64,000 bases of DNA from Schizophyllum amplum (taxonomy: Eukaryota; Basidiomycota; Agaricomycetes; Agaricales; Schizophyllaceae), in NCBI GenBank assembly GCA_007026445.1, contig VDMD01000005.1, positions 1,054,001-1,118,000 on the forward strand, written 5' to 3'. Position numbers and translations under genes: made by a program. Shown here piece after piece: positions 1 to 64,000 of this stretch; positions within the stretch are counted from its first letter, which is position 1; each line of letters starts with the position of its first letter. The notes under the pieces were generated by a model that saw only the letters and a list, made by a program, of their open reading frames with translations, did not search any database and had not been told where the DNA came from.

Positions 1-3000
1 TTCCAATCCGGAGTCCACGAGGTTTCCAAGGAGACCTTCGGGAGCTTCCGAGGTCGGCGTACCCCCAACGGGTGCGGATGCTGACACACCAGGCTCCGTA
101 GGTGGAATGGCCGGCTCTCCCGGAGCCGAGTGCGTACCGTCGCCAGAGCCGCCTGCCTTGGCGAGTCGTTGGCTCCTTCGACGACCAATGACAGGCGCAG
201 AGGCGGACGTGGATGCCGCCGTCGGTGCCGGCGCCGACGGCGATGGCAGCTCGTCGCGCAGACGACCCAACCCACCACTAGCAAGTGCAGCTGCAAGCAT
301 GCTTGTGAACGATCCAGGGCCACGGCCTAGTATACCGCTGACCCGTGGGCGTAGGTAGTCGTGAAGAGCCTGGAAGGTGGCGATCGCATGGATGGAGACG
401 ACGATGTTGTGCAGGTTGCGCGGGATGTCGGAATCCTCGTCCGCGACCAGACGTAGCCGAAGCTGACGGGCTAGAAGGGATGGGGAGCTACGCTTGGAGT
501 CGTCTATACCCTGCGCAACTGTGATGACATCGAACGATTCCATCCTCGTTAAGCTTTCCTGCAACTTCTTGACAATTGTGGCGTACGGCGACTGGCTCTG
601 ACCAAAGCCTTTGACGCGGCGCCCAGCAAAAGACTCCAGGAAGAGCTCACGACGCTTCTCGACGGACACTTCAATGTATAATCAGCACCTGAAAGCCTAC
701 ACAAGTCAGAAAAAAACTCACGAGGGCTCTCGGCTTTGTCGGTCATGAACTGAAGCAAGACGTCCACGAGCCCGCTTTGCAGCAGCTCGAAGCTCGACAC
801 CGACGTATGCGGGGACGCAAACAGCTCTGCGAGTTCGTGAAGCGCCGTTGATATCTTCTTCTCGGTCGCGCTCGGGTTCGACAGGGTCTCCACGATACGG
901 CGCAAGTTGGCGAACGAGTCATCCTCGGCATCCTTCTCCTCCCCAGCGATGTACTTGAACTTCATGACGCGTGAACGGAGTGTGATGGCGTCCTCCGGGT
1001 CGAGTGCGAGCGATGTGAGTTTCTTGTATCCTGGAATGCTCGTCGGGACGACTGGCGGCGGAGGAGGTGCGCTGACGCTGGCCGACTCAGCATTAGAGCC
1101 ATCAGACGGCTCCTTGTCCTTTGCGTCCTTGTCCTTGTCCTTCTTCGAAGAGATAAGGTCCCTTGCCGCGAGACTCTCGATCTCGTGGAAGACACCCTCC
1201 CGACGGAAGGACGGCTTATACAACGCAGGGACGCGTGCAAGCAACAAGTCGACTAGTTGCAAAGCGCCGATTACGAGAGACGGATGGTCACGAGAGGACA
1301 ACACAGAGGATACGAAGCCGGCAACAGGAACGAACTGGATAGAATGTCAGGCAAGGCCATGTCGCTCAGAACGTGTGTGTACTTACAGTCAAGACCTGCT
1401 GGATGCCATCCGCGTCCAAGAAGCTCACTGCCTTCAAGAGGCCCGTGAGGGTCTTCGTCCGCAGAGAGATGTTCACGCTGGCCGCGTACACGTCGATCAA
1501 GATCGGAACGATGAGCTGCATGAACGTGCCGACGACTTCAGGATGCGAGCGCATGAGCTCGGTACGTTCGGACACCGGCGCAGGCGCTGTAGGTTTAGGC
1601 GTTGTGTCATCGACCTGTGCTTGAGCTGACGACCCTGCTGCCGCCTCACCTGGCTCTTCCGTAGTTGGGGTCGAGGCGGCCGTGGCGGGCTCAGGAAGGA
1701 GCATGGCAGCAACAAGTGGCGCCTGAGCAGCTTGGCGTGCCGCCGCTCGCTCGGCCTTCGCCTTCGCCTTGACGAGACGCGCCAAGGACTTCTCTGTGTA
1801 GCTCTTGTGGTCGAAGACGCCGTCTGAACGGTCAGTCAGCAATAGTTCCCTTGCCTCTTCTTGGAACGACGCACCTTTCGGTAGAGGAGGCATCAGCTCC
1901 GAGATGAGGCTCAATGCCTCTTCGACCTGCTCTTTCGGTCGGTGTGCGAGATTCTCCATGACAGTCATATCCGCGAGGCCACCACCAAGGCCCTGTCCAC
2001 TTTGGGACTCTCCTTGAGTGGATGAATTTGTCGCGACCGACGGCAGTACACCCGTCAATATCTGGTACAATGTGTCGACGATACCAGCTTCGAGCAGAGC
2101 AACAGTAATCTTCGGACTGGCCCTAGCAGATGTAGCCATAGCACGCAGAAGCAGGCTGAAGGTATTGGGGGCGATGAGGGGGGAGCCGCCCGCCGGAAGT
2201 AGCAGTAGGTTGACGGCGCGAATCAGGTCAGTATCGACAAGCGACTCGAGATGTCCGACCGAGTTGCGGTGGTACGCGTCGATGACGCGGACCACGCACA
2301 TGCAGGCGAACTCTACGAGGCGCGAGTCCGAGTAGCCGAGACAGTTGCGGATGATGGGCCAGACGCCCTTGATCTGAGTGAAGTGGTCGGGTGAGATGTT
2401 ACGGCAGCAGTTAGACGCGGCCTGTAGCGCTGTGCGCTGGACAGCGATGGAGAAGAAGTCGAGGTAGCTGAGAAGCGCGGACAGGCCGCCTTCGCGTACA
2501 ATCGAGCTAGGGAACTCCTCAGAAATCTTCTCCATTGTCTGCAACGGGGGTCAGTAGATATAACTGCAGCAGGAGACATGACACGCACGCTCAGGGTCTG
2601 CTCTGCAAGGTCGATGTAGGATATCTCGATGAGCTTGCTGCAAAGTACGGGGATGGCGCCGTGGTACACGACGGTGTGCGCGACACCAGGCAACGCCTCC
2701 ATGAGGTTGGCAAGACATCGGCAAGCGAGAACCTGGGCTTCCAAGTTATCGTCGCCTGCGTATGATCCACCTGTGCTCATGGCAAGAGCAGCGGCAAGGG
2801 CAGCGTCCTCATCCTTCTCTCCGTCATCATCACCATCTTCATCATCCTCGTCTGGAGAACCTTTGCCGCCCAAGATCTTGACGAGCTCCCGCACAAAAGA
2901 CTCTACAGGGAACGATCCTGCCAGCGTGTCCTCAGTGCTGATGCTCAGAAGCTCGCTGAGCTCCTGAAGCGAAATGAGCCTGGTTGTCGGATCGGCGGTG

Positions 3001-3922
3001 GGCTTGATGTTGTTCAACAGAGTTTTGATGCGCGATGACAGGGATAGCATGTATGATCCAAACTGGCGGTAGTCGCCGAGGATGGCCATCGCAGCGCTCT
3101 CGTCGAGGGAGTCAGGGATCGGTGGTGGCGGACCACCGCCACCCATCTCGTCGTCCTCGCCGTCCTCGCCATCGTCATCGTCGTCGAAGGGATGCTCATC
3201 TTCATCCTCATCGTGCCTCGGGCCATCGTCGAGCGGGCCACCGCCCTCATCGTCCATGCATTCGTCTTCGGCGTCCGACCCAAGGTGGGCGTCGCCCATC
3301 GTCACGTCGTCGTCTTCAAGACGAGACGAGCCGGCGGCGGCGGTGGCAGCGGCTTTCCCCTTCATGGGTGTCTTGCCCTTCGTGCTGGCACGGGTCTTCC
3401 TTGTCATTTCGGACTTGTCGGATGGGATCTGGGAGCGTAGGGAGTAGTGGGTGCGGTTGCGTTTGGACGGGCCGGCTTCGTCGTCGGAGCTGGGATCGGG
3501 AGCTGCGCGTTTCTTGCCCTTGGGGTCTCGCACAGGTTCGTTGATGGTTAGAGGCGCGTTGTTCGCGGAGGGTGCACGGCGGACTCTGTGGTGTATCAGT
3601 CATCAAGCCGGGTGAGCGATGGTTGCGGCACAAACACGCACCGCTTGCGTGGAGGAGAGCCTGCCTTGCCTTTCGCTGGTCGCTTGTGGGATCTGGCCGT
3701 TCGGCTGTTGAGTCGAGTGGTGTCCGAGGACGAGGGCTCTGCTTGCTGGGTGTCCTTGGGGGTCCCCTTGTCGTGCGCTTTCTGCTTTGCTGCTTTCACG
3801 CGGGCGCTAGAGCGCGGCGCCCGAGACTGGGATGACTCTGGGTGTTGGTCTTGCGATTGCTGGGCGGTCGACGAACTGGAGCTGCTTGCGGCTGTTTCTA
3901 TAGGATTTTCTGATGTTTCCAT
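1..3922 (-). CDS. UFD4: UFD4/TRIP12-type HECT E3 ubiquitin ligase, N-terminal part (cut by window edge)
   Basis: Reads leftward from ATG at 3922 and is still open at base 1, so the C-terminal HECT domain lies outside the window. Exon 1 (3642-3922) is Ser-rich and basic. An intron at 3586-3641 joins it to a long acidic, disordered region with Asp/Glu runs (about 2.9-3.3 kb). Then come armadillo-like helices, for example ALQAASNCCRNI, LVEFACMCVVRVIDAY and LLEAGIVDTLYQIL, typical of the UFD4/TRIP12 solenoid. Further left are a second low-complexity Pro/Ser stretch and more helices (TALHELAELFASPHTS). Family role: ubiquitin-fusion degradation and extension of ubiquitin chains on proteasome substrates. 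Introns are about 50-60 nt. Identification rests on the acidic-ARM layout and the conserved helices; the catalytic Cys cannot be checked here. Confidence 0.87.
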
Positions 3923-4152
3923 TTAGAGCCTGCTCGCAGCCATCGATTCCGGATGTTCAGGAAACAGCAAAAGGGTCGGACGTTACGCAGACACGCAAAC
4001 GAAGATGAAGGTCTGGAGAAAGCCCTGCGAGTCTGATTAGGCGGCACTAGCACCATGCGGCAGATGCCGAGTCACGTAAGCGCGCGACCGGGCATCTCTC
4101 CATTGCAGGTCTTGTACATTGTTTTATCCTAGCAAATATAGTCGTCTATACT

Positions 4153-5997
4153 CTATAGTCCGGCCTCCTTCAATACCTCCTCCACGCTCTGAACGTACAG
4201 CTTCACGATCTCGTCCACGTCCTCCTTCGTAACGGTATAAGGCGGACAGATCATGACATGGTCGCCCTTCGTGCCCTCCAGGTTAGCGCCGCCGGTGAGA
4301 CCCATGAGTATGAGCCCGTTCTCGAGGCACCGGGCCTGCACGGCAAGGGCAAACGCTTGACCCTTGAAGTCCAAATTAGCCGCCCCAGGGACCGTCAAGT
4401 CAAACTCGGTCGCCCAGAACAACCCGCCCCCGCGTATGTCGAATACAAAAGGCGCAGCAGGGGAGGACGAGCCGGGTCCGAGCTTCTTCTGCAGCAGCTC
4501 GCCTGTTGTTATTCGTGAGTGCGAACTTTTGGGCTTGAGCAAGAATCTACCCACCCAAGTAGTCGCCCTGGGCTTTACAGTTGTCTATCAACTTCTCCTC
4601 CTTGAACACCTTCTGCACTGCGAGCGATGCCGCGCAGACAATGGCTGCGCCTGGTAAGTGTGTCCGTGTTTCCACAGGCTGCGGACACCCTTGGCGACCT
4701 TTGCAGACATGAGCACCGCACCGATGGCCGCATATCTGTGGGAATGTAAGCGAGCTAAGGACCAAGTATTTTGATAATTCCCTACCCTCCACCGAGACCC
4801 TTCGCGACAGCCTGGATATCCGGCGGGGAATCAGGTCCATACGTCTGCCACGCGTGATACGATCCCATACGGCCCATGCCGCTCATGACCTCGTCGAGGA
4901 TGAATAGCGCACCATACTTCTCGCAAACCGACTTCATGGCCTTTAGATAGCCCTTGGGCGGGGGAACGCAGCCTGTCGTCGCGCCGACCACCGTCTCCGC
5001 ACAAACTAAAAGCGATAGGTTCAGCTACAACGCTGCGACACAGCACCGGGAGACCTACATCCAGCGACAGTTTCCGGCCCCAGCTCGATGAATTTGTTCT
5101 CGAGTTCCTGTCGTAGCCGCTCAACGTACTGCTCCTCGGTCTCCTCTGCTTTCTGGAAGCGCGCAGCGTACGCAGGCGAGACGTGGTGGAAGTGCGTGTC
5201 GTCCATAATCCCTGCGTACGGGGCACGTCGCGTGGGGTGGTATGCGAGGTTCAGCGTCGCCACGGTGTTGCCGTGGAAAGACAAGTTGCGCGCAATGAAG
5301 TTCGTGCGCTGCTTCTCGCCAATTTCCCAAAAGTACTGCGAGTGATGTCCGTCAAGAATTAGTCCTTGGGACAAACGTCCGGCTTACCTGCCTGGCCAGC
5401 TTGATCGTGCCTTCCATGGCCTCAGAGCCTACAGACATCTTCGTTAGAGAAGGGCAAAAAGAAAATTTTTGCCTACCTCCAGAAACGAAGCCACAGAGCT
5501 CGAAAGCGCCATCGCTCTCATCAATGATAAAGTCTGCAAGCTCTTCTGCAGGCTCATTGGACAGCTGCATGTTATACACATCTGTAAATCGGTCAATTCT
5601 CCTCTTTCACAGCCCTCATCCCGCTCGCACTCACAGCAAACCTTGTCGGCCTGGTCCTTAATCGCCTGGATGACCTTCGGATGCCCATGCCCAACCGATA
5701 CGACAGCGGCGCCACTGATAACACGTAAATAAGAGTCATGGAGTCATTGAGATGCAGAAGAGTCATGGAAATGTGGAAGCGTTCGTTCGGCCACGAAGAC
5801 GTGTAGCAATCGGTGACTCACCCAGCCGCATCGATTAAGGTCGTGCCATCCTCGAGGGTGACGCGCAGGCCCTCTGCTTTGGTTGCGACGGGCGGCCTCC
5901 ATGGTGTGCGATGTAAGATGTGGGTGGGCCGGTCTGCAACGAGAGACTTCTTCGCCGCTTCAGACTGACCGTTAGGGAGCGCTAGAGCTGTGGCCAT
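4153..5997 (-). CDS. Class III (omega/GABA-type) PLP aminotransferase, with one apparent frame break
   Basis: Multi-exon fold-type I aminotransferase. The most likely start is the ATG at 5997 (MATALALPNGQ); an upstream in-frame ATG at 6153 would add 52 residues. Visible motifs are GFVSGGSEAMEGTIKLARQ (cofactor phosphate loop), NLSFHGNT, LFILDEVMSGMGR (Asp that pairs with the pyridine nitrogen) and AVAKGLGGG with the Schiff-base Lys, followed by HGHTYQAQP. The protein ends in VEEVLKEAGL at 4153. The substrate is not predictable; fungal relatives are annotated as 4-aminobutyrate or omega-amino acid transaminases. Oddity: between HGHTYQAQP and VCAASLAVQK the reading frame slips by one base near 4641-4645, with no GT-AG intron to explain it. 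This is either a one-base deletion in the genome or an assembly error. Confidence 0.8.
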
Positions 5998-6983
5998 AAT
6001 CGATGAAATCTGGTGAGGAGATTCAGCGCTGTGAGTCATCTCGGAGGTCACTGTTTGTTCGGAAAATCCAGCCGCTAGACTGGGTTCACTGACCGACGCG
6101 TTCACGGAAGGTGGCGAGTGGCGAATGGCACCGGCCAGGATGATGGCCTTCATCTGCGCGCCTGCCCGTTATATAAAGGACTGCGTCATGACTCGTGAGC
6201 GCCGCGATAAGATCGAGGGGACGTTCTTCGCCGACGGTCACTCGGATTGCACGCCTGACCGCCGCAACCGCTGTCGACCACCAGGCTTGAAGCTTGAAGG
6301 TGAAGCTATCGTCTTTGGCGTCGGCAAAGCCTTGCTGCACCTATACCCAGCCTATACCCCTCGTCTTGCCTCCCGAATTCAAGAGGCGTTCGATTTGAAG
6401 GATTGTCTCGCCGATAAGTGCAAGACAGGGGAAAGTAGACAATATCCTGCTGTCTTTCAGGGAGTAGCATCTGCTTCGTCGTCGCTCTTAGGCGCTCGCG
6501 GATCTGGGAGCATTGTGGAGGTCCAGCGCACCAGACGTGACAATGGCGACGGCGGGAATTGAACCATATCCTCGGCACGTGACAAGCCGGAGAACATACT
6601 TATCAGGTGACCGTCAATGACAACTTCAACTTGTTGTCATCACACACACACAGGAGCGACGAACGGCCGACCGTGTACTGCCAGCTGCAAGGCCCGACCA
6701 CAATCCCTCAATCATTGTCAAGATGCGCCTCTTCGAGTCTACACAAATGGTTCCCTTCCTGTATCAACGAGCTATTGTTGAGCTATTGTGTACGCCTCAG
6801 CGAGCCCCGTATACAACCGGCGACCCGAGTATCGAGATCGAATCAGCGAAATGAGCGGTATCGGCGTGAAAATATACACTCTAATCAACTCAGTGAACCA
6901 ATTGTGATGGCGAGGGTTACGAACCACGGCTAGGTTCCCCGGACCCTCATAATAATATGCAGAAAGGTTAAGTAACTTAAGGA
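5998..6983. promoter_or_regulatory. Divergent intergenic region between aminotransferase and Aim9-like kinase
   Basis: About 1 kb between two divergent starts. Open frames here (for example plus 6125-6562) are short and show no recognisable domain or splice logic. No tRNA or repeat was recognised. It presumably holds both promoters. Confidence 0.4.
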
Positions 6984-9034
6984 ATGTGGGCGTCATGGTC
7001 TCGAATCACGTGCACGGACCTAATTCGGCTTTGGTTCCGTCAAGGTTCGCCTGGCGCCATGGCTTCACTCTTGTTCCCCACCATGTCCCATGTTCAAGGC
7101 ATGCCGCTCGATGAGACCGCATACCTCATTCAGTGCTCTGTGGCGCAAGTCTCGCATGACCATGTCCTGTCGCGCCATGCACACCGCGGTATACGGTTAG
7201 TCTTGGAGAGGACCGCTGAACGCGATGGATATGTACTCATAGCGCCTTTTCCAGACGAGCACGAGTTGTTTTCGATGACGAAGTACCGATGGTTATATAA
7301 CAACGAGAAACGTATGTCGTTCCGTGCGAGTGGACCTTGACGGCCGTCTGAGTTTGTCCTTAGAACTCACGGCTCGTTACATGCCATTCAACGTGGAAGC
7401 GCTTTTGAACATAGCAACGCAATCAGCGAACGCAAAGCAATGTACCTCTCTGGAGAAAATACACGACGGTCAGCCAGCCTTCCATCTGCTCCATGCCTCA
7501 ACTCATCCTTTCAAGGTACTTTCAACCGCGTGCTGGACCTGAAGTTCGACAACGGAGTGGAATACGTCGTCAAGATTCCTTTTCCGATCACTGGGCCGAA
7601 GCATCTCTGCACGGCGAGCGAGGTTGCGACGCTGGACTACATCCGTACCGAGCTCAGCATACCTGTGCCCGAGGTTCGATCTTGGTCCTCTCACGCCGAA
7701 CGCACGCCAGTAGGCACGGAGTACATCATGTACGAGAACATACCTGGGACTCCGCTCTCCTACTACGACATTACCGATCTCACTTTGGAGAGAGACCCCT
7801 TCATCCGTATCTTGCCCGCCGTCGTGGCCATCGAGACCAAGATGACTGAGCGAGCTTTCTCCCTCATCGGTGCACTATACTATAAGGAAGATGTTCCCGA
7901 ACATCTTCGTCGTGACTGGCCTCTGCACACTAAGACGGAGTACCGGTCTCCGAACTCCGCACGCTTCTGCGTGGGACCTACAATTGAACGCGAGTTCTGG
8001 CGCGCTGGACGGTCCACTCTGGACATCGACAGGGGTCCCTGTGAGTGAACTGTCTGTCGCGTTGTCTAGCGGGGCTGACCATGCAACCAGGGCCTGACGA
8101 TCGTGCGTATATGGTCGCTCTCGGGAAGTGCGCAAGCGCGAGCATAGAAGCTGGTCTCGATGCGGACCCCGATGGCGCTTACCGTGATCTAGTGTCGAAG
8201 TACGAGAAACTGATCCCCTTCATCGCACCGGAGCGTACGGCTGTTGCCCTCTGGCATCCAGAGCTGCACGCGGGTAACATCATCATCAATGATAAAAAGG
8301 AGGAGCCGTCTTCCGGAGGTATCATCGATTGGCAGGGATCTGTCGTCGCGCCCTACTACCGGCAGTTCCAAGTACCTCCAGCTTACGAAGTTGACGAGGG
8401 AACAGAGCTCGTGGTCCATGGTCCTGGTGTCGCTCCGAAGCTGGTTGACGGATATGACGAGCTATCCGCCGAGGAGCAGGACCGCGCACAGCGTATCCTG
8501 CGCCGTGCTTGGCGGGCGTATATGCACGAGATATACCTTCGACGCCAGGACGAGAAACTGGCCATGGACCTCTATTCCCACGACGACGGCGCAAATATTC
8601 TGCGCCTGACTACGATGCCCTCGTCCGCCATCACTGCGGGTGCGCACTACGAGGCGTTGTTGTACACGCGCTGGAGCTTGAAGATGATTTGGGACGTGTG
8701 GATACCTATAGTGGGGATCACCGAGGACGGCGGTCCCGCCGCCCCCTTCCCTTTTCCATTCACGGAGGAGGACGCGCAAAGGATCGACGAGGAATTGAAG
8801 CAGTATCGGCATGCGGAGTCAATCTGCAACGACATCTTGACTCAATTCGGCATCAAGCCGGAGAGCGAAGGTCTCGTCAAGGCAGAGAAGTACGAAGAGA
8901 CCAAGAAGGCTGTTGAAGCTGCTTTACAGGCAGCGCTAGATGGCGCACCTTCGGCTGAGGAGAGAAACCGTATTGCTGAGGTGTGGCCTCTGCGGGAGGG
9001 CAAGGTCTCTTTGACTGCGGAGAGGTGCTGGTAA
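6984..9034 (+). CDS. Aim9-like mitochondrial APH-fold phosphotransferase
   Basis: Four exons can be set cleanly: 6984-7311, 7364-7468, 7516-8040 and 8091-9034, with introns of 52, 47 and 50 nt. The spliced protein shows the family landmarks in order: ELFSMTKYRWLYNNEK, RYMPFNVEALLNIA, HDGTFNRVLDLKFDNG (glycine-rich loop), YVVKIPFP (ATP-binding Lys), DIDRGPW across the third intron, LWHPELHAGNIII (catalytic loop, with the Asp position changed to Glu and the Asn kept) and IIDWQGS (metal-binding Asp). This matches fungal altered-inheritance-of-mitochondria 9 and phosphotransferase-family proteins. The N-terminus from 6984 is basic and aromatic, which would suit a mitochondrial presequence; a second in-frame ATG at 7059 is a possible start. 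The substrate is unknown. It lies convergent to the giant GTPase gene. Confidence 0.85.
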
Positions 9035-9644
9035 TTCACTGGTTTCCGAGCTGCAGTTTTCCGTACTCCCATCTCGCTGTGTTGATGGCAATCATTGGCC
9101 TGCCGAGCACGTCTATACATCCACTTGACTGAAATACAACGCTTGTTGTTCGTAATACCGGGTTCGTTGGTCAAGAGACTTGAGGAAAGACGAGTATGAA
9201 GACCCTTTTGAACGGCGTAGCGTACAGGTTGCGAGTATGTATATTTATAGTCAAAGTCGCTCGACATCTCAAGGCCTCGATCCTTGTGCTGCTCACCAAC
9301 GGGACTCCTTCTCGATGATATTAGCTCGCAGCTCCTGATCGCCAATGCCATCGCAGAGTGTTGCTGGGCGATGATTTGAGTGAGCCAGGCTGCCAGCAGA
9401 CAGGTGGACGAAATTGTGATTCGTGGGCCGCAAACCACTCCTTTCATGGATTCAGGTCGACAAGCCACGAGCGAGCGTTATTTGTGCACAATGGAACAAG
9501 ATGATGATTTGAGACACAATCATACAGAAACTCGCGGAATATTGGAAGTCGAGCAGACGATCGAGGCAGCACATGTCAATAGTAGATGGTATGGGCGTCG
9601 TTACAATAGATATGTCGGAGGTCATTCAGCGAAGCCATGTACTT
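9035..9644. other. Convergent intergenic region
   Basis: About 0.6 kb between the 3' ends of the Aim9-like gene and the giant GTPase-VWA gene. The open frames here (minus 8842-9468, plus 9380-9667) overlap the real gene or lack any recognisable domain. I see nothing else. Confidence 0.4.
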
Positions 9645-12600
9645 TCAACGAAGGAGAGCACCCCTAGGCTTGCGCAGGGAGTCGGCCAATCCCAAGAAGG
9701 TTTCAGCCAGTCGAACCTGAAGACGTGTGATCAGCAGTTTACATTTGACCTCGTTGCGTGGACGTACAGAATCAAGCGCTTCGGCATATGACGATTCTAC
9801 GTACGCCGTCGCGGGAAGAGCTGGGTCCCTCGGCGCACGATTCTGCACGTCGCGCGCTATCTGAGCCATACGACGTAGGACCTCATTGCGCGGGCCAAAG
9901 GAAACAGCATGGAAAGACAGGTGCTTCCTACGAATGATGTCAAGGCGAATGACATGTACTTGGGGACACTCGCGTACCCAAGCTGGACCGCGGCCTGACC
10001 AAGCGACTGCATAGTATGGTCGCTGACGCTGCTTTCCCCATCTGACAAAAATACTACGACCGGAGTTCTCAAAGTACAATGAGAGATAGTCCGTCAACTG
10101 ACAATACCTAAACTCACCTTTCTGTACTCCAGTGTTGCCGCATAAGCGCTTCCGTGGCCTGCAGAGCGGCCGTGTAGTCAGTACCTCCACGTGCTGTGTG
10201 TGTGACAATTGCATCGAGGAGCTGGTCGGCTGTCCGCGTAAAGTCGTTGGCAATGCAGGTCGCAACGACATGGTCGAAGAGTATGACACTGTACGCGTCC
10301 CTTCGTGCTGCCTGAGAGCCCGAGGCATTCACTGCTGCTTGGCGTGCCATCCAGAAACTATGCAGAGCGGAGTACACAGCACCAAGACGATTATTGGAAT
10401 ATCGGGCGATGAGATTGGCACTGGGGGCGTTATTGAGCGGGCGGCGGTCTCCGGCGTCCATCGACCCAGAGCGGTCGATGACAAAGATGCTGTAAGCCTC
10501 GTCAATGATGTACCAAGGAAGGATGGAAAGAGCGTACACGTGGAAGGCCTGTTGCAGCACAGCAGGATTTTTGCACGAGAAGTGGTGCCCGTCGCTCGAC
10601 GTGTATCCCAAGCCTTGTCCCGGCGTTGTCTGTGGAGGATGGAAGACGGGCAGCGTGCAGTAAGACGGCTGGGCGGGAGTTGTTCCTGTCGCAGCATGCT
10701 CGGGTCCTACATACGCAAAGTTAACAAGATTGGCTCTGGGAGGAGACATAGGTGATTTGTACCAGAGCACATGGCGTCGCTGAAGAACAAGTTCAGCTAA
10801 CATTTCATAGCAGACATATTCCGACTTACCATTTCGCAAAGTTCGTTTGATCCTCTCTCGAGTACGGGTCTATCAGTTCGTGAGTGAAATACCTACTTTG
10901 CGGCGACCAATGATGTGGAGCGTACCTCTGAAGCCTAGAAAAGATTACTCGATGAGTGACCAAGACAGTGCAAGGGAACAGCCGGCTTACCTGTGCGCTT
11001 CCAGAAGAGATTGTGAGATATCCAGTCCTTAGGTTTGTCAGGATCAGGCCGCATGCGATCGTTGATGTGAAGAACGCCTTCCCCTTGGCAAGACACGTCC
11101 GCTTGTGCACGGCAATAGTCAACATGGACGTGTCGACCCATCTCCTTACAAACCAAGTTGCAAAGCATGGGCGCCCCGTCGTCGTCAGCGCCGAATTTGT
11201 GTCCGTTGAGCTCGATAGTTCCGTCTTCGTCATCGAGGGCCCAACGAGTCTTCGACATAGAGCCGTGACTGGTGTCGTGCTCTTGCTGTGGATGACCTGT
11301 GGACTTTGCTCAACCCAGTATCGCTCAAGCGAGGATAGCGTTGACCGACCTAACGGCAAGACGCAATAGTAGCCACAGTTGTCGCACCTGTACATGCAGA
11401 TACATCAGTACGAAGAACGCCTAAGATCCGACCATGAGTGCAGACCTAGCTTCGCAGTGATGGAATGCGTTCGGCGCGATGTTGTGTGCGTGCGGTCCGT
11501 CGTGTGTTGTCCTGTCAGCCGGAATAGTCTTTGCGCATCGCAACTTCTTGGCAACTAGCAGCATTCGTTTATAAAAAAAATCACTGACATCTCGAAACAC
11601 TAACCTTGCGTATACTATGGTCGTGACGGATGTCGGTGATCAATAATGCGGGCTGCGGGTCTACTTGTACACACCTTGGTGTATTGAAATGCCTCATGTC
11701 TACCGGTGAAGGTTGCCTCAACCGATAGCGGAGCAGTGTCTATCTCGCAAAAGCCCGCCGCCTCGCAATTCCTTGAGCAAGAATGAGACTGCCTGTGTCG
11801 TGGTCAGCGCGTATTATGAGGACTCAAATCTCTCAACAAACGCACCCGCAGAGATGATGTGCACCACGATCTAATGCATGAAGATGATTCGAATCAGAGC
11901 AAAGCCGTTGGCACAGCTCGCACTCCAAGGGGCACATGCGAACATCACAGACGTGTTCGTCGTGTTGTTCGTCGCTAAAGCGTACCAACATGATCGGTCA
12001 AGATCGAAGTACATACGAGGTATAAACCAAAGCGCACCTAGGAACTCGGCAAGTCCCAATGCACGAATATGAAGATCCATCTGGCAAGAGCACAGCGGCG
12101 AGGTCGCATGGCTGCGTATCATATGTGAGTGTGACAGCCCATACGACTTTGCGCATGAGCTCACCATTCCGCACGCGTGAATCTGAGCCGCGCAGATATG
12201 CTCGTCATCTGCGTGGCCAGAAGTCTACAAATCAGATACCAAGTCAGATATATATATCTACAGGGCCCTAGGCTGGTTCATACCTTGATGCAGTCGCCGA
12301 GGCATCCATTCTTGTCGCTAAGAGCGCAGGGCTCACCACAGAGATGTCGCTCAACGAGACAGCTGACGGAGCAAGTAGGTCAGAAAGATATGATATATGA
12401 GAGCGGAATACCCACATATGCTTTCCAGAATGCCCCGCGCTACCGGTACGTGTCAGTCAGGCGTTATATCTGGTATGAGAAAGTCTTACGGATATCCACA
12501 GTCCTCTTCGTTGTCCATGTGGTCATCGTCGAAGTCGCAAGGCAGAGTACACTTGTGGTTCGTTTGACAGTCGTGAGACTCACTTGAACTATGGCGACGA

Positions 12601-15600
12601 CTTCTCAAGCAGATAAGATCACACCGCGAACACTTGACCTTGCAGAGCTCGACATCTGCTTTCATTTGCGCCCCGATGCTCGCGAAAGTGCGACGTAAGT
12701 TGTCGATGTTCGCATGCTCCGCCGTGAAGCGCTGCAGGTTAGCGTCAAGCCATGCGTGAACGTGCGCGACACGCAGATTGACAATCTCCTCGAGATACGA
12801 TGAGAGGCTCGCCACCCAATCGCTCTCCGTTGAATTTGCTCGATTCCGATACCCGCTCCAGCTGATTCGCAGTGCAGCCAGAGCAGAGTCCGCATCTACG
12901 GCCTCTCCTGCCAGAGTGGATATATGAAAGACGGCGACGGTGTCCAGCATGTCAATCAGTTCATCAGTGTCGATGTTCTGTGAATCTGGTCAAAGCCTTC
13001 TGCGGATGGGCACTGCATCACACACCTTGAGTGGCTCGTCGTCAATCGGATCGGAAAACCCTCGGGCGAGCGCCACAGGTAAGAGCTCCAGTAGCCGACT
13101 AGCACGATGGGCAGCGAGAGTTTCTAGTGACAATTAATCATGATCGGTGGTGCTCAAAATCATGGACTTACGATCGATTGAGCCCCAGTCGTTACTCTGT
13201 GGATACCTGTCAGCCGCAGCAGCGGGTCTTCAGTGATGCTTTCCTACCTTGAGCTTTGCCATAAGCGTCTTGAGTGTCTGCAGGAATTCTCCACCAGAAG
13301 GATGAGTGAGCTCCTGCCTGTCCAAGGCGGACTTGAGAGTAGGGAAATAGCTATAGAACTGCTTTGACTCGATGACGGGCCATGGTATGATGCTCAGCTT
13401 GCCCGCATGTAACTTGGAGATGAAATTGGCATCTTGTTCCTGCTGCACGATTTGCTAACGGGAGAGTTTCATCCGAGATTCCCAACAAAGACGAAGCATC
13501 TTCATACCTGGAACTTCAGCGAGAACCTGCGACAGATCAATGGGCGGTTACACTTGCAATGGCTGATCACCTACTCTTTCTTGATTTCATTCTTGTCCGA
13601 GTCGACGACATCCTGTGGAGGTATCCAGGGCGTCAGCAATACTTCGTCATGATACACAGCGACATGATATACCTTGATGATGATGACCAGCGTGGACTTG
13701 AAGAGAGTCGGATTCACTGCTGGATCCAAGACTGTAGACGATGACTGAAAAGACTGGAAGAGGCCTGTAATATCGCGCGATAGGGCAAAATTGTTACGGA
13801 AGAGGACCTGTATGGTTGAAGATATCAGACTGATATCCAGTATAGCCCCAGCGTTCTCACCAAGTTGGAGATCGCCGCGTTGAACAAGACTAGGAGCATG
13901 TCCTCCTGGGCGGAGCGCTCGATACTGTGTACACCTTCAATAGCATGCGACATGCGTGAGTTTTTCACTGATTATACATGCTATGCTCTTGCCTTCGAAA
14001 TCTAAAGCGACGACAAGGCATGTGTCCGTTGGCGTTACCGCCATCCATACCCCCTCTAAATATATTGAGCGAGGAAGCAAGGTTGCACAAGATGACAACC
14101 CACCAGTGGTTCTCATGGCGCTTCCCGCAAACGACGTATCCGCCAGATGATTCAAGGCAAAGCTTTTACCAACTGACTGTTCGCCTTTGAATATGTCAGC
14201 ATAGTGTCACCACAATAGGTAGGGCAGCTTACCCATGGACGAGACGACCTTGACGGGCTGTGTGCGAACTCGTCAGATGAAGTACTAGAGTACGGCAATG
14301 GATGACCAATGTGGTATCACCTTTGTCGACTGATAGGATTGGAAGATCGACTCATACCACCCAACGGACAGAGCATCCACGATCTGTCCAACATCTGCAC
14401 CAAGGAGCGACTTCTCCAAATCCGCCGAGTGCACGCCGTCCTTGAGAGGGACGAACCGATTGTCGCGAGTGATAGCGATATGGATAGGGATGAGGCAGAA
14501 CACATCGACGAGCCATTCTCCCAGGTGAAAGCGAGAGATGTCTGAGTCCCACTCGACACCCGGCATGATGCCACCCTTGATGTCGTCGAAGGTCACTGCT
14601 TCAACAGCGATGTCACGAAGGACTTTGCCCGTCGGTTTCCGTGTACGCTGTTCGAAGGACTGGATCATGTCGGCGAAGTGCGCGGCGAACTGGTCGCGAT
14701 CATGCTTCGCGACGAAGACGAGGCTTTTACGCTGCCGGTTGACATCGGTCACAACGGTTTGCCGCGCGATAGCCGGGATGACAGGAAATCGAGTCCAAAC
14801 GTCCGCGTGGCATTCGATGAGACTATTGTGCATCGTATGCGCACTAGCCTGCGATGACGACTTGACTCCCTTCTCTTGAAAGCTGAATTCCGTGACCTTC
14901 TTGGTGATATCGAGGGCGTATGAGCGAATCGCGTTCTGGGAGTCGTCCATCCAGGCGAGGTGGACGATGTTGCGGCGCACAATAGACGTGAGCACGGCCG
15001 TCTCGTTCGCAAGAGGCAAGTCAAGAGTGATGCCCTCGGTTGACCCAAAGGTGATCCAATGGTAAGCGCGCGTGACTAGTGGGGAGCTATCCGTTTCCTT
15101 GAACACGAGCATGAGGCATGAACCGTCGGGCGAAGACAAGGCGTTGATAGGAAGTCTCTCGAGTGCGAGTGAGGCCGGCCTTATCATGGGACTTGTGAGC
15201 GAGGAACAGCAGATCAAAATCGAAGAACATACCTGAATTGCTGCGTCACAAGAGAGAATATACGAGCTTGCCCAGACACATCGATCAGCAAAACCTCCTC
15301 ACTGCCACTAACCAGGCAAGTTTGATGGATGCTGGTCTCCCCGTTATACCAAGGCTTGAGTTCGACGACGTGCGCTGATCTGATGCTTGCGAAAGTCTCG
15401 TCGAACGCATATATGTGCAAGAGCAGCTTATGCAGGGACATTGACATCAGACGAGCATGATACCTCAGTGACAAATAGCACCTACCCGCTGACGAGCGCA
15501 CAGGGAAAGTAGTCGCGTTGTCTCATCAAAAGAGAAGATACTGTCCGCGCCCAGCTTCGCCCGGTCTAGCACTTTCATAGGCCGCCGATTCCCGGTAGCG

Positions 15601-18600
15601 CCGCCGAGTGCGCGAAGTTCACCAAGATAGATGTGAAATTTGTCGCCGCCGTCGTCAACGATGAGAAGACATCGGTCATGAGCGAGCAATTGCATAAGCC
15701 GAATGCGATGCTTGAGAGGTAGCTTGAAGCTGTACGAAAAGCGCGGTTGCTCTCGCAATGCAGGGATATGTGTGTGATCAAGTTGCAAGGCTTGTTGATC
15801 TTCAGTCGAAAGGGCAAGAGGGTGCACTGTGTACTGGATGGCAGGGTCAAGGCGGCATTGCACACGGCCATCAACCATGTACGCTGTAAGTCCGTTTTCA
15901 GTACGCGAGACAGAGGCGCGCGTGACTGACGACAACACTTACAGGTATTGTGGGTCCAGTACGGGGTGTACGAAGAGATGTCCTCTACGTACAAGATCTC
16001 CCTAAACGGCAATCGTCAGCCTCGCAATTGTTACACGGTGGGTTCAGTCACTCACGTCGCCTCCGGTCGCGCGGCGCTGTTGACCTCGCGGATGAGGTCC
16101 TTCCTGTATCCCTTGCACCGAGAGTCCTTGCCGATCGAGGCCTCACGAGATATCTGCTCCAAGAGCGACTTCTCCTGTATGCTTTGCATCATCTGCGTAA
16201 GGTGGCGTAGCGACTTCTGCAGGATAGTATCCAGATGCTGATATGCCGTCTCAAGAGCACGCGTCACAAGGTCTTCGAGCAGGGGTTCGCGAGCGAAGAC
16301 ATCGTCAAGGCTCGCGAGGAAGTCGGTGTCACTAACAACATTTATGGCCTTCGACGTGCGACTGAGGATTTCTTGCTCGACCGACGCTTCCCTACCGGCG
16401 AAGAGCTCCTTCATCACCGTGAAAAACCCAGACTTCTTGGATTTCGCGGCGTTGGAGTAGAGGCCGCTTCTGAGATCGCCTTCCGTGATGATCAAGTTCA
16501 TGAGCCCCCTGCGCTGCTCGTCGGAGAGTTCGGTATAGTTTTCGTCCTCCATGACAATTCGCGCGAGAGTCAGGCGGTCCTTGAATGTCCGGAGAGCGCC
16601 GTGCGTCGAGATCTTCCATATGTTGTCCTTGTTCATGCGGTTGTCGAATTCGCGTCGCATGTCGGGATACATCTGAGAGAGGTCCTCAAAGGAGGCTAGC
16701 ACATGATAAGACACCATCGAACGGGAGGCAAACAGTGCGTAACATACGAATGGAGTCCAGCGCATCCTCTTGGGCGGCGGTAGTCTCCTGGCTGTCCCGC
16801 TTGTCCGTCTCATGTGCGCCTTCCTTGGTATTCCCGTCGCCTTCGCCGGCGTCTTCGTTTCCCGCAGTACTATCTGCCCCTTGCTTGTCCTCGGCCATGT
16901 CGGCGCTGTCACCTGACTCGTCGGCAGTCGTCTTTCCGTGGTTGAAACCATCACAACTGTCCGTATCCTTGTCCGAGAACAACACGAATCGATCCTTGAA
17001 CATCCTGCGGAGCAACCGTGAGTTATGCAGACCATACAAATAGCAAACGACGTACGGGTACACGCCGATAATATGGTCCACTAAGGCCAGCCGCATAGTC
17101 TGCTCGAGCGACGCCTTACTAGCGTCGACGTTCTCCTTGACCAACGCGCTCTTCCTCTTCTTCTCCGACTCAGCCTCTATCGCCGCGTCGCGAATGCTTC
17201 GTTCGTACGTCTTGCATGCATCGCCGAACGCCTGATTCATGCCGCATTTGATCAAGCATTGAATGGCGCTGTCGTTCAATCCCTCGTCCAGATGAATAGC
17301 CATTCCCTTTCTACGCATTGTCAGGACAGAGATGAGGAAGAGCTCAAGGCACACCTGAAATAGGATTCTACATTCGTCCTGTAATACTCCTTTCTGCGAA
17401 ACGGAGTGGTTCTCTTCTCCTGGGCGACATATCTTGCAGTGAGAAAGGCCTGGACCGTCTCACCGGTAATGAGCTTCGGCATCAGTATGCTCGGATCTAT
17501 GTTGGCCTCAACGGACGACTGCGATACGTGCAACGAGCCGGAGTGAAGCTACAACCGGAATCAGCACAATGTCATGAGAGGAAGCTCAACATACTTCTAT
17601 GCCGGGCCTGACCGTCACGTTCTCCTCCTGCTCATTCGTCTTCGCGACTTCGAACGTGAAGAAACGGTCGCCCTCCTCATCCATCTCCATGCTCTCCTCG
17701 TCCGCCGCCTCCTTCCAAATCATATGCTGCGCATGCTCGTCGGACATCACACACATAGTCTGGTCCGCGATCTTTGTGAGGAACCTAGCGAGAACAGGGC
17801 TCAGTAAGTATAATCGTCTCAGCGAGTTGAAGCCTGAACATACCGTATGAACGTGATGCGGTTCTTACGGACGGTCGATATGGCGTTGTCGTTCCATGTC
17901 GTGTCCTCCGGCCAGTACACGACGAACAGCTGTTCCTCAGCGGTCGAGGGAAGCGACATCCGGACGAAGTACAAGCCGGAACGAAGCCTCGGTCCGTTAG
18001 AGTCGTCTTTGGCGTCCAACAACAGCCGTGCCCTGTAAGGTCACGGTGACAGTCAGCCTCGTAGACGAAGGATCGTAGAGCACCGTTACACGTACATCTT
18101 CCCGTCCACGACCTTGCTGGTCGTGAGCAGCTTCACGATCTCGGTTTTGCTACCGTAGACGCCGATGGGCTTGACAGACAAGTTGTCGAGTGCCTTGAAG
18201 TCGATCTTCGTCAAAGACTGATAGGCGCCAGGACTGACATCGTCGAGGAAACGTTTGAGAGAATCCTGCGCGATGATAATTTTGTCAACTGATGAACATC
18301 AGCCTCAGCGGTGAGCGTCTCCCAAGTTAATCACCTACCTAGTCCTCCGCTGCCTTGCTCGCTGATGAGGTCGAGAATGCGATACAGGCGCGGGATAGAG
18401 TCCGCGAGATCGGTGCTTGGTTCGTTGGCCTTTGACCTTTTGTGGACCTTGTGCGTGTGCTCGTCCGCAGCGCGCTTAGCGCCAGGTTCTGTCTCGGAGG
18501 GGCGGTCTTTGTCGTTCGCGTCCATCTTAGACGCGTCGTCCATCTTGTCCTGATCAACAAACGCATCAGGGCGGGCAGAAGAGGACTCACCATAGGGTCC

Positions 18601-18786
18601 GGAAAGACCGCTGAGGAGGTGGGGTCTGAGTTGCACGCGTCAACAACATTGTAAAGTTCCCAAGAGATGCTTGCCGTCTGCGTGTATGGTGATGGTGCTC
18701 CCAAGCCCACTACTTCCAAGCGGGCTCGCGTCAATCTGCATACGGTCGGGGTCGTCGAAAAGCTCGGGCGGCCTGTAGCTGGCCAT
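9645..18786 (-). CDS. Giant VLIG/GVIN-like GTPase with Cys/His-rich region and C-terminal VWA domain
   Basis: One gene of about 9.1 kb with many 45-60 nt introns and roughly 2,400 residues, starting at ATG 18786 (MASYRPPELFDDPD) and ending with TGA at 9645-9647. Order: a long alpha-helical N-terminal part with a Glu/Asp-rich insert (about 16.75-16.95 kb); a G domain with P-loop GEQSVGKS (14162-14184, one Gly split by an intron), MRTT, and ALDFEG as the DxxG motif followed by VHSIERSAQED; a helical linker; a Cys/His-rich stretch of repeated zinc-type clusters (for example CSRCDLICL, HLCGEPCAL, CDNCGYYC, about 12.6-10.9 kb); and a VWA domain with metal site DRSGSM, GGTDYTAAL and VVVFLSDGE. The last intron visible (51 nt, in frame) precedes RLAETFLGLADSL. 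The G domain resembles animal very large inducible GTPases (inference). No fungal function is known to me. All junctions I checked splice in frame, so it looks intact. Confidence 0.85.
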
Positions 18787-19503
18787 GATGGTAGAGAAAG
18801 AAAGAGGTGTCCCACGAACCCGACAAAGGCTGCCTTCCACGCTTCCTTCCGGAGCCGCGATCGGATATCTGCGAGTCACAGTGCCTAGACGCGACCCTAA
18901 TAGACGCACACCTCGGGGCGTACTAGAAGCTAGAGCTCGAATGTAGATGCCCCTGGGATAAGCGCGCTGGATATGACGGCCTCGGAGTCCGACTCAACTA
19001 CAATGCAGGTGCTGCTGCGCGTCTCATGCACACACCTATTTTCAGCCAACATAAATGCGACCATGAGGAGGGAGCTGGGTCGGTGGTAGGACAACGATGA
19101 AGGATTCGGGGTATCAGGTCGATTCATAATTGTCAGGGTTCGTACACGATATGAGGCGCAGGGGATTCAAGGAAGGGGTGTACGGTGGGCGTTGGACGAT
19201 CACGAGTCAATGCCCCTAGATACTAATAGGCGCTGCGTGGCGGCGTCGGATAACAAGGGAGGGCGCCTATACTGTACCTTACCATAATCCTGCGAATCTG
19301 CTTTGGACAGCTACACGACACCCTACCGCAGCTAGGGGACACAGTGCGGTCAGGGCCATTGAAGCACAGAGGAAACGCCGCGGACGCACTTTCGTATCAC
19401 TGTCTCGGCGACATCGCGCAAAGGCTGTAGCGCTAGCCCTTTCTTCCTTCCCAATCCCACTTGACCAACTTTATCGCGACTTAAAGCGCTTCAACGCGTT
19501 TCG
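18787..19503. promoter_or_regulatory. Shared divergent promoter region of the giant GTPase and the RBR ligase
   Basis: About 0.7 kb separates the ATG of the minus-strand giant gene (18786) from the ATG of the plus-strand RBR gene (19504). No convincing open frame lies inside. The geometry allows joint control of the two genes, which is inference only. Confidence 0.45.
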
Positions 19504-21802
19504 ATGGTTGGCGTCACCAAGAGCGAGCACAGAGGGGCCGGATCGTCCTCATCGGCGTCGGTCTTGAGCCGCATATTGCGCGGCGATGATGTTGCCCAGA
19601 CATTCCCGCAAACGAGCCAGTACCGGAGCGGTGGCGTGTCGGCGTGCGGGCTTGCTGCGTTAAACTGCGCTCGCGTCGTCTTCGAGAGTAAACAGAACGA
19701 TGAGGAGCGCCTCAGGTCGTTGTTGGACTCCAAGACCACCGACGTTAGTATCTTCATTGCTACTTACGCGGTCTTCGGTTTGCTAATGCGAATATGCAGG
19801 AGATCATGGTGGCGACAGACTGCTGGAAAGGGAGCTCCCATCTCGAAGTGGAGCAGTTGCTGGCGCTGCCGCTGTTCTTGCGCTCAATGAAGCTGGTCGA
19901 GACGAAGTTCGCGAGCGTCAGTCATGGCAAACTCCGGGAACTCATCGCGTACGGACGGGCAGCACGTGTTCTGATGTTCGTTTTCTCACCTTTTGTCCAG
20001 AGAACTCAGAGACACCCCATCCATCAACGGATGCGCTGCTGTCATCATCACACGTCCTCCAGAGATCGTCGTATGCCTCAAGGTACCTCTCAAAGGGCCT
20101 GCCCCAACGGCAACCAGCTCCAACGTCGTACTCGCGGTCTTCGACTCTCATCCTCGCCCGTCACACCCCGAGGGCGCCGGCTGGTTCTTCACGAAATCTC
20201 TAGACCAGATGGCGAAACACCTACACGGTCTTCTTGCAGTAGATCCCAGGCTCCTCGCCGAAACCGGCATGCAATGGCAGGCGCAGCTCCTTTCAAACTT
20301 CTCTGGCCACATCATCGTGCCCACACGAGCTCACCATCTCCTGAAGCCAGAGGACGAGCTTCAACAAGTGCTCTGGGACTCGACTCTCGCGATCCTCAAG
20401 CTCCAGGCCGAGCTCGAGGAGACCAAGTTCCAGAACGCTGCTTTGACGGACATGAACAAGCGCTACGAGGATGAGCTCGACGCACTGGAGCGCAAGAACA
20501 GGGGCATGCGCCAGAGGTTAGAAGTTGCGGAGAGGCAATCTCATGTGGCAACTTCGCAATTGAGCGGTCAAGGTCACCGTCTTTCAGCCGACGTCAAGGG
20601 GAAGCGCCCCGAGAGACCATCGGGCAGTGCATCTCGACCTTCCGGGAGCGGAGATGCGCCGATGGTTGTCGACGCGCTATCTTCGGACCACCTACAGGCG
20701 CTGCAAGCTCACAACGCGTTCCTCGAAGAGGACCAACGCCTCCGCGCAGAAAGGGAAGCGCTTGTCAAGACCGCGGTCGGTATCTTCGAATGCCCTGTCT
20801 GCTTCGACAAACACCCAGAGACAGACGTCGCGCGAGTCCGCATGTGTGGCCACGTTCTATGTCGGGAATGCGCCCGCGGGTACATCCTCACCAAAATTCA
20901 AGAGCGCACCTTCCCTATGACTTGTCCGATATGCCCAACGGACAAGGCATCCCGCGAGTCCGGCGGTACGTTTCTCACACATCCTTTACCGAGCTCTTTA
21001 TCAACAAGTCTCCTCAATCTCCTCAGTGATCGAAGAGGACCTCATTCAACAGACCAACATCCCCCAGAAGGAGCTCGAAATCCTCGAAGAGCTCCAGCTC
21101 GCCGCCTACAGCGTCCCCATCTACTGCCGCAGGTGCGCACTTCTCCTTTATGTCCCTCGTACGGTAGCCCACCGGCGCACACCGACCACAACGCTCTGGC
21201 AGCCAGTCCCCTGACACCGCTGGCCGGCCCCCAGGTGCCAGAACACCGTCTTCGTCGACCGCGGCGAATATCAAGAGAGCCGCATCGTCACATGCCCGCT
21301 CCCTGGCTGCACGTATGCGTGGTGCAGGCACTGCCAGCAGGAAATCGCCGCCGGGCCCGTCCAGCACTCCTGCGACGGATCGCTCGAGCTCGCGACGCTG
21401 ATGAAGGACCGCGGGTGGAAGGCTTGTCCGGGTAAGTTCTTGCGTAAGGAATCGATGCTGGGTAAATATTCTGACCCTCGTTCCCTCGTTCAGGCTGCAA
21501 GACGAACATACAGAAGACGGATGGGTGCAATCATATGACGGTCAGTTTGTTTTGCACGGCGGAAGAGGCTCTTTACTGACGTATAATCGTGCAGTGCCCG
21601 TCCCCGGGCTGCAATACGTGAGTGACGACGTCTATGCCTAGGAGCTCGCTAACGCTATATATTCAGGCATTTCTGTTACGCATGCGGCGAGTCTATCGTT
21701 CGTTCGACAAGGAGGGAAGAGTTGCAGAGGGCTATCTCGCGGCATTATCGAAAGTGCGAATTCATCCGAGTGAATATTCCCGACAGAGGAATGCCTCCAT
21801 GA
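19504..21802 (+). CDS. RBR (RING-IBR-RING) E3 ubiquitin ligase with N-terminal Cys/His domain
   Basis: Exon joins are clear: 19504-19743, 19800-19948 and 20001 onward, then several short 3' exons to TGA at 21800-21802. The first 200 residues form a separate domain with GGVSACGLAALN (Cys48) and VFDSHPRPSHPEGAGW (His near residue 180), a Cys/His spacing like that of papain-fold thiol peptidases. A coiled coil follows (LQAELEETKFQNAALTDMN). Next come RING1 (FECPVCFDKHPETD ... MCGHVLCRECARGY ... CPIC), the IBR (YCRRCQNTVF ... CPLPGCTYAWCRHCQ) and RING2 (ACPGCKTNIQKTDGCNHMTC ... HFCYACGE). In RBR enzymes a RING2 Cys forms the ubiquitin thioester; the Cys of DGCNHMTC is in that place. Substrates are unknown. 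It is divergent to the giant GTPase gene. Confidence 0.87.
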
Positions 21803-21917
21803 GTGGGCATTGCCGACAAGAAACCAAGATACTTAGCGTACAATACGGTAGTGTCGTAATATGGAAAGGCTCCGCCAGAAGTACTATGTATATCATCGCT
21901 GAGCCTGAACTACACGT

Positions 21918-24534
21918 TCACCAATAATCCTCCCTCCGCGACTTCACCACCTCCACCTTCCCCCTCTTCTTCCTCTCCGCCTCCCACCTTTGCACCCACT
22001 TCGCCATCTTATTCCTCGAGTGCTCGCTCCCCACATTCACCGTTGCAATCATGCGCGCCCAGTCGCACGACAGCGCGAAGCACGTCAGCTCAAAGAACGA
22101 CGAGTGCTCCGAGTACGGCACGCCGTACAGCGTCAGCAAGGGCGTCGAGTTGCGCGTCGGTCGCAGGTCAGCGTAGGAGTACGACTTGGACTGCCCGCGG
22201 GAGATGATGGTAGGGATGGGCGGGGAGAGGTCGGTGCCGGCGGGTTGAGTGAATCTGGTTCATGGTTTTTGTCAACGTGAGGAGAGGGGGAAGAGGAGGG
22301 AGGGACATACGTCCACCCCGTGGGCCTGAAACCTACGGCCCTGGTGAAGGTGTCCTTGTACCGCTCGAAGTACGGTTTGAGCTTATCTGAGGTGATGACG
22401 CCGAGCGGGACCAGGTGCACAGACGCCTCCTTCGGGTCCCGTGTCATCAGGGCCTCAAGTTCGGAGTCCTGTTGACATCGGAGGATGGCCGCCTTCCGAC
22501 TGTCGCAGTACACCTTGCTATCGAGGGCATGTGCGATGGCTGCGAATGGGGGGTCAATCCGTGGCGCGAGATACTGAAGACATGTCTCCTACCCTTCACG
22601 ATTCTCTCCTTGCCGATGGAATATGTTCTGGGCAGAGGGTGAGTTCCGGGACAAAAGTGCAGGGTCAGATAACTCACCCCACAAGGACCAGTATTCGATC
22701 AGGCTTCGAGGCCGTCTTGTCCTTCGTGCTGACCCATCCGTCCATCATCGTCGTCTCCGTCCCAGTGGGCAGCCCGTTGACAACTCTTCTTGCCAACTCT
22801 GCGCACGCATCGATTACCAACGGCTGTGGTGGAAATGTGTACTGCAATAACCGTCAGCCAGCCGTCCGCTCTCCTTGCGAGTTGCAGCTGACCTTGGGAT
22901 CCAAGTACGTCGTATCCAGATAGATGTGGTCGATCTTCTTGCCCTTCACAGCCGGATGCAACACGTGTTTCGGCGACGCGCGGAAGTCGCCGCAGTGCAA
23001 GTACCGGAACACGCGCGAAGTGCCCACGAACGGTGACTTGAACGCGCTGTCGCCGGCGTTCACGGTTTGTCGGCCTTCGTAGAAGAAGAGCGATGAGCCT
23101 GGACAGTGGTTCGCCTCGATGAGCGTTACGCGCACGCCACCCGTATCAGGGATCTCCGTTGGTGTGTTTAGGGGTAATGGGTGCAACCATTTGCGGTCGA
23201 CGCGCAACATGTGGGCGATGAGGTTGCAGGTCACCTCCGAGCAGTAGATAGGTCCGCTGTCCCAGGACGACGAAAGGTTCGTGTAGTGGTCAGAGTGAGC
23301 GTGCCTGCAACAAGATTAGCCGGGCGTTGACTGCGCGCGTGAATGGACGAACGTCAGGAAGTACGCCTTCACGCCTGGAATGGACCCATAGCGGAAAGCA
23401 TCAACGGCAATGGGCATGCCCTGAAGGACTTTGTAAAAAGGGGCTTTGCGACGGTTGTTCTTCGTTGGGCGGAAAGTGCGATCTTCGGCAATGGTGGCCT
23501 CCTTCCAGGCGTCATTCTCCTTCAGTGAGGACATAAGGATGGCAAATGCATTGCCGGACGTCGCTTTGGGCTTGCTCTCTCGAGAGAAGGCTTGTGGTGG
23601 CGGAGTCTCATATGTGGATATGGGGCGCAGCGTTTTGGGCGTGGCGCTCGTACTAGCCTTCGACGACTCCAAGCAGGTGTTGACGTGATCTTGCAGTATC
23701 TTTCATTGACTTCAGGAAGATGCAGTAATGACGACGGTGGTCACGCACCAAATGAGATGAAAACTGCTGCTGGCACGCAGGACAGGTCCTGGCATCGTCC
23801 GTCTCCGTCTCTTGCTCGAGATCTTCGGGGTCAAGGTCTTCTCCATCCAATGTTCGCCCAGCCTCATCGTCTCCGGTTCCCCACTCCGAGTCCTCCCACC
23901 CGAACCCTTCTTCTTCTGCTGGGGTGGCGGGGACAGATGTGCTCGAGCCGCTCCCAGGTGTCTCGAGTGCTTTCTCGCTAACAAGAGCAGGACGATCGCT
24001 CGGTACATCTGGAGGCGGCATAGACGCGTTCAGCACCTCTGATGCTGAAGCTGAGGAAGGAGCAAGGGGTGATAGAAGAAGATCTGGAACACCGAAGGCG
24101 GCGGTCGACGACTCTTGCTTCACAGGTGATGGCGAACGCGGCGGCGAAGAAGACAGCAAGAGTACTGGATCGCCAAAGGACGCTTCGGAGAGAATGGATG
24201 GTGCCGGTTTGTCTGATGTGCGGCGCTTGCAACACGGAGGCTCATCCTGCACAACAACTGCGCCGTCCTCATCGTCCTTCTTTCGCTTCCCCTGGCGCAC
24301 CGGCGTAGGAGTTGAAGGACCTGATTCGTCGTCGTCCGAGATCTCGATGATGATGGTGCCGCTTCTTGGAGGGGCCTTGGTGCTCGATCTTGGTGCAGCT
24401 GCAGCCTTGCCCTTCAAATTAGGCTTGAGCTTGCTGCATTTCGGCCGGGCTTTCTGACTCGAAGGACGGGTGAAGAAATCGTGCAGGGTCACAGAAGGAC
24501 GGGGCGTCTTTAATTTCTTGGTGGAGGGTGCCAT
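21918..24534 (-). CDS. PSO2: PSO2/SNM1-family DNA interstrand-crosslink repair nuclease
   Basis: Starts at ATG 24534 ([14 protein letters not shown]). The N-terminus has a motif like a PCNA-binding box (SVTLHDFF, with the usual first Gln replaced), then a long Ser/Pro/acidic linker and a C2HC zinc finger ([21 protein letters not shown]). The metallo-beta-lactamase/beta-CASP part follows: [10 protein letters not shown] joined by an intron to HAHSDHYTN (metal ligands), [52 protein letters not shown], and near the C-terminus [17 protein letters not shown]. The protein ends in REDYW at 21918. Family role: 5' exonuclease that processes crosslinked DNA in the nucleus. All catalytic motifs are present and exons splice in frame. 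Its 3' end faces the RBR gene, about 115 bp away. A decayed copy of its 5' end lies at 31.0-31.5 kb. Confidence 0.93.
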
Positions 24535-25545
24535 TATGAGCAATTTAGTTAGAGAAGGTGTGCAATGAAGGCTGAAGACGGAGTGAAGATGACAAGGCGT
24601 CACAAGGGAATCTGGATCGCCACCAACGCCACATTGCCGGTCCTTCGGCACCGGTCATCCGTGAATGTCACGTGCAACATGTTCGACTTTGAACCTAACG
24701 CTTCCCTGAGCTTCTGCGGGTTTAGCAGGATACATCCCCGGGATTGAGAGTATGAAGCGACACATTTGGCCTAGGCTTTCCGGCGCGTAACTGTCAAACC
24801 GATATTCATGAAGAATTTACAAGTGCTAGTGAATAAAAGTCGGCAGCTCGGCGTAGAAAAACAACCATGGCCACCAACACCTATGCGGTACAGCTTTACA
24901 GTCGGCATTATGGCACGCGCGAGCGACATGTCGAAGAGCTGAATCAGGTAGTATCTTCCAAGTTCGATGACAGTACAACAATGTTACAGGTACATCGCAC
25001 TTTTCGCCGGACCCTAAAGAGGCCCCCACATGTACGTCAAGGTACCTTAGGTCTTTCTGACATGAATGACTTGCATTTTTCCTCCGAAGGTAAGCCACTA
25101 CCTTGAAGAGGTTCACAGAACATCCGAAGGTACGTCGTACATCCCCAGGTTCGAGGGACCTCCAGAGGTGGACGTGGTAGAGCGACATCTCAAGGTTCAG
25201 CCAGGTAGTGACGGCATCTCAAGGTCAGCAAGGTATCACGGGCATGTCGAGGCAGTTTAGACAGTGGCAGACATCTCAACGCTGCAAAGGCATGGCTTAT
25301 CACACGAGGTTGTAATTCCATAAGCAATTCATTTCATTATAAATAAGATACACAGCGAGTAAAACAAGTACAGATCAGAGGCGGGCGCGTACCAGAGTAC
25401 GGATAGCAGGGCAGGGACTCAACAGCAAGATGAGGAGCAATGGGAGGCGAGCAGATAATGAACGAGGAGCGCATGAGCAAGGAGGCGGAAGAGCTAGAGC
25501 ATTGTGAGCTTAGACGCGACATGCACTCAGCACACGCACCGATAA
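24535..25545. other. PSO2 upstream region, partly duplicated near 31.2-32.1 kb
   Basis: No gene recognised. The first 280 bases share long matches with 31.2-31.5 kb, for example the block around 24610-24660. The stretch 24905-24985 (TTATGGCACGC and on) matches 31993-32085. A cluster of a 12-bp motif follows. Confidence 0.5.
25120..25282. repeat. Cluster of degenerate 12-bp motif ACATCYCRAGGT
   Basis: Five matches or near matches start at 25120, 25139, 25185, 25214 and 25271 (for example ACATCCGAAGGT and ACATCTCAAGGT). The same motif recurs in both orientations at 28481-28583. Confidence 0.55.
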
Positions 25546-27072
25546 TCACTTCCTGACGCGAGGGAGCTTGATTCTGGGCGGCTTTTCCTTCGTCTTCGCC
25601 TTCGCTTTCCCCTTGGCCGTTGACGATGCGGGCTCGACCGGTTCCGAGTTACGATGAGGTGTGTATGTATGAGTAAGAACGAACGCCTCATCGCCTGGGG
25701 CATGGTTCTTCACATGACGACAGGATGAAGGGACGGCGGACGGCGCTTCGGGCGGCGAGGACGTCCGACGATCTGTCTCGTGAAAGGTCACGCTAGCAGG
25801 CGTGCAAGAGGACTGCTGGGGCATCGAGGAAAGAAGAGAGACGGCCTTCGAAGATCAACAAACCAGCGAGGAAAAGTAGGTGATGAAGAGTAGTCGCAAG
25901 GCGTCTGAGGGCTACGATGAGGCGAGACCAGGTCCTGAAAAATCTGGTGAGGGTCGCGAACAGGACAGGAGACGCTTGCCAAGTGGGTGGGGACATACTG
26001 AGGAGCTGGCTGCACCACCGCTCGTCGTCCTGAGGCAGCACTTGCGACAGTTGTCGTATCTGCTGCAGTCGGCGTTGCCGGACGAGTTTCCGCGGCGGAA
26101 AGTTGGATCGCGATACTGGAGCATTTGCTGCGGTCTTCTCTGCAGAACTACTGAAAACAATGCAGAACTATGCGTGTAAGTGACTTCCGGTCGCTGGCCG
26201 TGAGGAAGACGTACCGGCCATACCAGGCGCCGGGCTCCGTGTCGTCAGCGAACGTTTGCGCACAAGTAAGCGCCAAGATAAGCGCCAGCTCCTCCTCTCT
26301 GAGCGGTGCGACGGCCGTCTCCCGATGGCCCACCTGTCGTCTTCCTATGTGTTGTCGGGATCGTCAGCTGCGAGATTTGAATAGAGATGTTACAGCACCT
26401 TTTGGCAGTCATTCGTTGGTCGTGACTTCGTCGATTGCGGCGTCGTTCTCTTCAATGAGAGGGGGTGGCATGGTGGGCAGATCATGCGGAGTAGCGATAC
26501 GACGTGGCGGCAGATACGTCAGTAAAGCCTGCGCGCAGGCGAGAGTTCTTCTGCTAAATTGATGCTGAGGTCAATACAAGGCGCATATATGCGCATATAT
26601 TCACTCACCATGAGATGCAGTGACGCGCGGACGCTGCCCTTCTCCTCCCTGCTCCGTCCAGATCGTTTGCGAGATCTGGGTGTCGCGCTGTTACGCAGCT
26701 GCTATGGCTTTGAGCGCTTGAGCTACGATGACGAGCGATCATGCCGTGTGAGGATACGGAATGGGGGATGATTGGCGGTCGTAAAAGGTGAGTATATGCG
26801 CCAAGGTACGATATACGGTGAGACGTACTCATCAATGCGCGGGCGCGGCTTGCCCCGCGCCTACAGCAATAACGACCAGAGCCAGAATCTTACTCGCGCT
26901 CGATCAGAGCACATCGTCCCAGTCAGTACCGGCTCCATCTGCGAAGCTAACAGTTGGAGCGCGGGGTAGTCAAGGGCGAAGAGTCTTCCTTGCATTGAGC
27001 TGTGCCAGACGCCGCCTGAGGCGAAGGGGTATGAGGTATGCGGTTCGGCGCTGTGCTGTACCGTGAGATCAT
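25546..27072 (-). CDS. Unidentified multi-exon gene candidate with basic C-terminal tail
   Basis: I do not recognise this gene. The minus strand carries a chain of protein-like segments that plausible short introns could join. These are MISRYSTAPNRIPHTP (ATG 27072); a basic segment ARGKPRPRIDEY (about 26.85 kb); RRTLACAQALLTYLPPRR with PPPLIEENDAAIDE (about 26.5 kb); LREEELALILALTCAQTF with EPGAWYG (about 26.25 kb); a Ser/Thr/Pro-rich stretch containing PAPQYVPTHLASVSCPV; and a tail STAKGKAKAKTKEKPPR ending at 25546, which could be a nuclear localisation signal. A 42-nt intron with a pyrimidine tract (about 25.80-25.85 kb) fits the last join. Several internal junctions remain uncertain, and the 26.7-26.8 kb exon has more than one possible frame. 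Confidence 0.35.
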
Positions 27073-28654
27073 GATGGTGGTGGGGGGAGAAGAGAAGAGG
27101 AGCCCGACGCCGCTGCTTTTATGCGATCGGCAAGAGGGAGGAAGGATCATGTGACCGGGAAATCGACGTCAGAGTTCGCGCCGGCGTGACGATGTCGAAC
27201 TTCTTCGTTCTGCTTCCTCCCACGCGTATCTCGCTCGAAGTCAGCTTCTATGTTAAGCTTCGCTTGTGTGCTCTGCAAGCGCATGTCTAGTGGACTCCAG
27301 CTCTTAAATTTCAGCGCTCATGTCGCCCGGCGCCCTCAGCGTAATCACCGGCGAGCCGTGCTAGACGGGTCGCGAGCGCGCTCTTCCAGAGCGCCCGGCT
27401 TCTTCTCCCCTCACTCTCCCCGTCTCGGCCTCGCACGAGCTCTATCGCAGCCCTCCTGCGCCCTCTCACTAAACCTCACTCCCTACCGTCTCAATTGTTG
27501 TACGTCGACCTCGCCCTCCTACTGTCTACTCCATACTGGCCTCCCACAAGCTTGTGCCTCGTGTCTGAGACCCAAACACACCCATTCACCATCCCTTCCT
27601 CCTTGGTCTCGCGATTTCGTTCAGCGAGCTGCGCAGACCTTGAGCGTGGTGGCAAGGATCCCAGTGCTGACGAACTCAGAGGAGGGACCGCGCGGGTTTA
27701 GATTTTCAACACGTACCTATGTGGAGATGACGAGGTGCGTTCGACGCGAGGACGAAGGTGGAACGCAACACAAGGTCGACGTTGTGAGCCTCATGCGTTG
27801 GAGAGAGGGGCTGTGATGCCTGCCTGAGGCGTGACGCCCTAGCCAGCGCCTTCTCGAGAGACAGGCTGATGCTCCCACCTGCGAGGCTGAAAACCCCTGC
27901 TGACGCGCAGGTGAGCTGGGCCAACGCGCTGCTGTACAGCTGTGACGCCCTTTGACCCAGCTGGCGAGAACAATGCCTGACGCGTGAGCGAGCTGTGTTG
28001 CCACGACGCGTCTGCGAGGCTGAGGCACCACAATGCGCTGGCGAAAATTTTACGCTCTGACGTGCCGCCTGCAAGGATGAGGCCTCTGCGCGCCGTGAAG
28101 ATTGAACGCTCCGATGCGCTGGAGAGCTGAGCTGATTTGACAGGTGCCCTTGCGACTCGGACAGCTGAGCTCAGAGCTGACACTCCCGGTCCGAGCGCGC
28201 TTGCTTGTCGGGCTTGGAGCTTCCCCAGGCCCGCTACTTATGTCATGATTCCGCCTCCATTGATACGTCTATGGCCCGCTCTTCTGTAGATATTAAACAG
28301 CCTAATACATGAGCCTGCCACCCTAAGAGAGCAGCGAAAACTACCACGTTGAAGTCACATCTTGTCACGGAGCCGCGCTGTGCTTGCCCTCAAAGCTCAA
28401 TCGGCGAGGGAGCTCACAATCTTACGCGGACCTCCACAGGTGCTGCCAATGACATGCTTGTCCTTGCTAGAAACTCGCTGACATCCCGAGGTGTCCCCAC
28501 AACCTTGGGATGTAGCCCTCGACCTGGAGATGTCGCGCGGAACCTCGGGATGTGATCTCAAGGTTGTTCTGACATCCAAAGGTGCCTCAAAGTATAATGA
28601 ACATCCGTAGATTCGTGCGAAAAACGTGATGTAAAGATTGAAGAGAGATAGACA
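27073..28654. other. Gene-poor stretch with CT-rich and degenerate repetitive DNA
   Basis: No gene with a recognisable domain. The plus frame at 27250-27816 is CT-rich and unlike a protein. From about 27.8 to 28.2 kb the DNA has recurring short words such as CTGCGAGGCTGA, GCTGGCGA and TGACGC in a loose array. A cluster of the 12-bp motif seen at 25.1-25.3 kb follows at 28.48-28.58 kb. Confidence 0.4.
28481..28583. repeat. Second cluster of the 12-bp motif, both orientations
   Basis: ACATCCCGAGGT at 28481, ACCTTGGGATGT at 28502, ACCTGGAGATGT at 28522, ACCTCGGGATGT at 28542, GATCTCAAGGTT at 28554 and ACATCCAAAGGT at 28572. Three of the six are inverted, mostly spaced about 20 bases apart. Confidence 0.6.
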
Positions 28655-31055
28655 ATAGCACAGTGAGCGAGTGACAAGTATCAATGCGCCGACCAAATTC
28701 ATACTTCGCCGGCGTCCAGCGTGAACGACGCGACCGTGACTGACCCACCGAGGTCAGTCGTCGCATAGTTGAAAATCCCAAACCTGTAGCCCATGAAAAA
28801 TTGCCAACTCGTTCCCATCGTAAAATCATCCCCGATGCCCGTAAACGCGGTCCCATCAGTGCTGTAGGAGAACCGCGCCGTGTTCGAGCCACCCGGCATC
28901 ACATCTGCGTACACGCGAAGCCAGACGGTGCCCCCACTGATCGATGCGCTCTCGACCGTCGTTCCCGTCGAATTTGTATTCCACGATGCGTCCATAGTGA
29001 TGTCGTCGACCATGTTGACGCTGAACTTCCCACTGTCCTTCTTCACGCCGACCCATGCGGATTGATCACGTAGTATGGCGAGGCCGGCGCGATCGCCATC
29101 GGCCATGCCCGCGTAGTTGAGCTCGATGGTCGCGGTGGAGTCGGGCCCGAGGGTGCGCTGCGTGAGCGTGTTACGCGCAGAGTAGAGGCCGTAGGTGACG
29201 GTGACGGTCTTCAGCGTGAGGCCGTCGCCAACGGAGTAGGCGGACGTGTCCGGGTTGTGGTTCCACTCCCATCGCGGGCCAAGTTCCTTGAATGTGTCCG
29301 TCCCGGTGAGTGCGGGTACAGCAACTTGTGCAACTGGATCGCCATACGAGGCAGAAACGGCACCGTCGACGAGCTAGCATAGCAAAGTTGTCAGATCAAA
29401 CTCGCGCCCGTCCACGTGTGACACTTACCGCAGCAGTAGGGAACCCATCGTCTCCCCAAGTGATTGGGACCAACACGGGTATGCGACCGCCAGGATAGGC
29501 GTCCACAAATCCCATGTAGTACCAGTCGCCGTCGGGTGTATCTACCAGCGATCCCTGATGAATCGAACCGGCGTCCGAGCCTTCTAGCTTGACGTTCAAG
29601 ACGAGCTCCTTGAGCGTGTAGTTGCCGAAGGGCTCGTCAGCCATCAAAATGTGTGTGCCCCGCGAGGGCCTCGTCGTAAGGATGTAGTATCGACCGTCGT
29701 GTTTGTACATCCGCGTGCCTTCCAGGTAGCCTAGGGAATTTGAGTGAGGAGGATTTACGACTTTAAAAGTGAAATGCATTACCAATGTCTTCCGAAGGAA
29801 CATACACTTGCTGCGATGACACCTCGCTCGTCCCATTCGACGACAGCTGTGCGACCCAGACGGCATCGTCCGCAGCGTACGAGACATACATCGTATCGTC
29901 GTTGTCGATCAGCAAGCCGCTATCGTAATAGCACTGTATGCAGTTTTCAGTATAGTCGTTTCTCAGACTAACAGGACACACACCTTGTTCATCACAGCGC
30001 GCCGCGACCACTTCCCCGTCACATCCGGCGCCGTATATATGTACGTCTTCGAAAAGTCGATACATCCACCCCAGTACCACGTATCCTGGCTCGCGTGGTA
30101 GCGCATGAAGGAAGCCCAAGTACCGCGGTTATACCCTTGGGCATTAGTCAGGTTATACTTGGCACCAAAATCCAAAGAGGGCACGGAGTGCGCGATGTAC
30201 TCCCAATTGACGAGGTCTTTTGAGCGGAGGATGGGCGCGCCTGGCGAGAAGTGCATAGAGGAGGCCGAGTAGTAGTAGGTGTCATCGACGCGGCTGATGT
30301 CGTTGTCTGCGAGATCGTTCCACAAGATAGGGTTGTTGTAAGCATGAGCGGAGGACAACAGGGTCGCCACCCCCAGGAGCGTGGACGTCTTCATGATTGG
30401 GTTCTGCGCAGACAGTGAGCGACGGCGGTTAGAGGCCTGAAGACATGGTCAGGCGTCCTGGATGCTGCTGACGCACCGAAGAATGAAGGTAAACCAAGCC
30501 GCTGATCACACACGTCTCCCGGGCCTTTATACTCAAGGCGAAGTGCGTTGCGGGGAAAGTGCACAACTCACGGTCCGTGCGTGCTACCTCCCACCATTGG
30601 ATCATTGGTGGTCTGGTGACCCAAGATCGATGTACAACCGACGAGTGGCCGGTCGCACAAGGTCAAAGGTACGACGGCTCTACGGACCGTATCTGCGCCT
30701 CGGAGAAATTGGCGTACCTTCTGGGAATGATATGTGCTTGCGTTGGCTTGCGTGACCGCGTTTGGTGAGGCCCTGAGGCGCGCCAATCAGTTCACGAGGC
30801 CCAGTCAGGCATGCCTACAACTTCAAGTCTTCATGTGCTGCACGGTCCGCAGTGGGCGTCTCTAACGCGTCACATAAGTAGGCAGCGTTGTGAGCTTGGC
30901 AGTCAAAGTCGGCGTGATGACCAATGCGCGCGATTATAAGGAAAAGACAAACAACGCGTAGGCTACTTGTTGTTTCCATTTTCGCTGCGAAAATGGGTCA
31001 GCACCGAGCAAGCAACGAGAATCCGCCGAAAATGACGGTCAATAACGAGACACGG
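28655..31055. repeat. Tandem segmental duplication, copy A (GH43 unit)
   Basis: About 2.4 kb, closely matching 32103-34530. It includes the whole GH43 gene, its promoter and, at the right end (about 30965-31050), a decayed copy of the last exon and intron of the proteasome gene RPT4. That shows copy B is next to the original flank. Confidence 0.8.
28699..30394 (-). CDS. Secreted GH43 beta-xylosidase/arabinofuranosidase-type hydrolase, copy A
   Basis: Starts at ATG 30394 with a signal peptide (MKTSTLLGVATLLSSAHA). The GH43 five-bladed propeller follows: DNDISRVDDTYYYSASS (catalytic base Asp region), CYYDSGLLID (pKa-tuning Asp) and YLEGTRMYKHDGRYYIL (general acid Glu). Short introns fall at about 29.95, 29.75 and 29.4 kb. 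The C-terminal third is a concanavalin-like beta-sandwich (ITMDASWNTNSTGTT ... FTLDAGEV), the usual XylBD/GH43_C2 layout. Family role: extracellular removal of xylose or arabinose from hemicellulose; exact specificity cannot be read here. The copy at 32148-33844 is nearly identical in the C-terminal domain and differs at scattered sites. The TATA-like promoter element (CTTTATACTC) is kept in both. Confidence 0.88.
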
Positions 31056-31530
31056 ATAGGGCCAAGGTGTCTTGCAGGCTTACCCTTCAAATTGGGCTTG
31101 AGCTTGCCACATTTTGGCTGGGCCTTTTGACCTGAAGAACGGGCGAAGAAATCGTGCAGGGTCACAAGAGGTCGGGGCGTCTTCGTTGGAGGGTACCTAC
31201 GTACCATTCTGAGCAATTTTGGCACGACGAGGGGTCCAATGAAGGCTAAAATCAGAAGACGAAGTCAAGATGACATTTTTACAGGGCCCAAATCTGGATC
31301 GCCACCAACGCCACATTGTTGGCCTTTCGGCACCGAATATGTCACGTGTTGCATGTTCAACTTTGAGCCTCACGTCTCCCCGAGCTTCTGCGTGCTTGGC
31401 AGAACACAATCCTGCAAAAGTTGTTGGGATATCTCACAGAGCACTGAAATTAGACACATATTATGCACAGATTTGCCTAGGGCTGGGACATCGCATACAC
31501 TACATCCCAAACCGATATCCCATTGTAAGG
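31056..31530 (-). pseudogene. Decayed copy of PSO2 5' end and promoter
   Basis: The minus frame at 30998-31225 holds LVTLHDFFARSSGQKAQPK and KLKPNLKGK, matching the first 50 residues of the PSO2 protein at 24.4-24.53 kb (VTLHDFF, then KLKPNLKGK). The start codon region and initial exon are altered, and no nuclease part follows. Similarity runs on into the PSO2 upstream DNA: GCAATTTTGGC at about 31.21 kb, the CTGGATCGCCACCAACGCCA block at about 31.29 kb and a CCGATAT block near 31.51 kb. It sits between the two GH43 copies. Confidence 0.75.
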
Positions 31531-31781
31531 GCGCAGATTCTCATGGGGCTGTGGATGTGTGTGGGTGCATATGAATCACGCGTCGCAGAATCACAACCGG
31601 GGCGCTTATATATCGTTTTGTTACCCTTTTGGGCAGCCTTACCTTGTCCTGTACAGTAACTTTGTTGTCAACTGATCCTCGCGCGAGCGCGTTCCAGTTC
31701 ATTTGACGATTGAGGTCTAGGGACGAGAGGCTCCTAAGAGGTCACCGGTCACCCCTCTTACAGCCATGAAGTAAAACTGAG

Positions 31782-31979
31782 TCAATTGCAAGTCAATTCC
31801 ATCGTGAAGTCCTCACCTATTCGCACAAGCATGCTGCCGTCCGTGCCATGCGAGACGTCGTTATGTATGCTCAGTGTCACATCCGCATGTGCACGCGGCC
31901 AGGCGGTGTCCCCACTCGTCTCGTCTCCGTGGCCGTACAGTGCCCCAGCTTTCGTCCACTGCGCATAGCCATGGTACAT
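31782..31979 (-). pseudogene. Third, degenerate GH43 C-terminal fragment
   Basis: The minus frame reads GDTAWPRAHADVTLSIHND ... STDGS-like GTDGSMLVRIGEDFTME. It aligns with the intact copies (GGTVWLRVYADVMPGG ... YSTDGTAFTGIGDDFTMG). Only about 60 codons are left, with no catalytic domain. Confidence 0.65.
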
Positions 31980-32102
31980 TCTCCCCCGTCACTAGTCGGC
32001 AGTTATGGCACGCACAAGGGACACGTCAAGGAATCCAATCGGGTATCATCTACTTACGAAGTTCGAGGCCAGTACAGTCGTGCGAAGTGTAAAGACAGAT
32101 AT

Positions 32103-34530
32103 GATAGCACAGTGAGCGAGTGACAAGTATCAATGCGCCGACCAAATTCATACTTCGCCGGCGTCCAGCGTGAACGACGCGACCGTGACTGACCCGCCAA
32201 GGTCAGTCGTCGCATAGTTGAAAATCCCAAACCTGTAGCCCATATAAAATTCCCAACTCGTTCCCATCGTGAAGTCCTCCCCAATGCCCGTAAACGAGGT
32301 CCCATCAGTGCTGTAGGAGAACCGCGCCGTGTTCGAGCCACCCGGCATCACATCTGCGTACACGCGAAGCCAGACGGTGCCCCCACTGATCGATGCGCTC
32401 TCGACCGTTGTGCCCGTCGAATTTGTATCCCACGATGCGTCCATAGTGATGTCGTCGACCATGTTGACGCTGAACTTCCCACTGTCCTTCTTCACGCCGA
32501 CCCATGCGGATTGATCACGTAGTATGGCGAGGCCGGCGCGATCGCCATCGGCCATGCCCGCGTAGTTGAGCTCGATGGTCGCGGTGGAGTCGGGCCCGAG
32601 GGTGCGCTGCGTGAGCGTGTTGCGCGCAGAGTAGAGGTCGTCCGTGACGGTGACGGTCCCCAGCGTGAGGCCGTCGCCAACGGAGTAGGCGGATGTGTCC
32701 GGGTTGTGATTCCACTCCCATCGCGGGCCAAGTTCCTTGAATGTGTCCGTCCCGGTGAGTGCGGGTACAGCAACTTGTGCAACCGGATCGCCATACGAGG
32801 CGGAGACGGCACCGTCGACGAGCTAGCATAGCAAAAGATGTCAGGGCAGACTCGCGACTGTCGATGTATGACACTCACCTCAGCTGTTGGGAACCCATCG
32901 CTTCCCCAAGTGATCGGAACTAACACAGGGATGCGACCATCAGGATAGGCGTCCACAAATCCCATGTAGTACCAGTCGCCGTCGGGTGTATCTACCAGCG
33001 ATCCCTGATGAACTGGACCGGCGTCCGAGCCTTCCAGCTTCACGTTCAAGACGAGCTCCTTGAGCGTGTAAGTGCCGAAGGGCTCGTCAGCCATCAAGAT
33101 GTGTGTCCCCCGCGCGGGCCTCGTCGTAAGGATGTAGTATCGACCGTCGTGTTTGTACATCCGCGTGCCTTCGAGGTAACCTATGGCAGTTGAGTGGCGA
33201 AGATCTACGGATATATAAGGGAAGAACATTACCGATGTCTTCCGAAGGAACATACACTTGCTGCGATGACACCTCGCTCGTCCCATTCGACGACAGCTGT
33301 GCGACCCAGACGGCATCGTCCGCAGCGTACGAGACATACATCGTATCGTCGTCGTCGATCAGCAAGCCGCTATCGTAATAGCACTGTATGCAATTTTCAG
33401 TATAGTCGTTTCTCAGACTAACTGGACACACACCTTGTTCATCACAGCACGCTGCGACCACTTCCCCGTCACATCCGGCGCCGTGTATATGTACGTCTTC
33501 GTAAAGTCGATACATCCACCCCAGTACCACGTATCCTGGCTCGCGTGGTAGCGCATGAAGGAAGCCCAGATACCATTGTTATACGCCCGGGCATCTGTCA
33601 GGTCATACTTGGTCCCAAAATCCAGAGAGGGCACGGAGTGCGCGATGTACTCCCAGTTGACGAGGTCTTTTGAGCGGAGGATGGGCGCGCCTGGCGAGAA
33701 GTGCATGGAGGAGGCCGAGTAGTAGTAGGTGTCATCGACGCGGCTGATGTCGTTGTCTGCGAGGTCGTTCCACAGAATGGGGTTGTCGTAAGCCTGGGCG
33801 GAGGACAAGAGGGTCGCCAACCCCAGAAGCGCGGAAGTCTTCATGATTGGGTTCTGTGCAGACAATAAGCGACGGCAGCTTTTGAACCTGAAGATCTGGC
33901 TAGGCGTCCCGGACGCTGTCAACGCACCGAAGTATCAAGGGAAAGCAAGGCGCTGATCACATACATCTTCCGGGCCTTTATATTCAAGGCGAAGCGCGTT
34001 GCGGGAAAGTGCATGACGACTGCGGAACGTCTGCCTACGGGACACCAGCATGACGGTACATGCGTTCCACCACTGGCTCACCGGTGATCTGGTGACCCAA
34101 AGTCGATGTATAACCGACGATCGGCCGGTCGCACAAGGTCAGAACCTGTCAGGACTACGACGGCTCTACGGACCGTATCTGCGCCTCGGAGGAATAGGCG
34201 TAAGGAAGTTCTGAGAATGTGTGTTCGCGTGACCGCGTTCTATACGTGCCCTCCAGCGCGTCAATCAGCTCACGAGGCCCAGTCAGGCATGCCCCCAGGC
34301 ATGCCTACAAGTCCTGCGTGTGCTGCACGGCCCGCGGCCTCTCCCACGCGTCGCATAGGCGGCAAATATGGCTTGGCAGCTGAAGTGAGCTTGGTGGCGA
34401 ACCCCGCGCGTTCAATATGAAAAAGATGAATACAATGCCGAGTCTACATGTTATATTCCATTTTTGCTGCAAGAGTATGTCAGCACCGAGCAAGCAAGGA
34501 GAATGCGCCCCAAATGACGGTCAGTGAGTG
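32103..34530. repeat. Tandem segmental duplication, copy B (GH43 unit)
   Basis: Partner of 28655-31055. The left edge shares ATAGCACAGTGAGCGAGTGA, and the right end overlaps the last exon and intron of RPT4. The promoter halves share the block containing CCGGTCGCACAAGGTCA. Confidence 0.8.
32148..33844 (-). CDS. Secreted GH43 beta-xylosidase/arabinofuranosidase-type hydrolase, copy B
   Basis: Starts at ATG 33844 with a signal peptide (MKTSALLGLATLLSSAQA). It has the same intron positions, catalytic motifs (DNDISRVDDTYY, CYYDSGLLIDDDD, YLEGTRMYKHDGRYYIL) and C-terminal beta-sandwich as the copy at 28699-30394. Differences are mostly conservative (for example WSQRAVMNK against WSRRAVMNK, and FTGIGEDFTMG against FTGIGDDFTMG). 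An in-frame upstream ATG at 33922 gives no signal peptide and is rejected as the start. Because the duplicated unit holds RPT4 sequence at its right end, this copy next to RPT4 is probably the older one. Both copies look translatable. Confidence 0.88.
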
Positions 34531-36204
34531 ACACGGGCAGGTTCGAAGGTGGCGGGAGCAGCAAGAAAAAACACGTACTCTCATGCTTCTTCGCCTCTCC
34601 CACCTTCCGCGCCGCCTTCGTCAGGTCCTCCTGCTTGACGTACTCGCGCTCGTCGCGGATGGCAAACATGCCCGCCTCAGTGATGACGTTCCGCAAGTCC
34701 GCGCCGTTGAAGCTGTCGGAGAGCTGTAGGGCGTGTAAGTCAGCGACGGCGAATTCACGCGTCAAAGGTTCACGCAGGCGCAGAAGATAGCGAGCAGGCG
34801 CAGTAGATAGCATGCAGGCGGAGCAAATACGATGCGGGCGCAAGGCACACACGAACCTTGACGATGGCCTCGTAGTCTATATCCTCCGCCTTGTTTACCG
34901 GCGCAGCATGAATCTTCAAGATCTCAAGACGCGCCTGCTCGTTCGGCAGCGGAACCTCGATCTTGCGGTCGAGTCGGCCTGGGCGCAACAATGCTGGGTC
35001 AAGCGTGTCCGGTCGGTTAGTCGCCATGATGAGCTTGGTGCGGCCTAGAGAATCGAAGCCATCCATCTGATTTAGCAACTGCGGAGGATCCAGACGCGTC
35101 AACTGAGGCAACTGGGCATACAATGGGGGAGGACGCACTTCCATCAGTGTCCGCTGTATCTCGCGGTCGGCACTGGTGCCCTCGGAGAACCGCCTTCCAC
35201 CGATCGCGTCAATCTCATCCATGAAGATGACACAGGGCTCATGCTCGCGAGCGTAGCCAAACATCTCGCGTACAACGCGTGCGCTCTCGCCGATGTACTT
35301 ATCGACGATAGCAGAAGAGACGACCTGTGGCGGCTTCATGAGGCATTGTCACAATATACGTCTTGCTCCACACACACCTTCAAGAAATTCGTCTGCAGGG
35401 TTGCCGCGACTGCGCGTGCGAGGAGCGTCTTCCCCGTACCCGGCGGACCATACAGCAGCACGCCCTTCGGCGGCTTGATGCCAACGCGGAGAAAGAGTTC
35501 TGGATTGAGCAGCGGCAGCTCAATGATCTGGAGGCCAGCTTGAGCGCAAGCATAAAAAGCGACAGAAATGGGGCGCACCTCCCGCAACTCGCGCACTTGC
35601 TCCCCGAGACCGCCGATGCCGGCGAATGTCGCGCCTCCAGGGTCCTCCAAGCTCATCTTGTACACGAGGGGGTCCACTTCGCGCGGGAGGATGCGCATGA
35701 TGGTGAGCGTGGTCATGTCGAGCGAGACGCGCGTGCCCTGCTTCAGGTTCTCGGCGGGGAGGGCTGGTCTGTAAGATACGACATAGCGGGGTCCGGAAGA
35801 CGCCTTGACGATGACTGAGAAATGGAACAGTAAGTATAGGGATGTAGGGAGCAGAGCCGCGTACGCACATCGCTCATCGTCCAATTGCTTCATGACCTCG
35901 CCGATGATCTGGCCAACTGACTGTACGGCCTTAATGTCGTCCTCGGTCTTGTCGAAAGCCTTCTCAAGATCCTTGAGGGAGAAGCGCACTACTCAAGGTT
36001 AAAGCTGACTCTTGAACCTCATAGAGCCACGCACAATTCTTTAAGCTCTCGCTGTTGGCTTCATGATTGCGCATTTTCTGTGTAATTACTCGTCTAAGCC
36101 ATTGTTCAGACATATGCTGGAGCGCGTACCTCCCGATATCCCTTGAGGGCATCCTTGCGCCGTTGATCCATCGCGCCAGATGATGTTGAAGCCTGGCCTT
36201 CCAT
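34444..36204 (-). CDS. RPT4: 26S proteasome regulatory ATPase subunit Rpt4 (PSMC6)
   Basis: Starts at ATG 36204 ([18 protein letters not shown]). The spliced protein follows the Rpt4 order: a coiled coil [12 protein letters not shown] joined to [19 protein letters not shown], an OB fold ([33 protein letters not shown]), Walker [17 protein letters not shown], Walker [20 protein letters not shown], second region of homology [20 protein letters not shown], and the C-lid [20 protein letters not shown] last tiny exon (34444-34466) adds KMEYNM, reached through a 112-nt intron (34467-34578). It is part of the base hexamer that unfolds ubiquitinated substrates. The intron near 34.72-34.86 kb carries a 20-bp tandem repeat. 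A relic of its 3' end was copied to 31.0 kb with the GH43 unit. Confidence 0.95.
34774..34853. repeat. 20-bp intronic minisatellite in RPT4
   Basis: Four degenerate 20-bp units start at 34774, 34794, 34814 and 34834 (GCAGGCGCAGAAGATAGCGA and variants). They lie inside an RPT4 intron between the exons ending YEAIVK and starting LSDSFNGAD. Confidence 0.75.
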
Positions 36205-36672
36205 GGTGGAGGTCTTAGTGAAGAAGGGTCGAGGAGGGACGACGACGCGTCTCTCGCTCCGGTCCGAGAGACGCGTCACCTCATATGCGTCACGTGCTCA
36301 GCTGCTGGACCTACAAGTTGAACTTCGGCTTCTGATGTTTCCAACGCTAACGTATCGATCAGCCATAGGTTCGAGTCCTAAGTCCTTCCTTCAAAGCACA
36401 TGCAAAGATGAGACATCGACGACGATGCTACAGATCTTTTTCCAAGTGAATATACGACTCTCCAGTGAGCCTCTGATGGGTCCGGCACTGTGGGATGAAT
36501 CGCTGCAATCCTCACCAACCTCACCTTTCGCGAGGTCTCAGGCCTTCAGGCCTCAAGATAGACGCTAAGTCAATGTGGTCCACGAATCCCGACTGCATTA
36601 AAGGGTATGTGAGTCATAATTTACCCATCGCACACCACGCTCCTTCCCGTCTCCCCTTCGACATTTGCATCA

Positions 36673-39568
36673 TCAGAACCTAAACAGACCCTTCTTCTTT
36701 TTCTTCTCCTTCTCCCTCACCGTCGAAGACGCGCCCGACAAGCTCGACGTCGCGCTTCCGAATGACGGCGCAGGCGACATCGCTGGCGCCCCTCGCCGGT
36801 CCTCCCGCGGCAGCGGCAGCTTCTGCGCAGGCGGCGGCGGCGGTCGCGGCGCGTCTTCTGTGTAGTACCGCTCGTCGTAGTACTCCTGAAACCCGCGTCG
36901 AGGCCCGCGACTCTCCTGCGAGAGGCCCTGGGGCGCGGCGCGTGAGCCCTTCCCGCCGAGGTCAAGCACTTTGAGGTCGTCGATGAAATGTCGCGGGTTG
37001 ATGGTGTGCGTCGCGCCTGGCGCCGCAAGGTCAGCACCTCCATAGATGCTTCAAAACCAGATCGGACTCACCGATGTAGATGTCGCGGTTCAGAGTGTTG
37101 GAGAGTTGGTATGCTTCGCGTATCTCTGAGTAAGTCATCCCTCCGGCGACGAACAGAAGAAGCCGCTCTCTGTTGTCGACAGCCGGCTTTGGCGCACGGT
37201 GCCACGCGGGCTTCTGACTGCGCAGTGACGTGCTCTGCGATGAATGTGCGCGCAGTGTCGTTGGAGGCGGCAGGCTCGCCGGTGACTCCTTCACATAAGG
37301 GAACATTACTTGGTCAAGTCTGTTCGCCACGTTATCCTGCATGCGTCTTCAGTGAAGTTCAAGGACTGTGAGAGCGAAGCACTCACCTCGACCATGGTCT
37401 TCAGTAATGGTTTGAATCGTGAAAGATCGTAGTCATCATCCGTGGGCTTCTGCTTCAACTTCTTCTTGGAGTCCTTGTCTCCAGGACCCTGCAAGATCCT
37501 ATGAGCTACGCTGCAGACTCGTGGAAAAAGGAACACATACCCTGTTAAGCTTTACACCCATATGGGCGAGGGCGTTCACAGCGTCCTGCTCTGCTAGTGA
37601 CAGGCGGGCGTGTTGGTATAGTCGCCGCCGGTCCTCTTCCGGTACGCCATCGCGGTACTGAATGTACAATGCTATGACGCGCACCTTGTTCAGATTGCTA
37701 TATGGTGGGTCAGTACAGCTCGCGTAGCTGAGTTGTGCGCATACGTACACGACGTCGCGACTGTCGAGGATGGGCACCATCTCTTCGATGAGTGTCTTGG
37801 GCGTTTTCCCCTCAGCCGTAAGACCTGTGGCGCAACACTGTGCGAATGAGCAAGACGATAAATCTGGAAGAAGTAAGAGATCACCTGCTCGATATTCGCG
37901 ACCGCCGGCAGGTTATCCCGTTCGAAGATACCCATGCACTCCTGTGCGATATTGAGGTGCAAAGAAAACTGATATTTTGTAAGCATCAGCGTTGGCAGAA
38001 TTTCGCAGCATTCACCTTCTCTCGTTGATCCTGATATTGTGGTAGTGATGCAAGCATGTCCTTCATGTCGGACAGACTGGCGGCGCCCTCTCTGCCAAGC
38101 ATGCGATCAGAGCAGCATGCGACATTCTACAAACCTCCACTCACCCATTGAACACAGCATGCTCTTCCACAAACTTGTTGAAGTCAGCCATCAACTTGTC
38201 AATGGCCTCCCGCATATGCATGTGTCGCACTTCCGTCCAAACATTGTCCGCATCGCTCAATGTGGCCGTCTTATCCTCATATGCGCCCTTCGACGACTGG
38301 AACTTGTATCTGGGTGCGACATTAGTTGTTGCTCGGTCCGTGAGCGAGAAGCTGCACCTACGTATACTTGGTGCCGTCCTTAATGGGCAGCAAGTCGTTC
38401 GCCATCGCCTGGAACGTGAATTCGTGGATGAAGGGCGCCAGCATGTCCATCGAGCGGTCCGTGATGATCAAAGTCGCCCGTGGCCGTGGTGGTGTTTGTG
38501 GCTTGGCGAAGTCAGGGTTGGCTTTCTTGTTCTCCTCTAGCAATGCCTGCACTTTGAACGCAATCAAGCGCGTCACAAAGTCCGTTTCAACTGCCTCAAA
38601 CTGCCGCGCCTGGTCTCCGCGTGCGAGGTTCGTCCGCCAGCGCGTGGCCGTCTCAGCTGGCGGCGGGGGACGCGTGGTCTGGTTGGGTCGCAGCGCACCC
38701 AGTGGCGGGTGGTTCTGCGGAAAGTAGTAGCGGATGAAGGGAAACTCGTCCAGGGTGATGCATAGATTGGCTATCTGGGGGACAGTCAGAAAGAATGCAG
38801 AGGTCATTTCGGATGACGTACTATGCGAGCGACGAAGACGACGTGCTCCTCGATGCGGTCGCGTGCCACTCGGTAGTCTTTGTCTTGCGGCGGGGGGCTG
38901 AACATGCTGAAGAACAGTTCTGGCGCTTGGAGGGAGTATGCTTGGGACTCCGTAGCTGTTGAGTGAACGATTAGCTTGGTGCGATGGACAGACGGACGAC
39001 ATGACGCGCACCCCAGAGGTTCAGGAACAGGTCTTTCACGCCTCGTAGAAAGGCTCAGCCGGCGATGCTACTAGCCTCTGGAACAGCTCCTCCGGTAAAG
39101 CTGCATTACTCAATCAGTATGCCAGTCCGCCGGCTTATATGCGCCACGTACGATCAAGGAAGAACAAGTGCGCTCCCGCGTATTGGGGTGTATTGCCCAC
39201 AAAGTCCTTCATTATGCGATCCACGTTCTGTGTCGTGGGCATAAGGAGGTAGATCGCCTCAAACCCCGTTTGTGGCTCTCTGTAGTTCGTGATCGCCTCA
39301 ATCTCTAGGTGTTGCTCGTCAGGGAGTGCACGCGCACAGGGGCACGGCGACGTACGTGTCACGTTCTCTTCCAGGATGTCAAACTGCTTGAGCACGGATC
39401 CCAGCAGTTTCTGGGAGTGCGGGTCCACGACGAGGATCTTCCATCGTGTGGGCGGCTGCACGGAGCGGATCGCCTCTAGGAACTCTGCAGGATCTGGTCA
39501 GTGCTGGGTGCGCGAACAAGGGGAACGATAGACGCACTTGTGCGGACAGTATCAATGAGCGACGGCAT
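36673..39568 (-). CDS. SEC1: Sec1/Munc18-family syntaxin-binding protein (exocytosis)
   Basis: Starts at ATG 39568 (MPSLIDTVRT, first exon of 31 nt) and ends with TGA at 36673-36675 after a Lys-rich tail (KEKKKKKGLFRF). SM-protein landmarks in order: WKILVVDPHSQKLLGS, YLLMPTTQNVDRIMKDF, FLDRTW-type strand, IANLCITLDEFPFIRYY, ATLIITDRSMDMLAPFIHEFT (the conserved DRS.D segment), YKFQSSKGAYEDKTATLSDAD, WTEVRHMHMREAID, EDRRRLYQHARLSLAEQDA, and LLLFVAGGMTYSEIREAY. Many short introns separate these. Family role: binds syntaxin/SNARE bundles and promotes docking and fusion of secretory vesicles at the plasma membrane. The C-terminus adds a Pro/Gly-rich disordered stretch. Confidence 0.92.
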
Positions 39569-40163
39569 GTTCCACGGCTTCGGCGCTGCGAGCGACAACG
39601 AGCAGACGGCGACGACAACGAGCGCGACGACGAACGTCGGAGTCCAAATCGTTTGAGTCCGGCGAACAGGCCCCGGGATCCGGCCACATGTTTATCTTAT
39701 CGCTCGTTGCCACCGACTCCGACGAGCTTGACTTCGACGTTCAAGGTCAAGTCCTCTCGCTTTACAAAGCCTCAGCGTACGACTCCAGAACCTCCGGCTC
39801 GCTTTGGCTTTACAAAAAAAGTCTATCTAGCGCGCAAAGGAACGAAGCCATCTCTTTTCTTTTGCCCTTTGCCAATTCACTCTTCTTCGCTTTATTTTCA
39901 CAATGCAACATAAACAACTTCTATCCTCGTCTTCGGCCTCTGGCTTTTACACAGGACCACTTATGGAAGCCTCGATACCTTTTGTTCTCCGCAACCTCTA
40001 TGGGCGCTTTGAGGATGGCCCCATCAGAAAGAAGCTCTGAGGCGCCCACAAAGCCGTTTTGTGGCCCATCACGGATTGTAAGCTTGAATCCCTCGCTTGC
40101 GATGCGTTCTTCCCACCTCTCTACATCCCACTGCCATCGCCTCGTCCCCTTCTACTCACCATA

Positions 40164-41376
40164 ATGCCCGGTGTCCTCCCTCATCGCGACGCCGCCACTC
40201 GTGGTAGCGTCTGCAATAACATCAGCAACTTTTCCCGCATCAAAGCAGCTCTTCCTCCCCGGGACCCCAGCAATATTATTCCTGCGAAGGCTACAAAGGC
40301 GCAGGCAGAGCCGCTAGCGGGCTCCCTCCCCGAGCAACGGGCCTCGTCAACTGTCCTGAGCCCGCAATCGATCTTTCCGACGCTGGATCTTCCACTGCCA
40401 GGAGCTGCTCCAGGAGGTCTGCTAGGGGACGAAATTGTCTATGAGGTATCTTAGTCTATCACATGGAGTCACATACTATGCTGAGTCTACTCCCTTCGCA
40501 GTACGGCCAATCGGTCTGGGTGCGCAACTTCCGCCCGCAAGACTGCACCTGGACCGACTGGATACCCGGTAAAGTCGTGAAACCGACCATATTTCATGGC
40601 GTGGTACGTGATTGGCTCACCTGATGCTCTCTCATCTCCACTCAATACTTACATCCCGCAGGCCGGCACACGCGCCCGAGCATACCACGTCGCCACGAGC
40701 TTTGCCGATCCGGTGCAACAGGACTACTTCCCTTGTCTTTCCGAGATCTGCGCTGCCGACGCACCCTGCCTCCCTCACTCAGACGTATCCCAGTGCATGG
40801 AGAACTGGCATACACTGGTGCGTTGACACGCCGCTGCTCGCGCCCTCCTCCTGATGAACTCGTTTCCTAGAACTACGTCCTCGTGTGTATACGCGAAGAG
40901 GGCACATACCTGGGCATCCCCATCAACCACATATGGATTCACGCGACGATAGTGGTGCGTATACTCGACACCACAAGCTCCCCATCCACCACACTGACAC
41001 CCGCTGACAGGCCTGGCACTCACCCACGGACGTCCAAATCCAATGCACGTTTTCACCGATAGCGGGACGCTTCTTCTCCGCTCGCGTCGTGCTGCCCTGT
41101 ACAGCCAAGTCCATCGCCGCGTGCCGCGGCTGGGGTTACCATGTCATGAGCGCCAATGGCAGGCTGCTTCCTCCTGACAGCGGCTCTCCCTCACCACCCT
41201 CGTCCCCAAGCGGGTACGTAGCGCAGATCGACTATAAGCCACCCAAGCCCTGGGCCCATGTAGGTCGCGAGAACGGCGACACAGGTAGCGTGCGTGTCGG
41301 CCCGTATGAACTCCCTACCTTTGCCTGCCGCAAGAATACGCTGGTGGCGGGTCAGTACTGCGTTCAGCAATGTTGA
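40164..41376 (+). CDS. Unknown intact five-exon gene
   Basis: I do not recognise the family. Five exons join cleanly: 40164-40445, 40502-40603, 40662-40817, 40871-40954 and 41011-41376, with introns of 54-58 nt. The start ATG at 40164 gives MPGVLPHRDAATRG; an in-frame ATG at 40059 is less likely. The N-terminal third is Ala/Pro/Ser-rich. The core has beta-strand-like segments YGQSVWVRNFRPQDCTW, WIPGKVVKP, ARAYHVATSFADPVQQDYF and YLGIPINHIWIHATIV. The pattern of short strands with W and V, after an opening YGQSVWVRNF, is what small chromatin-reader or SH3-like barrels look like, but this is only a shape argument. No signal peptide or membrane segment is seen. It is divergent from SEC1. Confidence 0.6.
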
Positions 41377-41877
41377 CGTAGATAACATGTTCTGTCGGGC
41401 CCGGATATCTTCGTCGGACGAGGTCCCTTCATATTATCCGTTTTCACAGTATATTAGGATCGCTCGAGCTGTACAGTCAGCTCGGTAAAATACTTGGTAC
41501 TTTGCCAGAAATGTGAGCCTTCAGATCACGAACGTGGTCGGGTGCCATGAGACCTTGATCTTGGACGACGCACCGCGGCTGCACGTAGAATTGGGAGTGC
41601 AGTACACGTTAACCTTCGATTCGCTCGGCGGTTGACAACAAAACCCTTTGAAAAGCAATGCGATTATAAACCTTCTGACGAAGCTAGTACAACAGGGTAC
41701 CTACAGACGCTCATGTACGGCGTAAAACAGCTACACTAATTACGCTATGTACCGAATGAACTACTAAAAGAAACAATAATTATAAGATTGCAGACGCCTG
41801 TCCTCCCTTGGTATCTCACGGAGTGCTCCTCCGTAACAACGACTCACATCATGCCCATCGTCTCCGATATGGGCGCC
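41377..41877. other. Intergenic, with a possible orphan exon
   Basis: An open plus-strand stretch from 41522 to TGA at 41633-41635 follows an acceptor-like CCTTCAG and reads VVGCHETLILDDAPRLHVEL and on. No donor in the preceding gene fits it in frame. It may be a remnant exon or chance. Confidence 0.3.
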
Positions 41878-43363
41878 TCACAACAGCGTCGTCGCAATGA
41901 TAGCCACACCAACGCCAACAAAGAACATGGCGGGCACTAACCGCCCGCCTCCGTTCGCACCGACGCTGCCGTTGTCGACCCATTCCTGCCACGCCGTGTG
42001 GAGCATGAGCGCGAATGCCTGCCCCTCCGGACTTTGGCTGCCCTCTTCCCCAAAGGACAGTGGGTTCACGACCGGCGTCAGCCAACCGTCGTCGTCGAAG
42101 TGCACGAGCGCAGAGTCATTCCCGCTTTGCGTTGCGAAGAGCTGCGAGCGCGAGTTCTCTGCTTGTGGCAGATAGTGCCACTCGTTCCGCAGGAGCGCGA
42201 GGCGATAGACTGTGCTGGCAAGGAGCGCGGTGCCGGAGGCGTCATAGAAGTTGTCCCCGTCCAGAGACTCGTCGGCGTAGTTGGCGAAGAGGCCATTGTC
42301 GTACTGTGCGCACCGTCAGCGGGTGGCGCAGGGAAAGACAGATAAACGTACAAGGTGATCCTCGTACATTGCCGCGTGAATCTCCTTCACCCAGTCTGTA
42401 AGATCGTTCTGCTGGTCTTCGTAGTCGTCCGCGTACTGTGAATGCTGTATTGTCGCCAAGACGCGCAGCATGCCGGCCGCAGCCCAGCCGTTGCCTAAAT
42501 TGAGTGGCGTCAGCGCTACAGTACCGGGGGATTTGCCACATACGCACCCGTGGTCCAATGCCCATCATCTGAGTATGAGCCCTCGGTGATGTGCTTCCAC
42601 AGGTTGCCCGCGTCCTCGTCGCGCAGATAGTCACGGTAGAGCTTGATCTGGTTGTACGCCTCGTCGAGGAGCGTCGTGTTCTGCGTGATGACGCCATAGT
42701 AGGCGAGGAAGGGCGGTACCTGCGAGCCGTCGCACTTGAGCATTGGCGCCAAGAGAGCTAAGAGGTGCGTGCAGACGTACCATGTAGACCGAATCTGACC
42801 AAAGTTGAGATTCGGAGACCCTGTGGGAGATCGCGCCGTCCGACGTGCGAGGGACGTGGTTGAGCAGGTAGTTGAGCTGGTCGCGCGCCGCACCCGCGTA
42901 GTCCTGGTCGTCTTGTCCCGTCCAGTTCGCGAGAATGACTGACACGCCGATCGACGCTGGGTCTCCGGCACTGCCGTCCTGCATGAGGGGCTGCGCGCCG
43001 GTCGCATTGTTGTTACTCGACGCGCGATCACTGACCACGTCCTGGGCGATCGAGAGCACTTTAGCTAGGGAGTCGGGCGCGTCTTGGGATGGGGGCAGCT
43101 CGTTTGACGAGAAAACGCTGAAGTCGGGCGTGTCGGTCTCAAGTATCGCCTCGGCGCGAGTGCCGATCTCCCAACTAGTGCGTGCTGTTAGCGCATTTTG
43201 GACGTAAGCGGGGAGTGAGAACGCACCTGCGTGTCGCGCTGTTCGCCAACCGAGCGCGTATGCGACTAATCTGGTCATCGGTGAGGTCCTGTGCGCGCGC
43301 TACCAGAGCGAGGCCAGCAAGCGCTGCAGCAAAAAGGCGTCTCATCGAGGGTCGAAAGAGCAA
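41878..43363 (-). CDS. GH105/GH88-type unsaturated glycuronyl hydrolase, membrane-tailed
   Basis: The signal peptide region MRRLFAAALAGLALVARAQ (ATG 43363, or more likely the second ATG at 43345) is followed by a six-hairpin glycosidase. Motifs are SWEIGTRAEAILE, LWSDSVYMV joined by an intron to PPFLAYYGVIT (catalytic Asp region), LWKHITEGSYSDDGHWTTG, NGWAAAGMLRVLATIQ and NFYDASGTALLASTVYRLA. The C-terminus ends in a hydrophobic segment LVPAMFFVGVGVAIIATTLL, so the enzyme may be GPI- or membrane-anchored. Family role: hydrolysis of unsaturated sugar acids released by pectin or rhamnogalacturonan lyases. It has six or so exons with short introns, and no break seen. It fits the GH43 pair as part of plant-cell-wall breakdown. 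Confidence 0.85.
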
Positions 43364-44519
43364 GGAAATACGACGCGCGGGAGCCTGTTATGAGTACCGG
43401 TCTCGGGCTGCTGCGCTGGCTGATGGTGTCTGTCCGGCTGCCGGCGCGGGTCAGGCCAGGGCGTACCTATGTCGAAGAGCTGAGGAACTCACCTGACACC
43501 AAGGTTATGTTCAAAGCGATTGAGATAGTAAATGTACGAAAGCAAGGAGACGGTTGGCGGGAAGCCGTAGTAAATACGAAAACAAGCCGGCTGGGCACAC
43601 AATTTCCTCGGCTTTCCAAGGAGACCAAGAGCATGCGGGGGCTGATGTCATCCGCCCGTTGCCCGGGCCGCGGCCCCTGATCACTGTACCTGTGTTTTGT
43701 GTCCGCTTCGGGCAGCCCTTGTGTTGGCGATAAACGACTCCGGAGTGCTTGAGGCGCCCAGGGAGCGCATAGGAAAACGCAGGAGATGTCTACAAAACCG
43801 TCGGCAAAGGTCTCGTTGACCAGCGGGAGAGCGTCTGAAACGGACGCGCAGTTGTTACGCAACGAGGGACGCGCGTTGCCGCATGGATGCTGGTCAGTGG
43901 GTAGCCATTTGAACCACGCTCATGCGAACTTTCCGCGGCAACGCACCATCTGCAATGGTACCACTGCAGAACCGACAGTGTTAACGTTCCCACGCTGTCT
44001 TGACTTTGAACTGGCCAAGAGCTGCAATGGAAAGAGCATCAGCTTCGACGAATACAACGCGCGTAGCGAACTGTAGCACCACACCAGATGACCCGGGGGA
44101 TTATCTACAGGAAAGGAAGTATATGGGGACCCATCTGTGCTGATATTTGTGCCACAGGCCGACATCAGACTGCAATAGACAAGGTCGTCGAGACGCGGGA
44201 AGGCTAGTTGGTAATTGGAGCGGACGAGGTCCACCGGTCGCGATCACGTGACATGAGGCGCGCGATCGCAATGCCCAACAGTCGAGCGAGAGGAAAATGG
44301 TATGAGAACCCTAACAAGGAATCATACTACTAGACCATCAGGCCGATGAAGGGCGGTCCCGCCATTTAGTTAACTATGTAGGATGTTTTGACGGCCTGTA
44401 ACACATTGTCCCGTATACGGTACTTACTCGTCCTATTCAGGCCGTGTCCTTTGTTGCGTACTATTAGCTACTCCTTGTCCTTTGCTACATCTGTGCTATA
44501 CTACCGCGACCGTCATCTG
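43364..44519. other. Intergenic, about 1.2 kb
   Basis: Only short unsupported open frames (for example minus 43467-43862, with no domain). I see no repeat or RNA gene. Confidence 0.4.
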
Positions 44520-44544
44520 TTACGCCGTCCGAGCTCGCCCTTCA

Positions 44545-44640
44545 GTGAAGAGGACTACGGTCCTTTTACAACACGTCGCCCACCACACGCGTCGCGCGAG
44601 CTGCATATCCTTCGCCGCCTGCTTAGCGTCAGTATACGGT
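44545..44640 (-). pseudogene. Exon relic of the neighbouring wax-synthase-like gene
   Basis: The minus frame reads DAKQAAKDMQLARRVWWATC, close to HDKEAAKDMPLAKRVWWATC in the intact gene at about 45.75-45.83 kb. The flanking residues are unrelated and no other exon is found, so this is a fragment left by a partial duplication or a lost tandem copy. Confidence 0.65.
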
Positions 44641-44745
44641 TGCTGGCGCTGAACAGGACCAATAATTGCCTTACGCCGATATGATACATATCGCGACCCC
44701 ACGCCAAGCTGTCTTGAGAGTCGTACAACTTCATTCACCATCTAC

Positions 44746-46160
44746 TTACGCATGCGGCTCCGGCCAAGGTATACTCATTCTTCCCTCCATCCCTGCCGCC
44801 TTCCACATTGCCGTGACCGGCGAAACCGGCAAGGTCGGGTCCAACGGCCTCCCATGGCCCGTGATCACCTGCAACAACAGCGGCGTCGAGACCACAAACC
44901 AGGCATACGTCCACACCCGCCCCAGCGTCCTGGTGACCGGGCTCTCCCTCACGCCCAGGCGTTTCCCTAGGGCGACAACGCCGTCCTCAACGGTGATGGC
45001 GACGGCCTGGGCCATGAAGAAGGAGGGCGATCTCCCAAAGGAGCGATCCAGCTGGCGGTCGCCCCAGGCGTGCAAGAGGCCGGAGACGAGGAAGCCCATA
45101 TAGAGCTGGATGTAGGACGAGGCGTTCGTGCCGGGCTGCGCGCCGCAGAATCGTGCGGTAGCCTTCCCGATCGACATGATGAACTATTGTGCGGTCAGCG
45201 TCCTCGCTCCGCCTGCCAAGCAAAAAACGGTACTCACGCGACGCAGGATGTGGTGCCATACGCGACTGAAGCGCAGTCCTGTCAGCGCTAGCACAGCAGC
45301 AAAGAAGAGCACATGTACTTACCCCCACGTCCTCCGTACCGTATACGCATCCCACCAGCTCCCGAACATCGGCGGCCAGAACCGCGGCTCCCACAGTCCG
45401 AACGCGACGCTGCCTGCCGCAAGCAGCTCATACAGCGCCGCAAAGCCCGACCAGACGTTGCCCCACCATGCGGTGACGTTGAATGCCTGGAAGAGCAAGC
45501 CTTCGGACGTGACCGGGAACTTCTCCGCCGCGCGTGAAGAAGTGATCGGGTTGTGGGTCACGTAGAGGCCAACAAGGTCAGCCCAGAAGATGTAGAGGGC
45601 GGCGTAGCATAGCCTTTCGACGATGAAGGAGCGGCGCGACTGCGTTTTGGGCACTTCGCGGACATGGGGGACCTATGCGCGGCATCATGAGTTCTTGTCT
45701 GCACCAAGACGTACGAGTAACGCACCTGCGTGCTCCATCCTATACCCCGGAACGTCGCCACAAGACACGTTGCCCACCATACTCGTTTCGCCAAGGGCAT
45801 ATCTTTCGCTGCCTCCTTGTCATGTACATGCCTCGTCCCGTCCTCCAGCGCGTCCGTCAGAAAGCAGAAGTGCAGCGCCGTGAACAGTGGCCAGGCGTAG
45901 AACAGACACCCCAGCGCATACGTCTGGAACGTGTCGCCGATGATGAAGGTACTGTTGCCCCATATCGCTAGCTGGAACTGCGAGGCAAAGACCAGGAGTC
46001 GCACAAGCGTGGGCGGACGCGCTGCAATGATGAAGGGGATGGGTAAGTGCATAACGACCGCGGATCCAATGAATCCAACGGGGTCGTCTATACGCGTCAT
46101 GGCGGGTGATAACTGGGAGGTCAGAAAGGAAAAGTGTAGGACAGCACCCACGTAGCCCAT
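44746..46160 (-). CDS. Wax-synthase-like membrane O-acyltransferase
   Basis: Starts at ATG 46160 (MGYVGAVLHFSFL) and ends at 44746. Several hydrophobic helices are visible: VVMHLPIPFIIAA, LLVFASQFQLAIW, FQTYALGCLFYAWPLF, YAALYIFWADLVGLYV and WFVVSTPLLLQVI. The catalytic wax-synthase segment reads SWWDAYTVRRTWG joined by an intron to RVWHHILRR, and YMGFLVSGLLHAW holds the conserved His. Introns sit near 45.7, 45.3 and 45.2 kb and splice in frame. Family role: acyl or acetyl transfer to an alcohol within a membrane. Fungal relatives include acetyltransferases of terpenoid pathways, but no terpene synthase or P450 cluster lies around it. A relic exon lies downstream. Confidence 0.82.
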
Positions 46161-46685
46161 CCTTATAACTCGTCGCCCCAGCCGCTATTTCATCTTGAAG
46201 CGTCTTCGGCAGACAGCAGCGGGCTGATGAAGTGAAATCAGTGGGCGGCAATACAGCGTAAGTAGATCAGCACATGGGCACGTACCCTGCGGATGACGCC
46301 TACACTGGATGCCGGAAGATTAACTGGGTGTATGGTGTTCCCGTTCTAGCAGGCGCAGGGGGCGAGCTTTCCCGGACGTGCGCCTATCAACAGACGTATT
46401 ACCGCGGCAGAGCATGACCAGGTGGTAGGGCGGGCGATCCAGAAGCGTGGACATCATGCGAATGTTCCGTTCCACGCTCACCAATCCATCGATATTCCCA
46501 AGGACTGTTGCGTTCGATTTGCAGATGTTACGAATGATGTGTATTGCAGAAGATACTGAAGACAAGAGTCGATAGGCGCAATCAGGAATCCCAGAGTCTT
46601 GGGACTGTGAATACAGGGCATTCAGGAATGTCTGCTTCACTGTGAGTCTAACGCTCGGATTGTTACGTCAAAGGACGCACCTTTA

Positions 46686-47608
46686 CTACTCTAGCCCTAA
46701 GCGCTTCCTTTCAGCGCGCTCCCTCTCTAGCAGGGATGTCTTGTGCTCTGCATTCGATAGGGCATCGTCCCAGATAACAAAGAGCTCAGATAGCGCGTCA
46801 ACCTGAGAAGAGTCAATCACAGGCGGAGGATGAGGATGGAAGCCAAGCTGACGTGGGTGGCATGTCGTTCCATAAGGCCAGCGACGCGCCTTTCGAGATC
46901 GGTTGCACGCGCCGCGTCCTCTTCGTGGGCCTTGAGCAGAGTCAATAGTCTCGGCTTGAGGTCTTCATAGTCTAGAAACGCGTCAAGCGCACGGCGCTTG
47001 TGCAAGTATATGCGCACGCACCCCCAAGCTTGCCCGCCTCCGTTACACCCTTGCTCTCCAGCATCTCAATCTCGCGCATATCGCGGTCCGCCGCGCGCAC
47101 ATCCGGCTCCATCTCCGCTAGCAGCGCGTCGAGCTCCGCCGCGCTCATATTCTCGTACGCCGGCGCGTCCGCCAGCACGCCCGACAGCGCGAAGGACGGC
47201 GTCAGCAAGTGCGCGTGCTGGTCATCTGGCTGCAGTCCTCAGTCCCGCCAATCCCTATTCCCACCAATGAGGCGACGCACAGTTCTGCACGAACTTCCGC
47301 AGGCCTTCGTGCCCGTCCACTACGGTGTTGAGCCGCCGCTGAATGTCGTCCGCCGCGCGGACAAGGGTTTCGCCGTGCTTCAGGTCTTGCCTGCGCCCGC
47401 CCTGCTTGACGCCGAGCAGGATCGCCTCTAGCCAGCGCAGGCGGAGTTCAAGGGATAGCACTGGGTCAATAACCGCCGCTTGCTGCTTCTCTGGCAGTGG
47501 CCGTGGCAGCGTGGTTGCTCGCAGCGGAGACGATGGTGGCGGAGGAGTGTGCGTTGGCGGAGGTGGCGATGCCGGAGAGGACAGACCGGCCGAGAAAGTG
47601 CTCGCCAT
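46686..47608 (-). CDS. Dynactin subunit p22/p24 (dynactin 3) family
   Basis: The best start is ATG 47608 (MASTFSAGLSSPAS); an earlier in-frame ATG at 47725 exists. After a Pro/Ser-rich N-terminus come coiled-coil helices: LSLELRLRWLEAILLGV, DIQRRLNTVVDGHEGLRKF, HAHLLTPSFALSG, YENMSAAELDALLAEMEPD, REIEMLESKGVTEAGKL and VDALSELFVIWDDALSNAE. It ends AERKRLGLE with TAG at 46686-46688. This is the fungal dynactin p22 layout. Role: shoulder of the dynactin complex that links dynein to cargo. Three or four short introns. It lies 280 bp behind the ROG1-like gene on the same strand. Confidence 0.82.
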
Positions 47609-47889
47609 CGAGGGCGGCGACGAGGGGGGAGTTGAGGACGACAGGATTCTACGCTGCGCGTCGCCGAGGAAAACACTGCCGATGTGGGCCATCCAAGCAC
47701 AATGAGCGGACAAGGCGGGCGGCAACCATTACTTGCCACCTCGTTCGGCCGTTGCCGAAGTGGACCCACAACCTCTGTGTGCAAACCATTGAATATTCTA
47801 AAACTTAAGCTACTACTGGTGTGTACTACAGTATGTAAATGGTCCGCAGTCCACTCCTCAGTCCATCTATACTTCTCCTCGTCTATAAT

Positions 47890-49679
47890 CTAAAGGTCAA
47901 ACGAATCCGCCCAATGCCTGATAACCCCCTCCCCCCTCTTATGCCACTCAAAGTTCCGCACATCCCGCGAAATAATCACCGCATGCGCATTACGCACATT
48001 CTCAACAAATGCCCGCTCTTTGTGTATCGGCAGGGCGTTCAGCGCGACCGCCATCTTCCGCTGCAGCGGCGCGATCTGCGCTACGGACTTCGGCGTCGTC
48101 TGCTTGCGCTTCTTGGCCTTCGGGTGCACGTTGCCTTTGTCCGTCGCACTTGCACGCTCAGTCGCACGAGTGTCCTCATCGTCGCTGGCGTCGGGGGATT
48201 CCTGCAGCGAGCCCGAGTCCTCCATCATGTCCGCAACGGTGTCCTCGACGTCTTTCTCCAACCTGGCCACGATCTGCATCAGCGTCTCGCCCCGGGACGG
48301 CCCCGACTCCAGCAGCTTGATGCGCCGCCGGGACTTGCGCGATGATAACCCCAAACGCAGCAGGGCCAAAGATATGAAGATGGGTATGAGCAGAGGTAAT
48401 GCCACGTAGACGAACTGCAGATGTGGTGAGTACTGTCTCGCTTCGCTAGTACATAAGATGAGCGCACGATGTTGATTGGGAACGTGTCCACCTTGGTGGC
48501 AAAGGTATCCTCATGCTGGGCGCTTTGAGACTTTTGAACCACGCGGACGTGAACTTGTGGGGCTTTGGCTCAGGTGCAGGTGGTTCGTCGGGGAGGTCCC
48601 AGGATTTGAGCAAAGGGCTATACTTTTCGTCGTATTCTCTGCACGAACCGAGTTAACACTATCCAGAGAACCAGAAACAGCCCACTCACATAGTCATCCG
48701 TTGTTGTTGTACTCCATGAACGGGTCCTCTAGCTCGATGCATGCAGTGATGTAGGGAACAGTCATGTCGTTGATCCTGTAGGATTCAACATAATCCAAAC
48801 GAAGAAACAGCACAAGACTCACGCATTGGCATATATTCTGATATGTCGGAACGCTTTCAAGGCCTGGTAGAACACGCGCTCTGTAAGGGTAGCGTTCAGG
48901 TACGTCGTTCGCCATGCAGGCACCCCACATACCTGGATCTGCCATAACCTCCAGCAGCGGCCTGCCCTTCGCTGACCATTTGTCCACGAAGTAGAACTGC
49001 TCCCCGTTCGCGAAAGCAGCGTGGGCCCAATTGAGTGCGACAGACGGGAGAAGAAGGTGTCGTATCTGTGTGCTATGTTATGACATGGATGGGACGTGGC
49101 CCCCAGAGGGAGCGCACCTAAGCAACCCAAGGTGCGGTGTAGCGACGGTGTTGAAGTTCATGGGGGTGATGTTCTCGAAGAAGCCTTGCTGCTGTAAGAT
49201 TCTGTGAATGGCAGTCAGCAGTCGTAAGTAAGACATGCGAGCATGATAGTTAGAGAGCGCACCCGATGACATAGCGCGAAATGAGCCCCCCTAGACTGTA
49301 CCCAGTGATCGAGAACCGGGTTACGGTGTCGCCCTTTTCCTCCAGCGTCTTCACCTGGTCCTTGATCTACTTGAGGTGTCAGCATCCCGCGTAGCAGCGG
49401 ACGCCCGCCACCCCCACGCACCTCCTGCGCAACGCGCTCACCGCCCCAGTCGATCCCATCGTAGGTGTGCTCCTCGCTATTCGTGTTTGCCAGCAGCACG
49501 CTCAGTCGCGTCCCGTCTTCACTCGGTTCGGCCTTGACCTCCTGGATGATGCGGTACAGCTCGCCCAGGTGGCCTGTATGGGCGTGCGTCAGCCTCCGCC
49601 GCAAGTAGTATCGATCAGTGCACGCACCAGGATTGCCCCACATGCCGTGGACGAGGACGAGGAGATGGACGGGGGACAT
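47890..49679 (-). CDS. ROG1-like DUF676 lipase/serine esterase
   Basis: Starts at ATG 49679: MSPVHLLVLVHGMWGNPG (oxyanion segment) leads into HLGELYRIIQEVKAEP. The nucleophile elbow is FSITGYSLGGLISRYVIG (Ser of GYSLGG). Next come FNTVATPHLGLLR, RLSHSIGPTLLSRTGEQF, and INDMTVPYITACIELEDPF with the Asp/His region. A membrane helix YVALPLLIPIFISLALLRL lies near 48.4 kb, followed by a basic, Ser-rich tail ending RHWADSFDL at 47890. Family role: lipid-droplet or mitochondrial membrane monoacylglycerol/phospholipid hydrolysis in yeast relatives (Rog1, Lpl1, Yor059c). Many short introns. Same strand as the dynactin gene. Confidence 0.88.
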
Positions 49680-50110
49680 CGTGTGCTACGGTGGATTCGA
49701 CTGCGTGCAAGGATTTGAGAAGTCTGTTGTCAGACTTCGGTGGATCTATACAGTGCTTCAGGATGTTGTAAGCGATGTGCAGAATGAAGGATTGTGGTAT
49801 ACTTCTAAGCGTTGGTGGAGAAGAACAGACAAGGGACCGAACTGGACTTGATTGAGGGCCGGTAAGTAAGCAGGCGCACGTCAGATCGGCGAGGACAATG
49901 ACGGAAGTCAGCCGGCACGGCAGCGCAGTTGCGTTTAGGCGCCCGTCAGCGTGACCCGGCCGTGACCGTTACTTCACGTGAGCCACTTTCAAGAATAAGA
50001 ACCCGGATCACCCTCAGAAGCGTGAGCAGCTTTAAGAATCAAGCATCCCAAGGCTGCACTTACTCAATCAAGCAATACAAGATATATCGTAGATATGCAC
50101 TGCAGATACT
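49680..50110. other. Intergenic between ROG1-like and Ppo genes
   Basis: About 430 bp. It holds the ROG1-like promoter and the Ppo 3' flank. No gene or repeat recognised. Confidence 0.4.
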
Positions 50111-53100
50111 TCACGCGTCGAACTGCAGCACCGTTAGCTCAAGGGCAAGACTATCGCAAGGCTGACCCACCTGCATCATCATCGACACTGGCCAAGGCGA
50201 GGTGACCATGTTCTTGTCGAGGTAGGCGTAGTGCAGGGCCTTGCGGTCATGCGCCCTGAACCTGCGGACCGATGGCGTGAGCTTCGCTCTGGTTGTTCAT
50301 CTTTCGGAGGACAACGCACCTCTGCAATAGGCCCGACTGCCCGATCGTACGCTTGACGTTGTCGTGGCTGAAGATGACTCCAATGACCTCCGCGTATATC
50401 TAGAAACGGGATGATAAGTCAGAAGCTGCCTCGCATCTGTCAACCCGCTGCGCACCTTCATTGCCAGATCTTGTCCCAGAAGCGAGGTCGACCCGTCTAT
50501 GAGCACATACTTGTCCTTGGCCGCCCAATTTTGACCTCCGACGCCGACGGGAAGACAGCCTCATCTTCGTTCGCAGCCAGAACATCAAGGTAGACGCGCC
50601 CGGTCTCCTTCACGTGGATGTTCTCGACTATCTGGTTTTGGACGGCGACACCTGAAGAACGTAATTAGATGAACTTGCATACACGCAACCCAACTCGGCA
50701 TACGCTGCATGCATCGAACAGGCGGGTCGTGACGCAGGGCCTCCAGGATGTACCCCTCGAGATCCTGGGGCTTGGCCGCCTTCGCGAACGCGTCAACATG
50801 CGGCGGGCAAGGCTCGTCACGCTTGTGAGGGCCGAGGTAGGCGTTGACGACGTTCGTCAGAGCTGTTAGGTAGCATGAGCACTCCTTCGCCCTGCCACAA
50901 ATGAGACGAAGACCGTACCCAGCGAGATATCCACCACCGACACCATGATAGCCAGTATCGTGTCCGCCAGCGCCGAAGACGACGGCGCGAGCTGCTGTAG
51001 CCGCCTCACGAGCTCGTCGTGCTCGGACTTCTTCGCCGGCTTGGCCCATGGCATCTTGGACATGATGGCGCCGATGACCTGCATGACATGTACATGTTAG
51101 CGCTGCCTTTAATATCGCGCCCAAACCGCCGAGTTCAGTACAGTCCAGCGCACCTTCTGCGGGAAGGTGTTGTTCAGATGGCTCGAGATGTGGCCCAGCA
51201 GCTCCTCGACGTGCTTGCGGACCCTGCACTCGATCGTCTTGACCCTGGCGGGCTCGATGTCGAGGTAGATGAACCTGTGATTGACGTTGAATCCCCTAAT
51301 CGGCGCGCAAGGAATCTTCGACTACGCACTCGTAGATCTCGGCAAGCATGCTGTAGAACTCGTCGACCGTGTACACGCCGTCCGATTGCGTCGTCTCCTT
51401 CAGTTGGATCCCCGCCTACAATGTTCGTGTCAGGACCGTATAGCTGCGAAATACAGCAATCCGTACCAGCTCGTTCGCGACCCAAAGCGCGGGCAGCGGC
51501 CTGAGCACATCGCGGACAATGTCGATCACATAGGACCGCGTTCCTGGTAGAGGACATCCGTGGAGACTGAGCAGATGCTCCGTCGTCGTCTTGAAGTACT
51601 CGACGATCCCGGGAGCGATGTCTCGCGCCTGGAAGATCTTCGCGATCTTCGCCTGCTGCTCCTTGCCACGATAACCAGCGGGAACCTGCACCCACATCAG
51701 CATCCACCCCTTACAGACATCCCCGTTACTCACGTCAACCCGTCCTTCCCCCTCACCCTCCTCGCCAGCGCCCCCGCCGGCGACACAAACGCCCCACTCC
51801 CCAGCACCTCTCGCACCCCACTATGCGTTTCGATCGTCAGCCCCGGCGCCATCGGCTCCGGCCTTGCCATGCTATAATCCTTTCCTTTCCGAGCTTCTTC
51901 AGCACGACGCCCATAGCCTGCGGCGTCATGAGCGGGAAGAATCCGTACACGCTGTCTTCGGTGAACTGTCCGGGGAGCGTGCGGAGGAAGAGGCGCGCGA
52001 GGACGGAGCCGAAGCCGTGCGCGTCGTCGTCACGCTGGCAATCGGCGAAGCCCCAGGCGGTGAGGTTGAAGGGGGTGAAGTCGTGTGTGAAGAAGCGGTC
52101 GCCGCGCGTAAGGGCGACGGCGTCGCTGAGGATAGCGCGGGAGATGGTGTAGCCTGGAGAAAAAGACGTTAGGTATATGAAGGCGGCATCGAACGAAGTA
52201 TGCACCTGGGCAGAGACCTGCGCCTTCGACAACGGGCTTGGCCTCTTCGGCCTGGAGACCGACGTAGAGCTCGAGTCGCTCGATATCACCGTAGAGCGTC
52301 TTCGCAGCATTGGCGATCTCGGGGTCGGAGTTCCATTCCAAGAACGTAGCATAGGCTGTCCTTGCCGTCTGTCATATTTCATGACGTGCAGAGGAAGAGG
52401 ACGCACGCTTTAAGCCAAGGAACTAAAGAAGATCGTCAGTCATCGGTGCATGCTGCGTGTAAGTCTGAGTAGCTGCGTACCCGTCTGAAGTCGTTCATGG
52501 AGCAGACGCCCCACTTTCTGTTCTGCTCGATGCCCATCGTCTCATGAAGACGCATGACAGCTGGCGTGCCGCGTGCCCTGAAAGCCCCCGCAGGTGTCTC
52601 CGTCCTGCTCAGCGCGTCAGAGGCCGGCCTGCTTGTGACCTTCATCACTGCGAACACGCACGCATTATGGAGAATATCTGCCAGCTGCTCGTCCTTAAAC
52701 GACCCGTCCTCCTGCCTTTGCATATTCCCGAAGGTCCAGTGTGTGAGGTCTGGCCCGACTTCCTTCATCATCTTCACTGCGCACATCTTGAAATCGTTGC
52801 TCGTGATCTCCTCTGCCTTCTTATCCGGGAACTCCTTCGCCATGACCTTCTCGACCCAAGCCTCGTCGTGGACGCTGGTCGTCGCGTGCCAGCGGTAGAG
52901 GCAGTTGAACTACCACCGAATTAGTGGCGTGGCGTCAGCGGGACAGAACGAAGCTCACTTCAACACTGCAGGCATTCCCCTTGCCGCGCTCGAAGACGGA
53001 GTGATCCTCCAGACGGAGTTCCTGTTGTAGATTCAGCGAGGCTGTAGGTCCATCCATGATAAATATGCTAGCGTACGCTGAAGGGGTCGAGGGTCCAGCT

Positions 53101-54661
53101 GCTGCCCTGCCGCACCAGGCCGAGGATGCAGTGAACATAGTCCGCGAAGACAGCTAAGTTCCGTATCAGCCGCCAGTTCACTATCCTTAACAGCATCAAT
53201 TTCTCGCTAACCTGAGCCGAACCAGCCGCAGTTGATGAGCCTGGCAGTCTGGAAAATCTCCTCGTCTTGCTCCATCAGCGCCTTTTCATCGTCCACGAGC
53301 TCGCTGGGGTCAACCCATCGCTGCCGCTCGTTGATTTCCAGGAGCTTCGTCGCGATGTACTTTCGTGAGGAGTCAGCACTCGTTCCCCAACCGACAATAT
53401 AATGCCCTCACGTTATGGTTCCGGCTAAAGCAAACCAAAATTGCACAGGTCGCCGGCGGCAGTAGCAACAGCCGATCCTCCGCAAATGCGTCCTTGTGCA
53501 GCATCCCGAACCCCTTCTTATCGCGTACCTTGTCCTGCGTCGCCTGGTCATGGCCGTACAGCGGAGACAGGTCGACGTAAGACGACGTCTCGTTGATGTT
53601 CACATCCTGGTGGTTAGTGCGGAATACCCTGTAAAGCCACCAGAGTCAGTTGCGCGCCGCTCCGTCGGGATCCGCGACCCTTACGTGTGGATGACGAGCG
53701 CGGCGAAGCCGAACATGAGGGACGAGAGGCCCGCGGGGTGTTCGACGAACTTGGATTGGGGTCAGTGGGGGGCGGCGGGCTTGAGTCATGGTTGTCGTAC
53801 CTTCTCCCGCTTGAGCAGACTAGAGGGACGGTCAGCGGACGGAAATGGAGCCTGGATGACAATACCTACGTATCAAATATGAGGCCCGGGTCCGGGAGTA
53901 GGTGCGCAGGAAGAGGATGCGTTTGCGCAACGCTGCGCGAGTACGGGACGCCCGCCTTGCCCAATTGCGGGAGATCTGGGTTGTTGTAGGAGCCGTCGGC
54001 CTTGCGCCACGCATATTCGTTCCCCAGAGACGTCGCGGGCGGGTGAGGCAGGTCGTTGTACACTGATGGATACTTGGGTTAGCGTCACATAAAGAGAACG
54101 TAATCGAGCCCGTACACATCTTGATGACCTCGTTCTGTGCCGCCTTCTGGAAAGACTGAGACTTAACGTTCGCGATGAAGTTGAGTCCATGCTCGAGGAG
54201 CATCTTCCGGTCGTCGAGGCTCTCCTTGTGTCTTATGAAGTCGGCGGCGGCGGCCTAAATACAGACATCATTGTCCGTGCGTCCGGGAGGTCAGCGATCC
54301 GGACGTACGATGGTGGAGGGTTCCTGGTAGCCGCCAAACAATTTCTGCTTGCCGTGAGCGCGACTCAGCTCACACATGGACGAGGGACACGTACGGCCTC
54401 TCTGTAGATTGACGGCTCCTGGTCGGTAGCCGCGATATACGCAGAGTACTTTCCATTGCTAGTACCGGCGGCTGCAGATGCGTTCGTCGAGCTGCCATTC
54501 GCTGATGGCCCGTTCGTTGTCGCATTCGCTGTAGTCGCGTTCCCAGTTGTCGTGCTTCCCTTTTTCTGGAGCCCCACCTCATCGGCATACGCGTTGTCAA
54601 GAGGGATATAGCGACGGACCAGATCGTTCACACCCGACAGTCTCCTCTTGAGTGACTCCAT
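50111..54661 (-). CDS. Ppo/linoleate diol synthase-type fatty-acid oxygenase (heme dioxygenase plus P450 domain lacking the heme Cys)
   Basis: Starts at ATG 54661 (MESLKRRLSGVNDL). The N-terminal cyclooxygenase-like heme peroxidase half has LPHPPATSLGNEYAWRKADG, TVFRTNHQDVNINETSSYVD, LSPLYGHDQATQDKVR, LIN-CGWFG, and FNCLYRWHATTS, which carries the catalytic Tyr and proximal His (YRWH). Then come GTPAVMRLHETMGIEQNRKW, AEEAKPVVEGAGLCPGYT and FADCQRDDDAHGFGS. The C-terminal P450 half follows, with LEGYILEALRHDPPVR (ExxR, K-helix). The heme loop reads DKYVLIDGSTSLLGQDLAMK: there is no cysteine where the heme thiolate should be. The protein ends in SPWPVSMMM plus QFDA through a last intron (stop at 50111-50113). 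About 20 short introns. Family role: 8- or 10-dioxygenation of linoleate and psi-factor oxylipins. Confidence 0.9.
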
Positions 54662-55590
54662 ATCTTGTTGGTACGCGCAAGTCAGTCAACGCGCGTTGGA
54701 AGAGGGGGAAAACGAAGAGCAGCGCTAGTGAGCCTACTTGTATGCCTTCAGACGCACGGCAACCGAGCAAGATGTCATGGGTGTCATGCCTCGAGCGAGT
54801 GGACGTCGATTAGGCGACGATGGCGCGCTTTGAGCGACTGGAAGGAAAGCGAGAAGCGGGTGGCAGCCTTCCAGCGATGTTCTAGTGCGGAGACCGAGAG
54901 CGAAGAGGTGAGCGCATGATCGTTCGCTATGCTGTAGTCGAGGTCTCTTACCCACTGCGCGGCCCAGTGATGGACGTGAACAGCAAGGACGTGTTGATGC
55001 GTTGACCTACCTAGTATTGTATGTCACTGTCTGAGCTCACTGTGACGCACTGGACTTTGGAGGACTGGGCGTCAGAGAGCAGGTTAAGGATCTTCGAGAG
55101 ACTCAACTGATCAATGCAGGCCAGCGCACCCGAGCTTCGATGTCGGCTGCCTTACCAGGCGCCTCAGCAGATGCGGAGGTTCACTTACTCATGGGCACGG
55201 TGGAGACATAATTCGAGATGTCAGTCCACTCGTGGGGAGACCATGCAAGGCTGCTCTTGTTGTTACCTAACGATGACGACCTAAATGAGAGCAGCAGAAT
55301 ACCAGAGACCACAGCAGACCTAACAAGGTTCTTCTTGCCCAAACCAAACGAGGGAGAGGAAGGCCAGATATGATACACGAAAAGCTTGTTGTAGTTTGTA
55401 CACATTATAATATGTGAATGGTAGAATAGCGTCTGTGAGTGCGATGAGCCATCGGAGGAAGGGAAATATACCACAAGGACTCACTAATTCCAAGAAATAC
55501 AACCGAAGACGAAAGTGGAACAGATCCGGGAAAGGAACGCGCGCGAGTAGGAGGAAGTGCGCGGGCGAGTCGAGAACGGGCACACGCCGC
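54662..55590. other. Intergenic between Ppo and F-box genes
   Basis: About 0.9 kb. The minus frames at 55181-55474 and 55320-55787 show no domain. It presumably contains the Ppo promoter. Confidence 0.4.
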
Positions 55591-57470
55591 CTAAAAGGCG
55601 GGCAAATATGCGGCATACAGGTCGTCGTCGTAGTCCGAGTCGCCCGGGTAGCCGAAATACCCGTATTCGTAGTCGCTGTATCCCCCATCTTCATCCAGGT
55701 AGTCCTCGTCCTCACTATAGCCCTGCACGAGCTCGTCCCACTGCACGTCCACAACGACCTCCTCCAGCCTGGCCACCGCCTCCTCATCGATATACTTACA
55801 CTCCATCAGCCTCAACTCCGTCACCGGCGCCCGGCACTCCTGCCGCCACATTAAACAGTCCAGCAACTCCTCCAGCGTCGCGTCCTCATCGTTGAACTCC
55901 TCCTCAACGACATAATCGCTCCGGAACGAGAACTCCTCCAGCGCGAGCGACCTGAGCGACGGGATCCACACCTCGCGCGTGCGCTGCGGGCGCGACGTCG
56001 CAAGCGCGCTGATCAGCTCGCGCGCGCTCGCGTCGTCGCCCACCACCGTGATGCTCCGCAGCTTCGGCGACGCGCCCAGCGCGCCCTTCCACTTCTCCAC
56101 ATCGATGTACTCGATGCGCCGCACCTGCACCGCGCGCAGGTCGCGCAGCGGCAGCGCGCGGAACACGTCGTGCATCACCGCCGCGCCGATGCCGGGCGTG
56201 TACTGCTGCCACGAGAGTTCGAGCTTGAGGAGCGGGACGGCGGCGGTGTTGGACGCGGAGGCGTGCGCGCGCATGGTGACGGAGTGCACGGAGTAGCGGT
56301 CGACGATCATGCTGCGGATGCGCTGCTTGTCGGAGCCGAGGCGCTTGAAGGTGGGGAAGAGGGCGGAGAAGTCGCGGCCAGTCTTGGAGTCGCCGCGAAT
56401 GACAAGGTCGAGGGCGGCGGTGGGGGGCATCTTGAGCGCGTCGAGGATGGTGGCGCACTGCAATGTGGTCGCATGTAGGTGTAGCGAGCGCAGCTTTGAG
56501 AGACCGATTGAGCCCGAGGCCGGTGAAGGACCACCACCAGACGGTGTTTCGCACACGGCCTCGGGCTCAGAGGTCTGCAGGAAATCTTCTAGCCACAGCA
56601 AGCGCAAGTTGGGCATCTTGGTCAAGATGTCCATCATTTGTTCAAGGCTCGGACGGTTCGCGTGTGGGATCTTGGATATCTTGAGCGACGTTAGGCCAGA
56701 GAGAATGTCGGATTTCCAATTGATTCGCGTTCGAATGAGTTCCAATCTCCTCAGACGCGGTGTCTCACCAGCCAGGAAGTCGTCCGCTAGAGGGAAGCCT
56801 TCGTCGGTCACATAATAGCTCGAGCGTGGGTTCGCGTGGATAACGAGGGACTCCAGGAGCGGCGCCGGGGTAGTGAGGGGCGTGCATAGGCGCTGCAATG
56901 TGGATGGGACAGCGGTAATGTGAAGTTCGCTTATGCGATGGATTTGCTGAAGTGCACTGGCGACCGCGTCCACGGCCTTGGGTGTCATGTAGGACGTATC
57001 CGTGCGTATTGACAAGGGTGCCATCTTGGACCGATGCAGCATTTCGAGGCCCCATTTCTGGCTGGGCTGGAAGCTGGGCGCACTCCACAAGCGCGGGCAG
57101 TCCAGCGCACAGTCCCTCCAGTATCTACAGACGTGAGAGACTGCGAGACGTTAGTAAGGTTCACATTCCAGCAACACTGAGCGCACCCTTGGTCCATTCC
57201 AAGCTCATGCCATTACTGTAATCACTCTGGCCCTGACGCGAGATGTGCACGAAGACGGTGCAGAGGATCTCTGGGGCAGGCGAGCGATGGCGGCGAGTGT
57301 ATTCCGACGCGCTTTAGCGCGCGGATCGCCTCTTCATGTTTCTCAATCTCATCGTCCAGGACGCTCCGCGCCTCCCGGATGCACTTCTCCTCGCTGAAAG
57401 GGGTGACATCCTCCAGTGCTGCGCTGCTGGTGAGCGCCAGAAGGAGCCTGTTGCTGCGTACTGCACGCAC
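55591..57470 (-). CDS. F-box/LRR-like protein gene with two apparent one-base frame breaks in the F-box
   Basis: This is the common agaricomycete F-box layout. It starts at ATG 57470 with a coiled N-terminus (LDDEIEKHEEAIRALK), then RRNTLAAIARLP and PEILCTVFVHISRQGQSD (F-box). A short intron precedes VSHVCRYWRDCALDCPRLW. From there a 500-codon exon (stop at 55591) carries leucine-rich segments such as LRRLELIRTRINW, LTSLKISKIPHANRPSLEQM and LRLLWLEDF, ending in an Asp/Tyr-rich acidic tail. Two frame slips, at about 57309-57322 and at the 4-G run in 57271-57280, separate the pieces. Each fits a single missing base. Either the F-box is broken (pseudogene), or the assembly has indels, or translation starts later. 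Family role: substrate adaptor in SCF ubiquitin ligases. Confidence 0.7.
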
Positions 57471-57660
57471 TGTTCATGTTGTCGGCGCTAGCTCTGCTGG
57501 CCTCGGGACCATCAACCCAGGCGCTCTACGGTCCGTGAATGAAGTCTGCGCCGGTGCAGCGGCTGCAATGGCGGTAGATGAGGAGGAGCAAACAAGAGCA
57601 AAAATCTATTGCCATTGTTTTCCGTTCGGGTGCGGCACGTGTCTGCATTCACCTACCATC
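57471..57660. promoter_or_regulatory. Short divergent promoter between F-box gene and COPI epsilon
   Basis: About 190 bp between the minus-strand ATG at 57470 and the plus-strand ATG at 57661. No coding sequence of its own is seen. Confidence 0.4.
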
Positions 57661-58769
57661 ATGGAGTCCAGCGAGTTGTATCATGTCAAGCAGCAGTTCT
57701 TCCTCGGTAATAATTATTTCTTTTTCCTCCTGCAGTCATCTCAACGTATTCGCAGGCGCATACAAGACGCTCATCGACCTCACATTGCCCGATCCATCCT
57801 CGCCAGACTACATTCCCACTCTGCTCTACCAGGCGCGCGCCCACATCGCGTCCGATGACCCCAGCGCCGCGATATCTCTCATCCCAGAGGACGAGGAGAA
57901 CGTTGCAGTGAAAGCCGTCGCCGCGCTCGCGCGATACGTGGCCGCTTCCGCGGACGAGGACAAGGACACTGCACTCGAGGCGCTGCGCGACCTTCTCGTC
58001 GAGATCGAGGGAGACGACGCAGAGGGCAGCGACAAGGACAAGGCACTAGTGCGCGTCATTGCTGGCACCGCATTCGCGCGCGCAGGCGAGATCGAGGAGG
58101 CTCTCGACGCGCTCGGCTCAGAAACTGAGGATCTCGAGGCGTACGTGGCCGTCCCATAATCATTCATCTCCACGCTAACCTCACTCCCCCAGCGTCGCCG
58201 TCCTCGTCCACATTTACCTCTCCATCAACCGCCCCGACCTCGCGCGGCGCGAATTCGAGCGCGCCAAGCACTGGGCCGAAGACGATCTCCTTCTCCAGCT
58301 CATCGAGTGCAACATCGGGCTCGCCACGGGCAAGGACGCGTACGCAAACCCCCAGTCCTTCTACACCGAGCAGCTCGGGAACCCTTCGCTGAGCTCGCCG
58401 CACATCCTCACCGCGCGCGGCGTCACGCGCATCCTGCGCAACGAGTTCTCCGCCGCGCGCTCGGATTTGGAGGAGGCGATGCAGCAGAAGAACGACGATG
58501 CGGAAGCGCTGGCGGCGTACACTATTGCTGTCAGCCTGGCGCCGCAGCAAAAGGGCGAGGCGGATGAGCTGTTCGTGTACGTGTCTATTCATGTCTGCCT
58601 GCCTCGTATACCTCAATACTCCACTCATCGTCCTGCTTACCCTCTTCACAGGCGTTTACAATCGGAATACCCAACACACCCATTAGTCACCGACTTGGCT
58701 GCGAAGGCATCCCTCTTCGACGAGTTTGCGGCGAAGTTCGATGTCCCTCCGATTGCTGCTGCCGCCTAG
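57661..58769 (+). CDS. SEC28: Coatomer (COPI) subunit epsilon
   Basis: Starts at ATG 57661 (MESSELYHVKQQFFLG) and ends with TAG at 58767-58769. Four exons: the first intron carries a T/C-rich tract and ends before GAYKTLIDLTLPDPS, the second follows EDLEA, and the third follows GEADELF. The TPR-like helices match the epsilon-COP family: LLYQARAHIASDDPSAAIS, VAVLVHIYLSINRPDLARRE, LLLQLIECNIGLATGKDAY, FYTEQLGNPSLSSPHILTA, RGVTRILRNEFSAARSDLEE and LQSEYPTHPLVTDLAAKAS. Length is about 300 residues, as usual. Role: B-subcomplex of COPI on Golgi-to-ER vesicles. No break seen. Confidence 0.93.
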
Positions 58770-59790
58770 ACTGCCGCCGTCGCCGTCACCCTTGTCTTGT
58801 ACTCGCGTCGCCTTGTACAAGCCTGTACACCAGTTTTCAAGCCTTCGTTTTTGTTCATGGGAAATGCATTGTTGTGGCGTGGACGAGAGTTTGAGGGCGA
58901 GCAATGGACAATACCTTATGGATCAACCAATATGGGTTAAGGTGCGTCGCAGCTTTTGTTCCGGCTGCTCATTCAAACGTCGCGCTCGTTCACACGACCG
59001 TGATGGTAGCAATGCGTCCGAGCACCGTCGACGTCGACTGCATCAGACTTTGCGCTTAGCGTGACGCGATACTTACGGCGCAATGCCCCCATACAATCCG
59101 CCCACCACACACTATGCTCTTTGGACCACCCACTCCATCGTCAACCATGGGTCACCTGCCATAGTGACGGTCGTCTGAGAACGTCCGGCCGGTTTCTCCA
59201 GTCCGGCAGTAAGGCGAAACTGAACAGGAAGCAGAAAACATACGTGCTCAGATACCTCCAGCGCCGTTGGGGCGTGATCATGATCGACGCGCACCTTGCG
59301 AGTCTGAGGAGACGCTACCCCATGAGACTGTCGCTGGCGACGAGTCAGACTTGTGAGACCGCCGTTCATCCGGACTCCGTCGACGCGGCCGGCACTCCTT
59401 TGACGCACCGCCGACGTCTTTGGCGCCCCACAGACCCTCGGGGCTCTGCCTGTGACGCCTCCCATTACCCACTGACGCGCCCCTTGCGCTGCAACTGATG
59501 CCAGCGCTGACTGGCCCGCCTTTACTTCACACTCAGATTCTGCCCTCGGGCTCGCGTCGCCCAAGGGCGCATCGTCCGACAGCACAGCATAACCACGTCC
59601 AGGATACCGGGTAGTTCAACATATCCGAGTACCGGTAGGTGGAGTAGGCTCAGCATAACGGCTCATAACGGGGCGCTGCGCGGCGGCTGCACATATCGGG
59701 GGCGCTGCACAGCCATAGGGTCTATCATTTTTCGGCCCCTGGACTGGGCGGGAATAACCCTGCATTTTTGCATCCGTGGGGTCCGGGCGC
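58770..59790. other. Intergenic, about 1 kb
   Basis: No supported gene; the longest minus frame (59112-59585) has no domain and no splice signals of note. It holds the COPI epsilon 3' flank and the upstream region of the small gene at 60.1 kb. Confidence 0.4.
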
Positions 59791-59793
59791 GCA

Positions 59794-59800
59794 TATATAA
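59794..59800 (+). promoter_or_regulatory. TATA box
   Basis: TATATAA in a GC-rich setting. About 130 bp downstream a GT-AG intron (59924-59979) with donor GTGAGT and acceptor CTTAG precedes the ATG at 60105, as expected for a leader intron. Confidence 0.5.
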
Positions 59801-60104
59801 GGCCCCAGAACATGTTCTCGATACCGACACCCTCTCCGCCCGCCTGCCAGCTTTCCACCCGCCCCTCGCGCCTATCCCTCCACGAGCGGTCATTGTTTCC
59901 CGAATCAGGAAGTACAAGGACAGGTGAGTCATCACCCATTGCGATGTGATGAACACATGGCTGACTTTCCCTGTCTTAGTCTCCTCTCGCGCCTCCAAGC
60001 CCCCCTCGTCCACACTTCCGACCCAATCATACTATCGATCCCCCACGCTGGCCTACACAATTAACCCGCACCCTACCCCTCCGCCTACGCACACGACCAA
60101 GACC

Positions 60105-60470
60105 ATGACGAACTCCTCGACCAGCTTTGCGACCCGGAAACCCGCGCCCACCATCGTGACGCAGAACCTCCCCGCGAACGGCAGCGCGGCGATGCACCGG
60201 GATCGGCCACATCTACGTCAAGTCCTCGACTACATCGCAAGTCGAGCTCGCGGAATCTGCGCAACGAGTTCCTCAACGCGGCTGGTAGCAAGGCCTAGTT
60301 TGCTACCATGCTTTCTTGCTGCGACCATGTACTTTATTGTACGTCCGTCTCACTATGGCATGAACAGTCTTACTAACAGGCTTATAGACCTTTACCTGCA
60401 CTCCTCCTGCTCACGGACATCTCTTTGCATGCCATTGGACAGTGTCAGGCTCCATGTTGTATCTTTATGA
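60105..60470 (+). CDS. Small Ser-rich protein gene, frame broken
   Basis: I do not recognise the family. A TATA box (59794) and a leader intron (59924-59979) precede ATG 60105, whose frame begins MTNSSTSFATRKPAPTIVTQ and NLPANGS and then runs on without protein-like character to 60470. In another frame, from about 60.18 kb, the sequence reads GSATSTSSPRLHRKSSSRNL and RNEFLNAAGSKA with a stop at 60296-60298. That is protein-like and would continue the first frame if one base were missing near 60175-60190. The likely product is thus a basic, Ser/Thr-rich protein of about 65 residues. Whether the slip is biological or an assembly indel cannot be told here. Confidence 0.4.
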   Translation: MTNSSTSFATRKPAPTIVTQNLPANGSAAMHRDRPHLRQVLDYIASRARGICATSSSTRLVARPSLLPCFLAATMYFIVRPSHYGMNSLTNRLIDLYLHSSCSRTSLCMPLDSVRLHVVSL

Positions 60471-60644
60471 AGAACCGAATGTACCAAATATCCTTGGGAC
60501 AGAGCCGCGTTTAGGCGGATAGTCACGCTCTACTTCACATTTTACGCCCTCCCTATGCAATCTTCCGTACATATGACCTCATGACAATCTTGAATACAGC
60601 GACTTTCTCTTTTCAAGCTGGTTCGATCGATCTCTGTGCCGGCC

Positions 60645-61640
60645 CTAGTGATCCTCCGCTCCTAGGTTGATATCTGCCAACCGCCCGTTATGTTTACCGC
60701 CATCACCCTGAGGCAAGTCCGTGAGCGAGTAGACCGAATTAATGATGCGAGTTCTCACAATGAATGTATGCGGAAAACCAAGCTCGAGCGGCTTGGCGCT
60801 CTCTATGAGCTCTATCTGCTGTTCCGTGAGCGAGACTCTCAGCGCGTCGAGGTATTCTTCGAACAGCCCGACGTCAAGCCCGCTGACAGTGACAGTCGGG
60901 AAAACGTAGGTCATCTGCTGTATCAGGTACGCAATGGCGACGCTGCGGACGCTCTTGACGCGGACCTCTGCGGCAACCTTCTGCAAAGCCTTCAGCATTG
61001 CCGTCTCCTCGTCATCCCTCGACGTATTAGCCTCTCCGGCATCATTGCGTATCTTGCCCCCAGCGAACACATTCCATGGCGCGAGCGCGAGGCCATACTG
61101 CCAGGCCATGCGGATGATGTCCCGCTCGAAGGCGCGGTCGAGCACGCTTCAGCCGCCCTGGTACATGCAGAACGGGGTCTTGTGCGCCATGCGCGCGTAC
61201 TCGTTCGCAGAGGACACGATCCACGCAGGCGTGTCCGCGATGGCGAGGTAGAGGACCTTCCCGGCGGCGACGAGCGCGTGGAGGTGGTCCATGAGCCCGC
61301 GGATGCTCGTGCGGTAATCCCACCAGTGGACATACAGGATGTCGATGTATTGCCAGCGTGCGCAGCTTTCGGAGACTGGAATCGACGCTGAGCTTGAAAG
61401 ACTTGGCGTTGTTGCCGGCGTGGTTTGTGTAGACGCTAGCCTGCTGGCCGCTTTTGAGATTTCCTGTGTATCTGGAGAAGATCATGGTGGATGAGAGATG
61501 GGTGGTCAAGCATACCTTTGTCGAGATGACCATTTCATCCCCGTTGCCTCGCGCTTCCATCCATTCCCCACTATCTCTTCGGAGAATTTGGCCTGGCTAT
61601 CTAGGATAAGATGTGAGGCAGATATTCGCGACGCGACGAT
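60645..61640 (-). pseudogene. Broken aryl-alcohol dehydrogenase-like aldo-keto reductase
   Basis: Aldo-keto reductase of the AAD/norsolorinic-reductase type. Readable pieces on the minus strand are DSQAKFSEEIVG, then in another frame EWMEARGNGDEMVISTK, then [47 protein letters not shown] and, after an in-frame TGA (61149-61151), SVLDRAFERDIIRMAWQ, LALAPWNVFAGGKI and AIAYLIQQMTYVFP, to the stop at 60645. The TGA stands where relatives have Trp. A one-base slip lies at the 4-C run 61566-61569. The N-terminal strand with the catalytic Asp/Tyr region is not recoverable. With three defects this is most likely a pseudogene. Confidence 0.75.
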
Positions 61641-61937
61641 GGTGCTCACGGGAGGTTTACAATGTCGATTTTGCCACCCAGCTTGGCGCAACGCCTACTT
61701 CTGCCCTGGAGTGACCCACCGTTGAAAGATGTATTGCAACTGTCAAAATGCGAAGGTAGTCCGGTCTCGGGACCCGTCTCTCGTTATGCAGAAGACTTCT
61801 GCTGTTCTAATGGTGATGCTGGGCCTACCAACGAGCTTCCGAGAGGATGATTATGACAGTTGAAGGGGCATTGTGAGGCTCGCGGCAAGAGTTGGGCCAG
61901 AGCGTCCAATCCGTATAATGTCAATACGTTCTTTTCG

Positions 61938-64000
61938 CTATAAAGCAGCAGTACAAACAAGATCTGAATGTCCACGAATACTGTTCTGGTGCAAGCATCC
62001 GTGGGGATCAACGTAGGCTTTGCAGGTTTGCTTGCCTCTCGGACCAGAGACGCGGATGACGGCGAGCACATCCGTCGGCACGACCTCCACGGAGAGAGCC
62101 ATATCGGCCGCCTGTAGTCATTGTCAGCGGTTCGTACGCTCGGAAAGACGGTGCACTCACCGTCTCTACTTCTCGCTGGCTCAATATGAATGGCGTTTCG
62201 TGCGCCCCCGTCGTCGACTTCACGAGGATGTGGTAAGTCGGATACGCACCCGCCCACTCTGACTTGTCCATCCCGCCATGCAGGAAGCGCGTCAGCTCGC
62301 CCTCCCCGTCATGGTACGTGATGTTCCCTACGGCGTCGCCCTCGTACGGTTCGAAGTTTGGGATGTGCCCTCGGCTCGTCGACGTCCAGTTTTCCACGCC
62401 AAATCCGGGTAGCACCGTGAGCAAGTAGGAGAAGACCTATCGGAACGATGTAAAGAGTGCGACGGGAGAGAACGCAGAACAACATACGAAGTGTTCCCCG
62501 AGAATGTCAATAACCCGCTGCGGCGCGTCGTCTGGGATATCTTCCACTGGATCGACCTGGATATCATCCTCGTCATCTTCCACTTCCACCTCGACCTCAC
62601 CATCGCCTTCGTCGGATTTGACCGACCCCTGCGCGGACCCCGCAGCGCCATCTGCGTCCGCACGCGATCGCTTCGCAGGAGACCCTACCAGGCCGCGTGC
62701 GGCTTTCCGCTTCAGCCCGCAACGCCGAGGGTCGCGAGTATGTTCCCGGACCAACTGCATATTAGCCGCAGCACCTCTGTGCACCATCGCGATGTCTCCT
62801 TCCTCGAGCTGATCGACATCGTCCTCTTCTTCGTCGACCACATGTGGCGTGTTCGGTTGCGTAGACGCTCGCAGCGTTGAAGTGGGCTGAGTATCAGCGT
62901 GCGTGCCCGACCGACGGCGCGTCGACCGCAACCGCGGATCTGGGGACGGTGACGCGCTGGGTGACGGATGGCGCTGCAAGCGCTGTGACTGCCTTAAATG
63001 GCCGCGCTGCGATGGAGTATGCACATTTCCAGCCTGAATGGTGCCTGCGGTCGGAAGATCATCGTCCTCCAACTCATCCGAAGATTCGCTGTCGGATTCA
63101 GAATCGGCGGCTTCCCTGAGCCATTCGAAGTCATTGAACGTTTTGTCGTCCAAGGATGCGATCTTCTTCTGGGTGCATGTATGTTCGAGGTTGGGTGCGG
63201 TCGTGGAGCATATCAGCTGGACAAGTGTATCCTCCATTTGGAAGAGACTGGCGAGTTTGCCGGCTATGAGGTGCTGATGTTGGATGGGCTTCGCAATCTG
63301 CCGCTTGTCGAGGTACATCCAAATCTTCTTTTCGTCAAAGAATACCTCCACCGGCTGCGTCTTTCTCACGTCGGCGAGTACGTAGGTCAATGTGATGGAG
63401 TCAGCGACGAAAATTTTGAGATTCTTGAGGCGACTCAGTGCTTGCTTCACTGAGGGAGGAGGGTGATAGCGATGGTGGTGATAACAGAACCTGTGCAAAT
63501 CTTTAGCGACGTGAGGTAGAGAAGGTCGACACGCACCTGACGTAGTATTCCGTCTTGGACTGATATGTTTTCGTCAGTTTGGCGTCCTTGTGCTTCTTAA
63601 TGAATGCCGGATTTTCGATTTTGACTGCATCTTCGAGTCGTACTAGACCGATAAATATGTCGCAGTCCAGCAGAGCGCGGAGCTTGCTATGCTCCACTGC
63701 GGTATTGACGACTAGGAGCGGCACAGATTGATTGAAGAGTTGCTTGTATTGATCCTTGACGTCTGGAACATAGAAGGGTTGGTCGGTTACGCGACGCAAG
63801 ACTACCTCGCCGGTGTCGGGGAGACGGACGGGAAAGATGCGGAGGTTGCGGAGAACGCGTAGGGGACCGTCGTCTTGCAGCACTTCCTCCGGATGCTGAT
63901 GTATAAAGCGGGACAGGTCAGACAAGATCTCCATGCCCTGCTTGAGTCCTGCTGCGGCGAGTGGCTTGTCCTGGACTTGGCCGACAAATTGCTCGACCTC
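61938..64000 (-). CDS. NO VEIN/sacsin-like large protein, C-terminal part (cut by window edge)
   Basis: Open at the right edge, so the N-terminus (expected to hold a GHKL-type ATPase domain in this family) is outside. The visible part reads FIHQHPEEVLQDDGPLRVL, LRIFPVRLPDTGEVVLRRV, VPLLVVNTAVEHSKLRALL, CDIFIGLVRLEDAVKIE and KNLKIFVADSITLTYVLAD. Next is a long Ser/Arg/acidic linker (about 62.5-63.1 kb) with KRKAARGLVGSPAKRSR, a possible nuclear signal. The end is a DUF3883-like domain: RVIDILGEHF spliced to VFSYLLTVLPGFGVENWTS, YPTYHILVKSTTG, ETPFILSQREVET and ALSVEVVPTDVLAVIRVSG. Stop TAG at 61938-61940. In plants NOV acts in cell-fate and vein patterning; the fungal role is unknown. The family call is by pattern and moderately sure. 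Confidence 0.62.

Follow-up and report, generated by a model that had tools for sequence, protein, structure and literature searches.

A single gene on the minus strand of the 64,000-nucleotide stretch of Schizophyllum amplum DNA analyzed here (hereafter the window) encodes a giant GTPase, which almost certainly belongs to the dynamin superfamily and is of the GBP/atlastin type. According to structural models, the predicted order of its parts is an N-terminal alpha/beta domain, a beta-propeller carrying a helical arm as an insertion, the GTPase domain with a helical bundle, a Cys/His region, and a VWA domain. The features are as follows:

9645..18786, minus strand: whole gene, 43 exons, 2302 residues, matching P0001 with 0 mismatches
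17724..18408, minus strand: N-terminal alpha/beta domain, residues 95-265 (AlphaFold model m1eafffce78f9, pLDDT, conservation)
17378..17657, minus strand: beta-propeller, first strands, residues ~288-365 (model strands; structural alignments spanning model residues ~200-972)
16073..17273, minus strand: helical arm inserted in the propeller, residues ~386-751 (model and alignment; fast-evolving)
14867..16000, minus strand: beta-propeller, remainder, residues ~758-1078
13179..14521, minus strand: large GTPase (LG) domain, residues 1194-1480
14162..14233, minus strand: P-loop GEQSVGKS, residues 1269-1276, split by an intron
13933..14002, minus strand: switch II DFEG, residues 1314-1317, split by a GC-AG intron
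12648..13178, minus strand: helical bundle past the G domain, residues ~1481-1625 (structural alignment, jointly with the LG domain, with GBP, atlastin, and Sey1)
10573..12644, minus strand: Cys/His-rich region, residues 1627-2060, a putative multi-zinc domain (Cys/His conservation across 22 members)
9648..10554, minus strand: VWA domain, residues 2067-2302, with the MIDAS motif DRSGS at 2077-2081

The gene runs from an ATG at 18786 to a stop codon at 9647-9645. Alignment of the database protein P0001 to the window, with GT/GC-AG introns allowed, yielded 42 introns of 44–63 nt, two of which are GC-AG introns, and a spliced translation identical to P0001 and free of internal stops. The same exact match implies exons of only 9 and 10 nt (window 10934-10926 and 11614-11605, minus strand) and puts one GC-AG intron at residue 38 and the other at residue 1317. 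P0001 (2302 aa; source tag ‘lgn’) has two member sequences, and its longest contig of 7,809 nt contains the whole ORF. As this contig is shorter than the genomic span of 9,142 bp (CDS 6,909 nt), P0001 must, judging from these lengths, represent spliced RNA, and because it matches the whole chain exactly, the locus is a single gene with a single transcript. An ab initio gene model (2211 aa) placed the gene ends correctly, but contained several wrong splices and lost part of the P-loop; the P0001-guided model was adopted instead.

A preliminary description made from the DNA letters had treated 9645..18786 as one chain, and this interval is the exact ATG-to-stop span of the spliced gene, although the protein is smaller than the ~2,400 residues estimated there. 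The chain is not a product of chance: a search with a full-length query found 550 proteins at E ≤ 1e-3 among 7,986 scored. Several separate genes, named beforehand as the result that would speak against the description, were not found, as the spliced RNA of P0001 spans the entire chain. The tiny exons and the two GC-AG introns could be taken as signs of adjacent separate genes, or of a broken gene, misread as one. This has next to no probability, because P0001 covers the chain from end to end, and because VWA_2 occurs in 22/22 and RHD3_GTPase in 21/22 aligned members, so that both ends recur in one chain.

A second assembled copy (L021; G000:C82:9001-19000) lies on a 42-kb contig and is 99.8% identical to window 9248-17509 (16 mismatches in 8,262 bp). 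Past window 9248 this contig continues with other DNA, of which partial copies exist on several contigs, and the second copy probably represents the alternative haplotype, altered by an insertion or a rearrangement. The source genome thus contains at least one locus plus this copy, the search providing lower bounds. Head-to-head with the GTPase gene is an ORF on the plus strand (19975-21432) with a RING domain (zf-RING_2, 28.2 bits; cut-off 27.3) and, by eye, coiled-coil-like sequence; a promoter common to both is possible. Just 3′ of the gene, a plus-strand ORF (8045-9031) has a weak phosphotransferase (APH) match (18.2 bits; cut-off 23.2).

All eight motifs quoted in the preliminary description (GEQSVGKS, SFAGSAMRTT, ALDFEG, SIERSAQED, CSRCDLICL, HLCGEPCAL, CDNCGYYC, and DRSGSM) are present on the minus strand of the window, and SFAGSAMRTT is switch I, which runs across an intron into TEGVWM. 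Across 22 aligned members the nucleotide-binding motifs are kept: the P-loop in 21 (P0196 is gapped there), RxT[D/E]G and D[F/L/T]EG in all 22, and [K/R/N]DV in 20. In a model of residues 1194-2302, the LG domain and helical bundle match GBP, atlastin, and Sey1 structures with one LG match, and P0001 likewise has one stretch of G-domain Pfam matches. Its score against the Pfam GBP N-terminal domain exceeds the cut-off of 21.1 for the whole protein (24.4 bits), but not for the isolated G domain (19.4 bits). RHD3_GTPase is the best G-domain profile for the isolated fungal G domain (E 4.2e-9), with scores below the cut-off of 42.4 for both the whole protein (31.9 bits) and the isolated domain (36.6 bits). 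URGCP_GTPase, which outranks the other G-domain profiles in the four relatives scanned, reaches 16.9 bits in P0001 and at best 44.4 bits among the 22 members (P0278; E 1.3e-11), in both cases below its cut-off of 55.

GBPs carry a P-loop arginine (G-x-x-R-x-G-K-S) and a C-terminal helical effector domain, in some of them with a lipidation motif; when GTP binds, GBPs, atlastins, and Sey1 form pairs via their G domains; and RHD3/Sey1 possess a transmembrane hairpin. Compared with GBP1/2/5, the family described here lacks the P-loop arginine (0/22 aligned members, one gapped there), from which it would follow that its catalytic mechanism differs from that of the GBPs; the G4 motif of P0001 is KD, and an N-terminal propeller half as well as a C-terminal Cys/His region and VWA domain are present in place of the GBP effector domain. 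Its P-loop of the G-x-Q-S-x-G-K-S type resembles that of RHD3. The likeness to RHD3/Sey1/atlastin lies in the fold and in the best E-value with the isolated G domain, whereas the protein differs by its Pfam score below the cut-off, its far greater length, and the lack of a membrane hairpin: in P0001 the only 19-residue windows with a hydropathy of 1.5 or more start at residues 1192 and 1193 (1.51 and 1.64), at the edge of the G domain. RNF112 is a small membrane protein that combines a RING with an atlastin-like GTPase, but is not known to have a VWA domain, propeller, or Cys/His region. It ranked second in the Foldseek search (E 7.5e-11), and some relatives of the window protein also pair a RING with a GBP/atlastin-type GTPase, although the window protein itself does not.

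The preliminary description had called the G domain VLIG/GVIN-like, and this is borne out in part. Giant size is shared with VLIG/GVIN1/URGCP, and URGCP_GTPase matches 20/22 members at E ≤ 0.01; however, the score is below the cut-off in every member whose score was seen, and the Cys/His region and VWA domain are additional. GVIN1 has two LG domains with a helical linker according to the part of the source available (PMC11974893), as opposed to one in the present protein. Owing to the single LG domain, the URGCP score below the cut-off, and the added propeller half, Cys/His region, and VWA domain, the protein is most fittingly placed in the GBP/RHD3/VLIG group of the dynamin superfamily, as a member in its own right.

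The Cys/His region, about 430 residues long, follows the helical bundle. Residues 1600-2070 of P0001 contain 76 Cys/His. In the 22-member alignment, which includes P0001 and draws on land plants and algae, fungi, dinoflagellates, an oomycete, an amoeba, and, among animals, a sponge and an acoel, 67 of them keep the same residue in ≥90% of the non-gap rows. This holds for 40/40 Cys and 27/36 His, compared with 26/395 other residues. Sequence searches with the Cys/His segment (450 aa) retrieved no Pfam family and no PDB sequence at E ≤ 5, and the fold matches listed for the model of residues 1194-2302 fall outside the region, which may still have a known fold. Given the conserved Cys/His pattern, in which the spacing HxCx3C occurs five times and CxxxCxxCxxxC three times, the region presumably binds zinc, and sequence comparison sets it apart as a putative zinc-type region not described before.

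At the C-terminus, which reads GALLR, the VWA_2 profile matches P0001 with 47.4 bits (cut-off 27), and the MIDAS residues DRSGS, GGTDY, and SDG are present. DxSxS is found in 20/22 members and [S/T]DG also in 20/22; P0197, from the chytrid Rhizoclosmatium, is without DxSxS at the aligned VWA position. In fold, the VWA domain comes closest to chains of TFIIH and of the proteasome. A G domain, Cys/His clusters, and a MIDAS-bearing VWA domain thus do reside in one chain, as first proposed.

The N-terminal half, with its predicted beta-propeller and helical arm, was absent from the preliminary description, whose observation is otherwise confirmed and whose interpretation is partly supported. The AlphaFold model has ten-residue blocks at pLDDT 75-95 over model residues 1-170, which form the N-terminal alpha/beta domain. 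The sole Pfam match of this domain lies below the cut-off (Lipin_N, 13.2 vs. 25), and the structural matches listed for it include no LG domain. In the model, the helical arm contains a helix of about 71 residues (681-751) and stretches of low confidence. A sequence-profile match of the propeller to Prp19 (E 0.003) was set aside, because matches of similar strength were obtained to the low-complexity chains of SNF5, Mediator, and huntingtin. In non-fungal members, the propeller and N-terminal domain are known solely as conserved consensus positions of the alignment, not as models.

The family extends far beyond Schizophyllum. Among the 120 listed of the 550 full-length matches, all named ones are, by genus name, from Agaricomycetes. 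The query was a hand-corrected first model of 2242 aa, which is why P0001 appears there at 89% identity. A query from the G domain to the C-terminus gave 258 matches among 7,997 scored, and the 120 listed include Glomeromycotina (Rhizophagus, Funneliformis, Entrophospora, Cetraspora), the chytrid Rhizoclosmatium, and the dinoflagellate Durusdinium. The Durusdinium protein in turn retrieved 110 matches among 7,754 scored, every one listed. Named plants and algae among them include Cryptomeria, Taxus, Ceratopteris, Adiantum, Selaginella, Ceratodon, Riccia, Calypogeia, Klebsormidium, and Galdieria; other named rows include dinoflagellates, Phytophthora, Saprolegnia, Aphanomyces, Albugo, Chromera, Reticulomyxa, Stereomyxa, Oscarella, and Convolutriloba. 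The reach of this search is short, as it returned only two Agaricomycete rows (P0285, P0304), neither of which is among those listed in the fungal-query searches. No Ascomycota, flowering plants, or vertebrates were recognized among the matches listed (120 of 550, 120 of 258, and 110 of 110). Pfam matches at E ≤ 0.01 in the 22 members are VWA_2 in 22, RHD3_GTPase in 21, URGCP_GTPase in 20, and GBP in 18. The architecture, claimed as new, is accordingly not confined to this fungus, as the 550 matches attest; we found no paper describing the family in the open-licence literature searched, which is not to claim its absence from print. In databases its proteins appear, for example, as ‘hypothetical protein’ or as ‘VWFA domain-containing protein.’

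The closest named protein in the 22-member alignment is P0002 of Schizophyllum commune (74% identity). Mean pairwise identity, calculated from 23 rows (21 named Agaricomycetes, P0001, and P0004), is 80% in the G domain, 63% in the VWA domain, 59% in the Cys/His region, 52% in residues 93-330, and 45% in the propeller, and drops to 21–22% in residues 331-757, which include the helical arm. This pattern would fit a constant switch and platform combined with a variable arm. Several copies occur in Suillus lakei (at least four rows in the full-length search) and Cryptomeria (13/110 rows in the Durusdinium search). Close locus numbers of several Cryptomeria rows suggest a tandem array, in which some rows may be models of one locus.

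For a G-domain tree, 50 rows were chosen and five without the P-loop pattern dropped (P0002, P0156, P0209, P0187, P0266). In the resulting tree of 45 rows, all 19 fungal rows lie on one side of a branch with 100/99 support and 26 others on the opposite side, as expected from old vertical descent, although three non-fungal rows are long and the tree, made of family members only, is unrooted. The labels of P0199, P0243, P0244, P0268, P0271, and P0275 are presumed from accession style or similarity. The G domain of P0197 (Rhizoclosmatium) sits among Agaricomycetes at a position the tree does not resolve. P0203, P0207, P0233, P0236, and similar rows are Agaricomycete proteins of ~1,400-1,830 aa that have a G domain and no VWA listed; P0233 ends within the Cys/His region. 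As the four short proteins tested scatter among the full-length ones in the tree, they may be truncated gene models or reflect repeated losses.

The best hint at a function is the repeated fusion to ubiquitin-ligase domains. A precomputed RING or B-box is present in 12 of the 110 rows of the Durusdinium search: the RING lies ~820-970 residues ahead of the P-loop in P0240, P0258, P0262, P0272, and P0329; in the six remaining RING rows, from Phytophthora and kin (P0278, P0291, P0292, P0294, P0296, P0308), it sits 52-55 residues away from the C-terminus. P0244 has B-boxes, and no RING was found in it. Searching 348 proteins for the RING pattern alone brings in P0295, P0309, and P0315 as well. P0001 has no RING among its five Pfam families and no RING pattern. 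The fusions suggest a GTP-driven scaffold that might be tied to ubiquitin tagging. Weaker hints, of assembly and signaling, come from the ankyrin repeats and CARD (below the cut-off; 17.5 vs. 23.9) of a sponge relative and from the SAM domain of an Effrenium protein. The propeller and VWA folds are shared with other proteins and reveal no function.

Our preferred explanation, held tentatively and at slightly less than even confidence, is that the protein is a giant dynamin-superfamily GTPase of the cytosol with the GBP/atlastin/Sey1 fold, from a family spread over many eukaryotic lineages, that acts as a target-clustering scaffold. On binding GTP, two molecules would pair by their G domains, and hydrolysis of the GTP would move the helical bundle, causing the protein to cluster on a target recognized by the propeller and the fast-evolving helical arm. 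The zinc-type region and the metal-dependent VWA domain might together make up a rigid platform for clasping a protein partner. In RING-fused lineages the cluster would ubiquitinate the target directly, whereas the window protein, being without a RING, would recruit a separate E3. The likeliest use would be cell-autonomous surveillance of invaders, damaged organelles, or aggregates. Within this explanation, self-assembly driven by GTP appears fairly probable and a coupling to ubiquitin possible. An immune rather than a housekeeping purpose is plausible, yet doubtful: with one locus and a 99.8% identical second copy, no expanded immune-type family is visible in the source genome, which argues against such a role.

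Among the alternatives, the protein could be a true VLIG/GVIN-type antimicrobial coat protein that polymerizes round intracellular invaders and was retained by fungi as an immune effector. Human GVIN1 forms coatomers around cytosolic bacteria, as stated in the available part of the source (PMC11974893), and the URGCP_GTPase matches, which top the G-domain profiles in the scanned relatives, lend themselves to this reading. It nevertheless appears unlikely, as every score seen stays below the URGCP cut-off, only one LG domain is present instead of the two described for GVIN1, and that part of the source does not mention a C-terminal Cys/His region and VWA domain for GVIN1. Somewhat less improbable is a housekeeping ubiquitin/proteostasis hub, in which the GTPase cycle opens and closes the multi-zinc/VWA platform and hands substrates to E3 ligases or the proteasome. 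The RING and B-box fusions, the TFIIH and proteasome chains as top VWA fold matches, the strongly conserved G domain, the low copy number in the source genome, and the head-to-head RING-bearing ORF would all agree with it, but likeness of fold is not function, the evidence from the RING neighbor covers a single inspected locus, and the multiple copies in Suillus lakei and Cryptomeria would be unusual for such a hub. A membrane-fusion GTPase like Sey1/RHD3/atlastin at the endoplasmic reticulum is very unlikely: RHD3_GTPase being the best profile on the isolated domain, and Sey1 and atlastin being among the fold matches listed, have to be set against RHD3 scores under the cut-off, the missing hairpin, and a C-terminus made up of a zinc-type region and a VWA domain.

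Prokaryotic vWA-MoxR and DO-GTPase conflict systems also combine NTPases, vWA, and zinc ribbons, as far as the available part of the source describes them (PMC7159879). The resemblance, an NTPase switch, a VWA domain, and zinc modules occurring together, is one of analogy. Those systems use other NTPase types, usually in separate genes, and PADLOC detected none of its families in four members. By term search, vWA occurs in a review on fungal regulated cell death (PMC12881547) only as a figure-legend abbreviation, and the terms ‘GTPase,’ ‘guanylate,’ and ‘dynamin’ are absent.

The target-clustering scaffold can also be placed in a wider, rather speculative and on balance improbable scenario: a giant GTPase from an early eukaryote, built round an undescribed multi-zinc domain of ~430 residues, would have served as a GTP-gated ubiquitin-tagging or surveillance scaffold and been kept by fungi, conifers, ferns, mosses, algae, oomycetes, and a few animals, with the animal VLIG/GBP proteins as cousins. 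If this is true, such an immunity machine would be older than animals. The gene points to a whole family: GTPases of ~2,000 residues were found in fungi and land plants, in algae, oomycetes, and dinoflagellates, and, among animals, in a sponge and an acoel. Outside the GTPase core, their most conserved part consists of the 67 Cys/His positions without a Pfam match. If these proteins are GTP-gated assembly machines, the molecular action of VLIG/GVIN proteins may come to light through them, and tractable mushrooms such as Schizophyllum could show how giant immune-type GTPases worked before animals.
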